Below, piece by piece: positions 1-64,000 of a DNA stretch of 64,000 nt. Numbering within the stretch: position 1 is the stretch's first letter; every line of letters starts with the position of its first letter. Position numbers and translations under genes: made by a program. The notes under the pieces were generated by a model. It saw only the letters and a list, made by a program, of their open reading frames with translations. It did no database searches and was not told the origin of the DNA. The DNA is from Actinacidiphila glaucinigra (GTDB taxonomy: Bacteria; Actinomycetota; Actinomycetes; Streptomycetales; Streptomycetaceae): NCBI RefSeq assembly GCF_900188405.1, contig NZ_FZOF01000008.1, forward strand, positions 310,001-374,000. The letters are read 5' to 3'.

Positions 1-1092
1 GAGCGAGGGCAGCGGCACGTGCGAGGCCGACGCCCCCGGCCGGGCGTCGAAGGGCGCGTCGACGGGCAGCCCGTCGACGGCCTCGACGTCGCCCCACACC
101 GACTCGTCGGCCGCGAGGATCTCCGCCCCGAGGGCGTCGCGCTGCCGCAGCAGCGCACCGGCCTGGACGAAGCGCAGCGGCAGGCCCTCCGACTCGAACC
201 ACAGGTCGGCCGCCCAGGCGGTCTCCTCCTCCTCCAGAGGGCGGCCCGCGGAGAACTCCAGCAGCTCCAGGCAGGCGACCCGGGTCAGTCCCGGGAGGAA
301 GACCTCCTCGACCAGGGAGTCGCTGGAGGGGGCCGGCACGTCGGGGGTGGCGGACATCACGAAGGCGCACTCGGGCGCCGCCGCGAGCAGTTCCTCCAGG
401 GAGGCGCCGCCGAACTCCAGGTCGTCCAGGACGACGACCGCGCCGACCTCGCGGAGCAGTTCGAGCAGCCGGCTGCGGTCGGGGCGGTAGTCCTCGGCTT
501 CGTAGATGGTGCCGAAGAGTTCCTGCAGCAGGTCGCTGGGGGTCCGGCGGTAGCCGGAGAGCCGGATCACGCCGTCGGGGGCGAGGTCCACGCAGGCCTC
601 GGCGACCGCGTCGAGCAGCACGCTGCGGCCGGCGCCGGAGGGCCCGGTCACGCGCACCGAGCGGCCCCGGGAGAGCAGCCGCACCAGGCGCTCGCGCTCC
701 TCCCCGCGCTCCAGCAGCGGGAGCTCGGGGGCGAGGGGCCCCGGCGGCGCCGTCGGCCGGGCGGCCGCGGTGAGCGCCGCGCGTTCCTGCGCCGCGCGCC
801 GTACGGGCGCGGGCAGGCCGCCGGGGGCGAGGGAGCTGACCTCGCTGCCGTCGACGGGATTGAGGGTCAGCCTGTAGTCACCGACCACGAGTTCGACGAC
901 GCGTGGCGCGTCGCCGTCCGCCGTGGCCGCCCCGAGCTCGAGGGCGAGCGGGTCGCGCGGCGGCCGGCCGACGCGCGGGGCCGGCGCGGTGCCGTCCTCC
1001 GCGCCCACGGCGGGCGTCGCGTCGGCAAAGCTCGTGGAGTCCTGTTGTGCGCCGTACTCGTCACCGGTCATGTCGGGTCCGTGTGGGTCCAT
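1..1092 (-). CDS. ATP-binding (P-loop) protein, C-terminally truncated by the window edge
   Basis: The frame is open from the ATG at 1092 to the window edge (364 codons, no stop), so the C-terminus is missing. A GGAG lies 4 nt before the ATG; a second ATG at codon 8 has no ribosome site. The N-terminal ~130 residues are acidic, Ala/Pro-rich and look disordered. A P-loop follows at about residues 150-157, read as GPSGAGRS, where the usual lysine is arginine. A Walker-B-like strand GAVVVLDD lies near residues 217-224. The layout resembles an NB-ARC/AAA-type regulatory ATPase conserved in this place in streptomycetes. Function is unknown; the neighbouring STAS gene points to regulation. Confidence is high that it is a gene, low on role. 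Confidence 0.8.
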   Translation of the reverse strand, partial: MDPHGPDMTGDEYGAQQDSTSFADATPAVGAEDGTAPAPRVGRPPRDPLALELGAATADGDAPRVVELVVGDYRLTLNPVDGSEVSSLAPGGLPAPVRRAAQERAALTAAARPTAPPGPLAPELPLLERGEERERLVRLLSRGRSVRVTGPSGAGRSVLLDAVAEACVDLAPDGVIRLSGYRRTPSDLLQELFGTIYEAEDYRPDRSRLLELLREVGAVVVLDDLEFGGASLEELLAAAPECAFVMSATPDVPAPSSDSLVEEVFLPGLTRVACLELLEFSAGRPLEEEETAWAADLWFESEGLPLRFVQAGALLRQRDALGAEILAADESVWGDVEAVDGLPVDAPFDARPGASASHVPLPSL

Positions 1093-1314
1093 TAGTCTCC
1101 GCCCCCCATGTGCGTCGCAGCGGGGCCCCACCGGGCCCGCGGTTCCGCCGTTGGACCGGTCCGGCTCCCCTCCTCGGCGTACGGGGTTGAGGCACGCCGG
1201 AACCGAACCCTAAACCTTCCCACAGTATGTGCGAAGCCCAGGGCGGCCATGCCGCCCTTGCGTCCGAATCTGTCCCGGGTTGCCGCTTCCGTGCCGACGC
1301 GCCCGGTGGGTGCC

Positions 1315-1638
1315 CTAGGTCCGCGGCAGTGCTTCTGCCGCGATTCCCCCCTCGATGACCAGGATGCGGTGCAGCCTCGTGGCGACCAGCAGCCGCTGCA
1401 TCTGCGCCGGCACGCCCCGCAGGACGAGACGCCGGTCCGCCCGGCCGCAGCGGCGGTGCGCCCCCATGATGACCCCCAGGCCCGTCGCGTCCCACGAGTC
1501 GAGTTCGGTCAGGTCGAGCACGAGGTCGCCGTGGCCCCCGTCCACCGCGCTGTGCAGGACCTTGCGGGCGTCCGCCGCGGTGCGGACGTCGAGGCGGCCC
1601 CCGACGACCAGCTCGGCGTGATCGCCCCTGATGTGCAT
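1315..1638 (-). CDS. STAS-domain anti-sigma factor antagonist-like protein (107 aa)
   Basis: This is a stand-alone STAS domain like SpoIIAA/BldG anti-anti-sigma proteins, which release a sigma factor by binding its anti-sigma kinase and are switched off by serine/threonine phosphorylation. The hallmark loop is DSWDATGLGV around residues 47-56, where most members read D-S-S-G-L. The first serine is alanine (51) and the second is threonine (52), so phosphorylation could only be on Thr52. The ATG at 1638 follows GGGGAGG at 5 nt. No anti-sigma kinase is adjacent; the nearest gene on the same strand is the truncated P-loop protein. Confidence 0.85.
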   Translation of the reverse strand: MHIRGDHAELVVGGRLDVRTAADARKVLHSAVDGGHGDLVLDLTELDSWDATGLGVIMGAHRRCGRADRRLVLRGVPAQMQRLLVATRLHRILVIEGGIAAEALPRT

Positions 1639-1828
1639 TACGCCTCCCCGTGAAGTGAATGGGTGGAAACTGCCGTGGTTCTACGTAACTGACGGTCCGT
1701 CGTACGAAGAGGTTGCCGTCTGTGAGCGAACCGATACCGAATTCACCCTTGCGAGTGACAGGAGAGGTCCGAGGGGCCCAGCCCGCCGGGCATCCGCACC
1801 GGGCCGGGCCCTTCGGGTTGACGCTCCG

Positions 1829-2677
1829 TCAGTACCGGTAGAAGCCCTCGCCGCTCTTGCGGCCGAGCGCGCCCGCGTCCACCATGCGCCGCATGAGCTC
1901 CGGCGGGGCGAACTTCTCGTCCTGCGACTCGGTGTAGATGTTGTCGGCGGCGTGCAGCAGGATGTCGACGCCGGTGAGGTCGGCGGTCGCCAGCGGGCCC
2001 ATCGCGTGGCCGAAGCCGAGCCTGCAGGCGACGTCGATGTCCTCGGCCGTGGCGACGCCCGACTCGTAGAGCTTGGTGGCCTCGACGACCAGCGCCGCGA
2101 TCAGCCGGGTGGTGACGAAGCCGGCCACGTCCCGGTTGACGACGATGGTCGTCTTGCCGACCTCCTCGGCGAAGGCCTTGGCGCGCGCCAGGGTCTCGTC
2201 GCTGGTCTTGTAACCGCGCACCAGCTCGCACAGCTGCATGAGCGGCACCGGCGAGAAGAAGTGGGTGCCGACCACGCTCTCAGGGCGCTCCGTCACCGCG
2301 GCGATCTTGGTGATCGGGATGGCGGAGGTGTTGGAGGCCAGCACCGCGTCCGCCTTGGCGATCTTGTCGAGGGCGCGGAAGATCTCCTGCTTGACCTCGA
2401 TCTTCTCGAAGACGGCCTCGACGACGATGTCGGCGCCGGCGGCCGCGTCCAGGTCGGTGGTGGTGGTGATGCGCGCGAGCGCGGCGGCCGCGTCCTCGGC
2501 GGCGAGCTTGCCCTTGGCGACGAACTTCTCGTAGGACGCCTCGATCCCGCCCTTGCCCCGGGCCAGCGCCTCGTCCGTGATGTCACGCAGGACGACCTCG
2601 TAACCCGCCTGTGCGGACACCTGCGCGATGCCGGAGCCCATCAGGCCGGCTCCGATGACGGCGAGCTTCTTCGCCAC
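1829..2677 (-). CDS. 3-hydroxybutyryl-CoA dehydrogenase
   Basis: NAD-dependent oxidation/reduction of 3-hydroxybutyryl-CoA and acetoacetyl-CoA, in fatty-acid and butyryl/polyhydroxybutyrate metabolism. The 282-residue chain opens with a Rossmann dinucleotide fold (VIGAGLMGSG). It continues with the EAVFEK segment typical of the family, the catalytic histidine context GTHFFSP near residue 140, and the C-terminal helical dimerisation domain containing ADLTGVDI. Length fits the single-domain bacterial enzyme. An alternative GTG three codons upstream (2686) exists; I prefer 2677 because it leaves room for the AGG upstream and matches the start usual for the family. Confidence 0.9.
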   Translation of the reverse strand: MAKKLAVIGAGLMGSGIAQVSAQAGYEVVLRDITDEALARGKGGIEASYEKFVAKGKLAAEDAAAALARITTTTDLDAAAGADIVVEAVFEKIEVKQEIFRALDKIAKADAVLASNTSAIPITKIAAVTERPESVVGTHFFSPVPLMQLCELVRGYKTSDETLARAKAFAEEVGKTTIVVNRDVAGFVTTRLIAALVVEATKLYESGVATAEDIDVACRLGFGHAMGPLATADLTGVDILLHAADNIYTESQDEKFAPPELMRRMVDAGALGRKSGEGFYRY

Positions 2678-2929
2678 GGCACACACCTATCTTCTCGATG
2701 CTGTTGCCGGGACCTTAACGTCGCTCCGCGGAGGAGCGCAGCAGGAAGAGAGGCGGGTCACCCTGTGTCCTTCGTCGCACAGTTGAGGGCCCCGGCGCCC
2801 AGTTGCTGCCGCACCGCGTCCAGTTTGGCCGGGACCGCCCCCGGAGTCCGCCTCCGCGTCCCCCGCCGCGGTCCCGCCACGGGGCGCGGCCGGAGCGCGG
2901 CCGGGGCGCGGCCTGACTACGCTCGACAC

Positions 2930-3502
2930 ATGGTCAATCTGACGCGCATCTACACGCGGACCGGGGACGACGGCACCACCGCCCTCGGCGACATGAGCCG
3001 CACGGCCAAGACCGACAGCCGCATCTCGGCCTACGCGGACGCCAACGAGGCGAACGCCGTGATCGGTGTGGCGCTCGCGCTCGGCGCGCTCCCGCAGGAG
3101 GTCTCGACCGTCCTCGTACGGGTCCAGAACGACCTCTTCGACGTCGGCGCCGACCTCGCGACACCCGTCGTCCCGGACCCCAAGTACCCGCCGCTGCGCG
3201 TCGAGCAGTCCTACGTGGACCGGCTGGAGGCGGACTGCGACCGCTTCCTGGAGGAGCTGGAGAAGCTGCGCAGCTTCATCCTTCCCGGCGGCACCCCGGG
3301 CGCCGCGCTGCTCCACCAGGCGTGCACGGTCGTCCGCCGCGCCGAGCGCTCCACGTGGGCCGCGCTGGAGGAGCACGGCGAGACGATGAACCCGCTCACC
3401 GCCACCTACCTCAACCGGCTGTCCGACCTGCTGTTCATCCTGGCCCGCACGGCCAACAAGGAGGTCGGCGACGTGCTGTGGGTGCCCGGCGAGAACCGCT
3501 GA
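2930..3502 (+). CDS. PduO-type ATP:cob(I)alamin adenosyltransferase (190 aa)
   Basis: Transfers the 5'-deoxyadenosyl group of ATP to cob(I)alamin, making coenzyme B12. The N-terminal YTRTGDDGTT loop is the ATP-binding signature of the PduO family, and the helical bundle carries the R-x-x-E context RRAERSTWA near residue 145. Length is normal. The ATG at 2930 is used although the frame is open far upstream, because homology begins there. It converges with the membrane-protein gene ending at 3513, only 10 bp away. Confidence 0.93.
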   Translation: MVNLTRIYTRTGDDGTTALGDMSRTAKTDSRISAYADANEANAVIGVALALGALPQEVSTVLVRVQNDLFDVGADLATPVVPDPKYPPLRVEQSYVDRLEADCDRFLEELEKLRSFILPGGTPGAALLHQACTVVRRAERSTWAALEEHGETMNPLTATYLNRLSDLLFILARTANKEVGDVLWVPGENR

Positions 3503-3512
3503 CCCCGCCCGC

Positions 3513-4064
3513 TCAGACGCGCGGCGAGGCGGCCGGCTCCCGCTTGGGCCACAGCGTGTAGCTCGCCGCGACGACGGCGTGGATCCCGGCCGTCACCCCC
3601 ATCCGCACCTGCCACTCCCCCAGGGCCGCCGTGCGCCCGGCGTCCGCGACAAGCCATACGGCCAGCTGCAGCAGGGCGGCGGCGACGGCCGTGGAGACCG
3701 CGGTACGGCCGAGCAGCCGCCACTCGTGCACGGCCCGGGCCCTGCCGTACTTCGGCGCCGGAGGGGGCTTCGGGCCGCCCGCGTAGCGGTGCGCGAAGCG
3801 GGCGTCGGCCCAGCGGACGACGGAGTGGCCGTAGCCGGCGGAGAAGCCCACGTAGGCGGCGGCCAGACCGTGCCGCGCGGCGGCCGTGCCACCGTCGCGC
3901 AGGTCGGCCACCGCGGCGGCCAGCAGCACCAGGTCCACCAGGGGCACGCACACCAGCAGGGCCGCGCCCGCCCGGGGCAGGCGCAGCAGGTAGCGCACGG
4001 CGAGCCCGGCGCCGAGCAGCACCCAGAAGGCGATCTCGCACCCGATGATCAGCGTCACCAACAT
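3513..4064 (-). CDS. Multi-pass membrane protein of unknown function (183 aa)
   Basis: The protein has four hydrophobic stretches, at about residues 3-28, 35-52, a weaker one near 60-75, and 120-170 as two helices. A basic cytoplasmic-looking loop PKPPPAPKYGRARAVHEW lies between them. The ATG at 4064 has GGGGGAG 9 nt upstream. It is divergent from the histidine-kinase gene at 4200, sharing a 135-bp intergenic region that contains an 8-bp palindrome GTACGTAC (4137-4144). The family is not recognised. Confidence 0.75.
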   Translation of the reverse strand: MLVTLIIGCEIAFWVLLGAGLAVRYLLRLPRAGAALLVCVPLVDLVLLAAAVADLRDGGTAAARHGLAAAYVGFSAGYGHSVVRWADARFAHRYAGGPKPPPAPKYGRARAVHEWRLLGRTAVSTAVAAALLQLAVWLVADAGRTAALGEWQVRMGVTAGIHAVVAASYTLWPKREPAASPRV

Positions 4065-4199
4065 GCCGCAAGGCTCCCCCGACGGCGTCGCGCGGCGCGT
4101 CGTCGGCGCTGATGAGTCCCGGCTGCATCCTTCGGTGTACGTACCGGCTCCGACCCCCGGTGGACGCGCGGCGTCCGCGCCGCGTGCTGGGATGGGCCC

Positions 4200-5402
4200 A
4201 TGACGACCACCGCCGCCCGGCGCCCGCACCGCGACGACGTGCTGATCGCCGCCGCGGGGCTCGCGGGGGGCCTCACGATGTGGGCGTTCGGGCTGTACAC
4301 CTACTCCGGGAACCATCCGGCGGGCGACCGCGCCTGGCTGCCGCTGCTCCCGCTGGTGATCATGGCCGGATGCGAACTGCTGCGGCGGACCGCGCCCCGC
4401 GTGGCGCTCGTCGCCGGCGTGCTCACCCTCTGCGCCGACTTCGTGATCGGTTCGCTGCTGGTGACCGTGCTGATGTTCACCGACCTCGTGTACGCCGCCG
4501 TCCTGTACGGGCCCAAGCGGCTGACCCGGGTCGTCCCGGTCGGCAGCGTGCTCGGCACGGCCGCGATCACGGCCACCGCGGTGGCGGTGCACCCGGTCGC
4601 CGAGTCCCTGCTGATCGGCGTCGTCGGCGCCCTGGTCTCGGTGGCCCCCGCCTCGACGGGGGTGATCGTACGGCGGCACCGCGACGAGGCCGCCCACGAA
4701 CGGCTCCGCGCGGAGCAGACCGCGCTCCTCGCCGAGCTGGACCGCCGGGAGGCGGTGGGCCGCGAGCGGGCCCGGATGGCCCGCGAACTGCACGACATGG
4801 TGGCGGGTCACCTCTCCGCGATCGCCGTCCACTCCACCGCCGCGCTGTCACTGGACCGCCATGAGGGCCCGGCCCGCGAGGCGCTGGCGGTGATCCGCGA
4901 GAACAGCGTCGCGGGCCTGTCCGAGATGCGCCGGCTGATCGGGCTGCTGCGCGACTCGGCGGGCGAGGACGGGGAGCCGGCCCCCGTCCCGCGGCTGGCC
5001 GGCCTGGACGCGCTCCTGGAGCAGATGCGCGCGGCGGCCCCGCACTCGGCCTTCGTGCTGCGCGACGAGCGCCCCGAGGGGGCCGGCCCGCTGCCCGCGC
5101 CGGTGGAACTGGCGGCCTACCGGATCGTGCAGGAGTCCCTGACCAACGTCCTGAAGCACGCGTCGCCGGGCGAGGTGCCCGTCGTGCTGCAACAGGACGG
5201 CGGGGCGCTGACGGTGACCGTGGCGAGCCCCTGCCGTAACGGCGGCGTGGCGCACCGGCCCGGTCCCCGGGCCCCCGGCTCCGGCAGCGGCCTGATCGGG
5301 ATGCGGGAGCGCACCGAACTGCTGGGCGGCACCTTCGAGGCGGGCGGCGAGGGCACGACGTGGCGGGTGAGGGCGGTACTGCCCATGGAGGGGAACGCAT
5401 GA
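4200..5402 (+). CDS. Two-component sensor histidine kinase, NarL-partner (HisKA_3) type
   Basis: Membrane sensor kinase of 400 residues. Four to five transmembrane helices fill residues ~14-155, a short coiled-coil follows, and the HisKA_3 phosphoacceptor box [13 protein letters not shown] has His198 as predicted phosphoacceptor. The HATPase domain (N-box region [12 protein letters not shown] near residue 315, G-box [16 protein letters not shown]) is complete at the C-terminus. No extracytoplasmic sensing domain is visible, so it probably senses through the membrane segment. The stop overlaps the regulator start by 4 nt (ATGA), so the two are translationally coupled. Confidence 0.93.
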
Positions 5403-6049
5403 TCCGGGTGGTCGTCGCCGAGGACCAGTCCGCGGTACGGGCGGGGCTGGTGCTGATCCTGCGCTCGGTGCCCGACATCGAGGTGGTCGGCGAGGCGGCC
5501 GACGGGGAGGCCGCGGTCCGCGTCGCCCGCGAGCTGCGCCCGGACGTGATCCTCATGGACCTCCAGATGCCCCGGCTGGACGGGGTCTCCGCGACCCGCG
5601 AGATCGTCGCGGAGGGGCTGGCCGACGTACTCGTGCTCACCACGTTCGACCTGGACGAGTACGTCTTCGGGGCGCTGCGCGCGGGCGCCGCCGGATTCCT
5701 GCTGAAGGACACCGAGGCGGATCAGCTGATCGAGGGCGTACGGCTGGTGGCGCGCGGCGAGGGAATGATCGCGCCCGCGGTGACCCGCCGGCTGATCGGC
5801 GAGTTCGCCCGCCCGCGGCCGCGTCCGGCCGCCGACCGTGCCGTCCTCGGCCCGCTGACGCCGCGGGAGCGGGAGGTGCTGGTCTGCGTGGGCGAGGGCC
5901 TGTCCAACGCGGAGATCGCGGCACGTCTGGAGATGGCGGAGGCCACGGCGAAGACGCACGTCAGCCGCATGCTGGCCAAGCTGGGGCTGCGCAGCCGCCT
6001 GCAGGCGGCGGTCCTCGCGCGGGAATTGGGGCTGCCGGAGCGGCCCTAG
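5399..6049 (+). CDS. NarL/LuxR-family response regulator
   Basis: A 216-residue regulator: receiver domain (acidic pair E8/D9, phosphoacceptor Asp54 in LMDLQMP, T/K switch residues in VLTTFD and LLKD) and a C-terminal LuxR helix-turn-helix ([22 protein letters not shown]). The ATG at 5399 lies in GGGGAACGCATGA, overlapping the kinase stop; longer in-frame starts would lie deep inside the kinase gene. It forms a cognate pair with the upstream kinase. The target is unknown. Confidence 0.93.
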
Positions 6050-6068
6050 GACCGGCCGGGGAGGCGCG

Positions 6069-6200
6069 CTTCGTCCGGGCGGAACCCCAGCCGGCGGGAA
6101 GGCGGTACTCCTACCTACGCCACATTGCCCCTCCCCCAGACTTCGTCCGGGGGGACCCCCAACCATCGGAGAAGGCGGTACTGCTACCTACGCCACATTG
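6069..6200. repeat. Imperfect tandem duplication over the 3' end of the DUF2550 gene
   Basis: Two copies, 6069-6127 and 6141-6200, share the beginning CTTCGTCCGG and a 30-bp block (6098-6127 and 6171-6200) with one mismatch. The second copy covers the last codons and stop of the DUF2550 gene, so the first copy is a displaced duplicate of that gene end. Confidence 0.8.
6133..6153. terminator. Probable bidirectional terminator hairpin between convergent genes
   Basis: CCCCCAGA-CTTCG-TCCGGGGG folds as a GC stem (one A/C mismatch) with a CTTCG loop, in the space between the response-regulator stop (6049, plus) and the DUF2550 stop (6188, minus). No T-run follows, as is usual for streptomycete terminators. 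Confidence 0.5.
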
Positions 6201-6634
6201 ACCCGCTGGCCCGGAGGGGCGGCCTCGAGCCAGGCGAGAAAGCCGGTGAGGGCGTCGTCGCTCATGGCGAGTTCCAGGCGGGTGCCGCGGTGCTCGCACA
6301 CCAGGATGACGGCGTCGGACAGGAGCGCCAGCTCCTCCTGGCCCTCGGGGGCGCGGCGGTGGAGCACCTCGATGGCGGAGCGTTCCAGCACCCGGCGCGG
6401 CCGGGGCGCGTAGGAGAAGACCCGGAACCACTCGATCCGGTCACCGCTGTAGCGGGCCACGCCGTACGCCCAGCCCTTGCCGGAGGGTTTGTCGGCGCCG
6501 GTGGGCGGCATCCGCAGGCTGCAGTCGAACGTGCCGCCGGGCCGCTGGATCAGCCGGCGCCGCAGCCCGAAGACGAACAGCCCCAGCAGCGCCACCGCCA
6601 CCAGGGCCCCGCACACCTGAAAAGCGAGGATCAC
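6188..6634 (-). CDS. DUF2550 family membrane-anchored protein
   Basis: A small protein with one N-terminal transmembrane helix (VILAFQVCGALVAVALLGLFV) followed by RRRLIQRPGGTFDCSLR, the DUF2550 signature, and a ~110-residue soluble domain. The family is conserved immediately downstream of atpC in streptomycetes and mycobacteria; its role is unknown. A GGAGG sits 9 nt before the GTG at 6634 but only 3 nt before the GTG at 6640, so I choose 6634 (148 aa). Its stop lies inside the tandem duplication at 6069-6200. Confidence 0.85.
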   Translation of the reverse strand: MILAFQVCGALVAVALLGLFVFGLRRRLIQRPGGTFDCSLRMPPTGADKPSGKGWAYGVARYSGDRIEWFRVFSYAPRPRRVLERSAIEVLHRRAPEGQEELALLSDAVILVCEHRGTRLELAMSDDALTGFLAWLEAAPPGQRVNVA

Positions 6635-6733
6635 GCCCACCGACCTCCTCGCTCCATGTCACGAATAGGGATACTGCAGCCGCGGGACACCCTCACGGGC
6701 CTCCCGCGGCTCATGGCCCACTGGGCCGGAGGC

Positions 6734-7111
6734 TCAGCGCGACCCGCTGGTCGCGGCGATCAGCCGGACCTCGGCCCGGCGCTCACCGGCGGCGTCGGCG
6801 TCGGCCTTCGCGCGCTCCAGAGCCCGCTCCGCACGCTGGACGTCGATCTCCTCGGCGAGCTCGGCGATCTCCGCCAGCACCGACAGCTTGTTGTCCGCGA
6901 AGGAGATAAAGCCTCCATGCACCGCCGCGACGACGGTGCCGCCCTCGCTGGTGCGGATCGTCACCGGACCGGACTGGAGCACGCCCAGCAGCGGCTCGTG
7001 GTTCGGCATGACGCCGATGTCGCCGGACTCGGTGCGTGCGACGACAAGTGTGGCCTCGCCGGACCAGACACGGCGGTCCGCTGCGACCAGCTCGACGTGC
7101 AGCTCAGCCAA
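6734..7111 (-). CDS. atpC: ATP synthase F1 epsilon subunit
   Basis: The 125-residue epsilon subunit of the central stalk, which couples rotation and can inhibit hydrolysis. The N-terminal beta-sandwich (AELHVELVAADRRVWSGEA, then GDIGVMPNHEPLLGVL) and a short C-terminal helical part rich in Ala, Arg and Glu are present. The start is TTG at 7111 with GGAG 7 nt upstream; the frame is open further up but without family similarity. It is separated from atpD by 126 bp containing a hairpin, unlike the tight junctions between atpA, atpG and atpD. Confidence 0.95.
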   Translation of the reverse strand: MAELHVELVAADRRVWSGEATLVVARTESGDIGVMPNHEPLLGVLQSGPVTIRTSEGGTVVAAVHGGFISFADNKLSVLAEIAELAEEIDVQRAERALERAKADADAAGERRAEVRLIAATSGSR

Positions 7112-7182
7112 GATGGCTCCTCGGGTCGGCACCCGCCGCCGTCCGGCGGGTGCATAAAACAAAGGATAACGGGGGTGCGGCA

Positions 7183-7209
7183 AGGGGGCGGACACAGGGT
7201 CCGCCCCCT
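7183..7209. other. Stem-loop between atpD and atpC
   Basis: AGGGGGCGGAC - ACAGG - GTCCGCCCCCT is a perfect 11-bp stem with a 5-nt loop, 28 nt after the atpD stop. It could be an attenuating terminator or an RNA-stability element limiting atpC expression. Confidence 0.6.
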
Positions 7210-7237
7210 GCCACGGTGAGCCGTCAGGCGACGGGCG

Positions 7238-9600
<2,363 letters not shown>

Positions 9601-9602
9601 GC

Positions 9603-11174
9603 TCAGCCCTCACCCAGCAGCTTGCCGTCCGAGGTCTCGAACTGCTTCTTGAACTCCACGACCGCGTCGGTCAGGGCCTCGACGGTGTCGTCGCCGAGCT
9701 TGCCGGTCTCGGCGATGCTCAGCAGCAGGTCCTTCTTCTCACGGCGGAGGTAGTCCAGCAGCTCGCGCTCGAAGCGGCGGATGTCCTCGACCGGGACGTC
9801 GTCCAGCTTGCCGGTGGTGCCGGCCCAGATGGAGACGACCTGGTCCTCGATCGGGAACGGCGCGTACTGGCCCTGCTTGAGCAGCTCGACCATGCGCTTG
9901 CCGCGCTCCAGCTGCGCCTTGGAGGCCGCGTCCAGGTCGGAACCGAAGGCGGCGAACGCCTCCAGCTCACGGTACTGGGCGAGGTCCACGCGCAGGCGGC
10001 CGGCGACCGACTTCATGGCCTTGATCTGCGCCGAGCCACCGACTCGGGAGACCGAGATACCGACGTTCAGCGCCGGGCGCTGGCCCGCGTTGAACAGGTC
10101 GGACTCCAGGAAGCACTGGCCGTCGGTGATGGAGATGACGTTGGTCGGGATGAACGCCGACACGTCGTTGGCCTTGGTCTCGACGACCGGCAGACCGGTC
10201 ATCGAGCCGGCACCCAGCTCGTCGGAGAGCTTGGCGCAGCGCTCCAGCAGACGGGAGTGCAGGTAGAAGACGTCACCCGGGTAGGCCTCACGGCCCGGCG
10301 GGCGGCGCAGCAGGAGGGAGACGGCACGGTAGGCGTCGGCCTGCTTGGACAGGTCGTCGAAGACGATCAGGACGTGCTTGCCCTGGTACATCCAGTGCTG
10401 GCCGATGGCCGAGCCGGTGTACGGGGCGAGGTACTTGAAGCCGGCCGGGTCGGACGCCGGGGCCGCCACGATCGTGGTGTACTCCAGGGCGCCGGCCTCC
10501 TCCAGCGAGGCGCGCACGCCCGCGATGGTGGAGCCCTTCTGACCGATGGCGACGTAGATGCAGCGGACCTGCTTCTTCGGGTCGCCGGAACGCCAGTTGT
10601 CGCGCTGGTTGATGATCGTGTCGATCGCCAGGGCCGTCTTGCCGGTCTGGCGGTCGCCGATGATCAGCTGACGCTGGCCGCGGCCGATCGGGGTCATCGC
10701 GTCGACGGCCTTGAGGCCGGTCTGCATCGGCTCGTGGACGGACTTACGGGCCATGACGCCGGGAGCCTGCAGCTCCAGGGCGCGACGGCCTTCGGTCTCG
10801 ATCTCGCCGAGGCCGTCGATCGGGTTGCCGAGCGGGTCGACGACGCGACCCAGGTATCCCTCGCCGACGGCGACCGAGAGCACCTCACCGGTGCGCTGCA
10901 CCGGCTGGCCCTCCTCGATGCCGCTGAACTCGCCGAGGACGATCGCGCCGATCTCGCGCTCCTCGAGGTTGAGGGCGAGACCGAGGGTGCCGTCCTCGAA
11001 CTTCAGCAGTTCGTTCGCCATCGCCGAGGGCAGACCCTCGACCTTGGCGATACCGTCGCCGGCCAGGCTGACCGTTCCGACCTCCTCGCGCGAGGCCGCG
11101 TCCGGCTGGTACGACTGGACAAAGTTCTCCAGCGCGTCCCGGATCTCCTCCGGCCGGATCGTGAGCTCCGCCAT
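9603..11174 (-). CDS. atpA: ATP synthase F1 alpha subunit
   Basis: Non-catalytic nucleotide-binding subunit of F1, 523 residues. Walker A GDRQTGKT, the VYVAIGQK segment, and the arginine-finger region [10 protein letters not shown] are all readable. The C-terminal helical bundle is complete. It is preceded by an 89-bp gap from atpH that holds a hairpin, and followed directly by atpG. Confidence 0.98.
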
Positions 11175-11194
11175 CTGGGTTCCCTGCTCTCCTT

Positions 11195-11225
11195 GTTGGG
11201 CCCGAAGTATTCGCTACGGCCCAAC
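11195..11225. other. Stem-loop between atpH and atpA
   Basis: GTTGGGCC - 15 nt - GGCCCAAC, a perfect 8-bp inverted repeat in the 89-bp space upstream of atpA, ending about 21 nt before its ATG. A possible RNA processing or translation-control element inside the operon. Confidence 0.5.
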
Positions 11226-11263
11226 TCGGGCCGCTGGTACTGCTCTTTGAGTTGGTGGCTGGT

Positions 11264-12654
<1,391 letters not shown>

Positions 12655-12665
12655 TCAGCCCGGAC

Positions 12666-12986
<321 letters not shown>

Positions 12987-13802
12987 TCAGTGGTGCTCGG
13001 CGAGCGCGCCCTGCACGTAGGAGCAGGCCAGCAGCACGAAGACGTACGCCTGGACGGCCTGGATGAAGAGCTCGAAGGCGGTCATGACGATGACCATCAC
13101 GAACGAGACGCTGGCGTAGGCGATGCCGATCCCGTTGAGCAGGTACCAGCTGGCGATGGTGAACAGCAGCAGCAGGACGTGCCCGGCGAACATGTTCGCG
13201 AAGAGTCGCACGGCGTGCGTGAACGGCCGCACGATGACGTTGGAGAGGAACTCCAGGCCGACGACCATCGGCAGTACCGCGCCGAGGTTCTTGTCGTAGC
13301 CGGTGATGTTCTTCCAGCCGCCGACGAAGCCGTGCTTCTTGAAGGTCAGCGACATCCAGGTGATGTACACGATCGCGGCGAGCGCGGCCGGGTAGCTGAT
13401 GATCGCCGTCACGGGGAACTGGGCGATCGGCACGATCGACCACAGGTTCATGATCCAGACGAAGAAGAACAACGCCACCATGAACGGCACGTACTTCTCG
13501 CCGTCCCGCTTGCCGATCGTCTCGTAGACGATGCCGCGGCGGACGAAGTCGTAGCCGGCCTCGGCGACCATCTGCAGCTTGCCCGGGACGATCTTCGGCT
13601 TGGCGAACGCAGCCCAGAAGAAGCCGACGATCACGATGCTGCCGAGCAGCGCCAGCAGCATCGTCTTGTTGAAGTAGACGCTGCTGTCCCCGTCGCCGAT
13701 CAGCGGCTTGAAGAGGAAGGAGTGCAGGCCGGGGGCCGGGAAGCCGCACCCGTCGAAGATGTGGCAGTTCGTCTCGAAGGCGAGCGTCGTTACATCACTC
13801 AC
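12987..13802 (-). CDS. atpB: ATP synthase F0 a subunit
   Basis: Proton-channel subunit, 271 residues with five to six transmembrane helices. The essential arginine sits in AVRLFANMFAGH, and the C-terminal helix ends YVFVLLACSYVQGALAEHH. The start chosen is GTG at 13802, with AAGGAG about 7 nt upstream; the open frame extends 12 codons further to an ATG but those codons cover the ribosome site. A 225-bp gap separates it from atpI. Confidence 0.96.
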   Translation of the reverse strand: MSDVTTLAFETNCHIFDGCGFPAPGLHSFLFKPLIGDGDSSVYFNKTMLLALLGSIVIVGFFWAAFAKPKIVPGKLQMVAEAGYDFVRRGIVYETIGKRDGEKYVPFMVALFFFVWIMNLWSIVPIAQFPVTAIISYPAALAAIVYITWMSLTFKKHGFVGGWKNITGYDKNLGAVLPMVVGLEFLSNVIVRPFTHAVRLFANMFAGHVLLLLFTIASWYLLNGIGIAYASVSFVMVIVMTAFELFIQAVQAYVFVLLACSYVQGALAEHH

Positions 13803-14027
13803 CGAGAGCTCCTTCAGCGTGGCGCATAGGTACGGCAACCTCTACGTGTCGGCGCGGCACACGGCCACGGAACGGCACTGGACTGGTCTGACGGATGTGG
13901 GGGCGGCGGGTGGGCGCTGAGCCGAAGGGCTGTTGCGAAGGCATGACTGCCACCCGCGCCAGCTCTGCCGCAGTTGAGACCGGACGATAGCAAACGAGCG
14001 GAAGTCCGCCTGCACCGGCCCTGCTTT

Positions 14028-14441
14028 TCACGGTGAAGTTCCGGCGGAGCCGGGCTCCACGTACAGCATCTTGGTCTTCATATGAGCACGGGCCTGGGCG
14101 GCGATCCACACCAGGGTCGTGCCGAGCAGGGTGAAGGCGAACACCTGGGTGTCGAAGAGCGTCGTGTTCTTGAACACGGCCAGCACGATGGCGAGCAGCA
14201 GCAGCTGCACGGTGTAGAGCATCAGGCCCATCGCCTGGAACAGCGTGGGATAGGAACGGGCGGTGCGCTGAAGCACCGTCAGACCGATTCCCATGAACGC
14301 GATCACCACCACCGCGCCGAAGCCCGCGCCGATCGCGCCCTTGCCGCCCGCGAGTACGCCGGAGACAGCGACCGCGATCACCCCCGCGGCAACGGCGGGC
14401 ACGGCGCAGTTCAGAAGCGTTCGGACGTCGTTGGACTGCAT
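14028..14441 (-). CDS. atpI: ATP synthase protein I (AtpI-like)
   Basis: A 137-residue four-helix membrane protein at the head of the atp operon. AtpI is thought to assist c-ring assembly or magnesium supply and is poorly conserved; position and hydropathy are the main evidence here. The ATG at 14441 follows GGAGGAGCTGCCGCC; the open frame upstream is unrelated. Upstream 255 bp should hold the operon promoter. Confidence 0.88.
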   Translation of the reverse strand: MQSNDVRTLLNCAVPAVAAGVIAVAVSGVLAGGKGAIGAGFGAVVVIAFMGIGLTVLQRTARSYPTLFQAMGLMLYTVQLLLLAIVLAVFKNTTLFDTQVFAFTLLGTTLVWIAAQARAHMKTKMLYVEPGSAGTSP

Positions 14442-14615
14442 GGCGGCAGCTCCTCCGGCGAGGTTGGGAGTACAGGGGTCGTCGAGGACGAGGGTAGCCC
14501 GGCGGCGAGGACATGCCTCACGCCGGAAGACCATCGCACTAGGGTCTTTCGGCTTGATTCCGGGTTCTCGTGAACGGTATCACAAACTATTTGATGAGGT
14601 CTTTACCCGGTTCGT

Positions 14616-14631
14616 GTGTGACCTGTCACAC
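14616..14631. promoter_or_regulatory. Candidate Crp operator upstream of the atp operon
   Basis: GTGTGAC-CT-GTCACAC is a perfect palindrome and includes GTG(N)6GNCAC, the consensus reported for Crp in S. coelicolor. It lies 175 bp before the atpI start, between the WecA-like gene and atpI. Assignment to Crp is by motif only. Confidence 0.45.
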
Positions 14632-14696
14632 GGAAGAAGTACCTCTCGCGGAGTCTCCCCGGCGCTTCGCGACGGGTGTGCTAAAGAGCGTTCGGC

Positions 14697-16004
14697 CTAC
14701 GGACGGCTGCCCGAGCCGCGGCCGGCGTCCACCAGGGACCGTGCGCTGAGCGCGGTCGCCCCGTTGACGCCGGGGGCCTCCCCCGCGGCGATGGTGGCCG
14801 CGGCGGCGTCGTGTGCCTCCTGCGCGGCTTCCACCTGGGTACGGCGGTACCGCGGCGGGACGAACGCCTCGGCCCAGCGCGGGGCCCGGGGCCGGAAACG
14901 CGGCATGAGCAGGGCACTCAGGCCCATGGCGCTCAGCATCACGATGCCCAGGACGATCCACAGACTGGAGGAGTTGACCGAGAAGGCGACCGCGCCGAAA
15001 GCGATCAGCGCGGACCAGAAGTACATGATCCACACGGCCCGGCTGTGCGAGTGGCCGATGTCCAGCAGTCGGTGGTGGAGGTGGCCGCGGTCGGCGGCGA
15101 ACGGCGACTGCCCGTTCCAGGTGCGGCGCACGATGGCCAGCACCAGGTCGGCCGCCGGGATCGCGATGAGCGTCAGCGGCAGCACCAGGGGCATGTAGAC
15201 CGGCACCATGAAGTGCGTGGTGTCCCGCGTCGAACCGGTCAGGTTGGTGATGGCGTCGGGGTCGGTCTGGCCGGTGATCGAGATGGCGCCGGAGGCCAGC
15301 ACCAGGCCGATCAGCATCGAGCCCGAGTCGCCCATGAAGATCCGCGCGGGATGCAGGTTGTGCGGCAGGAAGCCCAGGCACATCCCGATGAGGATGGCGC
15401 TGAACAGCGTCGCCGGGGCGGCCGCCTCGATGCCGTAGCCGTACCAGATGCGGTACGCGTACATGAAGAACGCGATCGCGGCGATGCACACCATTCCGGA
15501 CGCGAGTCCGTCGAGTCCGTCGACGAAGTTGACCGCGTTGATCGTGATCACGACCAGGGCCACGGTCAGCAGGGTCGACTGCACCGGTGTGAGCGCGACG
15601 ATGCCCTTGCCCGGGATCGGCAGCCACAGCACGGTGAGGCCCTGCAGCACCATCACGCCGGCCGCGATCATCTGCGCGCCCAGCTTGATCAGGGCGTCCA
15701 CGCCCCACTTGTCGTCCAGCACGCCCAGCAGCCAGATCAGGCCCGCGCCGGAGAGCAGCGCCCGCGGCTCGTTGGAGAGCTCGAAGACGCTCTTGAGGTT
15801 GGTCAGGTGGGCCGCCACCAGCAGGCCCGCGCACAGGCCGCCGAACATGGCGATACCGCCGAGGCGTGGCGTGGGTTCGCGATGGACGTCGCGATCGCGG
15901 ATCTCGGGCATGGCACCTGCCGCGATGGCGAACTTCCGTACCGGCCCCGTGAGGAGGTAGGTCACGGCAGCTGCCACGCACAGGGTCAAGAGGTACTCGC
16001 GCAC
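14697..16004 (-). CDS. Undecaprenyl-phosphate glycosyl-1-phosphate transferase (WecA/TagO/MraY family)
   Basis: Polytopic membrane enzyme that loads a sugar-1-phosphate from a UDP-sugar onto undecaprenyl phosphate, the first step of wall glycopolymer or teichoic/arabinogalactan-type synthesis. About eleven transmembrane helices; signature loops ELSNEPRALLSGAG and INAVNFVDGLDGLASG (the Mg-binding NxxNFxDGxDGL motif), GDSGSMLIG, and RRTWNGQSPFAADRGHLHHRL. The C-terminal ~70 residues are a hydrophilic tail. I start at the second GTG (16004), 9 nt after AGGG; a GTG two codons earlier is possible. Confidence 0.93.
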   Translation of the reverse strand: MREYLLTLCVAAAVTYLLTGPVRKFAIAAGAMPEIRDRDVHREPTPRLGGIAMFGGLCAGLLVAAHLTNLKSVFELSNEPRALLSGAGLIWLLGVLDDKWGVDALIKLGAQMIAAGVMVLQGLTVLWLPIPGKGIVALTPVQSTLLTVALVVITINAVNFVDGLDGLASGMVCIAAIAFFMYAYRIWYGYGIEAAAPATLFSAILIGMCLGFLPHNLHPARIFMGDSGSMLIGLVLASGAISITGQTDPDAITNLTGSTRDTTHFMVPVYMPLVLPLTLIAIPAADLVLAIVRRTWNGQSPFAADRGHLHHRLLDIGHSHSRAVWIMYFWSALIAFGAVAFSVNSSSLWIVLGIVMLSAMGLSALLMPRFRPRAPRWAEAFVPPRYRRTQVEAAQEAHDAAAATIAAGEAPGVNGATALSARSLVDAGRGSGSRP

Positions 16005-16122
16005 GGGCACACCCTATTCGCGTCCGGGTGGCGACTGTAAACACAGACGAAGACTCACAGCGGGTACCCAGGGTTGCACATGCCACTCACCCGGGTGGCC
16101 CGGCCCCCCTGTGAAGCGCGTC

Positions 16123-17424
16123 TCAGCCGGGGTACGGGGGGAACGCCTCCACCAGTTCCGCGACCTCGCCGGCCAGTCCCCGCTCCTCCCGCAGCGCGCG
16201 CACGATCAGGTCCGCGACCTGCGGCATCTGCTCCTCGCGCATCCCCTGGGTGGTCACCGACGCGGTGCCCAGACGGATTCCGGATCCGGCCGTGCAGGGC
16301 TCCGTGTCGTACGGCAGCGTGTACTTGTCCAGCACGATCCCGGCGGCCGCGCACAGTCCGCGGGCGCGCATCCCGGTGACGCCCAGGGCCGACACGTCCG
16401 CCGCGATCAGATGGGTGTCCGTGCCGCCGGTGGCGATGCGCACGCCCTGAGCGGCGAGCGCGCCGGCGAGCGTGCGGGCGTTGGCGACGACCTGGTGCGC
16501 GTAGAGCGCGAACTCCGGCCGCGCCGCCTCGGCGAGGGCCGCCGCCTTCGCGGCGACGGCATGCATGTGCGGACCGCCCTGCGAGAAGGGGAAGACCGCC
16601 CGGTCGATGCGCTGGGCCAGGTCCGCGCCGCACAGGACGAGCCCGCCGCGCGGTCCGCGCAGCGTCTTGTGCGTGGTGGCGCACACCACGTCCGCGTACG
16701 GCACCGGGTTGGGCGCGGCGCCGCCGGCGACCAGGCCGAGCGTGTGCGCGGCGTCCACGATCAGGTACGCGCCGACGTCGTCCGCGATCTCCCGGAAGGC
16801 CGCGTAGTCGATGTGCCGGGGGTAGGCGATGCCACCGCAGACGATCGCCTTCGGGCGGTGCCGGTGTGCCAGGTCCCGCAACTGCTCGTAGTCGATCAGC
16901 CCGCCCTCCTCGAAGGTCTCGCCCCGCGTCACCCCGTATCCGGCGATGCGGAACCAGCGGCCGGAGAAGTTCGACTCGGACCCGTGGGTGAGGTGGCCGC
17001 CGTGGGCCAGCGACATCGCCAGGACGGTGTCCCCGGGGACCAGGAGGGCCGCGTAGGCGGCCAGCACGGCCGAGGAGCCGGAGTAGGGCTGCACGTTCGC
17101 GTGCGCGGCTCCGAACAGCCGTGTGGCCCTTTCCACGGCCAGCCGCTCGGCCAGGTCCACCAGTTCGCACCCGGCGTGGTGGCGGTGACCGGGGTAGCCC
17201 TCGGCGTACTTGTTGGCCAGCGGTGAGCCGAGCGCCGTCAGGACGGCCGGGGAGGTGAAGTTCTCGCCCGCGATCAACTGCAGGCACGAGGCCTGCCGCT
17301 GGGCCTCTCCGAGGAGGATGTCGGCCAGCTCCGGGTCATGGGCGCGCAGCTCGTCGAGGCCGCGGCCCCCCGCCGGGAGCGTGGGGGTGACTATGTGGGG
17401 TGAAGACGCTTCCGCGGTGGGCAT
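16123..17424 (-). CDS. glyA: Serine hydroxymethyltransferase family protein
   Basis: PLP enzyme interconverting serine and glycine with tetrahydrofolate. The 433-residue chain contains LIAGENFTSPAV, the NKYAEGYPGHRHHAGC segment, VDAAHTLGLVA (PLP-aspartate) and the Schiff-base lysine in TTHKTLRGPRGG. It is divergent from canonical GlyA (FSQGGPHMHAVAAKA instead of FPGxQGGPLxHVIAAKA), so it may be a second or specialised SHMT; streptomycetes usually have another glyA. ATG at 17424 with GGGAG upstream; a start 21 codons further up is less likely. Confidence 0.9.
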   Translation of the reverse strand: MPTAEASSPHIVTPTLPAGGRGLDELRAHDPELADILLGEAQRQASCLQLIAGENFTSPAVLTALGSPLANKYAEGYPGHRHHAGCELVDLAERLAVERATRLFGAAHANVQPYSGSSAVLAAYAALLVPGDTVLAMSLAHGGHLTHGSESNFSGRWFRIAGYGVTRGETFEEGGLIDYEQLRDLAHRHRPKAIVCGGIAYPRHIDYAAFREIADDVGAYLIVDAAHTLGLVAGGAAPNPVPYADVVCATTHKTLRGPRGGLVLCGADLAQRIDRAVFPFSQGGPHMHAVAAKAAALAEAARPEFALYAHQVVANARTLAGALAAQGVRIATGGTDTHLIAADVSALGVTGMRARGLCAAAGIVLDKYTLPYDTEPCTAGSGIRLGTASVTTQGMREEQMPQVADLIVRALREERGLAGEVAELVEAFPPYPG

Positions 17425-17604
17425 GGCGGCGCTCCCGGGGGCGGCTGGGAAGGTTCTCACCTGCCACTGTTGCACCCTTCCGGACATTTCGCGCCGCGTT
17501 GTGCTCCACCGGGGGCCGGGGACTCGCCGCGGGCCGGGCCGCCGCGCCCCGGGCGCCCGTCCCGAGGGCCGCCCGCGACCCGGGGAAACCTTCCGCCCGC
17601 GCGG

Positions 17605-18237
17605 TCAGGCGGTGGGCGCCGGAACCCCGGTGAGCGCGGTCAGGACGGGGTCCAGCGCGTCGTGGATCTCCTCGCCGATGCTGCGGAAGAACGTCAGCGG
17701 GGCGCCGTACGGGTCGTACACCTCGTCCGCGTCGGCGGTGGGCGCCAGCAGCCACCCGCGCAGGGCCGCGGCGGCGCGCACCAGGGACCGCGCGCGCTCG
17801 GTCACGCTGCCCTCCGGCAGCGTCGCCGGGTCTATGGCCTTCACCAGCCGGGTGAACTCCTTGAGCGTGAAGGTGCGCAGACCCGCCGCGTGCCCCATGG
17901 AGATCACCTGGGCGCGGTGGTCGCGGGTCGCGGTCAGCACGAGGTCGGCGTCGATCACGTGGTCGTCGAGGAGCTCGCGTCCGAGGAAGCCCACCGGGTC
18001 GGCGGAGTACTCGGCGAGCACCGTCGCCGCGTGCGCCTCCATCGGCGCGCCCTCGTGTCCCCAGGTGCCGGCGCTCTCCACGATGATCCCCGCGGCGCCG
18101 TCACCGAGCCGCACCGTCAGCTCGTGCCGGGTCAGCCGCTCGGCCATCGGCGAGCGGCAGACGTTGCCGGTGCAGACGTGGAGGATGCGGAACGGGCGCT
18201 CGCCGTGATCCCACTGCCCGGGTATGGGCGGTGTCAA
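17605..18237 (-). CDS. Low-molecular-weight protein tyrosine phosphatase-like protein
   Basis: The active-site loop VCTGNVCRSP (Cys-x5-Arg) near residue 20 defines the LMW-PTP/arsenate-reductase fold; the general-acid aspartate is probably in DPVGFLGRELLDD or VYDPYG further on. At 210 residues it is longer than the 150-residue enzymes, as in actinobacterial homologues next to Sua5. The TTG start at 18237 is read from GGAGGT 7 nt upstream and overlaps the Sua5 stop (TTGA), giving coupled translation. Confidence 0.88.
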   Translation of the reverse strand: MTPPIPGQWDHGERPFRILHVCTGNVCRSPMAERLTRHELTVRLGDGAAGIIVESAGTWGHEGAPMEAHAATVLAEYSADPVGFLGRELLDDHVIDADLVLTATRDHRAQVISMGHAAGLRTFTLKEFTRLVKAIDPATLPEGSVTERARSLVRAAAALRGWLLAPTADADEVYDPYGAPLTFFRSIGEEIHDALDPVLTALTGVPAPTA

Positions 18238-18881
18238 TTGCCGACCTCCAGGTCGGGTACGACCTCACGGAGCTGCTCCGCGCTGATCGCGCCCGCCCGC
18301 AGCAGGACGGGCACCTTGCCGGTGACGTCCACGATGGAGGACGGCACGGCCGCGGGGGTCTGGCCGCCGTCGAGGTAGATCGCGACGGAGTCGCCGAGCA
18401 TCTCCTGCGCCGCGTCGCAGTCCTGCGGCGAGGGGTGCCCGGTCAGGTTGGCGCTGGAGACGGCCATGGGGCCGGTCTCGGTCAGCAGCTCGATGGCGAC
18501 CGGGTGCAGCGGCATGCGGACGGCGACGGTGCCGCGGGTGTCCCCCAGGTCCCACTGGAGCGAGGGCTGGTGACGGGCGACGAGGGTGAGCGCGCCGGGC
18601 CAGAAGGCGTCGACCAGCTCCCAGGCCTGCTCGCTGAAGTCGGTGACCAGGCCGTGCAGGGTGTTCGGGGAGCCGACCAGGACGGGTGAGGGCATGTTGC
18701 GGCCCCGGCCCTTGGCCTCCAGCAGGTCGCCGACGGCCTCGGTGTTGAACGCGTCCGCGCCGATGCCGTAGACGGTGTCGGTGGGCAGCACCACGAGCTC
18801 GCCGCGGCGTACGGCGGACGCGGCCTCGCGCAGTCCGGCAACCCGGTCCGTCGCGTCCGAGCAGTCGTAACGCCGTGCCAT
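18234..18881 (-). CDS. L-threonylcarbamoyladenylate synthase (Sua5/YrdC family)
   Basis: Makes threonylcarbamoyl-AMP from threonine, bicarbonate and ATP for the universal t6A37 tRNA modification. The 215-residue YrdC domain shows LPTDTVYGIGADA, KGRGRNMPSPVLVG (KxR...K type binding loop), and VAVRMP..SSANLTGHPS. ATG 18881 follows GGAGG. The gene lies 31 bp after the prmC stop in the cluster prfA-prmC-sua5-ptp. Confidence 0.95.
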   Translation of the reverse strand: MARRYDCSDATDRVAGLREAASAVRRGELVVLPTDTVYGIGADAFNTEAVGDLLEAKGRGRNMPSPVLVGSPNTLHGLVTDFSEQAWELVDAFWPGALTLVARHQPSLQWDLGDTRGTVAVRMPLHPVAIELLTETGPMAVSSANLTGHPSPQDCDAAQEMLGDSVAIYLDGGQTPAAVPSSIVDVTGKVPVLLRAGAISAEQLREVVPDLEVGN

Positions 18882-18912
18882 CAGCAGACCTCCATGACGT
18901 GCGGCGCCGTGG

Positions 18913-19758
18913 TCACGGCGTCGCCTTGCGGGCAGTGGTGAACCGGGGGCGGTTGTTGAGGTCGGGGTGGTCGGCGGCATCCGCCCAGCCGGCCTCCTCG
19001 GTGAAGATCCAGGGCACCTGGCCGCCCTGGGTGTCGGCGTGCTCGATGACGACGACCCCGCCCGGCCGCAGCAGCCGGTGCGCGGTGCGCTCGATGCCGC
19101 GGATGGTGTCGAGGCCGTCCTCACCGGAGAACAGCGCCATACCGGGGTCGTGGTCGCGGGCCTCCGGCGCCACGTACTCCCATTCGGTGAGCGGGATGTA
19201 GGGCGGATTGGAGATCACCAGGTCCACCTGGCCGTTGAGGTCCTGGAAGGCCTCCAGGGCGTCGCCCTGCCGCAGGTCGACCTTGCTGCCCTCGACGTTC
19301 TTGCGGGCCCACACCAGCGCCTCGTCGGACAGCTCCACCGCGTGCACCCGGCTGCGCGGCACCTCCTGTGCCAGGGCGAGCGCGATGGCGCCCGAACCGG
19401 TGCACAGGTCGACGATGAGCGGCTCGGCGACGTCCATGGCGCGCACCGCGTCTATGGCCCATCCGACGACCGACTCGGTCTCCGGTCGGGGTACGAAGAC
19501 CCCGGGGCCGACCTGGAGCTCCAGGTACCGGAAGAACGCCCGGCCCGTGATGTGCTGCAGCGGCTCGCGGGCCTCGCGGCGGGCCACGGCCTCCCAGTAG
19601 CGCGCGTCGAAGTCGGCGTCGGCGACGGTGTGCAGCGCTCCGCGCTTCACCCCGTGCACATACGCCGCGAGCTCCTCGGCGTCGAACCGCGGCGAGGGAA
19701 CGCCGGCGTCGGCCAGCCGCTGGGTCGCCTGGGCGACCTCGGCGAGCAGCAGGTTCAC
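18913..19758 (-). CDS. prmC: Peptide chain release factor N5-glutamine methyltransferase
   Basis: Methylates the GGQ glutamine of release factors. The 281 residues comprise an N-terminal helical substrate-binding domain and a SAM-dependent Rossmann domain with LCTGSGAIALAL and the NPPY catalytic motif (VISNPPYIPL). GTG at 19758 has GGAGGCGGAG before it and is 16 bp after the prfA stop; an upstream ATG would overlap prfA. Its substrate, RF1, is encoded immediately upstream. Confidence 0.96.
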   Translation of the reverse strand: MNLLLAEVAQATQRLADAGVPSPRFDAEELAAYVHGVKRGALHTVADADFDARYWEAVARREAREPLQHITGRAFFRYLELQVGPGVFVPRPETESVVGWAIDAVRAMDVAEPLIVDLCTGSGAIALALAQEVPRSRVHAVELSDEALVWARKNVEGSKVDLRQGDALEAFQDLNGQVDLVISNPPYIPLTEWEYVAPEARDHDPGMALFSGEDGLDTIRGIERTAHRLLRPGGVVVIEHADTQGGQVPWIFTEEAGWADAADHPDLNNRPRFTTARKATP

Positions 19759-19774
19759 GTTCTCCGCCTCCGGT

Positions 19775-20863
<1,089 letters not shown>

Positions 20864-20916
20864 CAGGATCCCTGCTTCTGGAAGGGGTGAACGCCGGTGA
20901 ACCAGCCTGGGACGAC

Positions 20917-20970
20917 AAAGCGCCGGTCCGGCCGCCGGAGGATATCCGGGCAGCCGTGGACCGGCGCTTT
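20917..20970. terminator. Hairpin between rpmE and prfA
   Basis: AAAGCGCCGGTCC and GGACCGGCGCTTT form a perfect 13-bp stem around a 28-nt loop, 7 nt after the rpmE stop. It probably ends the rpmE transcript and separates it from the prfA operon. Confidence 0.7.
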
Positions 20971-20977
20971 CGGGTCG

Positions 20978-21202
20978 CTACTTCTTGGCGGACCCGGCCG
21001 CCTTGCCGAAGCGGGCCTCGAAGCGGGCCACACGGCCACCGGTGTCGAGGATCTTCTGCTTGCCCGTGTAGAACGGGTGGCACGCGGAGCAGACGTCGGC
21101 ACGGATGACGCCGTCCTTCACGGTGCTGCGGGTGGTGAACGAGGCGCCGCAGGTGCAGCTGACCTGGGTCTCCACGTACTCCGGGTGGATGTCGCGCTTC
21201 AA
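20978..21202 (-). CDS. rpmE: 50S ribosomal protein L31, zinc-binding form
   Basis: A 74-residue L31. The cysteines in VSCTCGASF and [13 protein letters not shown] make this the C+ (zinc-containing) form, the one normally replaced by the zinc-free paralogue during zinc starvation in streptomycetes. The ATG at 21202 follows AGGAG. No Zur box is obvious just upstream, as expected since Zur controls the other paralogue. Confidence 0.97.
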
Positions 21203-21325
21203 GGGGTTCTCCTAGTGTTCGGGAGGGTCCCGGGTCGTGCCGCGGGCTTGCGTCACGTGAACCGGGGCCGACGTACCAGTCTGCCAGCACTGGCCGCATC
21301 TCCCCAAACCGGGGGCCGCGGTGAT

Positions 21326-22465
21326 CTATTCCGGTCCGCCGGCGGACGCCTGCGAGGAGCTCCTGACCACACCGTTCGTGTCGACGTCGTCACCTGCCGA
21401 GCCCTTGGTGGCGGACCTGGGGATCGGCTTGTCGGCCCGCAGCGCCGCCCAGACCTGCTCCGCCTGGTCGGTGATGGGCAGTACGCGGTTGGGGTCGGCG
21501 GGGTCGTAGCGCACCGGCATCGTGACCATGCCGATGTCCTTGGACCCCAGCCCCTTCAGGCTCTCCCCGAGGCCGACCAGCTTCTTGACGGACGCCAGCT
21601 CCGAGTCGGTGGTGATGGCACCGGTGGCGGTGTCAGCGATCTCGTAGAGCCGGGTCGGCGAGCTCAGCAGCCCGATGCCGTTCACCCGGTCCACCAGGGC
21701 CTTCAGGAAGGCCTGCTGCAGCCTTATGCGGCCCAGGTCGCTGCCGTCCCCCACACCGTGCCGGGTCCGCACCAGGCCGAGGGCCTGCTTGCCGTCGAGG
21801 TGGTGCGTGCCGGCCGGCAGGTGCAGGTGGCTGCGGTCGTCGCTGATGGCCTGGCTGGTGGTGACGGTGACCCCGCCGAGGGCGTCGATCAGGTGCTGGA
21901 AGCCGGAGAAGTCGACCTCGATGTAGTGGTCCATGCGGATGCCGGTCATCGTCTCGGCCGTCTTGACCGCACAGGCCGGGCCGCCGATCGCGTACGCCTC
22001 GTTGAACATCTCGCCGCTGCGGGGCGGGGCGGTGCCGCCGCCCGGCTCGGCGCAGGCGGGCCGGTCGACGAGGGTGTCGCGGGGGATGCTGACCACGCTC
22101 GCCCGGTCGTGCCCCTGGTAGACGTGGACGATCATCGCGGTGTCGGAGCGGGCGGTGCCGTCGTCCGTGCCGCCGCCGGCCTTCTGGTTGCTGCCCGAAC
22201 GGGAGTCCGAGCCCAGGACGAGGATGTCCATCGAGCCGTTGTCGACGTCGGCCGGCCGGTCGCGCCCGAGGAGGGCGTTGATGTCGATGCCCCTGATGTT
22301 GCCGTTGAGCTTGAGGTAGAGGCATCCGACGGCGGTCGTGGTCAGCAGCAGGAACGTCGCCACGACCCAGGCGGTGATCCGCAGGGCCCGCCGGCGGGGG
22401 CTGCGCAGGCTCGGGCTGCGAAGGCGTCGCCGGGCGGCTCGTCCGTCGTCCGCGTGCTCGGGCAT
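21326..22465 (-). CDS. LytR-CpsA-Psr (LCP) family wall glycopolymer ligase
   Basis: Membrane-anchored enzymes that transfer lipid-linked polymers onto peptidoglycan. The 379 residues contain an Arg-rich cytoplasmic N-terminus (~35 aa), one transmembrane helix (ITAWVVATFLLLTTTAVGCLYL), and an extracellular LCP domain with VLGSDSRSG, SIPRDTLV, EVDFSGFQHLIDALGG and RTRHGVGDGSDLGRIRLQQ (conserved Arg and Asp that hold pyrophosphate). It may act with the WecA/TagO-like enzyme encoded at 14697-16004. Confidence 0.92.
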   Translation of the reverse strand: MPEHADDGRAARRRLRSPSLRSPRRRALRITAWVVATFLLLTTTAVGCLYLKLNGNIRGIDINALLGRDRPADVDNGSMDILVLGSDSRSGSNQKAGGGTDDGTARSDTAMIVHVYQGHDRASVVSIPRDTLVDRPACAEPGGGTAPPRSGEMFNEAYAIGGPACAVKTAETMTGIRMDHYIEVDFSGFQHLIDALGGVTVTTSQAISDDRSHLHLPAGTHHLDGKQALGLVRTRHGVGDGSDLGRIRLQQAFLKALVDRVNGIGLLSSPTRLYEIADTATGAITTDSELASVKKLVGLGESLKGLGSKDIGMVTMPVRYDPADPNRVLPITDQAEQVWAALRADKPIPRSATKGSAGDDVDTNGVVRSSSQASAGGPE

Positions 22466-22667
22466 CGGCTCCTCTTGTCCTGATTCGACTCCTTATGATC
22501 GGGATACCCCATCCGGTGATCAGCCACGCGAGGGGGTGCCCGCAGGGCTATGACAGCGGGTCCGGGGCCGCCCCGCAGCGGGACGCGCCGGACACCGCCG
22601 CAGGTGAGAGCCATCCGGTCGGTGCCACGGCGGACCCGGACGCCGCCGGCGGCCGCGTACGACGGAA

Positions 22668-22701
22668 GGCCGGTCCCGTCACCGAAGTGACCGGACCGGC
22701 C
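22668..22701. terminator. Strong hairpin downstream of rho
   Basis: GGCCGGTCCCGTCAC - CGAA - GTGACCGGACCGGCC has one mismatch in a 15-bp stem and a CGAA tetraloop, 26 nt after the rho stop (minus strand). Confidence 0.75.
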
Positions 22702-22727
22702 TCCTGAGCCGTGCCGACGCCGGGGCG

Positions 22728-24653
<1,926 letters not shown>

Positions 24654-25051
24654 GAAGGGTCCTTCCCTGGAGCGGACGTCGGCCTGTCTGGCTCGGCGAC
24701 CGGTCGTGCTGTCCGGATCCGGTCCTTATCACTTGCGCCGGACCCGGGGCGGTGGTCCGCCTGATGGCGGAGGAAATGATGTGGAACAAAAAAACACAGT
24801 TACCGGCGAGGTGAGAGTTCACTCTCGGGTGAAATGTCACCCGCGCCGTCTCCGGAGCGTGCTCGGCACTGCCCAGGCAGGCTGCCTATGCGGTGTGGGA
24901 GGCTCCCGGAAGAATGGGCGGTCCCGATGCGGGACACAAGGCACCGGGACAACAGGTCCAGCAGGCGGGTGCCTGAGTCCACGGGTGCAGCAATGAGATT
25001 AACACTACCGGATCCAACAAACATTCCCCCTCTCTACGACCGGCAATCGTG
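24654..25051. promoter_or_regulatory. Rho promoter/leader region with two adjacent palindromes
   Basis: No gene is seen in this 398-bp stretch. GAGAGT-TC-ACTCTC (24813-24826) is followed directly by GGGTGA-AATG-TCACCC (24827-24842). On the rho strand these are followed 18 nt later by a T7 run (24794-24788), then about 130 nt of leader. Rho genes are often autoregulated in their leaders, so this may be the control region. It also contains the end of the thrB transcript. Confidence 0.45.
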
Positions 25052-25975
25052 TCACTGCCCCACAGCGAGCGGCAGCACACTCGCCCCCGCCGCGTCGAGG
25101 GCCAGACGGTTCGCCGCCCACCCCTCGCCCGCGAGCCGGGAGACCTTGTCGGCGGTTTCCTCGTCCGCCAGCGCGAGCACCGTGGGTCCCGCACCCGAGA
25201 TGACGGCGGGGACGCCTTCGGCGCGCAGTCGGTTCACCAGTGCCGTGCTCTCCGGCATCGCGGGCGCCCGGTACTCCTGGTGCAACCGGTCCTCGGTGGC
25301 GGGCAGCAGCAGGTCGGGCCGCCGGGTGAGGGCCTCGACGAGGAGCGCGGCGCGTCCCGCGTTGACCGCGGCGTCCACGTGCGGGACGGTGCGCGGCAGC
25401 AACCCCCGGGCGGTCTCGGTCAGCAGCGGCCTGCCCGGCACGAAGACCACCGGAACGACCGACTCGGCGGGGTCCATCCGGACCGCGTGGGCGGCGCCGC
25501 CCTCGGTCCAGGCCAGCGTGAAGCCGCCGAGCAGACAGGCGGCGACGTTGTCCGGGTGGCCCTCGATCTCGTTGGCCAGTTCCAGCAGAGCGGCGTCGTC
25601 GAGCTTGTCCTGCCCGCCTATCGTCACCGCGCGGGCGGCCATGATGCCGGCGCAGATGGCGGCGGAGGAGGAGCCCAGTCCGCGGCCGTGCGGAATGCGG
25701 TTGGCGCACACCACCTCCAGGCCGCGCGGCTGCCCGCCGAGCAGGTCGAAGGCGGTCCGCAGGGAGCGTACGACCAGGTGGTTCTCGTCGCGGGAGAGCG
25801 AGTCGGCGCCTTCGCCGGCGATGTCGACGTGCAGACCGGAGTCGGCCACCCGGACCACGACGTCGTCGTAGAGTCCGAGCGCCAGGCCGAAGGCGTCGAA
25901 GCCCGGTCCGAGATTGGCGCTGGTCGCGGGGACGCGCACTCGGACGGCGGCGGCGCGGAAGGCTGGTCCGGCCAT
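25052..25975 (-). CDS. thrB: Homoserine kinase
   Basis: GHMP-family kinase phosphorylating homoserine on the way to threonine. The 307 residues include VPATSANLGPGFDAFGLALG at the N-terminus and the phosphate-binding loop HGRGLGSSSAAICAG near residue 95, then the C-terminal GAGPTVLAL. It lies 261 bp from thrC with a terminator-like hairpin between, so it probably has its own promoter rather than being the third gene of a hom-thrC-thrB operon. Confidence 0.95.
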   Translation of the reverse strand: MAGPAFRAAAVRVRVPATSANLGPGFDAFGLALGLYDDVVVRVADSGLHVDIAGEGADSLSRDENHLVVRSLRTAFDLLGGQPRGLEVVCANRIPHGRGLGSSSAAICAGIMAARAVTIGGQDKLDDAALLELANEIEGHPDNVAACLLGGFTLAWTEGGAAHAVRMDPAESVVPVVFVPGRPLLTETARGLLPRTVPHVDAAVNAGRAALLVEALTRRPDLLLPATEDRLHQEYRAPAMPESTALVNRLRAEGVPAVISGAGPTVLALADEETADKVSRLAGEGWAANRLALDAAGASVLPLAVGQ

Positions 25976-26170
25976 CGTTCGATGACTCTCCTTGTTTCAC
26001 GGGCGTTTGCGCCTCGCGATGCCGCGGCATCGTTGCCGTACGGCGGCGAGGACTTGGGGGACCGTACCAAGGGGATCCCGCGAGGAGGATGCCAATGGCA
26101 TGAGCCAGAACGGCGTGCGGCGGCGCCGGTGTGAGGTCAGCCTATCGAAGGAAGGTTCTCCTGCGACATA

Positions 26171-26219
26171 GGGCGCACGGACAGCGCGTGATGCGTGTCG
26201 CGTGCGAATCCGTGCGCCC
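26171..26219. terminator. Terminator-like hairpin after thrC
   Basis: GGGCGCACGGA and TCCGTGCGCCC form a perfect 11-bp stem around 27 nt, 17 nt beyond the thrC stop and about 195 bp before thrB. Confidence 0.6.
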
Positions 26220-26236
26220 CTGTTGTCCCTCGGGGG

Positions 26237-27325
26237 TCAGAGCAGCCCGAGCCGCTCCGCGGCCGCGTCGGCGTCCACCGGAACGGTGACGGGCTGCGGC
26301 GCGCCGGCCACCGCCCAGTCGGGGTCCTTGAGGCCGTTGCCGGTGACCGTGCAGACGATCCGCTGGCCCGGGTCGACCTTGCCCTGCTCGGCGGCCTGCA
26401 GCAGCCCGGCGACGCTCGCGGCCGAGGCCGGCTCGACGAAGACGCCCTCCTGGGCGGCGAGGAGCCGGTACGCCGCCAGGATCTGACGGTCGGTCACCGA
26501 GTCGATCAGGCCGCCGGATTCGTCCCGCGCCTCCTCGGCGAACTGCCAGGACGCCGGGTTGCCGATGCGGATCGCGGTGGCGATCGTCTGCGGCTGCCGC
26601 ACGGGGTGGCCCAGCACGATCGGCGCGGCACCGGAGGCCTGGAAGCCCCACATTCGCGGATTGCGCGTCGACACGCCGTCCGCGGTGTATTCGCGGTAGC
26701 CCTTCCAGTACGCGGTGATGTTCCCGGCGTTGCCGACCGGCAGCACATGGATGTCCGGCGCGTCGCCGAGCGCGTCCACGATCTCGAAGGCGGCGGTCTT
26801 CTGGCCCTCGATGCGCACCGGGTTCACCGAATTGACCAGCGCCACCGGGTACTTGTCGGACAGGCCGCGGGCGAGGTCCAGGCAGTCGTCGAAGTTGCCG
26901 TCGACCTGCAGGATGCGCGCGCCGTGCACCAGCGCCTGGCCCATCTTGCCGAGCGCGATCTTGCCCTGCGGCACCAGGACGGCGCAGACCATCCCGGCCC
27001 GCACCGCATAGGCGGCGGCCGAGGCGGAGGTGTTGCCCGTGGAGGCGCAGATGACCGCCTGCGCGCCCTCCTCCTTGGCCTTGGAGATCGCCATCGTCAT
27101 GCCGCGGTCCTTGAAGGAGCCGGTGGGGTTGGCGCCCTCCACCTTCAGGAAGACGTCGCAGCCCGTGCGCTCGGACAGCACCTGGGCGGGGACCAGCGGG
27201 GTGCCGCCCTCGAGCAGCGTGACCACGGGGGTCGCCGCACCGACCGGGAGCCGGTCGCGGTACTCCTCGATGAGGCCGCGCCACTGGTGGGTGGCCGGCA
27301 CGCGGCCGGCCGAGACTGCGTTCAT
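26237..27325 (-). CDS. thrC: Threonine synthase
   Basis: PLP enzyme converting O-phosphohomoserine to threonine. The 362-residue short-type enzyme has the Schiff-base lysine in [11 protein letters not shown] (near residue 63) and the glycine-rich phosphate loop [12 protein letters not shown]. The ATG at 27325 is preceded by GGGGAG and lies 7 bp after the hom stop, so hom and thrC are one operon. Confidence 0.96.
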
Positions 27326-27332
27326 CGCTGGG

Positions 27333-28679
27333 TTACTCCCCTTCCACACGCATGATGCTGGCGACGCCCCGGACGGTGTCGAGCTTGCGCAGCGCCTCGA
27401 CGGTCGCCCCGAGCGCCGCGTCGGGCGCCCGGTGGGTGACGACGACGAGCGACGCCTCCCCGCCCTCCCGTCGCCCGCCGCCGCCCTGTTCGACGGCGAC
27501 TCCGTCGGCGGCCGGATTCCTTCCCTGCTGCCGCACCGTGTCGATCGACACCTGATGCTCCGCGAAGACCGTGGCCACCTGGGCCAGGACACCCGGTTTG
27601 TCCGCCACGTCCAGGCTGATGTGGTAGCGCGTCACCACGTCGTCCATCGGGCTCACGGTGAGCTGCGCGTACGCGGACTCCCCCGGCCCTGTGGTGCTCG
27701 CCAGCTTGTTGCGGCAGGTCGCCACCAGGTCGCCCAGCACCGCGGAGGCCGTCGGCGAGCCGCCCGCCCCGGGGCCGTAGAACATCAGCTGGCCGGCCGC
27801 CGCGGCCTCCACGAAGACCGCGTTGTACGCCTCGCGCACGCTGGCCAGCGGGTGGGTCAGCGGGATCATCGCCGGGTGGACGCGGGCGGTGACCGAACGC
27901 CCGTCGGCGCTGCGCTCGCAGATCGCGAGCAGTTTCACCGTGCAGCCCATCCGCCGGGCCGAGGCGATGTCGGCCGCGGTGACCTCGGTGATCCCCTCGC
28001 GGTGCACGTCGTCGATGGTCACCCGGGTGTGGAAGGCGATGCCGGCCAGGATCGCGGCCTTGGCGGCGGCGTCGAAGCCCTCGACGTCGGCGGTCGGGTC
28101 GGCCTCGGCGTAGCCCAGGGCGGTGGCCTCGTCCAGCGCCTCGGAGTAGCCGGCGCCGGTGGTGTCCATCTTGTCGAGGATGAAGTTGGTCGTGCCGTTG
28201 ACGATCCCCAGCACCCGGTTGACCTTGTCGCCGGCCAGCGACTCGCGCAGCGGGCGGATCAGCGGGATGGCGCCGGCGACCGCGGCCTCGTAGTAGAGGT
28301 CCACCCCGTGCTCGACGGCCGCGGCGTGCAGCGCGGCACCGTCCGCGGCCAGCAGCGCCTTGTTGGCGGACACCACGCTGGCGCCGTGCTCGAAGGAGGT
28401 GGTGATCAGCGAGCGGGCGGGCTCGACGCCGCCGATCACCTCGACGACCACGTCGATGTCCCCGCGTTTGACCAGGGCGGTCGCGTCCGTGGTGAGCAGT
28501 TCCGCGGGCACGCCCGCGCGCACCCGGTTGGGCCGCCGTACGGCGATCCCGGCGAGTTCCACCGGGGCGCCGATCCGCGCGGCGAGGTCGTCCGCGTGCG
28601 TCGTCATGATGCGCGCCACCTCTGAGCCGACCACACCACAGCCCAGCAGCGCCACCTTCAGCGGACGCGTACGCATCAT
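27333..28679 (-). CDS. hom: Homoserine dehydrogenase
   Basis: NAD(P)H-dependent reduction of aspartate semialdehyde to homoserine. The 448 residues show the Rossmann motif [11 protein letters not shown], the catalytic domain ([31 protein letters not shown] and NGTTNFIL), and a C-terminal ACT domain ([21 protein letters not shown]) that normally gives threonine feedback inhibition. A low-complexity insert ([14 protein letters not shown]) interrupts the ACT domain. Two adjacent ATGs (28679, 28676) can serve as start; GAGGTCGG is just upstream. Confidence 0.95.
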
Positions 28680-28805
28680 CCGACCTCGCTTCGCGGTTTC
28701 AGCTCTTGCAAGCCTCTTGGACGGTCCCAGTCTCACGCACCGGACGGAAGTTTCCACGTGCCGTCCGGATCGCGAGACCGGGCTTCTTCTATGTGAGATT
28801 TCACG

Positions 28806-30197
28806 TCAGCCGACGTCGAGACGCAGGAGATCTTCTTCCGTCTCGCGCCGGACGATCACCCGGGCCTCACCGTCCCTGACGGCGACCACCGGGGGGCGCA
28901 GGGCGTGGTTGTAGTTGCTGGCCATCGAGCGGCAGTACGCCCCCGTCGCCGGCACCGCCAGCAGGTCGCCGGGCGCGAGGTCGGCGGGGAGGAAGGCGTC
29001 GCGCACCACGATGTCGCCCGACTCGCAGTGCTTGCCGACGACCCGGGTCAGCATCGGCTCGGCGTCGCTCGACCGCGACACCAGGGCCACGCTGTACTCG
29101 GCGTCGTACAGCGCGGTGCGGATGTTGTCCGACATCCCGCCGTCCACGCTCACGTAGGTGCGCAGGCCCTCCAGCGGCTTGATCGTGCCCACCTCGTAGA
29201 GGGTGAACGCCGTCGGGCCCACGATCGCCCGGCCCGGCTCGACCGACAGCCGCGGGACGGCGAGCTCCGCGCCCCGGCACTCGCGGGAGACGATCTCCCC
29301 CAGCGACTTGGCGATCTCCTGCGGCTCCCGCGGGTCGTCGTCCGGGGTGTACGCGATGCCGAGGCCGCCGCCGAGGTCGATCTCGGGCAGCTCCACCCCG
29401 TGCTCGTCGCGGATCTGCCGCAGCAGGCCGATCACCCGGTGCGCCGCCACCTCGAAACCGGAGGTGTCGAAGATCTGCGAGCCGATGTGCGAGTGGATGC
29501 CGACCAGTTCGAGCGAGTCCAGGCGCAGCACCCGGCGCACCGCCTCGGCCGCGTCCCCGCCGCCCAGCGAGAAGCCGAACTTCTGGTCCTCGTGCGCGGT
29601 GGCGATGAACTCGTGGGTGTGCGCCTCGACGCCGACGGTGACGCGGATCTGCACCCGCTGGCGCCTGCCCGCCTTCTGGGCGGCGTCCGCCACCCGGACG
29701 ATCTCCTGGAAGGAGTCCACCACGATCCGCCCCACCCCGGCCTCGACGGCCTGGCGGATCTCCGCGGTGGTCTTGTTGTTGCCGTGCAGCGCGATCCGGT
29801 CGGCCGGCATCCCCGCGGACAGCGCCACGGCGAGCTCGCCGCCGGAGCACACGTCGAGGTTGAGGCCCTCCTCGTGCAGCCAGCGCACCACCGCGCGGGA
29901 CAGGAACGCCTTGCCCGCGTAGAAGACGTCGGCGTCCGCGCCGAAGGCCTCGCGCCAGGCACGGCAGCGGGCCCGGAAGTCGGCCTCGTCCAGGATGTAG
30001 GCGGGGGTGCCGAACTCCTCCGCGAGGCCGCGGACGTCCAGACCGCCCACGGTGGCGACGCCCTCGGCGTCCCGGGTGACGGTACGGGCCCAGACGCGGG
30101 GGTCCAGGGTGTTCAGGTCGGCGGGCGGCGCCGCGTAGTGGCCCTCGGGGAGGACGTCGGCGTAGCGGGGCCCGGCGGGGTGTGCGGAACGGCTCAT
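28806..30197 (-). CDS. lysA: Diaminopimelate decarboxylase
   Basis: Fold-type III PLP enzyme making lysine from meso-diaminopimelate. 463 residues: the Schiff-base lysine is in [13 protein letters not shown], the HGNNKT and ESGHIGSQIF-like ([11 protein letters not shown]) motifs, [12 protein letters not shown], and the C-terminal CESGDI and [12 protein letters not shown] motifs that bind PLP and substrate across the dimer. It starts 19 bp after the ArgRS-like gene ends, suggesting co-transcription. Confidence 0.96.
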
Positions 30198-30216
30198 CGT
30201 CTCGTGCTCTCTGCTC

Positions 30217-31194
30217 TCACAGGTGTCGGGGGGCGCTGATGCCGAGCAGGGTCAGGCCGTTGGCGAGCACGGTCCCGGCGGCGTCGGCGAGCGCCAGGCG
30301 GGCCCCGTGAACGGCCGAGGGTTTCTCCTCGCCCCTCGGCAGGGCCGGGCACGCGTCGTGGAAGCGGAGGAAGGCGTCGGCGGTGCGCTCCAGCAGCCGC
30401 GCCACCCGGTCGGGCGCGCCGTGCCGGGCCGCGGCCTCCACGGTGCGGGGGAAGTCGGCGATCAGGCCGAGCAGTTCGGTCTCCGCGGGGTCCCGGCGGC
30501 CGGATGCGGCGCCGGGTTCCAGGCCCAGGTCGTGGGCATTGCGCAGCAGGGCCCGGCTGCGGGCGTGAGCGTACCGGACCAGGAACAGGGGGTTGCCCTC
30601 GCGCTGTGCCAGGTGCTCCGCGGGGTCGGTGCGGGGGGCGTCCTCGGCGGGCGGGCGCAGCAGGGCCCAGGCGGTGGCGTCGGCGCCGAGGGTGCGCAGC
30701 AACTCGTCCGGGGTCCGGCGTACGGGGTGCGGGCGTCGCGCGGGCGGCTCGATGCCGGTTGCGGCGTGGAGCCGGCGGAGGGCGGCGGCGTAGGCGTCGG
30801 CGCGGGGTTCGCCGGTGGGTGCGGGTTCGGGAAGGTCTTTGTTCCCGTCGACGCCGTAGCGGTGGCCCTGCTCGCGCACGAGGTCGACGAGGGCCTCGTG
30901 GGAATCGCCCTGGAGGGTGATGTTGAGGAAGCCGGGTGCGGCGACGTCCACCCGGGCGATGCCGGGGGCGGCGGCGAGCCGGCGGCTGATGACGTCGGCG
31001 ATGGCGAGGGGCGCGGCGCCGGTGAGGGGGGCGAGTTGCAGGGCCACGTTGGTGGCGTAGTCCCCGCACCCGGGGCGCGGTGGCCTGCGCACGACGACCC
31101 GCTCGGGCACGGGGCCCGTGAGGCTGAGCTCGTCGGCCTCGACGGCACGACGGACCGTGGCGAGCACGGTGCGGGAGAGCTCAGCGGGGGTCAC
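30217..31194 (-). CDS. Arginyl-tRNA synthetase-like protein lacking the catalytic core
   Basis: At 325 residues this is far shorter than ArgRS (~550-590). The N-terminal ~110 residues match the ArgRS additional domain ([12 protein letters not shown]), and the C-terminal ~180 match the end of ArgRS including [32 protein letters not shown] and the DALR anticodon-binding helices ([25 protein letters not shown]). Between them, where HIGH, the active-site fold and KMSKS belong, there is only a ~50-residue Pro/Arg-rich linker, so it cannot aminoacylate. In actinobacteria a real argS often precedes lysA, so it looks like a domesticated remnant keeping the tRNA-binding ends. The frame is open throughout. 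Confidence 0.85.
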
Positions 31195-31260
31195 AAGCGC
31201 AAGCGTAGGCGAGGAGGGGGGTGCGGACGCGAACGGGTTTCACCCTTTGGTCACCGCTCG

Positions 31261-31698
31261 TCACGCACTGCCCGGGGTGCCTGCCGACGCGCCTTCCTGG
31301 GGGGTGTCGGCGTCGACGTCGGCGTCCACACCGACGAGCCGCCGTACGACACGGATCAGCTCGCCGGGCTCGAAGGGCTTGCCGAGGAAGGCGTCGACCC
31401 CGGCGGCGACGGCGCTCTCCACCTCGGCCTGGGTGCAGGCGCTGACCACGGCGATCCGCACGTCACGGGTGCGGGGGTCGGAGCGGAGGCGGGCCGCCGT
31501 CCGTATCCCGTCGAGGCGCGGCATGACGACGTCGAGGGTCACCACGTCGGGGCGTACCTGCTGCACCACGTCCAGGCACTCGGCACCATCAGCCGCGGTC
31601 ACGACCTCGAAGCCCTCCAGCTCGAGATTGACCCTGATCAGCTGCCGGATGACCTTGTTGTCGTCGACGACAAGCACCCGGCCGGACACGCCCGGCAC
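31261..31698 (-). CDS. Single-domain response regulator (receiver only)
   Basis: A CheY-like receiver with acidic pair Asp12-Asp13, phosphoacceptor Asp56 (TLDVVMP), the threonine/serine switch in AVVSACT, and the lysine in FLGKPFEPGEL. About 25 C-terminal residues are a disordered DAD-rich tail; no output domain follows. It could be part of a phosphorelay or act by protein contact. The start is GTG at 31698, with no clear ribosome site, so translation from a nearly leaderless mRNA is possible. Confidence 0.9.
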   Translation of the reverse strand: MPGVSGRVLVVDDNKVIRQLIRVNLELEGFEVVTAADGAECLDVVQQVRPDVVTLDVVMPRLDGIRTAARLRSDPRTRDVRIAVVSACTQAEVESAVAAGVDAFLGKPFEPGELIRVVRRLVGVDADVDADTPQEGASAGTPGSA

Positions 31699-31941
31699 AT
31701 TCAGAGCCTAGGCGTGCCGGATCGGATGCGTCCGCGTTTTCCCCATTCCTTCCCCGACCGGGGGACGCCACGACGGTGTGCCGGACACGCCCCGCCGCCA
31801 TGGGCTATGCCACAGGCACACGGCTCGGGGCACGTCCTTCACCCCGCCCCCTCCAGCAACCCGCCTCCCCGGAAACCCTGTACACGGACACCCCTTCCAG
31901 GCTGGTAAGGTTTCACCCGTCGCCGCCACGGCGGACGACAC

Positions 31942-32013
31942 GCCCCCGTAGCTCAGGGGATAGAGCAACGGCCTCCGGAGCCGTGTGCGCAGGTTCGAAT
32001 CCTGCCGGGGGCA
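31942..32013 (+). tRNA. tRNA-Arg (anticodon CCG)
   Basis: A complete cloverleaf: acceptor GCCCCCG/CGGGGGC, D-stem GCTC/GAGC, anticodon stem ACGGC/GCCGT with loop CTCCGGA (anticodon CCG), T-stem GCAGG/CCTGC with TTCGAAT loop, discriminator A. CCA is not encoded. Its last part is the attachment site of the element that follows. Confidence 0.97.
31970..32004. other. attL of the integrated element
   Basis: The 35 bp from the anticodon loop through the T-loop recur at 49066-49100 with a single mismatch at position 22 (A here, G there). Integrase-proximal copy that keeps the tRNA intact. Confidence 0.9.
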
Positions 32014-32071
32014 CCTCGCACGAGGTGCCAAAAGACCCCGCCACCAGCCAGAACGCTGGATGCGGGGTCTT
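32010..32071. terminator. Two hairpins directly after tRNA-Arg
   Basis: GGCACCTCG-CA-CGAGGTGCC (32010-32029) begins inside the tRNA 3' end. AAGACCCCGC (32032-32041) then pairs with GCGGGGTCTT (32062-32071), a typical tRNA terminator. Both lie on the element side of attL, so the element brings a terminator for the tRNA it occupies. Confidence 0.7.
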
Positions 32072-32182
32072 CGCGTATGCGCAGCCGTATGCCGCCAAAA
32101 GTGGCCGTAGGACGGGGTCTGTGGACAGTACGTGGACAGGATCTTGAGCCATCGGCCCAGGTCAGCCCCCGAAAACGGCGAA

Positions 32183-32206
32183 GGCCCCCGGAAAGGTCCG
32201 GGGGCC
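32183..32206. terminator. Terminator of the int operon
   Basis: GGCCCCCGGA-AAGG-TCCGGGGGCC, a perfect 10-bp stem with a 4-nt loop, 24 nt downstream of the integrase stop (minus strand). It would end the long element operon before attL. Confidence 0.8.
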
Positions 32207-32230
32207 AGGATCGCAGAAGTCCGCCGATCG

Positions 32231-33604
32231 TCACTCGTACTCGCGCAGCAGGTCCTCAATGCGGCGGTTGGCGACCTCCTGCCGGCCGTCGATGCACTTG
32301 GCGTACCGACTCAGCAGCACCTCCACGCTGTTGCCCGCCCGTTCGGCAACTTCAGTGGCATCCACGCCGGCGTTCAGCCACGTCGAGAGCGCCGAGTGCC
32401 GGAGGTCGTAGGGACGCCGGGCGAGCGGTGAGGCGGCCACAGCCGGCGGCAGCGCCAGCACGCGAGCCTCCTGCCAAGCGCGGTAGTAGGACGACGACGA
32501 GACCACTCCCCCGCCCTCACTGAAGAACAGGCGCCCGTCGCCGGCGGTCCCGAAGGTGTCGAGGTGCTCGCGGAAGATGACCACCAGCTGCGGGGGAATC
32601 GGCACCCGTCGCACGTCCTCAGCGGGCCGGTTCTTCAGCCCGCGGTCGTCGTGGCTCTCCCCGGAGTCGGTCCACTGCTTGCCGACGCTGGGACGCGTGC
32701 GGTGGAGCAGGGCGGAGCCCCATCCGATGGCGGGCAGGGTGAGGTCTGTATCGGCGAGGCCGACCGCTTCGGCCGGACGCAGGCCCCCGAAGTACATCGC
32801 GGCGAACAGCCCGACCAGGCGCCGGCCGCGGGCACGGCGGTAGCCGCCGAGGTACGACACGGCACACAGCAGAGCGCGCGCCTGGTGAGGGTTAGCGACG
32901 ACCCGGGGATCTACCTCGCTGGAAACCTTGGGCTTTTGCCACCGGACGCCGGAGAGCGGATTCTCTGGAAACGCGCCCAGGTCGACCGCGTAATGCATGG
33001 CGTTGACGAGCGTCCGTCGCTTCCGGCGCACGGTCTCGGCAGCCGCGGCGGTACCGTCCAATTTGAGCTTGAGCGAATCGAGCACGGCACGTCCGATCAC
33101 TGGGTCACCGAGATCGACCAGCGGGCGTGATGCCTTGGACACCCAGTGCAGCGCGTTGGCGATCTCCGGCGGCAGTTCCCGATCATTCGGCCCTGGCAGG
33201 ACGAAGGCCCAGTTCCGCAAGGCCTTGCGGAGCAGTTCATCCGTCGGCCTGCCGAGACGGTCATCCAGAAGCGCCACGGTCACCGCCGCCAGCGATTCAT
33301 TGATCCCGACGCGCGTATTCGGTGCGGCGTGAGGCCACTTCATGGCCAGGTACTTGAGCGCGAAGTCGTACCAGGTCAGCGTGGGCTTCTTCTCAGCCAT
33401 GGACTCAGGAAGACCGCTACCGGAGTCGAACTCATCACCGTCATGGGCCGCCCGCAGGATCTTGGAGCGGAAATTTTCAGCGAGCCCTTTGGTCCGGAAC
33501 GTATCGGAGAAGACCTGGCCGCCCACGGACCAGCGCACGTTATAGGACGGTGTCTTGGTGTTCCGCTTGCGAACGGCCCACACCTTCACGTCGAGAGACC
33601 TCAC
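32231..33604 (-). CDS. int: Tyrosine recombinase (integrase) of the AICE
   Basis: Site-specific integrase of 457 residues. The C-terminal catalytic domain shows the first arginine in MYFGGLRPAEAVGL, the HxxR-type box YDLRHSALSTWL and the nucleophile tyrosine in VEVLLSRYAK. The N-terminal part holds an arm-binding and a core-binding SAM-like domain. The GTG start at 33604 overlaps the xis stop (GTGA) and has GGAAGGG upstream; a start ten codons earlier would lie inside xis. Its 3' end faces attL, as in pSAM2. Confidence 0.94.
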   Translation of the reverse strand: MRSLDVKVWAVRKRNTKTPSYNVRWSVGGQVFSDTFRTKGLAENFRSKILRAAHDGDEFDSGSGLPESMAEKKPTLTWYDFALKYLAMKWPHAAPNTRVGINESLAAVTVALLDDRLGRPTDELLRKALRNWAFVLPGPNDRELPPEIANALHWVSKASRPLVDLGDPVIGRAVLDSLKLKLDGTAAAAETVRRKRRTLVNAMHYAVDLGAFPENPLSGVRWQKPKVSSEVDPRVVANPHQARALLCAVSYLGGYRRARGRRLVGLFAAMYFGGLRPAEAVGLADTDLTLPAIGWGSALLHRTRPSVGKQWTDSGESHDDRGLKNRPAEDVRRVPIPPQLVVIFREHLDTFGTAGDGRLFFSEGGGVVSSSSYYRAWQEARVLALPPAVAASPLARRPYDLRHSALSTWLNAGVDATEVAERAGNSVEVLLSRYAKCIDGRQEVANRRIEDLLREYE

Positions 33605-33789
33605 GCGGCGGTCCCTTCCAGCCGGCGCAGCCACGCCATGAAGTCACTACGCCACACCCGGAGCTCTCCGTTAGGAAGCTTGAACGCGTCAGGCCCTTGC
33701 CCCAGTTCACGCCAGCGGTAGAACGTACGACGTGAAACGCCGCCCAACTCGGCAAGGATTTGCGGAACAGTCATCAATTCGTCCTTCAC
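33601..33789 (-). CDS. xis: Excisionase (MerR-like HTH, Xis family)
   Basis: A 62-residue winged-helix DNA-binding protein: MTVPQILAELGGVSRRTFYRWRELGQGP is an HTH_17/MerR-type helix-turn-helix followed by LPNGELRVWRSDFMAWLRR, the wing. It directs excision with Int. GTG at 33789 overlaps the repSA stop; an ATG five codons later (33774) is an alternative. The junction sequence before its GTG is almost identical to that before the int GTG. Confidence 0.88.
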   Translation of the reverse strand: MKDELMTVPQILAELGGVSRRTFYRWRELGQGPDAFKLPNGELRVWRSDFMAWLRRLEGTAA

Positions 33790-35186
33790 GCTGCGGTCCC
33801 TTCCTGTGCTCGGAGGTCTTGCAGGGCTTCGCGGGCGGTTTCGCGGTTGGTCTGGATGTCGCGGTGGATGGTGGCGGCGAGGACGGATTCGCCGGGGGTG
33901 TGGCCGTGGCCGGCGTATTGCCAGTGGGCGAGGACGAGCGTGGTGGCTTCCGGGGAGTCGTCGGGGTCGGGCAGGCCGAGGGCGGCGCGTTGTTGGGCGG
34001 CGCGGTAGTCGGCGCGGACCTGGCGTAGGGCGCCGAGGGTGGTGGAGTAGCGGCGGGATTTGGTGGAGAAGTGGCCGCGGAAGCCGAGCATGTGGGCCCA
34101 GTCGAGGAGCTTGCGGTCGGGGTAGAGCTTGTGGAGGTCGAAGCAGGCTTCGATCAGCCGTCGCGGGTGGGGCGGGACGCCCAGGAGTACGAGGGCCTCG
34201 CGGTTGCCGACCCGGCGGTCGGCGGTGCCGGTGGTCTCGGCGGCTTTGGTGGCGTACTTGGCCACGTACGAGGCGACAGCCTGCTCGGTCAGCTCCCCGT
34301 CCGTACCGGCGTCGGCAGACCGGATGGGCTGCACATCGAGCTGTGTGCCCCAGGCCAAGGTGCGGGCCGGGTAGTCGCCGGCGGCGGGAACCGGGACCGC
34401 AACCCGGCGTGCGGCGGCGCGGATGGCGTCGGTGAGCAGGTCGAGGGTCGCCCAGGGCGGGGGCTCCGTGTCGGGTCCGTCCGGGCCGTCGAAGCGGACG
34501 ACGGCGTGGAAGTGGACGGCGCCGCGGCGTTGGTATTCGGCGACCTTGCCGAAGGAGACCCGGCACTGTTCGCGGGCGGCTTTCTGGGTGAGGCCGGCGC
34601 GGGCGGCGATCTCGCGGCGGAGGTAGATGGTGAAGTACCGCCACAGGTCGGAGGCGTGGTTGTTCCACAGCACCGCACCCGCGTAGTCATACGACTCGGG
34701 ATCCAGGGGCGTGCCTAACGCAGTGTCGTCCTCACGGTGGGCGGTCCCGCAGCGGCAGCGGCCCGACGTCGGGCGGTTGTGGACGGGACCGAAGGAGGGG
34801 GCGGTGAGGGTGGCGAACACCTTCGGATGCACCCGCACCGTCTCGGGGGTGCCCTTCCCGGGGTCACCGACGAGGCCGGCGCGGATCAGGTGGTAGGTGT
34901 CACCGGCGTAGGTCCAGGCGCAGGCCGGGCAGCGCGATGCGCGGCGGTTTCCGCACGCGACGCGGAGCCGTCCGCCGGGCTCGGTGTCCGTCGAGTACAA
35001 GTGCAGGACGTGGCCGGTGGCCCGGTCGAGGGTCTTGGTGTAGCCGGTCAGGTGGATCGGGTCGGAGCAGCCGCCGGTGCGGCGGATCTGTTCCTGCCAG
35101 CGGTGGAAGCCCGGGGCGCCGGCCACCCGCAGCAGGTCGGTCAGGGTGGCCGGGTCCACGCCCGCCGCGGTGGCGGTGTCGGTCAT
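33786..35186 (-). CDS. repSA: RepSA-type rolling-circle replication initiator
   Basis: 466 residues. A Cys-rich N-terminal part (CGNRRASRCPACAW and GRCRCG) probably binds zinc. The HUH endonuclease motif is read as GAVHFHAVVRF and a catalytic-tyrosine region as VASYVAKYATKAAE. pSAM2 RepSA nicks the double-stranded origin so that the excised element replicates as a circle. The ATG overlaps the methyltransferase stop (ATGA), and its own stop overlaps the xis start, so initiator, excisionase and integrase are produced together. Confidence 0.92.
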   Translation of the reverse strand: MTDTATAAGVDPATLTDLLRVAGAPGFHRWQEQIRRTGGCSDPIHLTGYTKTLDRATGHVLHLYSTDTEPGGRLRVACGNRRASRCPACAWTYAGDTYHLIRAGLVGDPGKGTPETVRVHPKVFATLTAPSFGPVHNRPTSGRCRCGTAHREDDTALGTPLDPESYDYAGAVLWNNHASDLWRYFTIYLRREIAARAGLTQKAAREQCRVSFGKVAEYQRRGAVHFHAVVRFDGPDGPDTEPPPWATLDLLTDAIRAAARRVAVPVPAAGDYPARTLAWGTQLDVQPIRSADAGTDGELTEQAVASYVAKYATKAAETTGTADRRVGNREALVLLGVPPHPRRLIEACFDLHKLYPDRKLLDWAHMLGFRGHFSTKSRRYSTTLGALRQVRADYRAAQQRAALGLPDPDDSPEATTLVLAHWQYAGHGHTPGESVLAATIHRDIQTNRETAREALQDLRAQEGTAA

Positions 35187-35839
35187 ACGGCTACCGCCGG
35201 GCCGGTGTTCGTGAGGAACTGGGCGGCGATGTGGCGGGTGTAGGCCGGGGGGACGGCTTCGCGCAGTCCGTCGCGGTTGGCCCAGGGCATGCCCATCACG
35301 GTGCGGGCGAGGGCGACGCCGGAGAAGTTGCCGACGACCTGGAGGTATTCGCCGTCCCGGACGGGGCGGCCCATCTTGGCGCTGGGGGCCAGGTGGCGGG
35401 GGTGGTGGCGGTGCGGGAGCGGGAAGGAGGTCTCGAACCGGCGGTGGCGGTAGGTGCGCAGGCCGAACATGGCGCCGCACAGCTCCACCGGGTCGAGCAG
35501 GGGTGCGCCGGGCACGTTCTCGATGACGTAGGGGCGCCCGGTGGCCAGCAGCAGGTCGCGCAGCGGTTCGATCAGGTCGGGGTGTTCGCGGCCGCGGATC
35601 TGCTGGGCGCGGGTGTAGCGCTGGCAGGGCGGGGAGGCGTGGATCAGGTCGAAACCGGAGCCGTGCGCAGCGAGGTACTCCAGGGCGTCGGCCTGGACGA
35701 AGGTGAAGGGGTAGCGGGGCTGCGCGGCGGTGTCGATGCCGGTGACGTCGAAGCCGGCGAGGTGGTAGCCCATGCCGGCGCCGCCCTGGCAGCAGAACAG
35801 GTCCAGCACCCGCAGCCCGTTCCGCGACAGTGCAGTCAT
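35183..35839 (-). CDS. Small C5-cytosine DNA methyltransferase-like protein
   Basis: 218 residues with the motifs of cytosine-5 methyltransferases: motif I DLFCCQGGAGMGY, motif IV ASPPCQRYT (catalytic Cys) and motif VI PYVIENVPGA. There is no room for a normal target-recognition domain, so specificity may be short or relaxed; such compact enzymes are common in actinobacterial phages and AICEs. I start at the ATG 35839, 7 nt after AGGTGA; GTG 35842 is adjacent. It sits in the replication operon, between a zinc-ribbon gene and repSA, and may mark the replicating element against host nucleases. No partner restriction gene is adjacent. Confidence 0.85.
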   Translation of the reverse strand: MTALSRNGLRVLDLFCCQGGAGMGYHLAGFDVTGIDTAAQPRYPFTFVQADALEYLAAHGSGFDLIHASPPCQRYTRAQQIRGREHPDLIEPLRDLLLATGRPYVIENVPGAPLLDPVELCGAMFGLRTYRHRRFETSFPLPHRHHPRHLAPSAKMGRPVRDGEYLQVVGNFSGVALARTVMGMPWANRDGLREAVPPAYTRHIAAQFLTNTGPAVAV

Positions 35840-35846
35840 CACCGGG

Positions 35847-36029
35847 TCACCTCCCCGCGCGGGCGAGAACGGCGGCGGGGGTGGTGTGGCCCGTGCCGTT
35901 GCAGCCGGGGCAGGTGACGCGGAGCGTGGTGCGGGTGCCGTCCGGGTGGCGGGTGCCGGCGGTGATGGCGACGACGGGGAAGCCGTCGCAGTCGCGGCAG
36001 ACCGGCCGGTGCGAGGTGTGCTGGGGCAT
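35847..36029 (-). CDS. Small zinc-ribbon protein (60 aa)
   Basis: Two CxxC knuckles (VCRDCDGF and TCPGCNGTGH) with DnaJ-type CxGxG spacing in the second. ATG 36029 follows GGAAG at 8 nt. Seven bases separate its stop from the methyltransferase ATG. Function unknown; small zinc-finger genes are regular members of AICE spread operons. Confidence 0.75.
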   Translation of the reverse strand: MPQHTSHRPVCRDCDGFPVVAITAGTRHPDGTRTTLRVTCPGCNGTGHTTPAAVLARAGR

Positions 36030-36118
36030 GATGGGTCTTCCTTTCGACTGGGTTGGAAGGGGCCGGGCCGTCCGGGCGGCGGCGATGCTTGGCGGCTTGT
36101 GCGTCGCCCGGGGGCCGG

Positions 36119-36388
36119 TCAGCGCTTGCGTGCGAGGTGGAGCGAGACGCTTGCCCCGCCCACGGTGGGGATGGCCGCAGCAGCGGCGGCGGCAATCGTC
36201 TGGAGGGCGAAGGCCAGGACGACGATGACCAGGGCGGTGCTGGCGCTGAGGGTGAGGGTGAGCAGGATCTTTCCGGCGTAGGAGGGCGGCGCGGCCTGGA
36301 TGACGACGACCTGGCCGGGGTGGACGCCGGGCGGGATCAGTTCGGACGGGCGGTGGTTCGCTCGCAGTTGCGCGTCGGGGTAGCGCAC
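36119..36388 (-). CDS. Small Spd-like membrane protein (89 aa)
   Basis: A ~40-residue polar N-terminus is followed by one or two transmembrane segments (ILLTLTLSASTALVIVVLAFALQTIAAAAAAAI). Start GTG 36388 with GGAGAT upstream. Position in the transfer operon and topology match Spd proteins, which help plasmid spread between mycelial compartments. The family cannot be fixed from sequence alone. Confidence 0.7.
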   Translation of the reverse strand: MRYPDAQLRANHRPSELIPPGVHPGQVVVIQAAPPSYAGKILLTLTLSASTALVIVVLAFALQTIAAAAAAAIPTVGGASVSLHLARKR

Positions 36389-36404
36389 GATGGGTCATCT
36401 CCTT

Positions 36405-36593
36405 TCAGGGCTGGCAGCGGTGGGTGCGGGCGGCGAGTTCGGCGCCGGAGCGGTCGCGGTAGTCGGTGGAGAAGCCGCAGCCCGGGGCGGTGCAGGCGGC
36501 AGAGTGGCGGGTGCGTCCGCGGCCGTCGTGGTAGCTGCCGACCCTCACGGGGCCGATGCGGATCACGTCGTAGAAGCGGTTCGGGCGCGGCAT
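36405..36593 (-). CDS. Mobile-element transfer (SpdA-like) protein
   Basis: 62 residues: FYDVIRIGPVRVGSYHDGRGRTRHSAACTAPGCGFSTDY, then ELAARTHRCQP. The Cys/Cys/His/Cys arrangement suggests one zinc site. Proteins of this pattern are annotated as mobile element transfer proteins in many streptomycete AICEs; the biochemical role is unknown. It begins 3 bp after the preceding gene stops. Confidence 0.75.
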   Translation of the reverse strand: MPRPNRFYDVIRIGPVRVGSYHDGRGRTRHSAACTAPGCGFSTDYRDRSGAELAARTHRCQP

Positions 36594-36596
36594 GGT

Positions 36597-36776
36597 TCAG
36601 TCCTCCTGTCCGGTGAAGTCGCCGGCGTGGTCGGTGAGCCACTGCCGGATCTCGGGGTGTTCGTCGTCGGTGGCCTGGTTGATCGCGGCCTCGCCCATAC
36701 GCATGCCGTCAATGAGGCGGTTGTTCCGGGTGAGTTCGGCGGAGCGTTCCAGGGCGGCGCGGATGTGCGGACGCAT
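36597..36776 (-). CDS. Small acidic protein in the transfer operon (59 aa)
   Basis: Read directly from the reverse strand: ATG at 36776 with AGGAGG 8 nt before it, TGA at 36597-36599. The product begins MRPHIRAALERSAELTRN and ends with an acidic tail; it looks helical, with no cysteines or membrane segment. It fits exactly between the DUF2637 gene and the SpdA-like gene. Family unknown. Confidence 0.75.
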   Translation of the reverse strand: MRPHIRAALERSAELTRNNRLIDGMRMGEAAINQATDDEHPEIRQWLTDHAGDFTGQED

Positions 36777-36791
36777 CGAGGTGTCCTCCTG

Positions 36792-37466
36792 TCAGGTGAG
36801 TTGGGCGGCGATCACATCGGCCAGTGCGGGCGGGACGCCGAGGCGGGTGCGCAGGGTCGCGGCGTCGATCGGCGTACCGGTGGTGGCGTGGTGGGCGTCG
36901 GCGACCTTCCGGGCGTGCGCCAGCAGCGCCGGCGGAACAGAAGGCGAGGACACCGGCGCCAGCACGGGAGCGGTCTCCGGCGGCGTGGCGGCGGGGAGTT
37001 CCGGAGTGGGGTCGGGGGCCCGTTCGACCGTCACCTGTGGGGCCGGTTCCGCAACCCGGACGGCTTCGGGTACCGGGGAGGGTTCGGGTGCCGGGGCGAG
37101 GGTGTGGGCGAGGAGGGTGCCGCCGAGGAAGGCCAGGGCGGGCCAGCCAGCGACGAGGATGCGCAGCCAGGCGGGGACGGCGTTCATGTCGAGCAGCCCG
37201 GCGGTGGAGACGTTCGCCCCGAGGGATGCGGTCAGCGCGATGACGAACCAGGTCCAGGCGGCGCGGGCCGGACGGTCAGCAGCGCGGAGGGTGCGCATGC
37301 GGCGCCAGGCGGCGACGAGGAGCAGGTCGACGGAGATGGGGTAGGCCCAGGCTTTCCAGCCGTGTTGGCCGGCGGCTTCGGCGATGTCGTGCAGGTGGGC
37401 GAAGGACAGTGCACCGGCGATCACGGCCTGAATCAGCACGGGGTCGAAGCGGTTGGGGCGGGACAC
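36792..37466 (-). CDS. SpdB-like DUF2637 membrane protein
   Basis: 224 residues: four transmembrane helices in the first ~125 residues (VLIQAVIAGALSFAHLHDIAEAAG with the DUF2637 FxHL.D.A motif, AWAYPISVDLLLVAAW, TWFVIALTASLGANVS, ILVAGWPALAFLGGTLLAH), a Pro/Glu-rich linker, and a small C-terminal HTH-like domain (ATLRTRLGVPPALADVIAAQLT). This is the standard Spd organisation of AICEs and conjugative streptomycete plasmids. Confidence 0.88.
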   Translation of the reverse strand: MSRPNRFDPVLIQAVIAGALSFAHLHDIAEAAGQHGWKAWAYPISVDLLLVAAWRRMRTLRAADRPARAAWTWFVIALTASLGANVSTAGLLDMNAVPAWLRILVAGWPALAFLGGTLLAHTLAPAPEPSPVPEAVRVAEPAPQVTVERAPDPTPELPAATPPETAPVLAPVSSPSVPPALLAHARKVADAHHATTGTPIDAATLRTRLGVPPALADVIAAQLT

Positions 37467-37546
37467 CGGGTCACCTCCTTTCGGATTGGTAGTCCCGGGG
37501 CCGGGCGGGGCATGAAGGCCAGCCGCCCGGCGCCGGGGCGTTGGGG

Positions 37547-37726
37547 TCAGGACGGGGCGGTGCCGGTGCCGAAACAGGTCAGACAGAGCGCGGCCTGCCG
37601 ATCACCGGTCTCGCGGCCCTTGCGGGCACCGACGCGGACGGTCTCGGTGGTCTCGCCGTCGCCCTGGCAGTCCGGGCACTTCGGCGGCGCGGTCTTGGCC
37701 GGGCGGCTGGTCTTGCGAGCGGCCAT
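37547..37726 (-). CDS. Small DnaJ-like zinc-knuckle protein (59 aa)
   Basis: Two CxxCxGxG motifs, CPDCQGDG and CLTCFGTG, preceded by a basic N-terminus. ATG 37726 has AGGAG at 8 nt. Like the protein at 35847-36029 it would fold around one zinc as in the DnaJ cysteine-rich domain. Role unknown. Confidence 0.75.
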   Translation of the reverse strand: MAARKTSRPAKTAPPKCPDCQGDGETTETVRVGARKGRETGDRQAALCLTCFGTGTAPS

Positions 37727-37808
37727 CGCTGGCACTCCTCTCCAGGCATGGGTGGGGTAGGGACCTGGCGCGAAGCGGTCACGCCAACCGAGGTGCGGGG
37801 AGTGCGGG

Positions 37809-39185
37809 TTAGTCGGTGACCGGGCGGGGCCGGGCCAGCGGCACCACATCGACCGGAGCAGCGATTTCCGGGACGTCCGGGCGGAACGGCGCCAGGGCCG
37901 GCAGGTCCGGGACCAGATCGGCGTGCGCCCGGCAGACCGCGGCAGTGTCGGTGATCGAGGTCAGGGGGGTGCGGATGTGGGTCCAGCCGCCGGAGGCATC
38001 CCCCGCCACGGCGACGCCGGGGCGGTCGGCGGCGATGGCGGTTGCGGCGTGCATGGCCTCGGGTGAGATGTCGCCCAGGCCCATTTCGGCGGTCTGCTTG
38101 TCGTTGACCCGGTGGACCACGCGGCCGGTGAGCTGCGCGCGGAGCATGGTGGCGCCTTTGCCGAGTTCCGCGCCGAACCGCTGGCCACAGATCTCCAGGT
38201 AGATGCCGACCGCGCGGGACATCTGCGCGAGCCGGATCAACTGCGTGACCATGCGGTCCCGGCGTTCCTCGTCCTTCCTCGTCGCCGTCAAGAACAGCTC
38301 CGCGACCTCATCGACCAGGACGACAATCGGGACCGGTCGCACTCTCATGGGGAGGCCCCAGATGTCGGAGGTGATATCCCCGTTCAGCGTCGACAGGGCG
38401 GTGCCCTGGTAGTCCTTGAGGAGATCGAACCGGGCCTCCATCTCCCCCACCAGCGCATCCAGCAGGCCCGCGGCTTGCTCCGGGTCGGTGGCCAGGGCCG
38501 ACAGGCGCGGCGCATACGGGGTCTGTTCCACCCCGCGTTTGCAGTCGATCCCCACCAGCGCCACCGGGAGCTTGGCGAGTTGCTTGATCAGGTTGCGCTG
38601 ATACATCGACTTGCCCGACTGATTCGCCCCCAGGGTGAGGGCGTGCGGGATCTCCCGGTAGTTCCGGGCGAACGCGGTCCCGTCCTCCCGCAACGCCACC
38701 GGCACCACCATCGGGCCGGACGGCAGGCGGCGCGGCATGCGCACCGTGCGCAGGACGTCGTAGCCGGTCATCCGCAGCTCCACCACGCCGGGCTTGATCT
38801 CCGCCACGTGCACGGCGTGGACGCCCCAGGCGTGCCGGAGCCGGTTTGAGGCAGCGGCAACGTCGTCGGGCTCCAGGCCGGCGGGCAGCCGCAGGCGGAC
38901 CCGCATGCCGGTGGCGGAGCCAGCGACGCGGCGGATCTTCGGCGGGACCGGCTGCACCTCACGGCGGGCCACGGTGCGGACCATGAACGCCCGCAGCCGG
39001 GACGGGGCCACCGTTAGCCCGCACACGTCCATCGTGGAGGCGTAGGTGAAGTGGAACCGGCCCAACGCGACCGGCAGACCCACCAGCGACCAGTACACGC
39101 CCGGCGCCTTCACCTTCGCGTAGCCCAGGCCGCCGGCAGCCCCCGCTAACGGGGTGCCGATCTCGATCAGCGTCGCCAGATCCAC
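37809..39185 (-). CDS. traSA: FtsK/SpoIIIE-type conjugal DNA translocase (TraSA-like)
   Basis: 458 residues: N-terminal membrane-associated segment (residues ~6-45), then the translocase motor with Walker A LGANQSGKS near residue 192, Walker B VPIVVLVDEVAEL and the QMSRAVGIYLEICGQR region. AICEs transfer double-stranded DNA with this one protein, a hexameric pump that recognises a repeated clt sequence. The C-terminal tail after residue 400 may contain the clt-recognising part. Stop to next gene 82 bp. Confidence 0.93.
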   Translation of the reverse strand: MDLATLIEIGTPLAGAAGGLGYAKVKAPGVYWSLVGLPVALGRFHFTYASTMDVCGLTVAPSRLRAFMVRTVARREVQPVPPKIRRVAGSATGMRVRLRLPAGLEPDDVAAASNRLRHAWGVHAVHVAEIKPGVVELRMTGYDVLRTVRMPRRLPSGPMVVPVALREDGTAFARNYREIPHALTLGANQSGKSMYQRNLIKQLAKLPVALVGIDCKRGVEQTPYAPRLSALATDPEQAAGLLDALVGEMEARFDLLKDYQGTALSTLNGDITSDIWGLPMRVRPVPIVVLVDEVAELFLTATRKDEERRDRMVTQLIRLAQMSRAVGIYLEICGQRFGAELGKGATMLRAQLTGRVVHRVNDKQTAEMGLGDISPEAMHAATAIAADRPGVAVAGDASGGWTHIRTPLTSITDTAAVCRAHADLVPDLPALAPFRPDVPEIAAPVDVVPLARPRPVTD

Positions 39186-39188
39186 GGC

Positions 39189-39518
39189 TCAGACTCCCGC
39201 CGTGATCGCCACCGCGCGGAACGAGATCCCGTGCCGGGTCTGGCCGTTGAAGGTGTTCTCCCAGTCCCGGGCCTTGAGGCCGATCACCGACACCGCAGTG
39301 CCCGGCGTCAGCGTCGCCTCCACCCCCGTCGAGGGCACGGTCACCTGGTACAGGTTCCCCTCGCCCTCGTCGGAGATCAGCAGACCCACGGTCATGAGCT
39401 GTGCACCGGTCTCCCGGTCGATCGCCACCTCACCGGTCTGCTTGCTCACCAGCTTCGGGGTAGGCGCAGTCGCCACGAACACCACGGCCGTAGAAGTGTC
39501 GATCTTGAAGGACGGCAT
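39189..39518 (-). CDS. pra: Pra-like activator of replication, integration and excision
   Basis: 109 residues with a beta-rich, OB-like pattern (FKIDTSTAVVFVATAPTPKL, DRETGAQLMTVGLLISDEGEGNLYQVTVPS, VSVIGLKARDWE). It heads the minus-strand operon and is divergent from the KorSA-like repressor gene, exactly where pra lies in pSAM2; Pra there switches on rep, xis and int. ATG 39518 follows GGAA. Naming rests on position and general resemblance, so the symbol is tentative. Confidence 0.65.
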   Translation of the reverse strand: MPSFKIDTSTAVVFVATAPTPKLVSKQTGEVAIDRETGAQLMTVGLLISDEGEGNLYQVTVPSTGVEATLTPGTAVSVIGLKARDWENTFNGQTRHGISFRAVAITAGV

Positions 39519-39623
39519 GATGGAAGTTCCTTTCGAGGACGAGGGAGGGTGGCGGAGCTGCTTGGCGGTAGATGCGCCGCCCTCCCGGGGGAATCGCAAC
39601 GGCGGAGCCATCACGGATAGAGT

Positions 39624-39645
39624 GCACTATCACAGACTAGTGTGC
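39624..39645. promoter_or_regulatory. Candidate KorSA operator in the pra/korSA intergenic region
   Basis: GCACTATCACAGACTAGTGTGC contains the inverted pair CACTA - 8 nt - TAGTG, about 105 bp upstream of the pra start and 57 bp before korSA. The T/A-core dyad fits GntR-type operators. Confidence 0.5.
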
Positions 39646-39701
39646 AATACCTTCGCGCAGGAGAGGGCGTGATAGTCCGCGCCCCTCGGTACGATCGGCG
39701 C

Positions 39702-40073
39702 ATGAGCGTCCCCCCAGACGATCCGAGGACGAAGGCGAGTCGCATCGCCGAGATCCTGCGGACAGAGATCGCGTCCGGACAGCCGGGCCCGGGAAGGAAG
39801 TTGCAGTCCCTTCGAGAGTTGGCCGACCGCTTCCAGGTCCACCCAGTCACGGTGACTAAGGGCCTCCAGGAGTTGATCGATGAGGGCCTGATCAGGTCGG
39901 TCCCCAACCGGGGGTACTTCGTCAAGGACGACACCGGCAATGACAGCGGCGCTGCACGGCCGGCTGCCTCCGACGTTCGGGACGAGATCAAGGCGCTCAC
40001 CTCCGAGCTTCAGCGGCTTGCCGCCCGAGTGGCCAAGCTGGAGGAGCGAGCCGATCACCCGGGCAGCGCTTAA
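39702..40073 (+). CDS. korSA: GntR-family transcriptional repressor (KorSA-like)
   Basis: 123 residues: an N-terminal GntR winged helix (SRIAEILRTEIASGQPGPGRKLQSLRELADRFQVHPVTVTKGLQELIDEGLIRSVPNRGYFV) and a short C-terminal coiled-coil (DVRDEIKALTSELQRLAARVAKLEE) for dimerisation instead of a ligand domain. In pSAM2 KorSA represses its own gene and pra, keeping the element integrated. The ATG at 39702 is preferred; earlier in-frame starts overlap the promoter region. Confidence 0.85.
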   Translation: MSVPPDDPRTKASRIAEILRTEIASGQPGPGRKLQSLRELADRFQVHPVTVTKGLQELIDEGLIRSVPNRGYFVKDDTGNDSGAARPAASDVRDEIKALTSELQRLAARVAKLEERADHPGSA

Positions 40074-40112
40074 CGTGTGAGACACCATGCGCGGTGCGTG
40101 ATCGGGTGGCCA

Positions 40113-40165
40113 GTGACATCGAAGGTGTCACAGGTGGACAGCAGTGGTGACAACCCCTTGTCACC
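40113..40165. promoter_or_regulatory. Two palindromic operators upstream of the HTH/TPR regulator
   Basis: GTGACA-7 nt-TGTCAC (40113-40131) and GGTGACAA-CCCC-TTGTCACC (40146-40165) share the half-site GTGACA. Their centres are about 34 bp apart (three helical turns), and the second ends 60 bp before the regulator start, so autoregulation or KorSA-independent control is likely. Confidence 0.65.
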
Positions 40166-40224
40166 CCCGTGTCAGGGGCTCATTGGGTGCCAGACTCGAA
40201 GCAGGCACCCCGATGGGAGGGCAC

Positions 40225-41457
40225 ATGAGCGACGAGCGGCCTGCTTGGGCGCGACGCATTGCGGGAGAGCGGGAAGCGCGGCAGTGGTCGCAGGCGGAAG
40301 CCGTTGCCGCGTTGCGCGCCCACTCGCCCAAGCCTCTGCCTGAGGGCGCCAGCATGCTGCGGCAGTGGAAGCGCTGGGAGTCCGGCGAGGTCCTGCCCAG
40401 CGACTTCTACCAGCCGATCATCGCCCAGACCTTTGGCACGGTGACCCATGCGATCTTTCCGGTGGCCGGACGACGCGACGGCGGCGCTGAGATCGCAGCG
40501 GCCAGCGGCATGGAAACCCTGGACATACTGAGCCGGCTGCAAGCATCCGACGTCGACAACGCCACGCTTGACGCGCTCCGTATCACCACCGACCGCCTGT
40601 GCTCGGAGTACCCGCACCTTCCCAGTGGCCAGCTCGCCATCGAGGGACGCCAATGGCTGCGACGCATTGCTGGCCTCCAGTCTCAGCGGCTCACGCTCGC
40701 CCAGCACCGAGAGGTGCTGGCCCTTTCCGGCTGGCTTGCCCTCCTGGTCGGGTGCGTCGAGTACGACATGGGAGACCGTGCCGCCGCCGAGAGCACCCGT
40801 CGAGCAGCGCTGTCCCTCGCTCACGAAGCCGAGAACGCCGAGATCGCTGGATGGGCCCACGAGATGCGCGCCTGGTTCGCTCTCACAACCGGCGACTACC
40901 GCGGCATCCTGGCCGCATCTCAGGCAGGCAGCGAAGCCGCCCGAGGTAAGGGAGTCGCCGTTCAGCTGGCAGCGCATGAGGCCAAGGGATGGGCGCGTCT
41001 CGGCGACCGTCGGCAGACCGAAGTCGCCTTGGATCGGGGCCGAAAGCTACTCGAAGGCATGGCCTACCCCGAGAACCTCGATCACCACTTCGTGGTTGAC
41101 CCTGCCAAGTTCGACTTCTACGCCATGGATTGCTACCGCCTACTGGGCGAAGACCGATTCGCCGAGAACCTGGCCCACGAGGTCATCCGGGCCGGCACCG
41201 ACTTCGACGGTGCGGAGCGAGCGCCCATGCGCATGGCCGAAGCAAGGGTCACCCTTGGCGTGGTCGCCGCGCGACAAGGTGATCTTGAGCAAGCCGTCCA
41301 GTACGGAGAGTGGGCCCTCAAGGGCGAGCGCCAGTCGCTACCCTCGCTGCTCATGGTCAGCCGCGAGCTTGCCGCGATCGTGAACCGGGACTTCAACAAG
41401 GCACCTGCCGGCATGGACTACTTGGAGCACCTGAACGTGCTCAGTCGCGCGAGCTGA
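40225..41457 (+). CDS. HTH (XRE-type) regulator with TPR-like C-terminal domain
   Basis: 410 residues. The first ~75 form a Cro/C1-like HTH (WARRIAGEREARQWSQAEAVAALRAHSPKPL..LRQWKRWESGEVLPSDFY). The rest is helical repeats resembling TPRs (REVLALSGWLALLVGCVEYDMGDRAAAESTRRAALSLA, GWARLGDRRQTEVALDRG, RVTLGVVAARQGDLEQAVQYGEWAL), as in streptomycete XRE-TPR regulators and peptide-responsive Rap/PlcR-like proteins. ATG 40225 with GGGAGGG at 5 nt. It could sense a small signal and control the cargo or transfer genes. Confidence 0.88.
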   Translation: MSDERPAWARRIAGEREARQWSQAEAVAALRAHSPKPLPEGASMLRQWKRWESGEVLPSDFYQPIIAQTFGTVTHAIFPVAGRRDGGAEIAAASGMETLDILSRLQASDVDNATLDALRITTDRLCSEYPHLPSGQLAIEGRQWLRRIAGLQSQRLTLAQHREVLALSGWLALLVGCVEYDMGDRAAAESTRRAALSLAHEAENAEIAGWAHEMRAWFALTTGDYRGILAASQAGSEAARGKGVAVQLAAHEAKGWARLGDRRQTEVALDRGRKLLEGMAYPENLDHHFVVDPAKFDFYAMDCYRLLGEDRFAENLAHEVIRAGTDFDGAERAPMRMAEARVTLGVVAARQGDLEQAVQYGEWALKGERQSLPSLLMVSRELAAIVNRDFNKAPAGMDYLEHLNVLSRAS

Positions 41458-41813
41458 GCTGTTACAGGTTTCTCTACCTCATCAAGGCGCTCCCGCCGCG
41501 CAGAGCGCGGCGGCGCGCGACCCGGCGCCTCGGGCCGCCGCTCCTGTCTGCGCCCCGCTCCGGCCCGGCCGCCGGCCGCTCGCCGTACGGGCGAGGACCA
41601 CTAAAGAGAAGCCCGGTGTGGCTGGGACGGTCGGCTCCACGGCTTTAGGCAGCCACTTTGGGGCGAGCCTCTACGATCATGGCCCCAACGTCGTGCTTTA
41701 CGGGCAGATCCACAGACTGCCCGACTCGCAACCAGCTTACGGGGCCATGATCACTCGCCCCAAAGCAGCTCCCGCCCAAAGCCGCTCCACCGACCTCGCT
41801 GCTTCAGCTGCAA
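41458..41813. repeat. Gene-free stretch with a nested inverted repeat (41656-41765)
   Basis: No gene is seen in these 356 bp. The outer arms are CTTTGGGGCGAG..GATCATGGCCCC (41656-41686) and its inverse GGGGCCATGATC.CTCGCCCCAAAG (41741-41765); they differ by a 6-nt length change. Inside the loop, CGGGCAG - 9 nt - CTGCCCG (41701-41723) is a perfect second stem. The whole could be a termination structure between the convergent regulator and PIN genes, a replication origin (single- or double-strand), or the transfer site clt; sequence alone does not decide. Confidence 0.6.
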
Positions 41814-43334
41814 CTAGTTGCCAGGGGATGAATCATCATCTTCGGAGGCTAGTTCATCACTTACATCAACGCCCTCAACGTCCGCTCCTGAATCAGATTC
41901 CTGATCCGTCGAATTCTCGTTACGAATTTGCTCGAACGCATCGAGTCCGGCGGCGCGGATCCTCATTCCTTCCATGATTTGCGGGTCGATGAGCGGCCTA
42001 CGCATCGCTTCGAAGACCTTAGGGTCGATGAGCGGCCTACGCATCGCTTCGAAGACCTTAGGGTCGATGAGCGGCCTACGCATCGCTTCGAAGACCTTAG
42101 GGTCGATGAGCGGCCTACGCATCGCTTCGAAGACCTTAGGGTCGATGAGCGGCCTACGCATCGCTTCGAAGACCTTAGGGTCGATGAGCGGCCTACGCAT
42201 GGACGCCATGACAGCGCTTAGCGATGGAAGCAGCGATCCAAGATCTGACATCCGAGACCAGGCATTTCGTCCAGGATCGTCGGGAGATGAGCCAATCTTC
42301 GTGACTTCGCCGCTAACTGGTCGACCATATCTATCCGAAGTAACGATTCCCGTGAAGTGGAGGTCCTTAGAGACCCAGACGAATACCCCGTCTTCGGTGA
42401 CTGATTCAACTTCGCGGCCTTCCGCGTCAGCAGTGATCGGCAGTTCGATCAGGGCCGTCGTAGGACAAACTGCAGTAAATTCAATGATCCCTTCACCTTC
42501 GACAGAGGCCCCGCGTACGGAGAAGGAAGAATGCGTCATCGCCCCGATCGCCATGATCTTCGCAGAACGGGTCTGGATGGGAAGTCCGCACATCCGTGGA
42601 CTGATGGTCTGCTCCATGCATCCCGCAAGGATTTCCGTATTAAGAAAACCTTCCACGGCGTCGGCTTGCAAACGCTCCTGAATCTGTCGGAGGTCGTCTG
42701 AAAATTCGGGCCACCGCTTGCCGGCAAGTTCCAGGATCAATTCAGAAAGAGACCTAAGCCACTTGATACGACCTTCTGCGCCGATTGAGGTTACTTCGGC
42801 TGCAAGGTCATCGTGCAGGCCCTCGCCATCTTCGCGGCCAAAATCTTTACTGTTATCGGAGATCCAAACGACGTCTTCGTCGGAGTTCTTAGCCGCTTCC
42901 AGCACAGAGATCCAGTTGAGAGTGTCGCGATACCCGTTACCGTTGCCGTCGCACGGCTTTTTTCGCTGAGCGGCGCGTTCAACGAGTTCAATATGATCAA
43001 CGATTGGAGGGGCGAGGATCTGAGCGTCGATCTCACTGAGCAGCTGTCGCAAGTCTTCGCCGTAGCGCGAGGATGCTGCTTCGATATCGACTCGTGTTTT
43101 ATCGTAGATCGCAGAAATCCCGAGCGCGCCACCGTTCTTCTCTTTTTGTCGCTGAAGTCCTACCAGTGCCTCGGTCACACGCCTGTGGTAGCCGGCCACC
43201 GCTTCCCGGATGACCACTTCAGGCACGGCTAGGCGAACATTCCAGGTTGCCGCAGCGTGGGCCAACACACGCCATGCGGTTCCTCTACACAGGGGATCGG
43301 CCACGAATGTCGTGGTGTCGAGAAGGACGATCAC
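41814..43334 (-). CDS. PIN-domain (DUF4935-like) protein with C-terminal tandem 13-residue repeats
   Basis: 506 residues. The N-terminal ~170 form a PIN-type nuclease fold: acidic residues in VLLDTTTF (Asp6), VPEVVIREAV, GYRDTLNW and WISDNSKDF are those expected to hold metal ions, so it should be an active RNase. A middle domain of ~190 residues (residues ~215-375) is unrecognised and beta-rich. Then come six successive MRRPLIDPKVFEA units (the last varied to MRRPLIDPQIMEG), and an acidic tail. GC content is clearly lower than in neighbours. It is divergent from the 43541 gene across a 206-bp AT-rich region. Cargo of the AICE; a defence or toxin role is inference. Confidence 0.8.
   Translation of the reverse strand: MIVLLDTTTFVADPLCRGTAWRVLAHAAATWNVRLAVPEVVIREAVAGYHRRVTEALVGLQRQKEKNGGALGISAIYDKTRVDIEAASSRYGEDLRQLLSEIDAQILAPPIVDHIELVERAAQRKKPCDGNGNGYRDTLNWISVLEAAKNSDEDVVWISDNSKDFGREDGEGLHDDLAAEVTSIGAEGRIKWLRSLSELILELAGKRWPEFSDDLRQIQERLQADAVEGFLNTEILAGCMEQTISPRMCGLPIQTRSAKIMAIGAMTHSSFSVRGASVEGEGIIEFTAVCPTTALIELPITADAEGREVESVTEDGVFVWVSKDLHFTGIVTSDRYGRPVSGEVTKIGSSPDDPGRNAWSRMSDLGSLLPSLSAVMASMRRPLIDPKVFEAMRRPLIDPKVFEAMRRPLIDPKVFEAMRRPLIDPKVFEAMRRPLIDPKVFEAMRRPLIDPQIMEGMRIRAAGLDAFEQIRNENSTDQESDSGADVEGVDVSDELASEDDDSSPGN
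41983..42200. repeat. 39-bp tandem repeat array, 5.6 exact copies, inside the PIN gene
   Basis: Units begin at 41983, 42022, 42061, 42100, 42139 and 42178. Each reads GGGTCGATGAGCGGCCTACG then CATCGCTTCGAAGACCTTA on the plus strand, with no base differences between copies. Thirty-nine is a multiple of three, so copy-number changes keep the frame and alter the protein by 13 residues per unit. Confidence 0.97.
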
Positions 43335-43540
43335 CTGCCCGATTATGCCGGGATGCTGACCGGTTGTCCTCCAGAATTACATCATGGGTTGCATTTTGGT
43401 ATGAAAAGTCGCGATCAAGGTAATTTACCCTAGTAGGAAGCAGCGCTGTGCGGCATCGCCCAAGTGTCTCTGCCGGGGGGACTCGCGATCGGAGCGCCCG
43501 TTAGTCCCAAAGCATCCACACAAGGGTCCCTGGCGCTGGC

Positions 43541-44173
43541 ATGCTGGAATGTCGGAGTATCGGACCGCAGCCCCAGGGGGACAGCTTGATCGTTAACCGG
43601 TATGTCGGCGGCGAACAACCCGATGATGACGAGTTAGAACAGCACCTCACCCGGGAGCTCAACACTCCCCTCGGCTGGCCCGAAGATGGCGGCCTCACTG
43701 TCCGCCACGTGGCCACGATCGCGGCTGCCGCTACCTGCGACACTGCGTACAGCCAAGCTGCCAACGGTCACTTGATCGACCTCTTCGCTGCACTCCCCCT
43801 GCCGGGAACTGCGGAAGGGCAAGGTTTTTGGGCGCGCATCCGTGACGCCGGGGGCAGCGCGGCCCTGAGCATCGACCCTGCCAACATGGGCGGCCCCTTC
43901 TTCGATCGCGTCCGTGACGGCAATGAGAGCGGCATTGCCTTCCGCATCCTGAGCTTCCTGGAGAAGCTGTCGTCGGATCAACGCGACGCCACAGCAGATG
44001 TCATCGGCTCTGTGCTGGACCGCGGCACCATCGGTGTTAGCGGTCGGTACGGGGGCGAGCTGTGGCTACGAGACGCAGAGATGAGCGCATGGCGTGTCGT
44101 GCTGGCCGGCCGGCGGGAGTTTGAAACATCGCCGGACCGCAAGCGGTTCTTCGATGCATGGCGCCAGGCCTGA
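43541..44173 (+). CDS. Unrecognised cargo protein (up to 210 aa)
   Basis: A soluble protein without signal peptide or membrane helix; the first ~45 residues are acidic (GGEQPDDDELEQHLTRELN), followed by an alpha/beta-looking body. No motif is recognised. Start uncertain: the ATG at 43541 gives 210 residues, but the TTG at 43586 has GGGGGA just upstream. It is divergent from the PIN-repeat gene and could be its partner. Confidence 0.6.
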   Translation: MLECRSIGPQPQGDSLIVNRYVGGEQPDDDELEQHLTRELNTPLGWPEDGGLTVRHVATIAAAATCDTAYSQAANGHLIDLFAALPLPGTAEGQGFWARIRDAGGSAALSIDPANMGGPFFDRVRDGNESGIAFRILSFLEKLSSDQRDATADVIGSVLDRGTIGVSGRYGGELWLRDAEMSAWRVVLAGRREFETSPDRKRFFDAWRQA

Positions 44174-44271
44174 AAACGTGGCACAGATCAACTGCTCCAG
44201 GTACGGCAAGCCCTGGCCATAGGGCCATAGCTCGCCGTACCCTTGCGTTGTCCTGTATGTCTGCTGTCTTG

Positions 44272-44418
44272 CTAGACCCAACGACCAGCGACCAGGGCGT
44301 AACATCCCGCTACAACGATGGCAGTCGTTACAAGCAGGGACTTGAGGCGGGCGGTCCGACCCTCGTCGTCGATGGCGTAACGGACCGTCCGCCAAAATTC
44401 CTGAATCATCTTGCGCAT
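44272..44418 (-). CDS. Small membrane protein (48 aa)
   Basis: ATG at 44418 with GGAG 6 nt upstream. The sequence starts MRKMIQEFWRTVRYAIDDEG and ends with one transmembrane helix (SLLVTTAIVVAGCYALVAG). Small proteins with the VRxAIDDEGRT segment before a helix are, as I remember, scattered in streptomycete genomes. Role unknown. Confidence 0.6.
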   Translation of the reverse strand: MRKMIQEFWRTVRYAIDDEGRTARLKSLLVTTAIVVAGCYALVAGRWV

Positions 44419-45098
44419 TCCATTCTCCAATCTCATTTCCAGGCGAGCTTCTCCTACCCTTACTGTCGTCCGGACAGCAAAAAGGCCCGACTTCAAATTC
44501 GCGGAAAGCAATCCACCGCGGAAGGAAATCGGACCTCAAGTGAGTCGTATTCAATTATATTGTGTGGCCATTGTGGTTCACGAAAGCCAATCTGCTGCAT
44601 CTCGGCTCTCGCAAAGCTGGCTTCCATCACCGTGTCAAGAAGCTGACCGACGTAGGCCTTGGGGCAACGCACCTTTGCGGCGAGTTCGACAAGCATTCTC
44701 GCAACAAGGTTCGCTCTGCGCCGCATGCGCGTGACACGAGGGACACCATGCAACTGTTGAGCTGCCTCGATAGGCTAGCCCCTAGACTGATCTCCCGTCA
44801 AGTCCCGCGAGCTGGAGCCAACTTGGGTGGTCGAGCACCGGACGCATGCGGCTTATCGCGCCCTCCCCGGGGCGACGTGCCTTGTAGAGCGCAGCCCACG
44901 TGCGGCTGCGGCTCACGTGCCGGTGGCCTGCTCGGACCGCCAGCAACGTCCGGTGATTCGCGTCCTCTCGCATCCTGATGGAACGCGGTTTACGTCGGCG
45001 CTGCACGTCGGGCCCTATAGCAGCCCAACACCTTGAACACACCGAAGCGCTCCCCGCCGTCCCGCAGGAAAACGAGGAGCGCCAGGCTGTTGGACCCG
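44419..45098. other. 680-bp stretch without a convincing gene
   Basis: AT-richer than the chromosome, with frequent stops on both strands. One minus-strand reading frame (44493-44753, 86 codons) has a plausible helical stretch (LVARMLVELAAKVRCPKAYVGQLLDTVMEASFARAEMQ) but no ribosome site and an unprotein-like end, so it may be a decayed gene fragment. Nothing else can be supported. Confidence 0.4.
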
Positions 45099-45554
45099 TC
45101 AGGACATAGCAAAGACCGGCATGGCATGCACAGCGCTCGCCTCGTCCTGGATCTCCCGCTGCACCCTGAGGCTCACGTCTCGCTCAAGCCGGGGTTCCGG
45201 CTCGCTTTGGGCGAGCCGGCCGCGCACGCGGTGGATGATGCCCGCATCTTCCTCCGCCACAACGACCGCCAACGTCCTCGTAAGCATCAGCTCGTGCTGC
45301 GCGGCACGCAGCTCGTCCCCCTGTAGCGACAGAAGTCTCCGGGCCTCGCTCCTGGTGAGGGCCAGGTAGGCCCACACGCTGTACTGGCCGGATGCTCCAT
45401 CCAGGCACTGGAAGAGGTAGTAGTGACGTGTCCAGCGGCTTCGGACGATGCCCGAAGTGGGGATGTCCCAGCGGTTAAACTCCCGGACCATCGAAAACCC
45501 GCGCTTCGGCTTCCACGGCAAAGCGCCCAGATCGGGTGTCAGTGGCTCTGTCAT
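45099..45554 (-). CDS. Unrecognised cargo protein (151 aa), second of an overlapping pair
   Basis: The N-terminal part (KPKRGFSMVREFNRWDIPTSGIVRSRWTRHYYLFQCLDGASGQYSVWAYLAL) is rich in aromatic and basic residues and beta-like; the C-terminal half is helical and charged. Its ATG overlaps the stop of the 84-residue gene by 4 nt, so the two are coupled and probably act together. No family is recognised; two-gene architecture of this size would also suit a toxin-antitoxin pair. Confidence 0.65.
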   Translation of the reverse strand: MTEPLTPDLGALPWKPKRGFSMVREFNRWDIPTSGIVRSRWTRHYYLFQCLDGASGQYSVWAYLALTRSEARRLLSLQGDELRAAQHELMLTRTLAVVVAEEDAGIIHRVRGRLAQSEPEPRLERDVSLRVQREIQDEASAVHAMPVFAMS

Positions 45555-45805
45555 GTCTGCTCCTGAATGTCATCAACCCAGGTGGGGTCTCCGAAGCACA
45601 GGTTGAATGCATGCCCCCGTTCGGCCGTCCAATCACCTTTGACTGAGACCGTGGCGTGATCTGGGTTCTTTTGGCTGGGGGTGTGCCGGACCGTGAAGCC
45701 CTGCTCCCGTAGCTTCCCTACTGTCGAGTATCGCGCGCCACTGCTGGGCTGATCAATGACCGGCCCAAGATCTTCAACCTTGACGAGACCGACGACGATC
45801 GACAT
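45551..45805 (-). CDS. Unrecognised small protein (84 aa), first of an overlapping pair
   Basis: ATG 45805 with GGGAGAGG upstream. The product (MSIVVGLVKVEDLGPVID...VSVKGDWTAERGHAFNLCFGDPTWVDDIQEQ) looks like a small alpha/beta domain with an acidic end. It is upstream in a two-gene unit with the 151-residue protein. Function unknown. Confidence 0.65.
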   Translation of the reverse strand: MSIVVGLVKVEDLGPVIDQPSSGARYSTVGKLREQGFTVRHTPSQKNPDHATVSVKGDWTAERGHAFNLCFGDPTWVDDIQEQT

Positions 45806-46458
45806 CCCGTCCTCTCCCTGCCTCGGGAAATGTCGGAACCGACACGACCCCTCGCAGCAGCGCAACGGTGGTTCCTTCTTCCCATAGTGGGTGACCTGCT
45901 CGTCGTCCGCCAGTGGACGACCCTTAGGCCTCTGCCCGCGCCCGATACGTATGTCAATAACCCCCCGTCACACATCACGGACACGGCGGTCCCCCCGATT
46001 CACCCGGTGGGACGAGTGTGGGCCATCTCACTGACCGATGGGAACAGAACGACACGAAGGATCACGGAAAGTCACCAAACTGTTGCATGTCGCACTCTCG
46101 CGGTTCGCTACGGTTCGCTCAACGTTCGGTCCGCGTGCACGGCAGTGCAGCCCTACACCGCAGGCCGACCGAGATGCCTCGCGGTACCGTGGCGAGGGCC
46201 GCGGTCGTCGGGAGCGCCTCGCAGGCGCGTTCGAATCGTTGGGGCCCTCGTGACTGACATCAGCAGATGACATCAACGCCGACAGTCAGCCACGAGATGT
46301 GGCGGCCGTAGAGCAACAGTAGGCCGCCACCGTAGGCGCCTTTCGGCAGGCCGCACGATGCCAGGCCCGAACTTACAAGGCAGTGGTCGCCCCCCAGCGC
46401 CTCCTCGGTCACGGCAGCTGGCATCCGGCCTGTCAGTTCCTCGCCGTACTCTTCGCTC
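45806..46458. other. 653-bp intergenic region upstream of the HNH nuclease gene
   Basis: No supported gene. It contains a close direct repeat GGTTCGCT (46101-46108 and 46111-46118), and must hold the divergent promoters of the small pair (minus) and the nuclease (plus). The size may reflect a lost gene. Confidence 0.5.
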
Positions 46459-47529
46459 ATGCGTAGAGGAGTGATCACTCGGGAGTCCGTGCTCAAGACG
46501 GTTGCAGAGCACGATGAGTTGGGACGCGAGGCGTTCCTGTCGAAGTACGGCTTTGGTGAGGCCCGTGCGTATGTCCTGGTGCACGAGGGCCGGGAGTACG
46601 ACTCCAAGGCGATAGCCGGGGTGGCACACAAGTGGGATCAGGAGCGGGCGCTGGCTCCCAGCGAGTTCAGCGGCGGGAAGGATCACGCAGCGGCCTGGCT
46701 GAAGCGCCTGGGCTTTCACGTCAAGGCCGTCAAGAACCCTGACTGGGCCCGCGATGAGATCATCCTGGCCTGCGATCTCGTCATGAAGAACGAGTGGAGG
46801 GGCCTGGACGCGCAGGCCAGCCAGGTCATCGAGCTGTCCGCGCTCCTGCAGCTGCTGCCGATCCACGCCGAGGCCGACCGCAACGAGAAGTTCCGCAACC
46901 CCAACGGCGTGGCCCGCAAGACCTTCGACATCGCCACCCGGCACCCCGAGTACCGCGGCAAGCCCACCAACGGCGGCAGCCTCGACGCCGAGGTCCTCAA
47001 CGAGTTCCTGGGCCGCCCGGACGAGATGGCCGAGGCCGCAAGGCTCATCCGGGAGGGCATTACGTCAGGCGAATTTCAGGGCCTCGACCTGGCGGGCGGC
47101 GAGGAGCTCGACGACGACTTCAGCGCCGCCGAAGGGCGCCTGCTCATGCGCCGGCACCTGGCACGCGAGCGGAACAAGGGCCTGCGCAAGAAGAAGATCG
47201 ACTCTGTTCTGCGGAAGGGCGGAAGTCTCGCCTGCGAGGCATGCGGATTCGACTTCGAGGAGGTCTACGGCGAGCGAGGTGCCGGGTACGTCGAGTGCCA
47301 TCACGTCGTGCCCCTTCACGAGGCCGGCGAAGGCCGGACCAAACTCAGCGACCTCGCTCTCATCTGCGCGAACTGCCACCGCATGATCCACCGCCGGGCG
47401 CCCTGGCCGACGCCCGCCGAGCTCAAGGTCTCCATCGAGCACCACAGGTCGGCACAGCGAGCCGACTCTACGGGCATCGTGCGGCAGCGGAGCTCCACCG
47501 TGGAACGTAGCCCTGGCCCGACGCCCTAG
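46459..47529 (+). CDS. ScoMcrA-like HNH endonuclease, probable modification-dependent (type IV) restriction enzyme
   Basis: 356 residues in three parts: an N-terminal head (ITRESVLKTVAEHDELGREAFLSKYGFGEARAYVLVHEGREYDSKAIAGVAH, residues 6-57) as in ScoMcrA-type proteins; a central helical domain (WARDEIILACDLV..GLDAQASQVIELSALLQLLP..KFRNPNGVARKTFDI) like that of Sco5333-type 5-methylcytosine-dependent nucleases; and a C-terminal HNH with zinc cysteines CEACGFDF, CHHVVPLHEAGEG and ICANCHRMIH. The S. coelicolor element I recall at this tRNA also carries Sco5333. Expected role: cutting foreign methylated DNA. It runs plus-strand and alone. Confidence 0.85.
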   Translation: MRRGVITRESVLKTVAEHDELGREAFLSKYGFGEARAYVLVHEGREYDSKAIAGVAHKWDQERALAPSEFSGGKDHAAAWLKRLGFHVKAVKNPDWARDEIILACDLVMKNEWRGLDAQASQVIELSALLQLLPIHAEADRNEKFRNPNGVARKTFDIATRHPEYRGKPTNGGSLDAEVLNEFLGRPDEMAEAARLIREGITSGEFQGLDLAGGEELDDDFSAAEGRLLMRRHLARERNKGLRKKKIDSVLRKGGSLACEACGFDFEEVYGERGAGYVECHHVVPLHEAGEGRTKLSDLALICANCHRMIHRRAPWPTPAELKVSIEHHRSAQRADSTGIVRQRSSTVERSPGPTP

Positions 47530-47661
47530 CCCTGGCGTGACCACAGACGCTCACGAACAGTTCTCGCAGGTCACAGAGAGTTCCCCCAGGTGACACGGGC
47601 GCCCGCATTGCTCGGGACGAAACGGTTGTGGGTCAAACCCCTTCACTCCTGACCTTTCGCC

Positions 47662-48111
47662 TCAGGATCGCCGCAGAGCCGTTCGCATCTCCTGTATCAA
47701 CGCATGCCGGGCCTCACGAGCCGCCCGCCATGCCTGCAGGTACTCCACAGAGTCTGCGTTCTGACCGGCGACCACAACGTCATGGAAGTCAAGCACCGTG
47801 AGAGTGGCCTGGCCGGCCAAATCGATAATCGGCCGTCGGGCCACCAACTCCAGTTGTTGCTGCGCGGCGTATACGCCATGCTCACCAATCGCTAGGTGCC
47901 CCTTGCCGATACGTTCCTGAGACGGTTCAGCCCGGGAGAAGGCATCCCGAGCCCGGGCGAGGGCTGCCAGGTATTCCATGAACGAGATTCGTAGCGCATC
48001 ACGTTCCCGTTCGGACGTCTCGCGACGCCACCGGAGTTGGTCGACAACGAGGGTACTCAGCACGCCAAGCACCGTACCCACAGCCGTCGCCACTATCGCT
48101 GTCCACTGCAT
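47662..48111 (-). CDS. Membrane-anchored helical protein of unknown function (149 aa)
   Basis: One N-terminal transmembrane helix (TAIVATAVGTVLGVLSTLVVD, ~residues 3-23), then RWRRETSERERDALRISFMEYLAALARARDAF and further amphipathic helices forming a cytoplasmic bundle. ATG 48111 is preceded by TGGGGGGC; an earlier ATG (48129) is possible. Resembles generic small membrane proteins found in actinobacterial mobile elements; family not identified. Confidence 0.65.
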   Translation of the reverse strand: MQWTAIVATAVGTVLGVLSTLVVDQLRWRRETSERERDALRISFMEYLAALARARDAFSRAEPSQERIGKGHLAIGEHGVYAAQQQLELVARRPIIDLAGQATLTVLDFHDVVVAGQNADSVEYLQAWRAAREARHALIQEMRTALRRS

Positions 48112-48406
48112 GCGCCCCCCAGAGGTCATTAGCTTGACTGTCTCGCCGAGATCCTCACACGAAGACAGGTCCTGAGCCGCGCCTTCTGGCGTCCGAGGTG
48201 GTCCAGTCAGGTCTGGTGTGTCAGCCGCTATCTGAGATAGCGCTTCACCGCCTGCCGCCACGAAGCATGGGAACTGCAGCCACTACCGTGCACGCTGATG
48301 ACGGCCGCAAACACGCACCTCTGCCTGCCAGAAGCCTCGGAAACCGTGCACGGCCGTTCAGGCAATACGGCCTTGTGGGTCACAGCCGCTCGCCAACCTG
48401 CCTAGG

Positions 48407-48910
48407 ATGCCGAGGGTGAAGGTTCTGGAGATCATGCGCCGGGTCAAAGGTTTCAGCACGCCCTTCGGTGGGGTGGACTGGGACCTGCCAACTCCTCAGC
48501 GTGCCCTTGCCGAGAGGGTCGTCGTGTACCTGGAGGACCGCAGGGTTCTGACCATGCCTCGCGCGATCACATCCGCGGTCGATGATCCTGGTCATTGTGT
48601 AGCTTCGGTCCTGCAGATCCGAGAGATGTTGACTCAGATCTTGATGGAGCCTGACACCGGCGCTGAACTTTCCGAGCACCTCAAGGCCATGCGTGCCGCA
48701 TGCCGGCGGTTCCTGGACACAGTCGGCAACAACCACTCAGGGCATGTACGAGGCCGCGCACAGAGCGCCACATTCGGCGCTGCGCTTGGCGAACTACGAG
48801 CCATCTTCGGGATTCAACTCGGTGTCATTGCAGCACGTTACAAGCTTGAGCTGCCTGGGGAGCTGTCTGCCATCCTTCCCGCCGCTGACATCGATGACGA
48901 TGAGGGCTAG
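48407..48910 (+). CDS. Conserved hypothetical protein (DUF6650-like), 167 aa
   Basis: The opening VKVLEIMRRVKGFSTPFGGVDWDLP resembles proteins of the DUF6650 group, which combine this N-terminal strand with a helical body. The rest is a helical bundle (EHLKAMRAACRRFLDTVG). No catalytic motif. It is the last gene before attR and may work with the other cargo genes. The family name is from memory and uncertain. Confidence 0.65.
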   Translation: MPRVKVLEIMRRVKGFSTPFGGVDWDLPTPQRALAERVVVYLEDRRVLTMPRAITSAVDDPGHCVASVLQIREMLTQILMEPDTGAELSEHLKAMRAACRRFLDTVGNNHSGHVRGRAQSATFGAALGELRAIFGIQLGVIAARYKLELPGELSAILPAADIDDDEG

Positions 48911-49065
48911 CAACCAGACCCTCAGATCAGCGCCTGCGCCACTACCGCGCGGGATGAGGAGTCCCAGGCGATCGCGACCACGGGTTCGTGGACTACCTGT
49001 GGACGAGCAATCGCCCACCTATTGGCCGTGAGCCTGTGACCTGCGCACACGCCTGGGGCGGAAGG

Positions 49066-49100
49066 GGCCTCCGGAGCCGTGTGCGCGGGTTCGAATCCTG
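49066..49100. other. attR of the integrated element
   Basis: 35-bp direct repeat of 31970-32004 with one mismatch. Beyond it the tRNA end has diverged (TCGCGGG instead of CCGGGGG), so this copy could not form the 3' half of the present tRNA-Arg acceptor stem. Confidence 0.88.
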
Positions 49101-49123
49101 TCGCGGGTCGGGCCAGTGCTGAA

Positions 49124-49142
49124 GCCCGCATGCCCGGCGGGC
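49124..49142. terminator. Likely original terminator of tRNA-Arg
   Basis: GCCCGC-7 nt-GCGGGC followed by CTCGTGTTT lies 24 bp past attR, where the tRNA terminator would have been before integration. Confidence 0.5.
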
Positions 49143-49226
49143 CTCGTGTTTCCGAGCGGCTGGCAACCCACCGCCAGCGCCGCACCCCGCTGTCACCGTC
49201 TGCGGGGGCTGCCGTGGGGCCGCTGG

Positions 49227-49940
49227 TCAGGCGTGGGCCTTCAGGGCGGCCAGCCTTGCTTCGATCTCGGCCGCGTCGCCCATGCTGTCCAACCGCTCGA
49301 ACTGTGCGTCCAGTGACGAGTCGGCGAGCTCCTGCTTGCCCAGTGCCCTCGCCTCCTCCCGGCGGACTATCTCCTCGAAGCGGCTCAACTCGCTCGTCGG
49401 GTCCAGCACATTGATGTTCTCCGCCGCGTCCAGCATCTGGCTCTGCGCCTGGGCCGTCTTGGCGCGGGCCACCAACTGGTCGCGCTTCGCGTTGAGCTCC
49501 GTCAGCTTGACCTTCATCTGGTCGAGGCCGGTCTTCAGCTTTCCGACGACCTCCCGCTGCGTCGCGATCGTCGGCTCGGCGTCCTTCGCCTCGCGCCCCG
49601 CCTGCAACTGCCGCTGCAGCGCCACCTTGGCGAGGCGGTCGAACGCGTCCGCCTCGGTCCCCGAACCCGCGGCCCGCAGCTCGTCCGCCTTCCTGCTGGC
49701 GGCCAGCGCCTTCGTGCCCCACTCGCCGGCCGCCTCCACGTCCTCCTCATGGTCCTGCTCCAAGAGGCGCAGATTGCCGATGGTGGTGGCGACCGCCTGC
49801 TCGGCCTCGCTGATGTTGTTGCCGTAGTCGCGGATCAGCTGGTCGAGCATCTTCTGCGGGTCCTCCGCCTGGTCCAGCAGCGCATTGATGTTCGCCTTCG
49901 CCAGCTGCGCGACGCGGCCGAGGATCGTCTGCTTGGTCAT
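49227..49940 (-). CDS. pspA: PspA/IM30 family envelope-stress protein
   Basis: 237 residues, almost wholly alpha-helical coiled coil from the N-terminal amphipathic helix (MTKQTILGRVAQLAKANINALLD) onwards, with the family signature AEDPQKMLDQLIRDY. ESCRT-III-like proteins that coat damaged membranes. The next gene upstream on the same strand (38 bp gap) is a TPM-domain membrane protein, a pairing often seen. Confidence 0.93.
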   Translation of the reverse strand: MTKQTILGRVAQLAKANINALLDQAEDPQKMLDQLIRDYGNNISEAEQAVATTIGNLRLLEQDHEEDVEAAGEWGTKALAASRKADELRAAGSGTEADAFDRLAKVALQRQLQAGREAKDAEPTIATQREVVGKLKTGLDQMKVKLTELNAKRDQLVARAKTAQAQSQMLDAAENINVLDPTSELSRFEEIVRREEARALGKQELADSSLDAQFERLDSMGDAAEIEARLAALKAHA

Positions 49941-49978
49941 GGGGCCAACCTCTCGCTCTCGCTTCCCCGAGTTGCCGC

Positions 49979-52126
49979 TCAGAATCTGCCGCCACCGCCC
50001 CTCCGCCCCCGTGTCCCCCCGCCGCCGAAGCTGCCGGGGCCGCCCCCGCCGAACCCCCCGCCGAACCCCCCGCCGAAGCCACCGCCCCGTCCCCCGCCGA
50101 ACACGCCCCCGCCGGCCCCGCGGCCCATACCGCCGAAGATCTCCCCGAGCAGGATGCCGCCGAGCACCGCACCGCCCATGCCGCCACCTCCGCGGCGGCC
50201 CCCCATGGCATCGCCGTACGGACCGCCGTACCCGCGCACATCACCCTCGGCCAGCTGCTGCGCCGCCCTGGCCAGCGCATCCGCCCGCTGCGCTGCCGTG
50301 AGCGCCGCTGCGGGATCCGCGGAGCCCTGCGCCAGTTCCAGGTGGCGCTGTGCCTCGGCCAGACGCGTCCTGGCCTCGCTGCCCACCGCCGCCCGGTGCG
50401 TCGTGACGAAGTCCGAAGCCGCGCCCACCGCACTGCGCGCCGTGAGCAGGGCCTGGTCGAGCAGTACGCGGGCCTTCTGGTTGCTCACCTCGTCCGCGCG
50501 CGCCCCTGTGAGGGCGCCGTCGAGGGCCGCGTCGGCCTCCTCCACGCGGCGCAGCACCTCGATCGGGTCGTACGGTCCCGCGGCGATCTGCGTCCTCGCC
50601 TCGCTGACGACCGTCTCGGCGCGCGCGATCCGGCCGCGCAGGTCGGCGGTGGAGATGCCCTCGGGGGTGCCGGCGAGCACGCCCCGCGCCTCCGCGAGGT
50701 CGGTCTCGGTCTCCGTCAGCACGCCGGGCAGCTTGCCCGCCGCCTCCGCGAGCTCCTTCGCCAGCCGGCCGACGGCGTCCACGAACGTGCCCGCCTGGTC
50801 GATGGCGCCCTCGGCGGCCCGCAGATGGACCGCGGCCGTGCCGCCCGCGCCCGCCGCGACGGCCTCGCGAGCCCGGCCGACGTGGGTCGCGGCGAACACG
50901 AGCCGGTCCCTGGCCTGCTCGACGTGGCCCGTGACGGCCTGGACCGCGGTGGGCGCGTACCGCGTGCCGAGCGCGGTGAGCGTGGCCTGCGCGGTGTCGG
51001 TCCGACCGGTGATGTCCCGCAGCTCCGCCTCGGCGTGCTCCAGCGCCTGGGGCGCGTTCTGTTCCAGCGCGCGCAGCCGGTCGAAGCCCTCGGCCTCCGC
51101 GTCGAGCCGGCGATTGGCCTCGGTACAGCGTGCGATGATCTCGTCCAGCATGCGGCGCTTGGCCGCGTCGTCCTCCGGGATCGCGTCGTCGAGCTGCTGC
51201 CGGAGCCTGAAGGCCGCCGTGAGTTCCGACTCCGCGTACCTGAGCGCCTCCCCGAAGGGCGCGGCCGCCTCTTCACCGAACTGCGCGGTGGCGAATCCGA
51301 GTTCCTCGCTGCTGGTGCGCACCGCGTCGTCCGTCTGGACGAGCAGTTCCCTGGCCCGGCGGTCGAGTTCGGGCAGGGGCACGGCCTGCTCGGCCTGCCC
51401 GCCCCAGCCTCCCCCTCCCCGGGTGGTAGGGGTTCCGGGGCGCTGCCTGCGCCGGGCATACATGTACCAGGCGAAGGCGAGCAGGGCTCCGAGCACCACG
51501 ACCGGCAGGACGAGTTCACCACCCGTGACCCCGAAGCCGCCGGCCCCACCCGGGTCGGCCTCGCCCGGGGTGATCGCCGGAGTGGGCACGGGCACGCCCG
51601 CGAGGACCGCGCCGATGCCGTCCGCCGCGCCGATGGCCGCCCCCGCCCAGTCGTTCTGCCGCAGCGCCGGTTCGACCGCGGTCTGCGCGACGTCCCGCAA
51701 CTGGGCGTCGGTCAGCGGCGAGTCCTGGTCCACGGAGTACGCGTACTGCCGGTCGTGCGTGGCGACGGCCAGCAGTACGTCGTTCAGGCCGAGGCCGTTG
51801 CGCTCGGCGGTCGCGTCGGCCCAGTTCTGGGCGGTGCGGCCGGAGAAGTCACGTACGTAGGCGACGTAGAGCTGGACGCGGTGCGCGTCGTCGAGGTCCT
51901 TCAGCGCCGTCGCGACGGCGCCCTTGCGGTCACCGAGCGCGTCCACCCTGTCGGTGATCTGGCCGGTCCGCGACAGCACGATCGGGTCGTCGGCACGGGC
52001 GTCCGCGGCGGGCAGTGCCAGCCAGCACAGCATTGCCAGCGCGCCGATCAGGGCGTACGCGGTACGCAGGGTGTGCGAGGTGCGAACGCCTCCGTGCAAC
52101 GGTTCCAGGCTCCGGTGCGGCCTCAC
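49979..52126 (-). CDS. TPM-domain membrane protein with Gly-rich C-terminus
   Basis: 715 residues: a signal peptide (~residues 20-46, ending ADARADD), an extracytoplasmic TPM domain (IVLSRTGQITDRVDALGDRKGAVATAL..VQLYVAYVRDFSGRTAQNWA), a transmembrane helix (LVLPVVVLGALLAFAWYMYARRR, ~215), a ~380-residue Ala/Glu-rich coiled-coil region and a C-terminal Gly/Phe-rich tail of ~90 residues (GGGFGGGFGGGFGGGG) that is presumably disordered. The start GTG lacks a good ribosome site. Expected to cooperate with PspA. Confidence 0.88.
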   Translation of the reverse strand: MRPHRSLEPLHGGVRTSHTLRTAYALIGALAMLCWLALPAADARADDPIVLSRTGQITDRVDALGDRKGAVATALKDLDDAHRVQLYVAYVRDFSGRTAQNWADATAERNGLGLNDVLLAVATHDRQYAYSVDQDSPLTDAQLRDVAQTAVEPALRQNDWAGAAIGAADGIGAVLAGVPVPTPAITPGEADPGGAGGFGVTGGELVLPVVVLGALLAFAWYMYARRRQRPGTPTTRGGGGWGGQAEQAVPLPELDRRARELLVQTDDAVRTSSEELGFATAQFGEEAAAPFGEALRYAESELTAAFRLRQQLDDAIPEDDAAKRRMLDEIIARCTEANRRLDAEAEGFDRLRALEQNAPQALEHAEAELRDITGRTDTAQATLTALGTRYAPTAVQAVTGHVEQARDRLVFAATHVGRAREAVAAGAGGTAAVHLRAAEGAIDQAGTFVDAVGRLAKELAEAAGKLPGVLTETETDLAEARGVLAGTPEGISTADLRGRIARAETVVSEARTQIAAGPYDPIEVLRRVEEADAALDGALTGARADEVSNQKARVLLDQALLTARSAVGAASDFVTTHRAAVGSEARTRLAEAQRHLELAQGSADPAAALTAAQRADALARAAQQLAEGDVRGYGGPYGDAMGGRRGGGGMGGAVLGGILLGEIFGGMGRGAGGGVFGGGRGGGFGGGFGGGFGGGGPGSFGGGGTRGRRGGGGRF

Positions 52127-52254
52127 TTTGTGAGCTTATTACCCCTTCTGGCCCACCGCGACCGGGACCCCTCCGGGGCTTGGACGCCCGCCTGTGGGGG
52201 GTTGACCGTTGAACATCCCCGCCCGCCTGCCGCGTCCCTTGCCGGCGGCCGGGG

Positions 52255-52578
52255 TCAGCCTCCGGCCAGCGGGACGAGGCGGAGGAAGGTCAGGGTCGGG
52301 GTTGTCGTGAGGTCGATGACGTCGTCCAGCTCGGTGACCTGGTGGGTGGGGGTCAGGACGAAGAAGGCGTTCGACAGGAAGGCGCGTTCCGCGCGGGCGG
52401 CTTCCGTGGGCCGGTCGAGGGGCGTGTTGGCGGGGTCCGCGTTGTGGCGCGTCACCTCTTCGCGGACGCGGAGGTGGAGGAGGTCGCGGGCGGTCATGCG
52501 GTCCGGGAGGCCGCTGACCTCCAGGGCCGTGAGGGGTTTGCCCCCGGCCGTCTCGTCCTGGAACGTCACCGTGGTCAT
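52255..52578 (-). CDS. Small protein coupled to the DUF4132 gene (107 aa)
   Basis: ATG overlaps the DUF4132 stop by 4 nt. The sequence MTTVTFQDETAGGKPLTALEVSGLPDRMTARDLLHLRVREEVTRHN resembles a ubiquitin-like beta-grasp opening, ending with IDLTTTPTLTFLRLVPLAGG. Probably a partner of the large protein. Family not confirmed. Confidence 0.75.
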   Translation of the reverse strand: MTTVTFQDETAGGKPLTALEVSGLPDRMTARDLLHLRVREEVTRHNADPANTPLDRPTEAARAERAFLSNAFFVLTPTHQVTELDDVIDLTTTPTLTFLRLVPLAGG

Positions 52579-55082
52579 CGGGCGGCCCGCTCGATCTGGC
52601 GGAGGATCGTCGGGTCGGTGATCCGGGAATCCGCGGCCAGCAGTGCCGCCTTGGACAGGATCAGCGCCAGCCGGTCGTCCTCGAAGGGCAGGAAGACCCC
52701 TCGGTCGTCGGCCTTGCGCCGGGCGGGGACGATGCAGAGGTAGGCGTCGTCCGGTGCCATCAGCACGTTCGCGGAGCCCAGGTGGATCCGGTACGTCGTG
52801 AGGTCCCCGCGGACCGTCAGGTAGCGGCCCTCCAGGGTGCAGCGGTCCGCGATCCTCAGGCGCGGCACGATGCGCTGCAGGGCCTCGCGGCGGATCTCCG
52901 CGTTCGCGGTCAGCTCCCCGAAGGACGCGGCCCGCCAGTACGCGTCGTACCGGTCCTCCCCCCGGTCGGTCCACGTCGGGTCGGCCGCGATCGAGGTGAC
53001 GCCCACGAAGAGGTCTACGTCGCGCATCGCCTCGCTGAAGACCAGGGGCGGCACTTCGGCCAGCGGGGTCTCGCGCCAGCGCCGGCCGTCGCGGCGTTCG
53101 AACCTGACCTGGTCGGTCGCGGCGTGGTCCGGGGCGTAGCCGGCGTCGAAGCCGGCCGGCTCGTGGTGGAGGCACGCGCGCCACCCGCCGTCGCCGAACT
53201 CGCCGCGGGCCAGGCCGTCGTGGCCGCCATAGTGGTTCCCGAGGAAGTCGGCCTGCCAGCCGCGCTCCTTGAACAGCGCGTACAACCGGGGGTAGTCCAC
53301 GATGTGCGCGGCGAAGCGGTTGGAGTAGACGCCGGTCTCCTCCTCCGCCGGGGTCGGCAGGTAGATCTCCCGGAACGCCTGCTTGAACGGCTGCCGCAGC
53401 CCGGCGGCGACCACGTGGGCGCGCCAGGTCGCGATGGCGTCCGGCGAGGCGTGGACCGGGTGCCACAGCCGCATCTGCGAGGGCTCGCCCACTGGCTCGC
53501 TCAGGGGTGCCACGGCGTGCCAGTAGCCCTCGGCGTCGCGTGCCTCCCAGATCAGGCCCCGGGTGAGGACGCCGGTCACGGGGTGGTCGCGGTAGTGGCG
53601 GCGCCATTCCTCGTACCTCCAGGTGCGCCCGGCCGACATGAGCGCTTCGAGGCGGGCCCGCTCCCCCGACAGCGTGGCCCGCACCTGCTTGGCCAGGAGC
53701 TTGAGCTCGTCGAGTTCGTCCGCGCACCGTGCCTTGACCGCGGCGGGGGCCGTACGGGACGTCCGTCCGTCCGGGCCGGTGAAGGTGAGCCGTACGGTGA
53801 CGGCGTCCTCGATCGCCACCCGGGCGCGGTGGCCGGCCAGTTCGCGGACGAGGCTGCCGTCCGGGGCCAGGCCGTGCCCGGGCACGCTGCGCTCGATCAG
53901 CTGTCCCGGGGTGATGCCCTGCCGTGCGGCGGCCGTCGCCAGGGCGGTGGCGAGCTGTTTGAGGAGCGCCCGGTGCTTGAGCTTCGTCTGCAGCCGCCAC
54001 AGGTCTTCCAGCGCGGCGGGATCGTCGATCGCGGCGAGCGCGTTGATCGCCGCGCCCGCGAGCTTGAGGTCATCGATCACGTCGGATCCGGGTCCGCCGG
54101 TGCGCAGGGCGAGGGCGGTGAGGTGGCCGGCCGTGGCCGGGCCGGCGGTGAGCGCGGCGGCCCAGACGACGCCGCGCGCGAGGTCGCCGTCGTTCTGCCC
54201 GACGACGTAGTGGAGGTGGAAGCCGTCTCCGTGCCAGGGGGCGGGCGCCCCGTCCGTCCTGCTGCACAGCGGTGGGTCCTCGGCGAGTGCCCGCAGCATC
54301 TCCGCCGTCGTGCCGCGCGCCGATGCCGCCTCGCTCAGGGCCAGGCAGGTCCGTCGCCAGCGCTGTGACGGGCGCGGCCCCGACGGGCTCGCCAGGTGCC
54401 GGACGAGTTCCGCCAGTTCGGGCGTGGGCGCGGTGTCGGCGTGCTCGCGCAGCGCGGTGGCCCACGGGGCGTCCCCGGGGATCAGCTCGTCCGGCATGCC
54501 GGCGGCGGCGTCGTCCGGCAGCAGTGCGCGCAGGCGCCGGCCGAGCCGTCCGCGCACGTCCGCGCCGACTTCCGCGGCCATGAGCCTTCGGTACGCCTGG
54601 CGCAGGTGGGGGGTGACCGCACGGCGACCGTCGGTGTCGAGCCGGTCGACGGCGTCGAGCACCGCGCCGAGGGCTTCCGCGAGCCAGTGGCCCGCGCGGT
54701 ACTCGCCGACGCGCAGCAGCATGACCGCGACCTCGTCGGGCGTCCATCCGCGCTGGTGGGATATGAGGGACGCGACCCGGTCGCGGTAGTGCCACACGCC
54801 GGAGCCGTCGGGACGGGCGACCAGCAGCAGGGACAGGGCGGCGGCGCGCAGTTCGCCGCCGGACCGGGTGGCGAGTCCCTCGTCGATCTCGGTCCGGATC
54901 CCCGCGTGCAGCTCCTCCAGGCGCCGGTACTCCCCCCTGTGGGAACCGAAGGCGAGCCGGTACTCCGCTCGGCCGCGGTCGAGGAGGTCGAGGAGCCAGC
55001 GGGCGCGGTCGAGGGTGGCGGATCGTACGTCGTCGAGCGCGTCGTTCCTGCGGGCCTCGGCCGGCACGGTGTCGTACAGCAT
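52575..55082 (-). CDS. DUF4132 family protein (835 aa)
   Basis: Large soluble protein. The C-terminal ~330 residues carry the DUF4132 features (TWRYEEWRRHYRDHPVTGVLTRGLIWE, WHPVHASPDAIATWRAHV, PFKQAFREIYLPT..ETGVYSNRFAAHIVDY). The N-terminal half is helical repeats. DUF4132 proteins (often with a WGR domain, absent here) are related to MolR-like ORFs; function unknown. Start ATG 55082 has no clear ribosome site, but no other start lies between it and the previous gene. Confidence 0.85.
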   Translation of the reverse strand: MLYDTVPAEARRNDALDDVRSATLDRARWLLDLLDRGRAEYRLAFGSHRGEYRRLEELHAGIRTEIDEGLATRSGGELRAAALSLLLVARPDGSGVWHYRDRVASLISHQRGWTPDEVAVMLLRVGEYRAGHWLAEALGAVLDAVDRLDTDGRRAVTPHLRQAYRRLMAAEVGADVRGRLGRRLRALLPDDAAAGMPDELIPGDAPWATALREHADTAPTPELAELVRHLASPSGPRPSQRWRRTCLALSEAASARGTTAEMLRALAEDPPLCSRTDGAPAPWHGDGFHLHYVVGQNDGDLARGVVWAAALTAGPATAGHLTALALRTGGPGSDVIDDLKLAGAAINALAAIDDPAALEDLWRLQTKLKHRALLKQLATALATAAARQGITPGQLIERSVPGHGLAPDGSLVRELAGHRARVAIEDAVTVRLTFTGPDGRTSRTAPAAVKARCADELDELKLLAKQVRATLSGERARLEALMSAGRTWRYEEWRRHYRDHPVTGVLTRGLIWEARDAEGYWHAVAPLSEPVGEPSQMRLWHPVHASPDAIATWRAHVVAAGLRQPFKQAFREIYLPTPAEEETGVYSNRFAAHIVDYPRLYALFKERGWQADFLGNHYGGHDGLARGEFGDGGWRACLHHEPAGFDAGYAPDHAATDQVRFERRDGRRWRETPLAEVPPLVFSEAMRDVDLFVGVTSIAADPTWTDRGEDRYDAYWRAASFGELTANAEIRREALQRIVPRLRIADRCTLEGRYLTVRGDLTTYRIHLGSANVLMAPDDAYLCIVPARRKADDRGVFLPFEDDRLALILSKAALLAADSRITDPTILRQIERAAR

Positions 55083-55156
55083 GCGGGGATCGTCGCAGGC
55101 GGGTCCGACAGCGGCCCCGTCCCCGGGTGGGGGCGGGGCCGGTGCGGGCCGGGGCG

Positions 55157-56680
55157 TCAGCTGGACCTGGGGGCCGGTTCGACGGGGGATTTGGGCAGGG
55201 CGGGAGGCTGCTGCCGGGGCTGGTCGCCCGTGCCGCCGCCGGAGGACTTGGGCTGGGCTGGCGGCTGTTCGGGCTGTACGGGCTCCTGCTGCGGGGGCTC
55301 GGAGGGGGGCTTCTCGGGCTGCTCCGGGGGCTTCGGCTGCTCGGGCGTCTTCGGCTGTTCCGGCTTTTCCGGCTGCTCCGGGGACTTCGGCTGCTCCTGC
55401 TTCGGGGACTCCTCCTGCGTGCCCGGGGACTTCGGCTCCTCCTGCTTCGGCGATTCCTCCTTGTTCGGCTCCTCGCTCTTCGGCTCCTCGCTCTTCGGGG
55501 ACTCCTCCGTGCCCTTCTCCGGCGACTGCTCCTGCGTGCCGGGCGACTTGGGCTCCTCCTTCGGCTGCTCCTCCTGCTTCCTCTCCTCGCTCGGCGGCGG
55601 CATCGTCGTCCCCGGCGGTTCCAGCTGCGAGCCGGTGGAGGGCGACGGCAGGACCGGCACCGAGGAGTCGGAGGGCCCGCCCCTGGGGGGTTCGACCTTG
55701 TGGTCGCGCTTGCCCCCGACCTTGCCGCTGGGGCGCTCGAACCAGCGCTTGCTGTCCTGGTCGTAGAGCGTCAGCGTCTTCATCGGCTTGTCGGACGGGA
55801 CGACCGCCACCAGGCCCGCCGCGCGGAAGGTCTCCCACTGCCGGCCGCTGTACGTCGGCGTGCCGTTGGCGGCGTCGGGCGCGCTCATCGGGTTGCCGCA
55901 GGCGCAGCGGACCACCGGCACGCCGCGGTTGTCGACCATGACGGGGGTGCCGGCCTGGAGAATCGCCTGGTAGTCGGTGACCTTGCCGTCCTTGAAGCCG
56001 TGGCTGGTGACACGGGTGTCCCAGTTCAGCTGAACGGGCGTCAGCGCGCGCAGATGCGCGGGGAGGTCCTGCTGCTCGACCTTGAGGGTCTCGGCGAAGG
56101 CCTTGCTGCGGGCCGGGTCGCCGGTGAGGTACGCGATCTGCCTCTCGACGTCGCAGGCGGCCTTGTTCTGCTTGCCGCTGTAGAGCCCCGGGTGGGCTCC
56201 ACTGACCTTGAGGGTTCCGCCGGGGGCCGAGGACTCGTTGGGGGTGATGGTCGGGGTGACCGCGGTTCCCGGCTCGCCCGCCGTGGAGGGGGTGAAGGGG
56301 TCGGGGCCGGCGGCGGAGGCGTTCTGGAGGAAGATCTCGCCGCCGCCCTTGGTGCCGCCGAGGAACGAGAAGGCGAAGATCACCGCGACCGCCACGACCA
56401 TCGCGGTGCCCGCGGTGACGAGGGTGCGGCGGGCCCGCCACCACGGGGCGGGGGGTCCGCGGTGGCGGCCGGGTTCTCCTGGCTCGCCGCCGCGCCCCGC
56501 GCCGCTCGGCGGGCCCGGGGGACCGGGTGGTCCGGGCGGTGGCGGTGGGCCGGGGGGTGGCGCCGCCGGTGGGGGCGGGGGCCCCGGGGTCACCGGCGGG
56601 TGCTCTCCCGACGGCCGGCCGGACAGCGGCCCGGACGGAGGGCCGGCGGGGTGATCGGGCGGAGGAGGTATGGAACTCAC
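55157..56680 (-). CDS. Membrane-anchored protein with DUF6777-like domain and Pro/Glu/Lys-rich tail
   Basis: 507 residues. A Pro/Gly-rich cytoplasmic N-terminus (~90 aa) precedes one transmembrane helix (TLVTAGTAMVVAVAVIFAFSFL), then the GGGEIFLQNASAAGPDPFTPST opening of the DUF6777 type and an extracellular domain containing a CACG pair. The last ~190 residues are repeats of E-E-P-K-S, P-E-Q-P-K-P and similar, presumably wall-spanning. GTG 56680 follows GGGGAG. Function unknown. Confidence 0.8.
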   Translation of the reverse strand: MSSIPPPPDHPAGPPSGPLSGRPSGEHPPVTPGPPPPPAAPPPGPPPPPGPPGPPGPPSGAGRGGEPGEPGRHRGPPAPWWRARRTLVTAGTAMVVAVAVIFAFSFLGGTKGGGEIFLQNASAAGPDPFTPSTAGEPGTAVTPTITPNESSAPGGTLKVSGAHPGLYSGKQNKAACDVERQIAYLTGDPARSKAFAETLKVEQQDLPAHLRALTPVQLNWDTRVTSHGFKDGKVTDYQAILQAGTPVMVDNRGVPVVRCACGNPMSAPDAANGTPTYSGRQWETFRAAGLVAVVPSDKPMKTLTLYDQDSKRWFERPSGKVGGKRDHKVEPPRGGPSDSSVPVLPSPSTGSQLEPPGTTMPPPSEERKQEEQPKEEPKSPGTQEQSPEKGTEESPKSEEPKSEEPNKEESPKQEEPKSPGTQEESPKQEQPKSPEQPEKPEQPKTPEQPKPPEQPEKPPSEPPQQEPVQPEQPPAQPKSSGGGTGDQPRQQPPALPKSPVEPAPRSS

Positions 56681-56958
56681 GGCACTCTCCCCAGACGTAG
56701 GGCATCGGGAATTGAGGTGGATTCCCGTGCGCCCTCCCTTCCCATTATGTGCGCCCCTGCCGGGAGGAGTGAACCGGCCACGGGATTCCGGAACGGCTCG
56801 GTGTTTCACGGGCGTTTCGGCTGTGGGGGGAACTCTCCCCGCCAGGGAACACCGGCGCACGCCGCGGGTCATGTCCCGTCCTTTCGTGGCTTGACCACCG
56901 ACACCGGCTCTGACCTGCTGCGCAGGTGCCCCTTCGGGTCCGGGCCGAGAATCGGTAC

Positions 56959-57609
56959 ATGGAAGCAGTGGGATATTCCAGCGCCAACACCGGCCTCTTG
57001 CTGGTCGACCCGTACAACGACTTCCTGTCCGAGGGCGGGAAACTCTGGCCACGCGCGAAAACGGTGGCCGAGCAGGTGGGGCTGCTCGATCACATGCGGC
57101 AGGTGCTCGCGGCCACCCGGGCCCGCGGTATACGGACGTTCTTCGTCGCGCACCGCCGCACCGCACCCGGGGACTACCAGGACTGGGAGCACCTCTCCCC
57201 CGCGCAGGAGGCGAGCGTCAAGGGCCAGATCTTCGCGCGGGACTCCTGGGGCGGCGAGTTCCATCCCGACTTCCAGCCGGTCGACGGCGAGATCCGGGTG
57301 CACGAGCACTGGTCGTCGAGCGGTTTCGCCAACACGGACCTGGACTTCCAGCTGAAGCAGCACCGGGTGTCGCGCATCGTGCTGATCGGGATGCGCGCCA
57401 ACACCTGCGTCGACACCACGGCACGCTTCGGCCAGGAGCTCGGCTACCACGTGACCCTGGTGCGGGACGCGATCGCCGCCTTCAGCCCGGCGGAGATGGA
57501 GGCGACCTTCGAGGTGAACGCGCCGGTCTACGCGCACGCCATCCTCACCACGGAGGAGTTCCTCGACGTGCTTCCGCCCTGCCCCGAGGAGTACGGGGCG
57601 GGGCGGTAG
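56959..57609 (+). CDS. Isochorismatase-family cysteine hydrolase
   Basis: 216 residues. Catalytic triad candidates: Asp in LLLVDPYNDF (near residue 17), a lysine in SVKGQIF, and the nucleophile Cys in GMRANTCVDTTAR (near 150). The family hydrolyses isochorismate, nicotinamide or related amides; substrate cannot be told. ATG 56959 fits the family start; an upstream one lacks similarity. A perfect dyad ACCTGC-TGC-GCAGGT (56913-56927) is 32 bp before the start and could be an operator. Confidence 0.88.
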   Translation: MEAVGYSSANTGLLLVDPYNDFLSEGGKLWPRAKTVAEQVGLLDHMRQVLAATRARGIRTFFVAHRRTAPGDYQDWEHLSPAQEASVKGQIFARDSWGGEFHPDFQPVDGEIRVHEHWSSSGFANTDLDFQLKQHRVSRIVLIGMRANTCVDTTARFGQELGYHVTLVRDAIAAFSPAEMEATFEVNAPVYAHAILTTEEFLDVLPPCPEEYGAGR

Positions 57610-57644
57610 CCCTCACGGGGATGGCGGCGCCCGGGCACATGTGG

Positions 57645-57663
57645 TTAGGTTAGGCAAACCTAA
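57645..57663 (+). promoter_or_regulatory. Iron box (DmdR/IdeR-type operator)
   Basis: TTAGGTTAGGCAAACCTAA matches the 19-bp consensus of DtxR-family regulators with a single departure from perfect symmetry. It ends 24 bp before the DUF2470 gene, so that gene should be repressed by iron. Confidence 0.88.
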
Positions 57664-57687
57664 CTTGACACCTCCGCGGAGATCCGG

Positions 57688-58398
57688 ATGCGCAGCAAGA
57701 CCACCGCCCCCCTCGCTCCCGCCCGGCCGACGCACGCCGAACGCATCCGGTCCGTCCTCGCCTCGGCCCACTCCATGACCGTGGTCACCGACCGCGAACG
57801 CACGGAGGTGACCCGGCTGACCGCACAGGCGCTCGCCGGCCACGTCCACCTGCACCCCCTGGAGACAGCCTTCGGCCCCGAGGGCACGCCGATCTCGCTG
57901 GAGTTCACCGATGTCGCCCCCACCCCGGTACGGGACCGGGTGCGGGCCCGCGTGACCGTCACGGGCTGGACGGCCGCGCCGTACCGGTCGGACGCCCCGG
58001 ACAGCCAGTGCGTGCAGTTCGTGCACGCGACGCTGGAGACGGCCGAGGGCACCGCCTCCGTCGGCCTGGCGGAGCTGACGACGGCGGAGGCCGACCCGCT
58101 GGCGACGGCCGAGGCGGGGATGCTGACGCACCTGGTGGACGACCACGCGGAACTGGTACCGCTGCTCCTGCGGCTGGTACGGCCCGCCCCCGCCCCCGGC
58201 GCGCGGCGGGTCCTGCCCGTGGCCGTCGACCGGTACGGGATCACGCTGCGCGTGGAGTACGGGAACGGCCACACCGACGCCCGGCTGCCCTTCCCGTCCC
58301 GGCTGGAGGCCGCGGACCAGGCGGGGAGCCAGATCCAGGCGCTGCTCAACAGCGCGCGGCGCGCCTCGCACCGGGGGCGCCTGTTCGCCGGCTGGTGA
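57688..58398 (+). CDS. DUF2470 protein, iron-regulated
   Basis: 236 residues with the fold pieces seen in HugZ-like haem-utilisation proteins: N-terminal helical part (PTHAERIRSVLASAHSMTVVTD), a split-barrel-like region (VHLHPLETAF..ISLEFTDVAPTPVRDRVRARVTVTGWT), and the DUF2470 end (VDRYGITLRVEYGNGHTDARLPFPSRLEA). The iron box upstream supports a role in iron or haem metabolism. The enzyme activity is not established. Confidence 0.85.
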   Translation: MRSKTTAPLAPARPTHAERIRSVLASAHSMTVVTDRERTEVTRLTAQALAGHVHLHPLETAFGPEGTPISLEFTDVAPTPVRDRVRARVTVTGWTAAPYRSDAPDSQCVQFVHATLETAEGTASVGLAELTTAEADPLATAEAGMLTHLVDDHAELVPLLLRLVRPAPAPGARRVLPVAVDRYGITLRVEYGNGHTDARLPFPSRLEAADQAGSQIQALLNSARRASHRGRLFAGW

Positions 58399-58456
58399 TC
58401 CGGCGGCCGACGCGGCACCGCCCCCTCGTCGCAGCCCCCGCCCTGTCGCACCCCTC

Positions 58457-58483
58457 TGTCACATTGGACGCGTCCGGTTCGTC
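58457..58483 (+). promoter_or_regulatory. ECF41-type autoregulatory promoter
   Basis: TGTCACA - 16 nt - CGTC is exactly the -35/-10 pattern reported for ECF41 sigma factors, 45 bp before the sigma gene start. Confidence 0.75.
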
Positions 58484-58527
58484 AGTGCGCCGAGGGAACG
58501 CGACGAGGGAATGGGACCGAGGGACCG

Positions 58528-59427
58528 ATGGACGACGAGGAGTTCCTGGCGGAGCGGTTCGAGGACAACCGCGCGCACCTGCGGGCGGTGGCGTACCGCA
58601 TGCTCGGGTCGCTGACCGAGGCGGACGACGCCGTGCAGGAGGCGTGGCTGCGGCTGAACCGGGCCAGGGCGGACGGGATCGAGAACCTGGGCGGCTGGCT
58701 GACGACCGTGGTGGGCCGGGTGTGCCTGGACATGCTGCGCTCGCGCACCTCCCGGGGCGAGTCGCCGCTGGACGACGTACGGGTGCCCGACCCGGTGGTG
58801 AGCCCGCCGGACGCGGCCGGGGACCCGGAGCAGGCGGCGCTGCTGGCGGACTCGGTGGGGCTGGCGCTGCTGGTCGTGCTGGAGACGCTGTCGCCCGCCG
58901 AGCGGCTCGCCTTCGTGCTGCACGACATGTTCGCGGTGCCCTTCGAGGACATCGCCCCGATGGTGGGGCGGACGCCGACGGCGACGCGGCAGCTGGCCAG
59001 CCGGGCGCGGCGCCGGGTGCAGGGGGCGACTCCGGTGCCGGACGCCGACCTGGGCCGTCAGCGGCAGGTCGTCAGGGCCTTCCTGGCGGCCTCGCACGCG
59101 GGCGACTTCGAGGCCCTGGTGGCGGTGCTGCACCCGGACGTCGTACTGCGCGCGGACACCGGCGCCGCCTTTCCCGGGGCGACCCGGGAGGTGCGCGGCG
59201 CACGGACGGTCGCGAGCCAGGCGCTCACCTTCCGGCACGCGGCCCTGCAGGCGCGGCCGGCACTGGTCAACGGGGCGCCGGGGGTGGTCGCCGTGGCGGA
59301 GGGCCGGGTGGTGTCGGTCCTGGGCTTCACGATCGTGGACGGCCTCGTCGTCGAGCTGGACATCCTGGCCGATCCCGAGCGGCTGGCCGGGCTCGACCCG
59401 GCTGCGTTCGGAGAACAGCCGGAATAG
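58528..59427 (+). CDS. ECF41-family sigma factor (SigJ-like) with C-terminal SnoaL-like domain
   Basis: 299 residues: sigma region 2 (HLRAVAYRMLGSLTEADDAVQEAWLRL), region 4 (LETLSPAERLAFVLHDMFAVPFEDIAPMVGRTPTATRQLASRARRRV) and a ~115-residue SnoaL/NTF2-like domain (VVRAFLAASHAGDFEALVAVLHPDVVLRADTG) that replaces an anti-sigma factor in this group. The usual carboxymuconolactone-decarboxylase-like partner gene is not adjacent. ATG 58528 lies in GAGGGACCGATG. Confidence 0.92.
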   Translation: MDDEEFLAERFEDNRAHLRAVAYRMLGSLTEADDAVQEAWLRLNRARADGIENLGGWLTTVVGRVCLDMLRSRTSRGESPLDDVRVPDPVVSPPDAAGDPEQAALLADSVGLALLVVLETLSPAERLAFVLHDMFAVPFEDIAPMVGRTPTATRQLASRARRRVQGATPVPDADLGRQRQVVRAFLAASHAGDFEALVAVLHPDVVLRADTGAAFPGATREVRGARTVASQALTFRHAALQARPALVNGAPGVVAVAEGRVVSVLGFTIVDGLVVELDILADPERLAGLDPAAFGEQPE

Positions 59428-59461
59428 CTCACTTGTTCGATTGAGGGGTTACCCTGGAGCC

Positions 59462-60091
59462 ATGACCGCACCGCTCCAGGGATCGCTCTTCGACCAGACC
59501 GACGAGTTGCTGCTCGGTCCGCTGGACGGCCTCCGGCGGACCGGGCTCGGCAGCGGGGCGTGGCTCGACCTGCTGCCCGGGTGGCTGCGGGGGGCGGACG
59601 CCCTGTTCGGGGAGCTGGCGGGCTCGGTGCCGTGGCGGGCGGAACGCCGCCGGATGTACGAGCGGGAGGTCGACGTGCCCCGGCTGCTGTCCTTCTACGG
59701 GGAGGGCGATCCGCTGCCGCACCCCGTCCTCGACGAGGCCCGCGCCGCCCTCGACGCCCACTACGCCGACGAGCTCGGCGAGCCCTTCGTCACGGCGGGG
59801 CTCTGCTTCTACCGGGACGGCCGGGACAGCGTCGCCTGGCACGGTGACCGGACGGGGCGGTCGGCGACCCAGGACACGATGGTGGCGATCCTGTCCGTCG
59901 GCGACCCGCGCGACCTGGCGCTGCGGCCCCGCGGCGGGGGCGCGGCCTCGATGCGGCTGCCGCTGGGACACGGCGACCTCGTGGTGATGGGCGGCTCCTG
60001 CCAGCGGACGTGGGAGCACGCGATCCCCAAGAGCACTCGCGCCGTGGGGCCGCGGATCAGCATCCAGTTCCGCACGCGCGGCGTCCGCTGA
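59462..60091 (+). CDS. AlkB-like 2-oxoglutarate/Fe(II) dioxygenase
   Basis: 209 residues, double-stranded beta-helix. Iron ligands: His and Asp in VAWHGDRTGR and the distal His in WEHAIPK; 2-oxoglutarate arginines in PRISIQFR. AlkB proteins demethylate alkylated nucleic-acid bases. It follows the sigma factor gene by 34 bp and may be under its promoter. Start ATG 59462. Confidence 0.9.
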   Translation: MTAPLQGSLFDQTDELLLGPLDGLRRTGLGSGAWLDLLPGWLRGADALFGELAGSVPWRAERRRMYEREVDVPRLLSFYGEGDPLPHPVLDEARAALDAHYADELGEPFVTAGLCFYRDGRDSVAWHGDRTGRSATQDTMVAILSVGDPRDLALRPRGGGAASMRLPLGHGDLVVMGGSCQRTWEHAIPKSTRAVGPRISIQFRTRGVR

Positions 60092-60203
60092 ACCCGCTCC
60101 ATTGGGGGAACGGCCCCGTCCCCGTACAACCATTCGCACGCGAGCGCGAGTCAACGTGTGCGAGGGCCCGGCGACGGGCCGACGGGGAGGACGGGGAGGG
60201 GCC

Positions 60204-61142
60204 ATGGAACGGGGACGGACGGCGCGGCGCGCCGGGAGAGCTGCGGCGGCCGCGGTCGTGGTGGGCACGGTCGTGCCGACCGCCGTCGTGGGGACGGGTG
60301 CGGGGAGCGCCGCGGCGGCGGCACCGGCGGTGGTGTGCACCTCGGGCAAGGCGGGGCTGGCGGCGAAGCTGAGCGCGGACATCACCGGCGCGCTGCGCGG
60401 GAGGACGGCGACGGTGGCCCTGTCGCTGCGGGACCGCAGGACGAAGACGGTGTGCACGCTCCGCGCGGACCAGCGGTTCGACTCGGCGAGCACCGTGAAG
60501 GTGACGGTGCTGGCCACCCTGCTGTGGGACAACAAGAAGCACAACCGCTATCTGACCGCGCGTGAGGTCAAGCTGGCCACGGCGATGATCACCAAGTCGG
60601 ACAACGCCGCGACCACGCAGCTCTGGCGGCAGCTGGGGGTGGCCAAGGTGAAGGGCTTCCTGAAGGCCGCGGGGATGACCCGCACCGTGCCGGGGAGCAA
60701 CGGCTACTGGGGGCTGACGCAGATCACGGCCAAGGACGAGCAGCGGCTGCTCGACCTGGTGACGGCGAAGAACTCGGTGCTGAGCGACAACTCCCGGGCA
60801 TACATCCTGAAGTTGATGAACAAGGTGGTCACCGCGCAGCGCTGGGGCACGCCCGCGGGCGCCCCGCGGGGCGTGACGGTCCACGTGAAGAACGGCTGGC
60901 TGCCGCGCGCCACCCACGGCTGGCGGGTGCACAGCCTCGGCGCGTTCACCGGCTCGGGGCACGACTACTCCCTCACGGTGCTGACCCACGACAACCGGAC
61001 CATGAACGCCGGGGTCGCCACGATCGAGGCGGTCGCCCGCGTGGTCCACCGGGACCTCAACCCGGCCGCCACCGCCGCCGGGACGCAGTCGACGACGCGT
61101 ACGCCGCAGGAGGCGATCCCCGCCGTACCGCCGGGGACGTAG
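60204..61142 (+). CDS. Secreted beta-lactamase-fold serine hydrolase
   Basis: 312 residues with a Tat/Sec-like signal peptide (twin Arg-rich start, hydrophobic AAAAVVVGTVVPTAVVG, cut near residue 38). The fold markers are S-T-V-K (SxxK) near residue 95, SDNAA and, where KTG is normal, KNGW. It is therefore class A beta-lactamase-like but may act on peptidoglycan or another ester/amide rather than antibiotics. GGGGAGGGG before ATG 60204. Confidence 0.83.
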   Translation: MERGRTARRAGRAAAAAVVVGTVVPTAVVGTGAGSAAAAAPAVVCTSGKAGLAAKLSADITGALRGRTATVALSLRDRRTKTVCTLRADQRFDSASTVKVTVLATLLWDNKKHNRYLTAREVKLATAMITKSDNAATTQLWRQLGVAKVKGFLKAAGMTRTVPGSNGYWGLTQITAKDEQRLLDLVTAKNSVLSDNSRAYILKLMNKVVTAQRWGTPAGAPRGVTVHVKNGWLPRATHGWRVHSLGAFTGSGHDYSLTVLTHDNRTMNAGVATIEAVARVVHRDLNPAATAAGTQSTTRTPQEAIPAVPPGT

Positions 61143-61160
61143 CGGACCGGTTCCGACGAC

Positions 61161-61192
61161 CCGGCGGGCGCCCTCACGGGGGCGCCCGCCGG
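61161..61192 (+). terminator. Terminator after the beta-lactamase-fold gene
   Basis: CCGGCGGGCGCCC - TCACGG - GGGCGCCCGCCGG: a perfect 13-bp stem with a 6-nt loop, 18 nt after the stop. Confidence 0.85.
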
Positions 61193-61497
61193 TGTTCCCG
61201 GGGGCGGTTACCGGACAGGTGTAGTCCTCACCCGATGTGCCCGGCCCGTCGCGCAGCGCGGCGGGAGCCCTTCCACGGAGCGGAATGAAAGGTTCCATCC
61301 GAGGAATCGGGATGTCTTGTGAGACGGCTGTGGAGACCGGAATGCCGCCTTGCCGCTCACCAAACGGCCTCGGAATACTCGACGGCGTTGCTTGGCGTGG
61401 ACACGCATTCTTTTCGGGATGTGGCGCCTGGGACCGCAAATTCCTCCGGGTCGGCGGCAGTTGAGCCGACCCATCCCCCCACACGGAGGTACAGGAC
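61193..61497 (+). promoter_or_regulatory. Protease promoter region with a palindrome at 61448-61472
   Basis: No gene is seen. GGGTCGGC - 9 nt - GCCGACCC ends 25 bp before the protease start and overlaps the expected leader, so it may be an operator or a 5' mRNA hairpin. Confidence 0.5.
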
Positions 61498-62586
61498 TTG
61501 AAGCATCGTCGAATATCCGGGCGGAAGGCCGTACTCGCGGGCGGCGGCGCGACGGCCGTGCTGGCGGCACTGATCGTGCTGCCGCACGCCAACGCCGCGC
61601 CGGGCCCGGCACCCGCCCCCCGGAGCCTCACGCCCGCGGCCGCGGTGACGCTGGCCGCGCACCTCACCTCGGAACTGGACGCCGAGGACACCGCGGGGTC
61701 GTACTACGACGCCGGGAGCGACCGGCTCGTCGTCAACGTGCTCGGCGCCGAGGCCGCCGACACCGTCCGCGCGGCGGGCGCCGTGCCGAGGACGGTCGCC
61801 CACACCATGGCCGAACTGCGCGCCGCCACAAGGACCCTGGGGCTTCAGGCCCGCATTCCCGGCACCGCCTGGTCGGTCGACCCGCGGACCAACCAGGTGG
61901 TCGTGACGGCCGACCGGACGGTGTCGGCGGCCGGGATGGACCGGCTGGACGAGGCGGTGGACGGCCTCGGCGCCGGTACGGCCCGCGTTCAGAAGTCGAA
62001 GGGCGAGTTCAAGCCCTTCATCGCCGGCGGTGACGCCATCTTCGGCTCCGGCGCCCGCTGTTCGCTGGGCTTCAACGTCGTCAAGGACGGGCAGCCGTAC
62101 TTCCTCACCGCCGGCCACTGCGGCGTGGACATCAAGAGCTGGTCGGACAGCTCCGGCGGCCGGGAGATCGGCTCCGTCGAGGCCGCGACGTTCCCCGGCC
62201 ACGACTACGCGCTGGTCAAGTACACCGGCAGCGATGTCGACCACCCGAGCGCGGTCGACCTGTACAACGGCTCGGCGCAGGAGATCACCTCGGCGGCGAC
62301 CCCGGCCGTCGGCCAGGCCGTGCAGCGCAGCGGCAGCACCACGCAGGTGCACGACGGCACGGTCACCGGGCTCGACGCGACCGTCAACTACCAGGAGGGC
62401 TCGGTCTCCGGACTGATCCAGACCGACGTCTGCGCCGAGCCCGGCGACAGCGGCGGCGCCCTCTTCTCCGGCGCCACCGCCCTCGGCCTGACCTCGGGCG
62501 GCAGCGGTGACTGCACCGGCGGCGGGGAGACGTTCTTCCAGCCGGTGACGGACGCGCTCGAGGTGTACGGGGCCGAGATCGGCTGA
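61498..62586 (+). CDS. Streptogrisin-like secreted S1 serine protease
   Basis: 362-residue preproenzyme: signal peptide (residues ~1-34, ending NANA), a propeptide to about residue 175, and a chymotrypsin-like domain with His in LTAGHCG, Asp in HDYALVKY and Ser in PGDSGGALFSG; cysteine pairs flank His and Ser as in streptogrisins. The TTG start at 61498 has GGAGG 9 nt before it. Confidence 0.92.
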   Translation: MKHRRISGRKAVLAGGGATAVLAALIVLPHANAAPGPAPAPRSLTPAAAVTLAAHLTSELDAEDTAGSYYDAGSDRLVVNVLGAEAADTVRAAGAVPRTVAHTMAELRAATRTLGLQARIPGTAWSVDPRTNQVVVTADRTVSAAGMDRLDEAVDGLGAGTARVQKSKGEFKPFIAGGDAIFGSGARCSLGFNVVKDGQPYFLTAGHCGVDIKSWSDSSGGREIGSVEAATFPGHDYALVKYTGSDVDHPSAVDLYNGSAQEITSAATPAVGQAVQRSGSTTQVHDGTVTGLDATVNYQEGSVSGLIQTDVCAEPGDSGGALFSGATALGLTSGGSGDCTGGGETFFQPVTDALEVYGAEIG

Positions 62587-62610
62587 CCCCGCACCGCGCC
62601 TCGGCCGGCC

Positions 62611-62661
62611 GGCGGCGCCGGACGCCCCTCCCCGGGACCGGGAGGGGGGTCCGGCGCCGCC
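62611..62661. terminator. Bidirectional terminator between protease and thioesterase genes
   Basis: GGCGGCGCCGGAC plus CCCTCCC pair with GGGAGGG and GTCCGGCGCCGCC, one mismatch in a 22-bp stem, between two convergent genes. Confidence 0.8.
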
Positions 62662-62713
62662 GCCGTCCGTGTGGGGACGGGCACGAACGGGCACGGACGG
62701 GCCGGACGGGCGG

Positions 62714-63550
62714 TCAGCCCTGGTGGCCGGGGCGGAAGTCGCGTACGGCGCGCGCCTGCCGGGCCAGGGCGAGCAGCCGTCCGTCCTCGGTCCACAGGGC
62801 GCTGTCCTCGACGGCCCAGCCGCCGCCCGCGTGCTCGGTGCGGCTGCGGACGAGGGCCCAGCCCTCGGCGGGCGCGGCGTCCAGGACGTCGGTGAAGTGC
62901 ACGGTCAGTTCGGCCGTCGGTACCGGGCGGGGCTCGGTCCACACGGCGAACAGCGCGGGCGGCAGGGCGTCGGCGAGGACGACCAGCGCCTGCGGGTCCA
63001 GCGGCCGGCCGTCGGCGAAGCGCATCCAGGCGGTGAGTTCGGCCCGCGCACCGCCGGCCAGGGGGCGTGCGTCGTCGGCCGGGCGGATCTCCAGGTGGGC
63101 GGCGAACGCCGCCAGCGAGCGCGGCAGGGTGAGCGGCGGACAGGCCTCGGGACCGGGGACGACGGGCGCGGGCGTACCCGCGTGGCCGGGGCCGGGCTCG
63201 CTCCGCCCGAACACGGCGGCGCCGGTGAGGGCCGCGGAGTCGTCCTGCAGCGCGGTGACCGAGGACACCGACGAACGGCGGCCCTCGCGCAGGGTGGTCA
63301 CCGCGAGGCGGAGCGGGCGCTCGTCGACGGGGGCCAGGAAGTGCGCGCCGAGGGTGCGGACCGGGAGGCGCTCCCCCGTCCGCGCGGCCAGGTCGTCGCG
63401 CATGGCCGCCAGCGCGAGGGCGGCGACATGACCTCCCTGCGCCCCGTTCCACGACCACCAGGAGCGGTCGATGCGGACGGTGCCGTCGTCCGCGGGTCGC
63501 GGGGTGCCGGTGGCGTCCGCGGTTTCCGTGTCCGTGATCGAGCCGGGCAT
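62714..63550 (-). CDS. Acyl-CoA thioesterase-like (double hotdog) protein
   Basis: 278 residues with two hotdog halves: SWWSWNGAQGGHVAALALAAM (first) and AELTAWMRFADGRPLDPQALVVLADALPPALF..TAELTVHFTDVL (second), as in TesB-like/Acot8 thioesterases of actinobacteria. Substrate unknown. ATG 63550 with GGGGGCGTC upstream. Confidence 0.85.
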   Translation of the reverse strand: MPGSITDTETADATGTPRPADDGTVRIDRSWWSWNGAQGGHVAALALAAMRDDLAARTGERLPVRTLGAHFLAPVDERPLRLAVTTLREGRRSSVSSVTALQDDSAALTGAAVFGRSEPGPGHAGTPAPVVPGPEACPPLTLPRSLAAFAAHLEIRPADDARPLAGGARAELTAWMRFADGRPLDPQALVVLADALPPALFAVWTEPRPVPTAELTVHFTDVLDAAPAEGWALVRSRTEHAGGGWAVEDSALWTEDGRLLALARQARAVRDFRPGHQG

Positions 63551-63770
63551 GACGCCCCCTGGGGATGCGGGTCCGGTGTTCCCGACCCACGGTAGCCCAG
63601 TGAGTTGGATATTCAAATCGACTAGCCGGGAACCCGGGTGGCGACGTCGGGCCGGGCGCCGGCGACGGGCCCGGTCCGCGCGGTCACGTACGGCGACCGG
63701 GGACCGGGGGGCCGCAGGCGTCCGGCGCCGGGGCAGGGCCGGTTCCGGGACGCCGGAGGGGGCGGGAGGC

Positions 63771-63986
63771 TCAGTGCGGCGTCGCCCGCGAGGGGACGTC
63801 GTGGCGCTGGTGCCCGCCCGTCGCGAGCATGCGGACTTCTCCCCGGTCGCTGATCTCGGCCTGGACGATGCCCGTGTCGTCGCTGTACACCGGGTGCCCC
63901 CCGGCACCCTTGCGCTCGGTGCGCTTGACGACGACGGTGTCGCCGGAGACGGGGAAGGTCAGATCGTAGGTTTCGGCATGACTCAT
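63771..63986 (-). CDS. Small hypothetical protein (71 aa)
   Basis: Beta-rich: YDLTFPVSGDTVVVKRTERKGAGGHPVYSDDTGIVQAEISDRGEVRMLATGG, reminiscent of small SH3/KOW-like barrels. ATG 63986 follows GGAGG at 8 nt. Not recognised. Confidence 0.65.
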   Translation of the reverse strand: MSHAETYDLTFPVSGDTVVVKRTERKGAGGHPVYSDDTGIVQAEISDRGEVRMLATGGHQRHDVPSRATPH

Positions 63987-64000
63987 GAGGGGAACCTCCT

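Follow-up and report, generated by a model that had tools for sequence, protein, structure and literature searches.

What does an ECF sigma factor control when the gene that usually accompanies it is missing? The question is raised by a sigma factor gene in a 64-kb stretch of Actinacidiphila glaucinigra DNA, referred to here as the window. An initial annotation of this locus described an ECF41 sigma factor with a promoter of its own and no COMD gene alongside, and suggested that the adjacent alkB-like gene may be its target or that its partner may be elsewhere. Orphans of this kind have been described before. Table 4 of Wecke et al. 2012 (PMC3426412) counts 126 orphan ECF41 genes, 38 of them with the ECF41 promoter, and about one third of ECF41 genes were partnerless in 2012; the same source describes orphans as especially abundant in actinobacteria. 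Since orphan ECF41 genes with a promoter have already been published, the window orphan belongs to a known type. What it may add is a lost partner that can be named from the remains of its promoter, and this bears on what ECF41 orphans control.

The sigma factor and its class

The sigma factor gene (58528-59427, plus strand) begins with ATG and encodes a 299-aa SigJ-type ECF protein with a C-terminal SnoaL_2/NTF2-like domain. Sigma-70 regions r2 and r4 exceed the Pfam cut-offs. The SnoaL_2 match is below its cut-off (22.2 vs 27 bits), and 26 of 34 aligned clade members match the same domain at E ≤ 0.001. The top NCBIfam profile is SigJ (PRK09636), which scores 266.7 bits, just under the cut-off of 271. 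An AlphaFold model of the protein (pLDDT 81.6, pTM 0.78) has Mycobacterium tuberculosis SigJ, 5xe7, as its best fold match over its length (E 4.6e-17, TM 0.75/0.81), followed by SigG1, 7qh5 (6.9e-14). The fold of the model resembles SigJ and NTF2-like proteins, and the C-terminal domain corresponds to the ~100-aa extension that marks ECF41, a group in which the extension is required for activity and regulates it (Wecke et al. 2012).

Is the protein a member of ECF41 in the strict sense? In a FastTree phylogeny of 145 sequences, which took 15 of the 17 own-genome paralogs and left out L024 and L026, a single clade with support of 0.934 gathers all 128 homologs of the window protein; SigJ, SigG1, and all 15 of these paralogs fall outside it. 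A DGGG-type motif is a conserved C-terminal motif of ECF41. Two others have been published for the group: WLPEP, in the linker between sigma2 and sigma4 (PMC3426412), and NPDKL, toward the C terminus (PMC7730460). Each of the three is found in 0 of the 128 clade tips, the window protein included, and in 7 (WLPEP), 10 (DGGG), and 4 (NPDKL) of the 15 paralogs. The window protein has VRVPDPVV at the place of WLPEP, and has LRADTGAAFP and LADPERLA rather than DGGG and NPDKL. Within the clade, P[DE]P is present in 118 of the 128 tips and DPxRL in 99. Since no clade member carries any of these signature motifs, we regard the sigma factor as SigJ-type and probably ECF41-like in its working, rather than as a strict ECF41. 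Thus, the profile and fold bear out the initial assignment to ECF41 as far as likeness goes, but not as far as strict membership. The protein is classed here as SigJ-type and ECF41-like by published ECF41 marks, SigJ, and SigG1 rather than by profiles of newer groups, of which ECF205, ECF294, and ECF295 are named in PMC8999054 and PMC7730460; both sources assign SigJ to ECF41.

Alternatively, the protein could be of the ECF56 type, that is, SigG1-like with a separate anti-sigma partner. It would share with SigG1 the lack of NPDKL, as described for SigG1 in PMC7730460, and SigG1 does come second in the fold ranking. SigJ, however, is ahead in that ranking and far ahead in sequence comparison (9.2e-46 vs 3.5e-14 for SigG1), the linker of the window protein is of the short type and lacks the SigG1 insertion, and the immediate neighbors of the gene are not anti-sigma-like. 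The promoter published for SigG1 is also different (CCG, 17 bp, CCCTCC; PMC7730460). With tree, linker, and fold ranking all placing the protein apart from SigG1, an ECF56-type factor is highly improbable.

ECF41 genes are described as having no anti-sigma gene in their vicinity (Wecke et al. 2012). The immediate neighbors of the sigma factor gene are a DUF2470 gene and the AlkB-like gene. The DUF2470 gene (PF10615; 57688-58398, plus strand) lies upstream in the same direction and occupies the place where COMD-bearing relatives have a divergent COMD gene. It adjoins the ECF gene in 2 of 52 loci, namely the window and the corresponding locus of genome G025. A sequence before the DUF2470 gene, TTAGGTTAGGCAAACCTAA at 57645-57663, is similar to the IdeR/DmdR iron-box consensus, and the gene may be iron-regulated.

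A promoter shared with homologous loci

Does the sigma factor transcribe its own gene? A predicted autopromoter, TGTCACATTGGACGCGTCCGGTTCGTC (58457-58483, plus strand), is an exact match to TGTCACA-N16-CGTC, with 44 nt between the end of its −10 and the start codon of the sigma factor gene. It has the form described for ECF41 promoters, TGTCACA-N16±1-CGTC before an ECF or COE gene, and homologs have sites of like form and spacing at roughly the same place upstream. Abundance says little about this motif. The exact form occurs once in the 64-kb window, where matches with up to two mismatches are not enriched (9 found vs 19.9 expected). Across the 9.8-Mb genome, the exact motif with N15–17 is likewise not enriched, with 8 sites vs 7 for the reversed pattern; the genome count therefore cannot settle by itself whether the motif is real, and it was dropped as evidence. 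The genome-wide search proposed initially did turn up several other copies, which is why the refuting condition named initially, a COMD gene elsewhere with the only other copy, does not apply cleanly.

The motif is unlikely to be a chance match because it recurs before homologous genes. A site scoring at least 9/11 is present within 250 nt upstream in 46 of 80 homologous loci, with ~4.9 expected from shuffles, although in a few of the 46 the site is far upstream and may be there by chance. The spacing is N16 in 43 of the 46. Sites scoring 11/11 are found in 9 of the 80 loci and in none of 1600 shuffles. In a second set of 52 loci, which includes the window and is partly from the same species as the set of 80, BGTCAC[AG]-N16-[CG]GTC is found within 300 nt upstream in 41, and a count over the 942 kb of the first 80 loci gives 82 copies of this pattern vs 5 of its reverse. 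A refined pattern, BGTCACAT-N15-SGTC, has 18 matches in the own genome vs 2 for the reversed control, but it was designed after the homologous sites had been seen, and no fewer than 5 of its matches (L182, L183, L185, L186, L187) are within or antisense to predicted ORFs. Hence, the recurrence upholds the ECF41-type promoter of the initial annotation, and the sigma factor likely uses TGTCACA-N16-CGTC and autoregulates.

An 8-bp tandem duplication, GGGACCGA (58513-58528, plus strand), lies directly before the start codon and is single-copy in locus L043. This duplication explains why the autopromoter, and the relic described below, are set back from the ATG by ~8 nt relative to the position most often seen in homologs (−63).

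Several further sites in the genome were noted. At C61:20953-20979 (L191), GGTCACAT-N15-CGTC is followed 79 nt downstream by an ECF41-like ORF that, by eye, has a region-2-like start, a SnoaL part with DGGGK and NPEKL, and apparently no region 4. At C75:464678-464704 (L198) and similar sites, several genomes share CGTCACATTGACG...ATCGTC, which in the own genome precedes what by eye is a quinolinate synthase (nadA)-like gene; this may be another kind of regulatory site that mimics the ECF pattern. On C62, two genes that by eye are PP2C/SpoIIE-like and ferredoxin-like are preceded by TGTCACAT-N15-GGTC (L194 and L195). This contig bears several ECF41 paralogs, and the GGTC sites are perhaps a second −10 class.

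A missing partner and a probable decayed divergent promoter

ECF41 genes frequently, but not universally, have a COMD, oxidoreductase, or epimerase gene alongside. There is none here. CMD (PF02627) has no match on the contig that carries the window (C50; 439,626 bases), the 16 CMD genes of the genome all being on other contigs, and five tblastn queries (two COMD, one NmrA-like, one SDR, one PIG-L) gave no match in the window at E 0.01. The initial observation that COMD is missing from the neighborhood was therefore correct.

What do related loci have in its place? The upstream neighbors were counted by tblastn, with the COMD of L072, in 128 loci with distinct upstream sequence, kept from 132. 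A divergent COMD gene is found in 17 loci, a divergent NmrA-like gene in 16, a co-directional PIG-L gene in 18, a co-directional COMD gene in 1, and none recognised in 76. One neighbor cluster, c1, was discarded after chaining had joined COMD with MFS proteins. The divergent arrangement is associated with a second promoter. Of the loci that have a divergent COE gene, 33 of 34 carry an intact site on the opposite strand (NGTCAC[AG]-N16-NGT[CT], at any position in the 330 nt upstream), compared to 15 of 75 loci without such a gene. A divergent ORF was counted as COE if tblastn matched it to COMD or to the NmrA type, or if it had a Rossmann-like start, and 19 of the 128 loci were left out for having a co-directional upstream neighbor (18 PIG-L, 1 COMD). 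The Fisher p-value of 3.4e-15 ignores relatedness, and overstates the association because the loci are not independent. Some of the 15 loci counted as lacking a COE gene may have partners that the queries missed.

Three loci have an intact divergent site that faces another type of gene, by eye an MFS transporter (L081), an SRPBCC-like protein (L112), and a VOC-like protein (L139); thus, partners may extend beyond COMD and epimerases. In a Streptomyces subclade (L078, L087, L101, L113, and relatives), a co-directional PIG-L gene lies upstream and the autopromoter is found in 0 of 18 loci. One clade member, in G023, is split over two matches (L258 and L267; G023:C2:4892363-4893307), possibly due to a broken gene or an assembly error.

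The window appears to retain the remains of such a second promoter. The minus-strand sequence GGTCCCATTCCCTCGTCGCGTTCCCTC (58492-58518) resembles a divergent COMD promoter in which the −35 GTCAC reads GTCCC and the −10 CGTC reads CCTC. It lies 35 nt from the autopromoter, a distance shared with L044, L046, and other homologs; in the set of 52 loci, 12 have a divergent site, and 7 of these have it 35 nt from the autopromoter. The putative relic and the divergent promoter of L044, which is intact, agree at 24 of 27 positions. Scored with a profile of 14 intact divergent sites, it reaches 29.0, with the next place in the window at 10.7. It now faces the 3′ end of the DUF2470 gene. The GGTCCC lesion is common to the window and the closest relative, G025, in which the sigma factor is 91% identical and a further insertion is present. 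As judged from these sequences, the divergent COMD gene was probably lost before the two species parted. Conservation of the relic may have another cause in part, since it overlaps the 5′ leader of the ECF gene.

Could the partner have been displaced rather than lost? The COMD gene in the genome that is nearest to the partner type is on C46, at 70–71% to two ECF-linked COMDs. This candidate was rejected: it has no TGTCACA-N16 site and belongs to another lineage. That lineage is 87–97% conserved in five other genomes without this ECF in its flanks, and for this reason the C46 gene is unlikely to be a displaced partner. Upstream TGTCCCA-N17 sites in the C46 lineage reach 9–10 of 11, and would pass as matches if the consensus were read loosely.

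The adjacent alkB gene

The AlkB-like 2OG-Fe(II) dioxygenase gene (59462-60091, plus strand; 209 aa; PF13532, 8.7e-17) starts 34 nt downstream of the sigma factor gene. Is it a target? Although 33 of 35 genus genomes have alkB, it adjoins the ECF gene in 2 of 30 genus loci and in 2 of 58 alkB loci overall (30 of the 33 genus matches plus 28 of the family), both times the window and G025. An ECF41-like N16 site scoring at least 9/11 lies upstream of alkB in 0 of 30 loci, four of which reach 9 with N15 or N17. As a conserved target, the role considered for it initially, alkB can be set aside.

The region before alkB has conserved features of its own. LexA-type boxes scoring at least 8/10 precede the gene in 42 of the 58 loci (~1.8 expected), and in many of these loci a TA...TGG-type element comes after the box. 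In the window, the corresponding box, TAGCTCACTTGTTCGA (59425-59440, plus strand), overlaps the ECF stop codon and is weak, at 7/10 to tCGAAC-N4-GNNCGa. It is not significant alone because ~14 of 58 shuffles reach at least 7/10. TAGCTCA-type boxes like that of the window precede alkB in L324 and L329 with no ECF gene alongside, and the case for a LexA-type box in the window would be made by its position and by these similar boxes. The TA...TGG-type element, GGTTACCCTGG (59447-59457, plus strand), recurs before alkB in relatives. A precedent for LexA control is provided by Streptomyces venezuelae, whose alkB belongs to the LexA regulon according to PMC9380542, which gives its induction by mitomycin C as 11-fold and its LexA site as GGTTACGCTGGATC. 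Given this precedent and the upstream conservation, a separately controlled gene of the SOS type is a better explanation of alkB than a sigma target, and the window alkB may be LexA-controlled.

Two other ideas about this region were discarded. Insertion of the ECF gene does not appear to have broken the SOS box of alkB, as the ECF-free L324 and L329 have boxes of the same TAGCTCA type. A match to the PafBC-type promoter motif TTGTn[AC]G-N10-TAnnnT precedes alkB in 2 of 30 loci, the window and G025.

A different possibility is that transcripts from the ECF promoter run on over the 34-nt gap into alkB, making it a target by co-transcription and providing alkylation repair with a second input in this lineage. 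The two genes are on the same strand, and read-through into alkB could occur because no terminator-like site was found in 58300-60250. The arrangement has been kept in G025, where the ECF and AlkB proteins are 91% and 95% identical, respectively, to those of the window, and the LexA-type box that remains is a weak one. Nevertheless, the window alkB still has GGTTACCCTGG and the GTTCG half-site of the box, as do relatives without the ECF gene, the best ECF41-like site directly before alkB scores 8/11 with N17, and the ECF gene is rarely found beside alkB (2 of 58 loci). Co-transcription is a rather doubtful explanation.

COMD genes elsewhere in the genome

Sigma factors need not be encoded beside the genes they transcribe. 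Of the 16 CMD genes, 3 are preceded by an ECF41-type site: a solo pair on C47, and one on C28 that adjoins a paralogous ECF gene. The C47 sites are at 212918-212944 and 176950-176976, and each −10 ends 38 nt before the ATG. Among relatives of the solo COMD genes, surveyed as the best match per genome (30 of 60 matches) with no shuffle control of its own, a site scoring at least 9/11 is found in 29 of 30 loci, and 27 of 30 have no ECF match in the 1.5-kb flanks. Unlinked COMD genes with ECF41-type promoters thus recur in the genus. No report of such unlinked promoters, or of relic partner promoters, in the ECF41-type group was found among the open-access papers searched.

Are the two C47 genes, with their ECF-free flanks, the functional partners of the window sigma factor, which would then act in trans? 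The occurrence of the motif before them and before their relatives is what this model predicts. The distribution of the genes fits less well. G020, which lacks the clade (its best match to this ECF is 38% identical, 1e-44), still has the COMD motif at 10/11; in G021 the COMD motif lies beside another ECF41-like gene; and G001, G015, G018, and G028 have clade members but no such COMD gene at E 1e-45. Co-occurrence of the solo COMD genes with this ECF clade was accordingly rejected, there being exceptions in both directions. Moreover, ~13 other ECF41-like genes in the genome could read the C47 sites. Regulation of these genes in trans is a tentative possibility, with the odds against it. The initial suggestion of a partner elsewhere therefore holds insofar as motif-bearing COMD genes do exist at other places in the genome, but the divergent COMD gene of relatives has apparently been lost, with its relic still in place.

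A probable orphan with its own predicted promoter

What is the most likely history of this locus? We favor, with a probability of roughly two in three, an orphaned SigJ-type factor that has its own promoter, has lost a divergent partner whose promoter has decayed, and lies beside a separately controlled alkB gene. This reading draws on the motif and its recurrence, the clade, the relic sequence, the upstream conservation of alkB in relatives, and the model fold. First, the ECF41-like sigma factor would most likely transcribe its own gene from TGTCACA-N16-CGTC, with the fused SnoaL_2-like domain presumably tuning its activity. Second, in one arrangement that recurs in the clade, a gene of COMD or NAD(P)-binding/epimerase-like type is divergent to the sigma factor gene and accompanied by another, opposite-facing copy of the promoter. 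Third, the divergent gene would have been lost in this lineage and its promoter would have decayed, leaving an orphan with itself as the sole well-supported cis target. Fourth, a lineage-specific rearrangement would have brought alkB to its place downstream; alkB probably keeps its own control, and read-through from the sigma factor gene may add to its expression.

The consequences reach beyond this locus. Two outputs can be considered for the orphan, the unlinked COMD genes and read-through into alkB. The layout with two promoters could serve as a sequence rule for finding true partners. A broader and distinctly speculative idea is that a large, mainly actinobacterial clade of SigJ-type factors has changed all three ECF41 motifs together, kept the promoter, and repeatedly loses the divergent COMD gene. 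In this lineage, where the orphan now precedes an SOS gene with a weak LexA-type box, control of alkB might then be shifting away from LexA and toward read-through driven by the sigma factor, and a recent rewiring would have been caught with the promoter of the old partner still legible.

Comparison with known systems

How does this system compare to those already described? The window factor shares with group ECF41, as represented by Ecf41Bli and Ecf41Rsp in the account of Wecke et al. 2012 (PMC3426412), the TGTCACA-N16-CGTC promoter and the C-terminal extension, and the COMD, oxidoreductase, or epimerase-type partners in that account are also found in its clade. It differs from the group in that WLPEP, DGGG, and NPDKL are missing throughout the clade, which is separate in the tree. 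M. tuberculosis SigJ provides both the best profile and the best fold match, but SigJ has WLPEP and NPDK, whereas the window protein has neither and scores slightly below the SigJ profile cut-off. SigG1 of S. tsukubaensis, an ECF56 factor, has the same r2-r4-SnoaL_2 layout; as described, it differs from the window factor in having a longer linker, an anti-sigma factor of its own, RsfG, and another promoter. Lastly, the LexA-controlled alkB of S. venezuelae, as presented in PMC9380542, has a conserved element near the start codon, as does the window alkB. Unlike its S. venezuelae counterpart, the window alkB has a sigma factor gene directly upstream and a LexA-type box that is weak.
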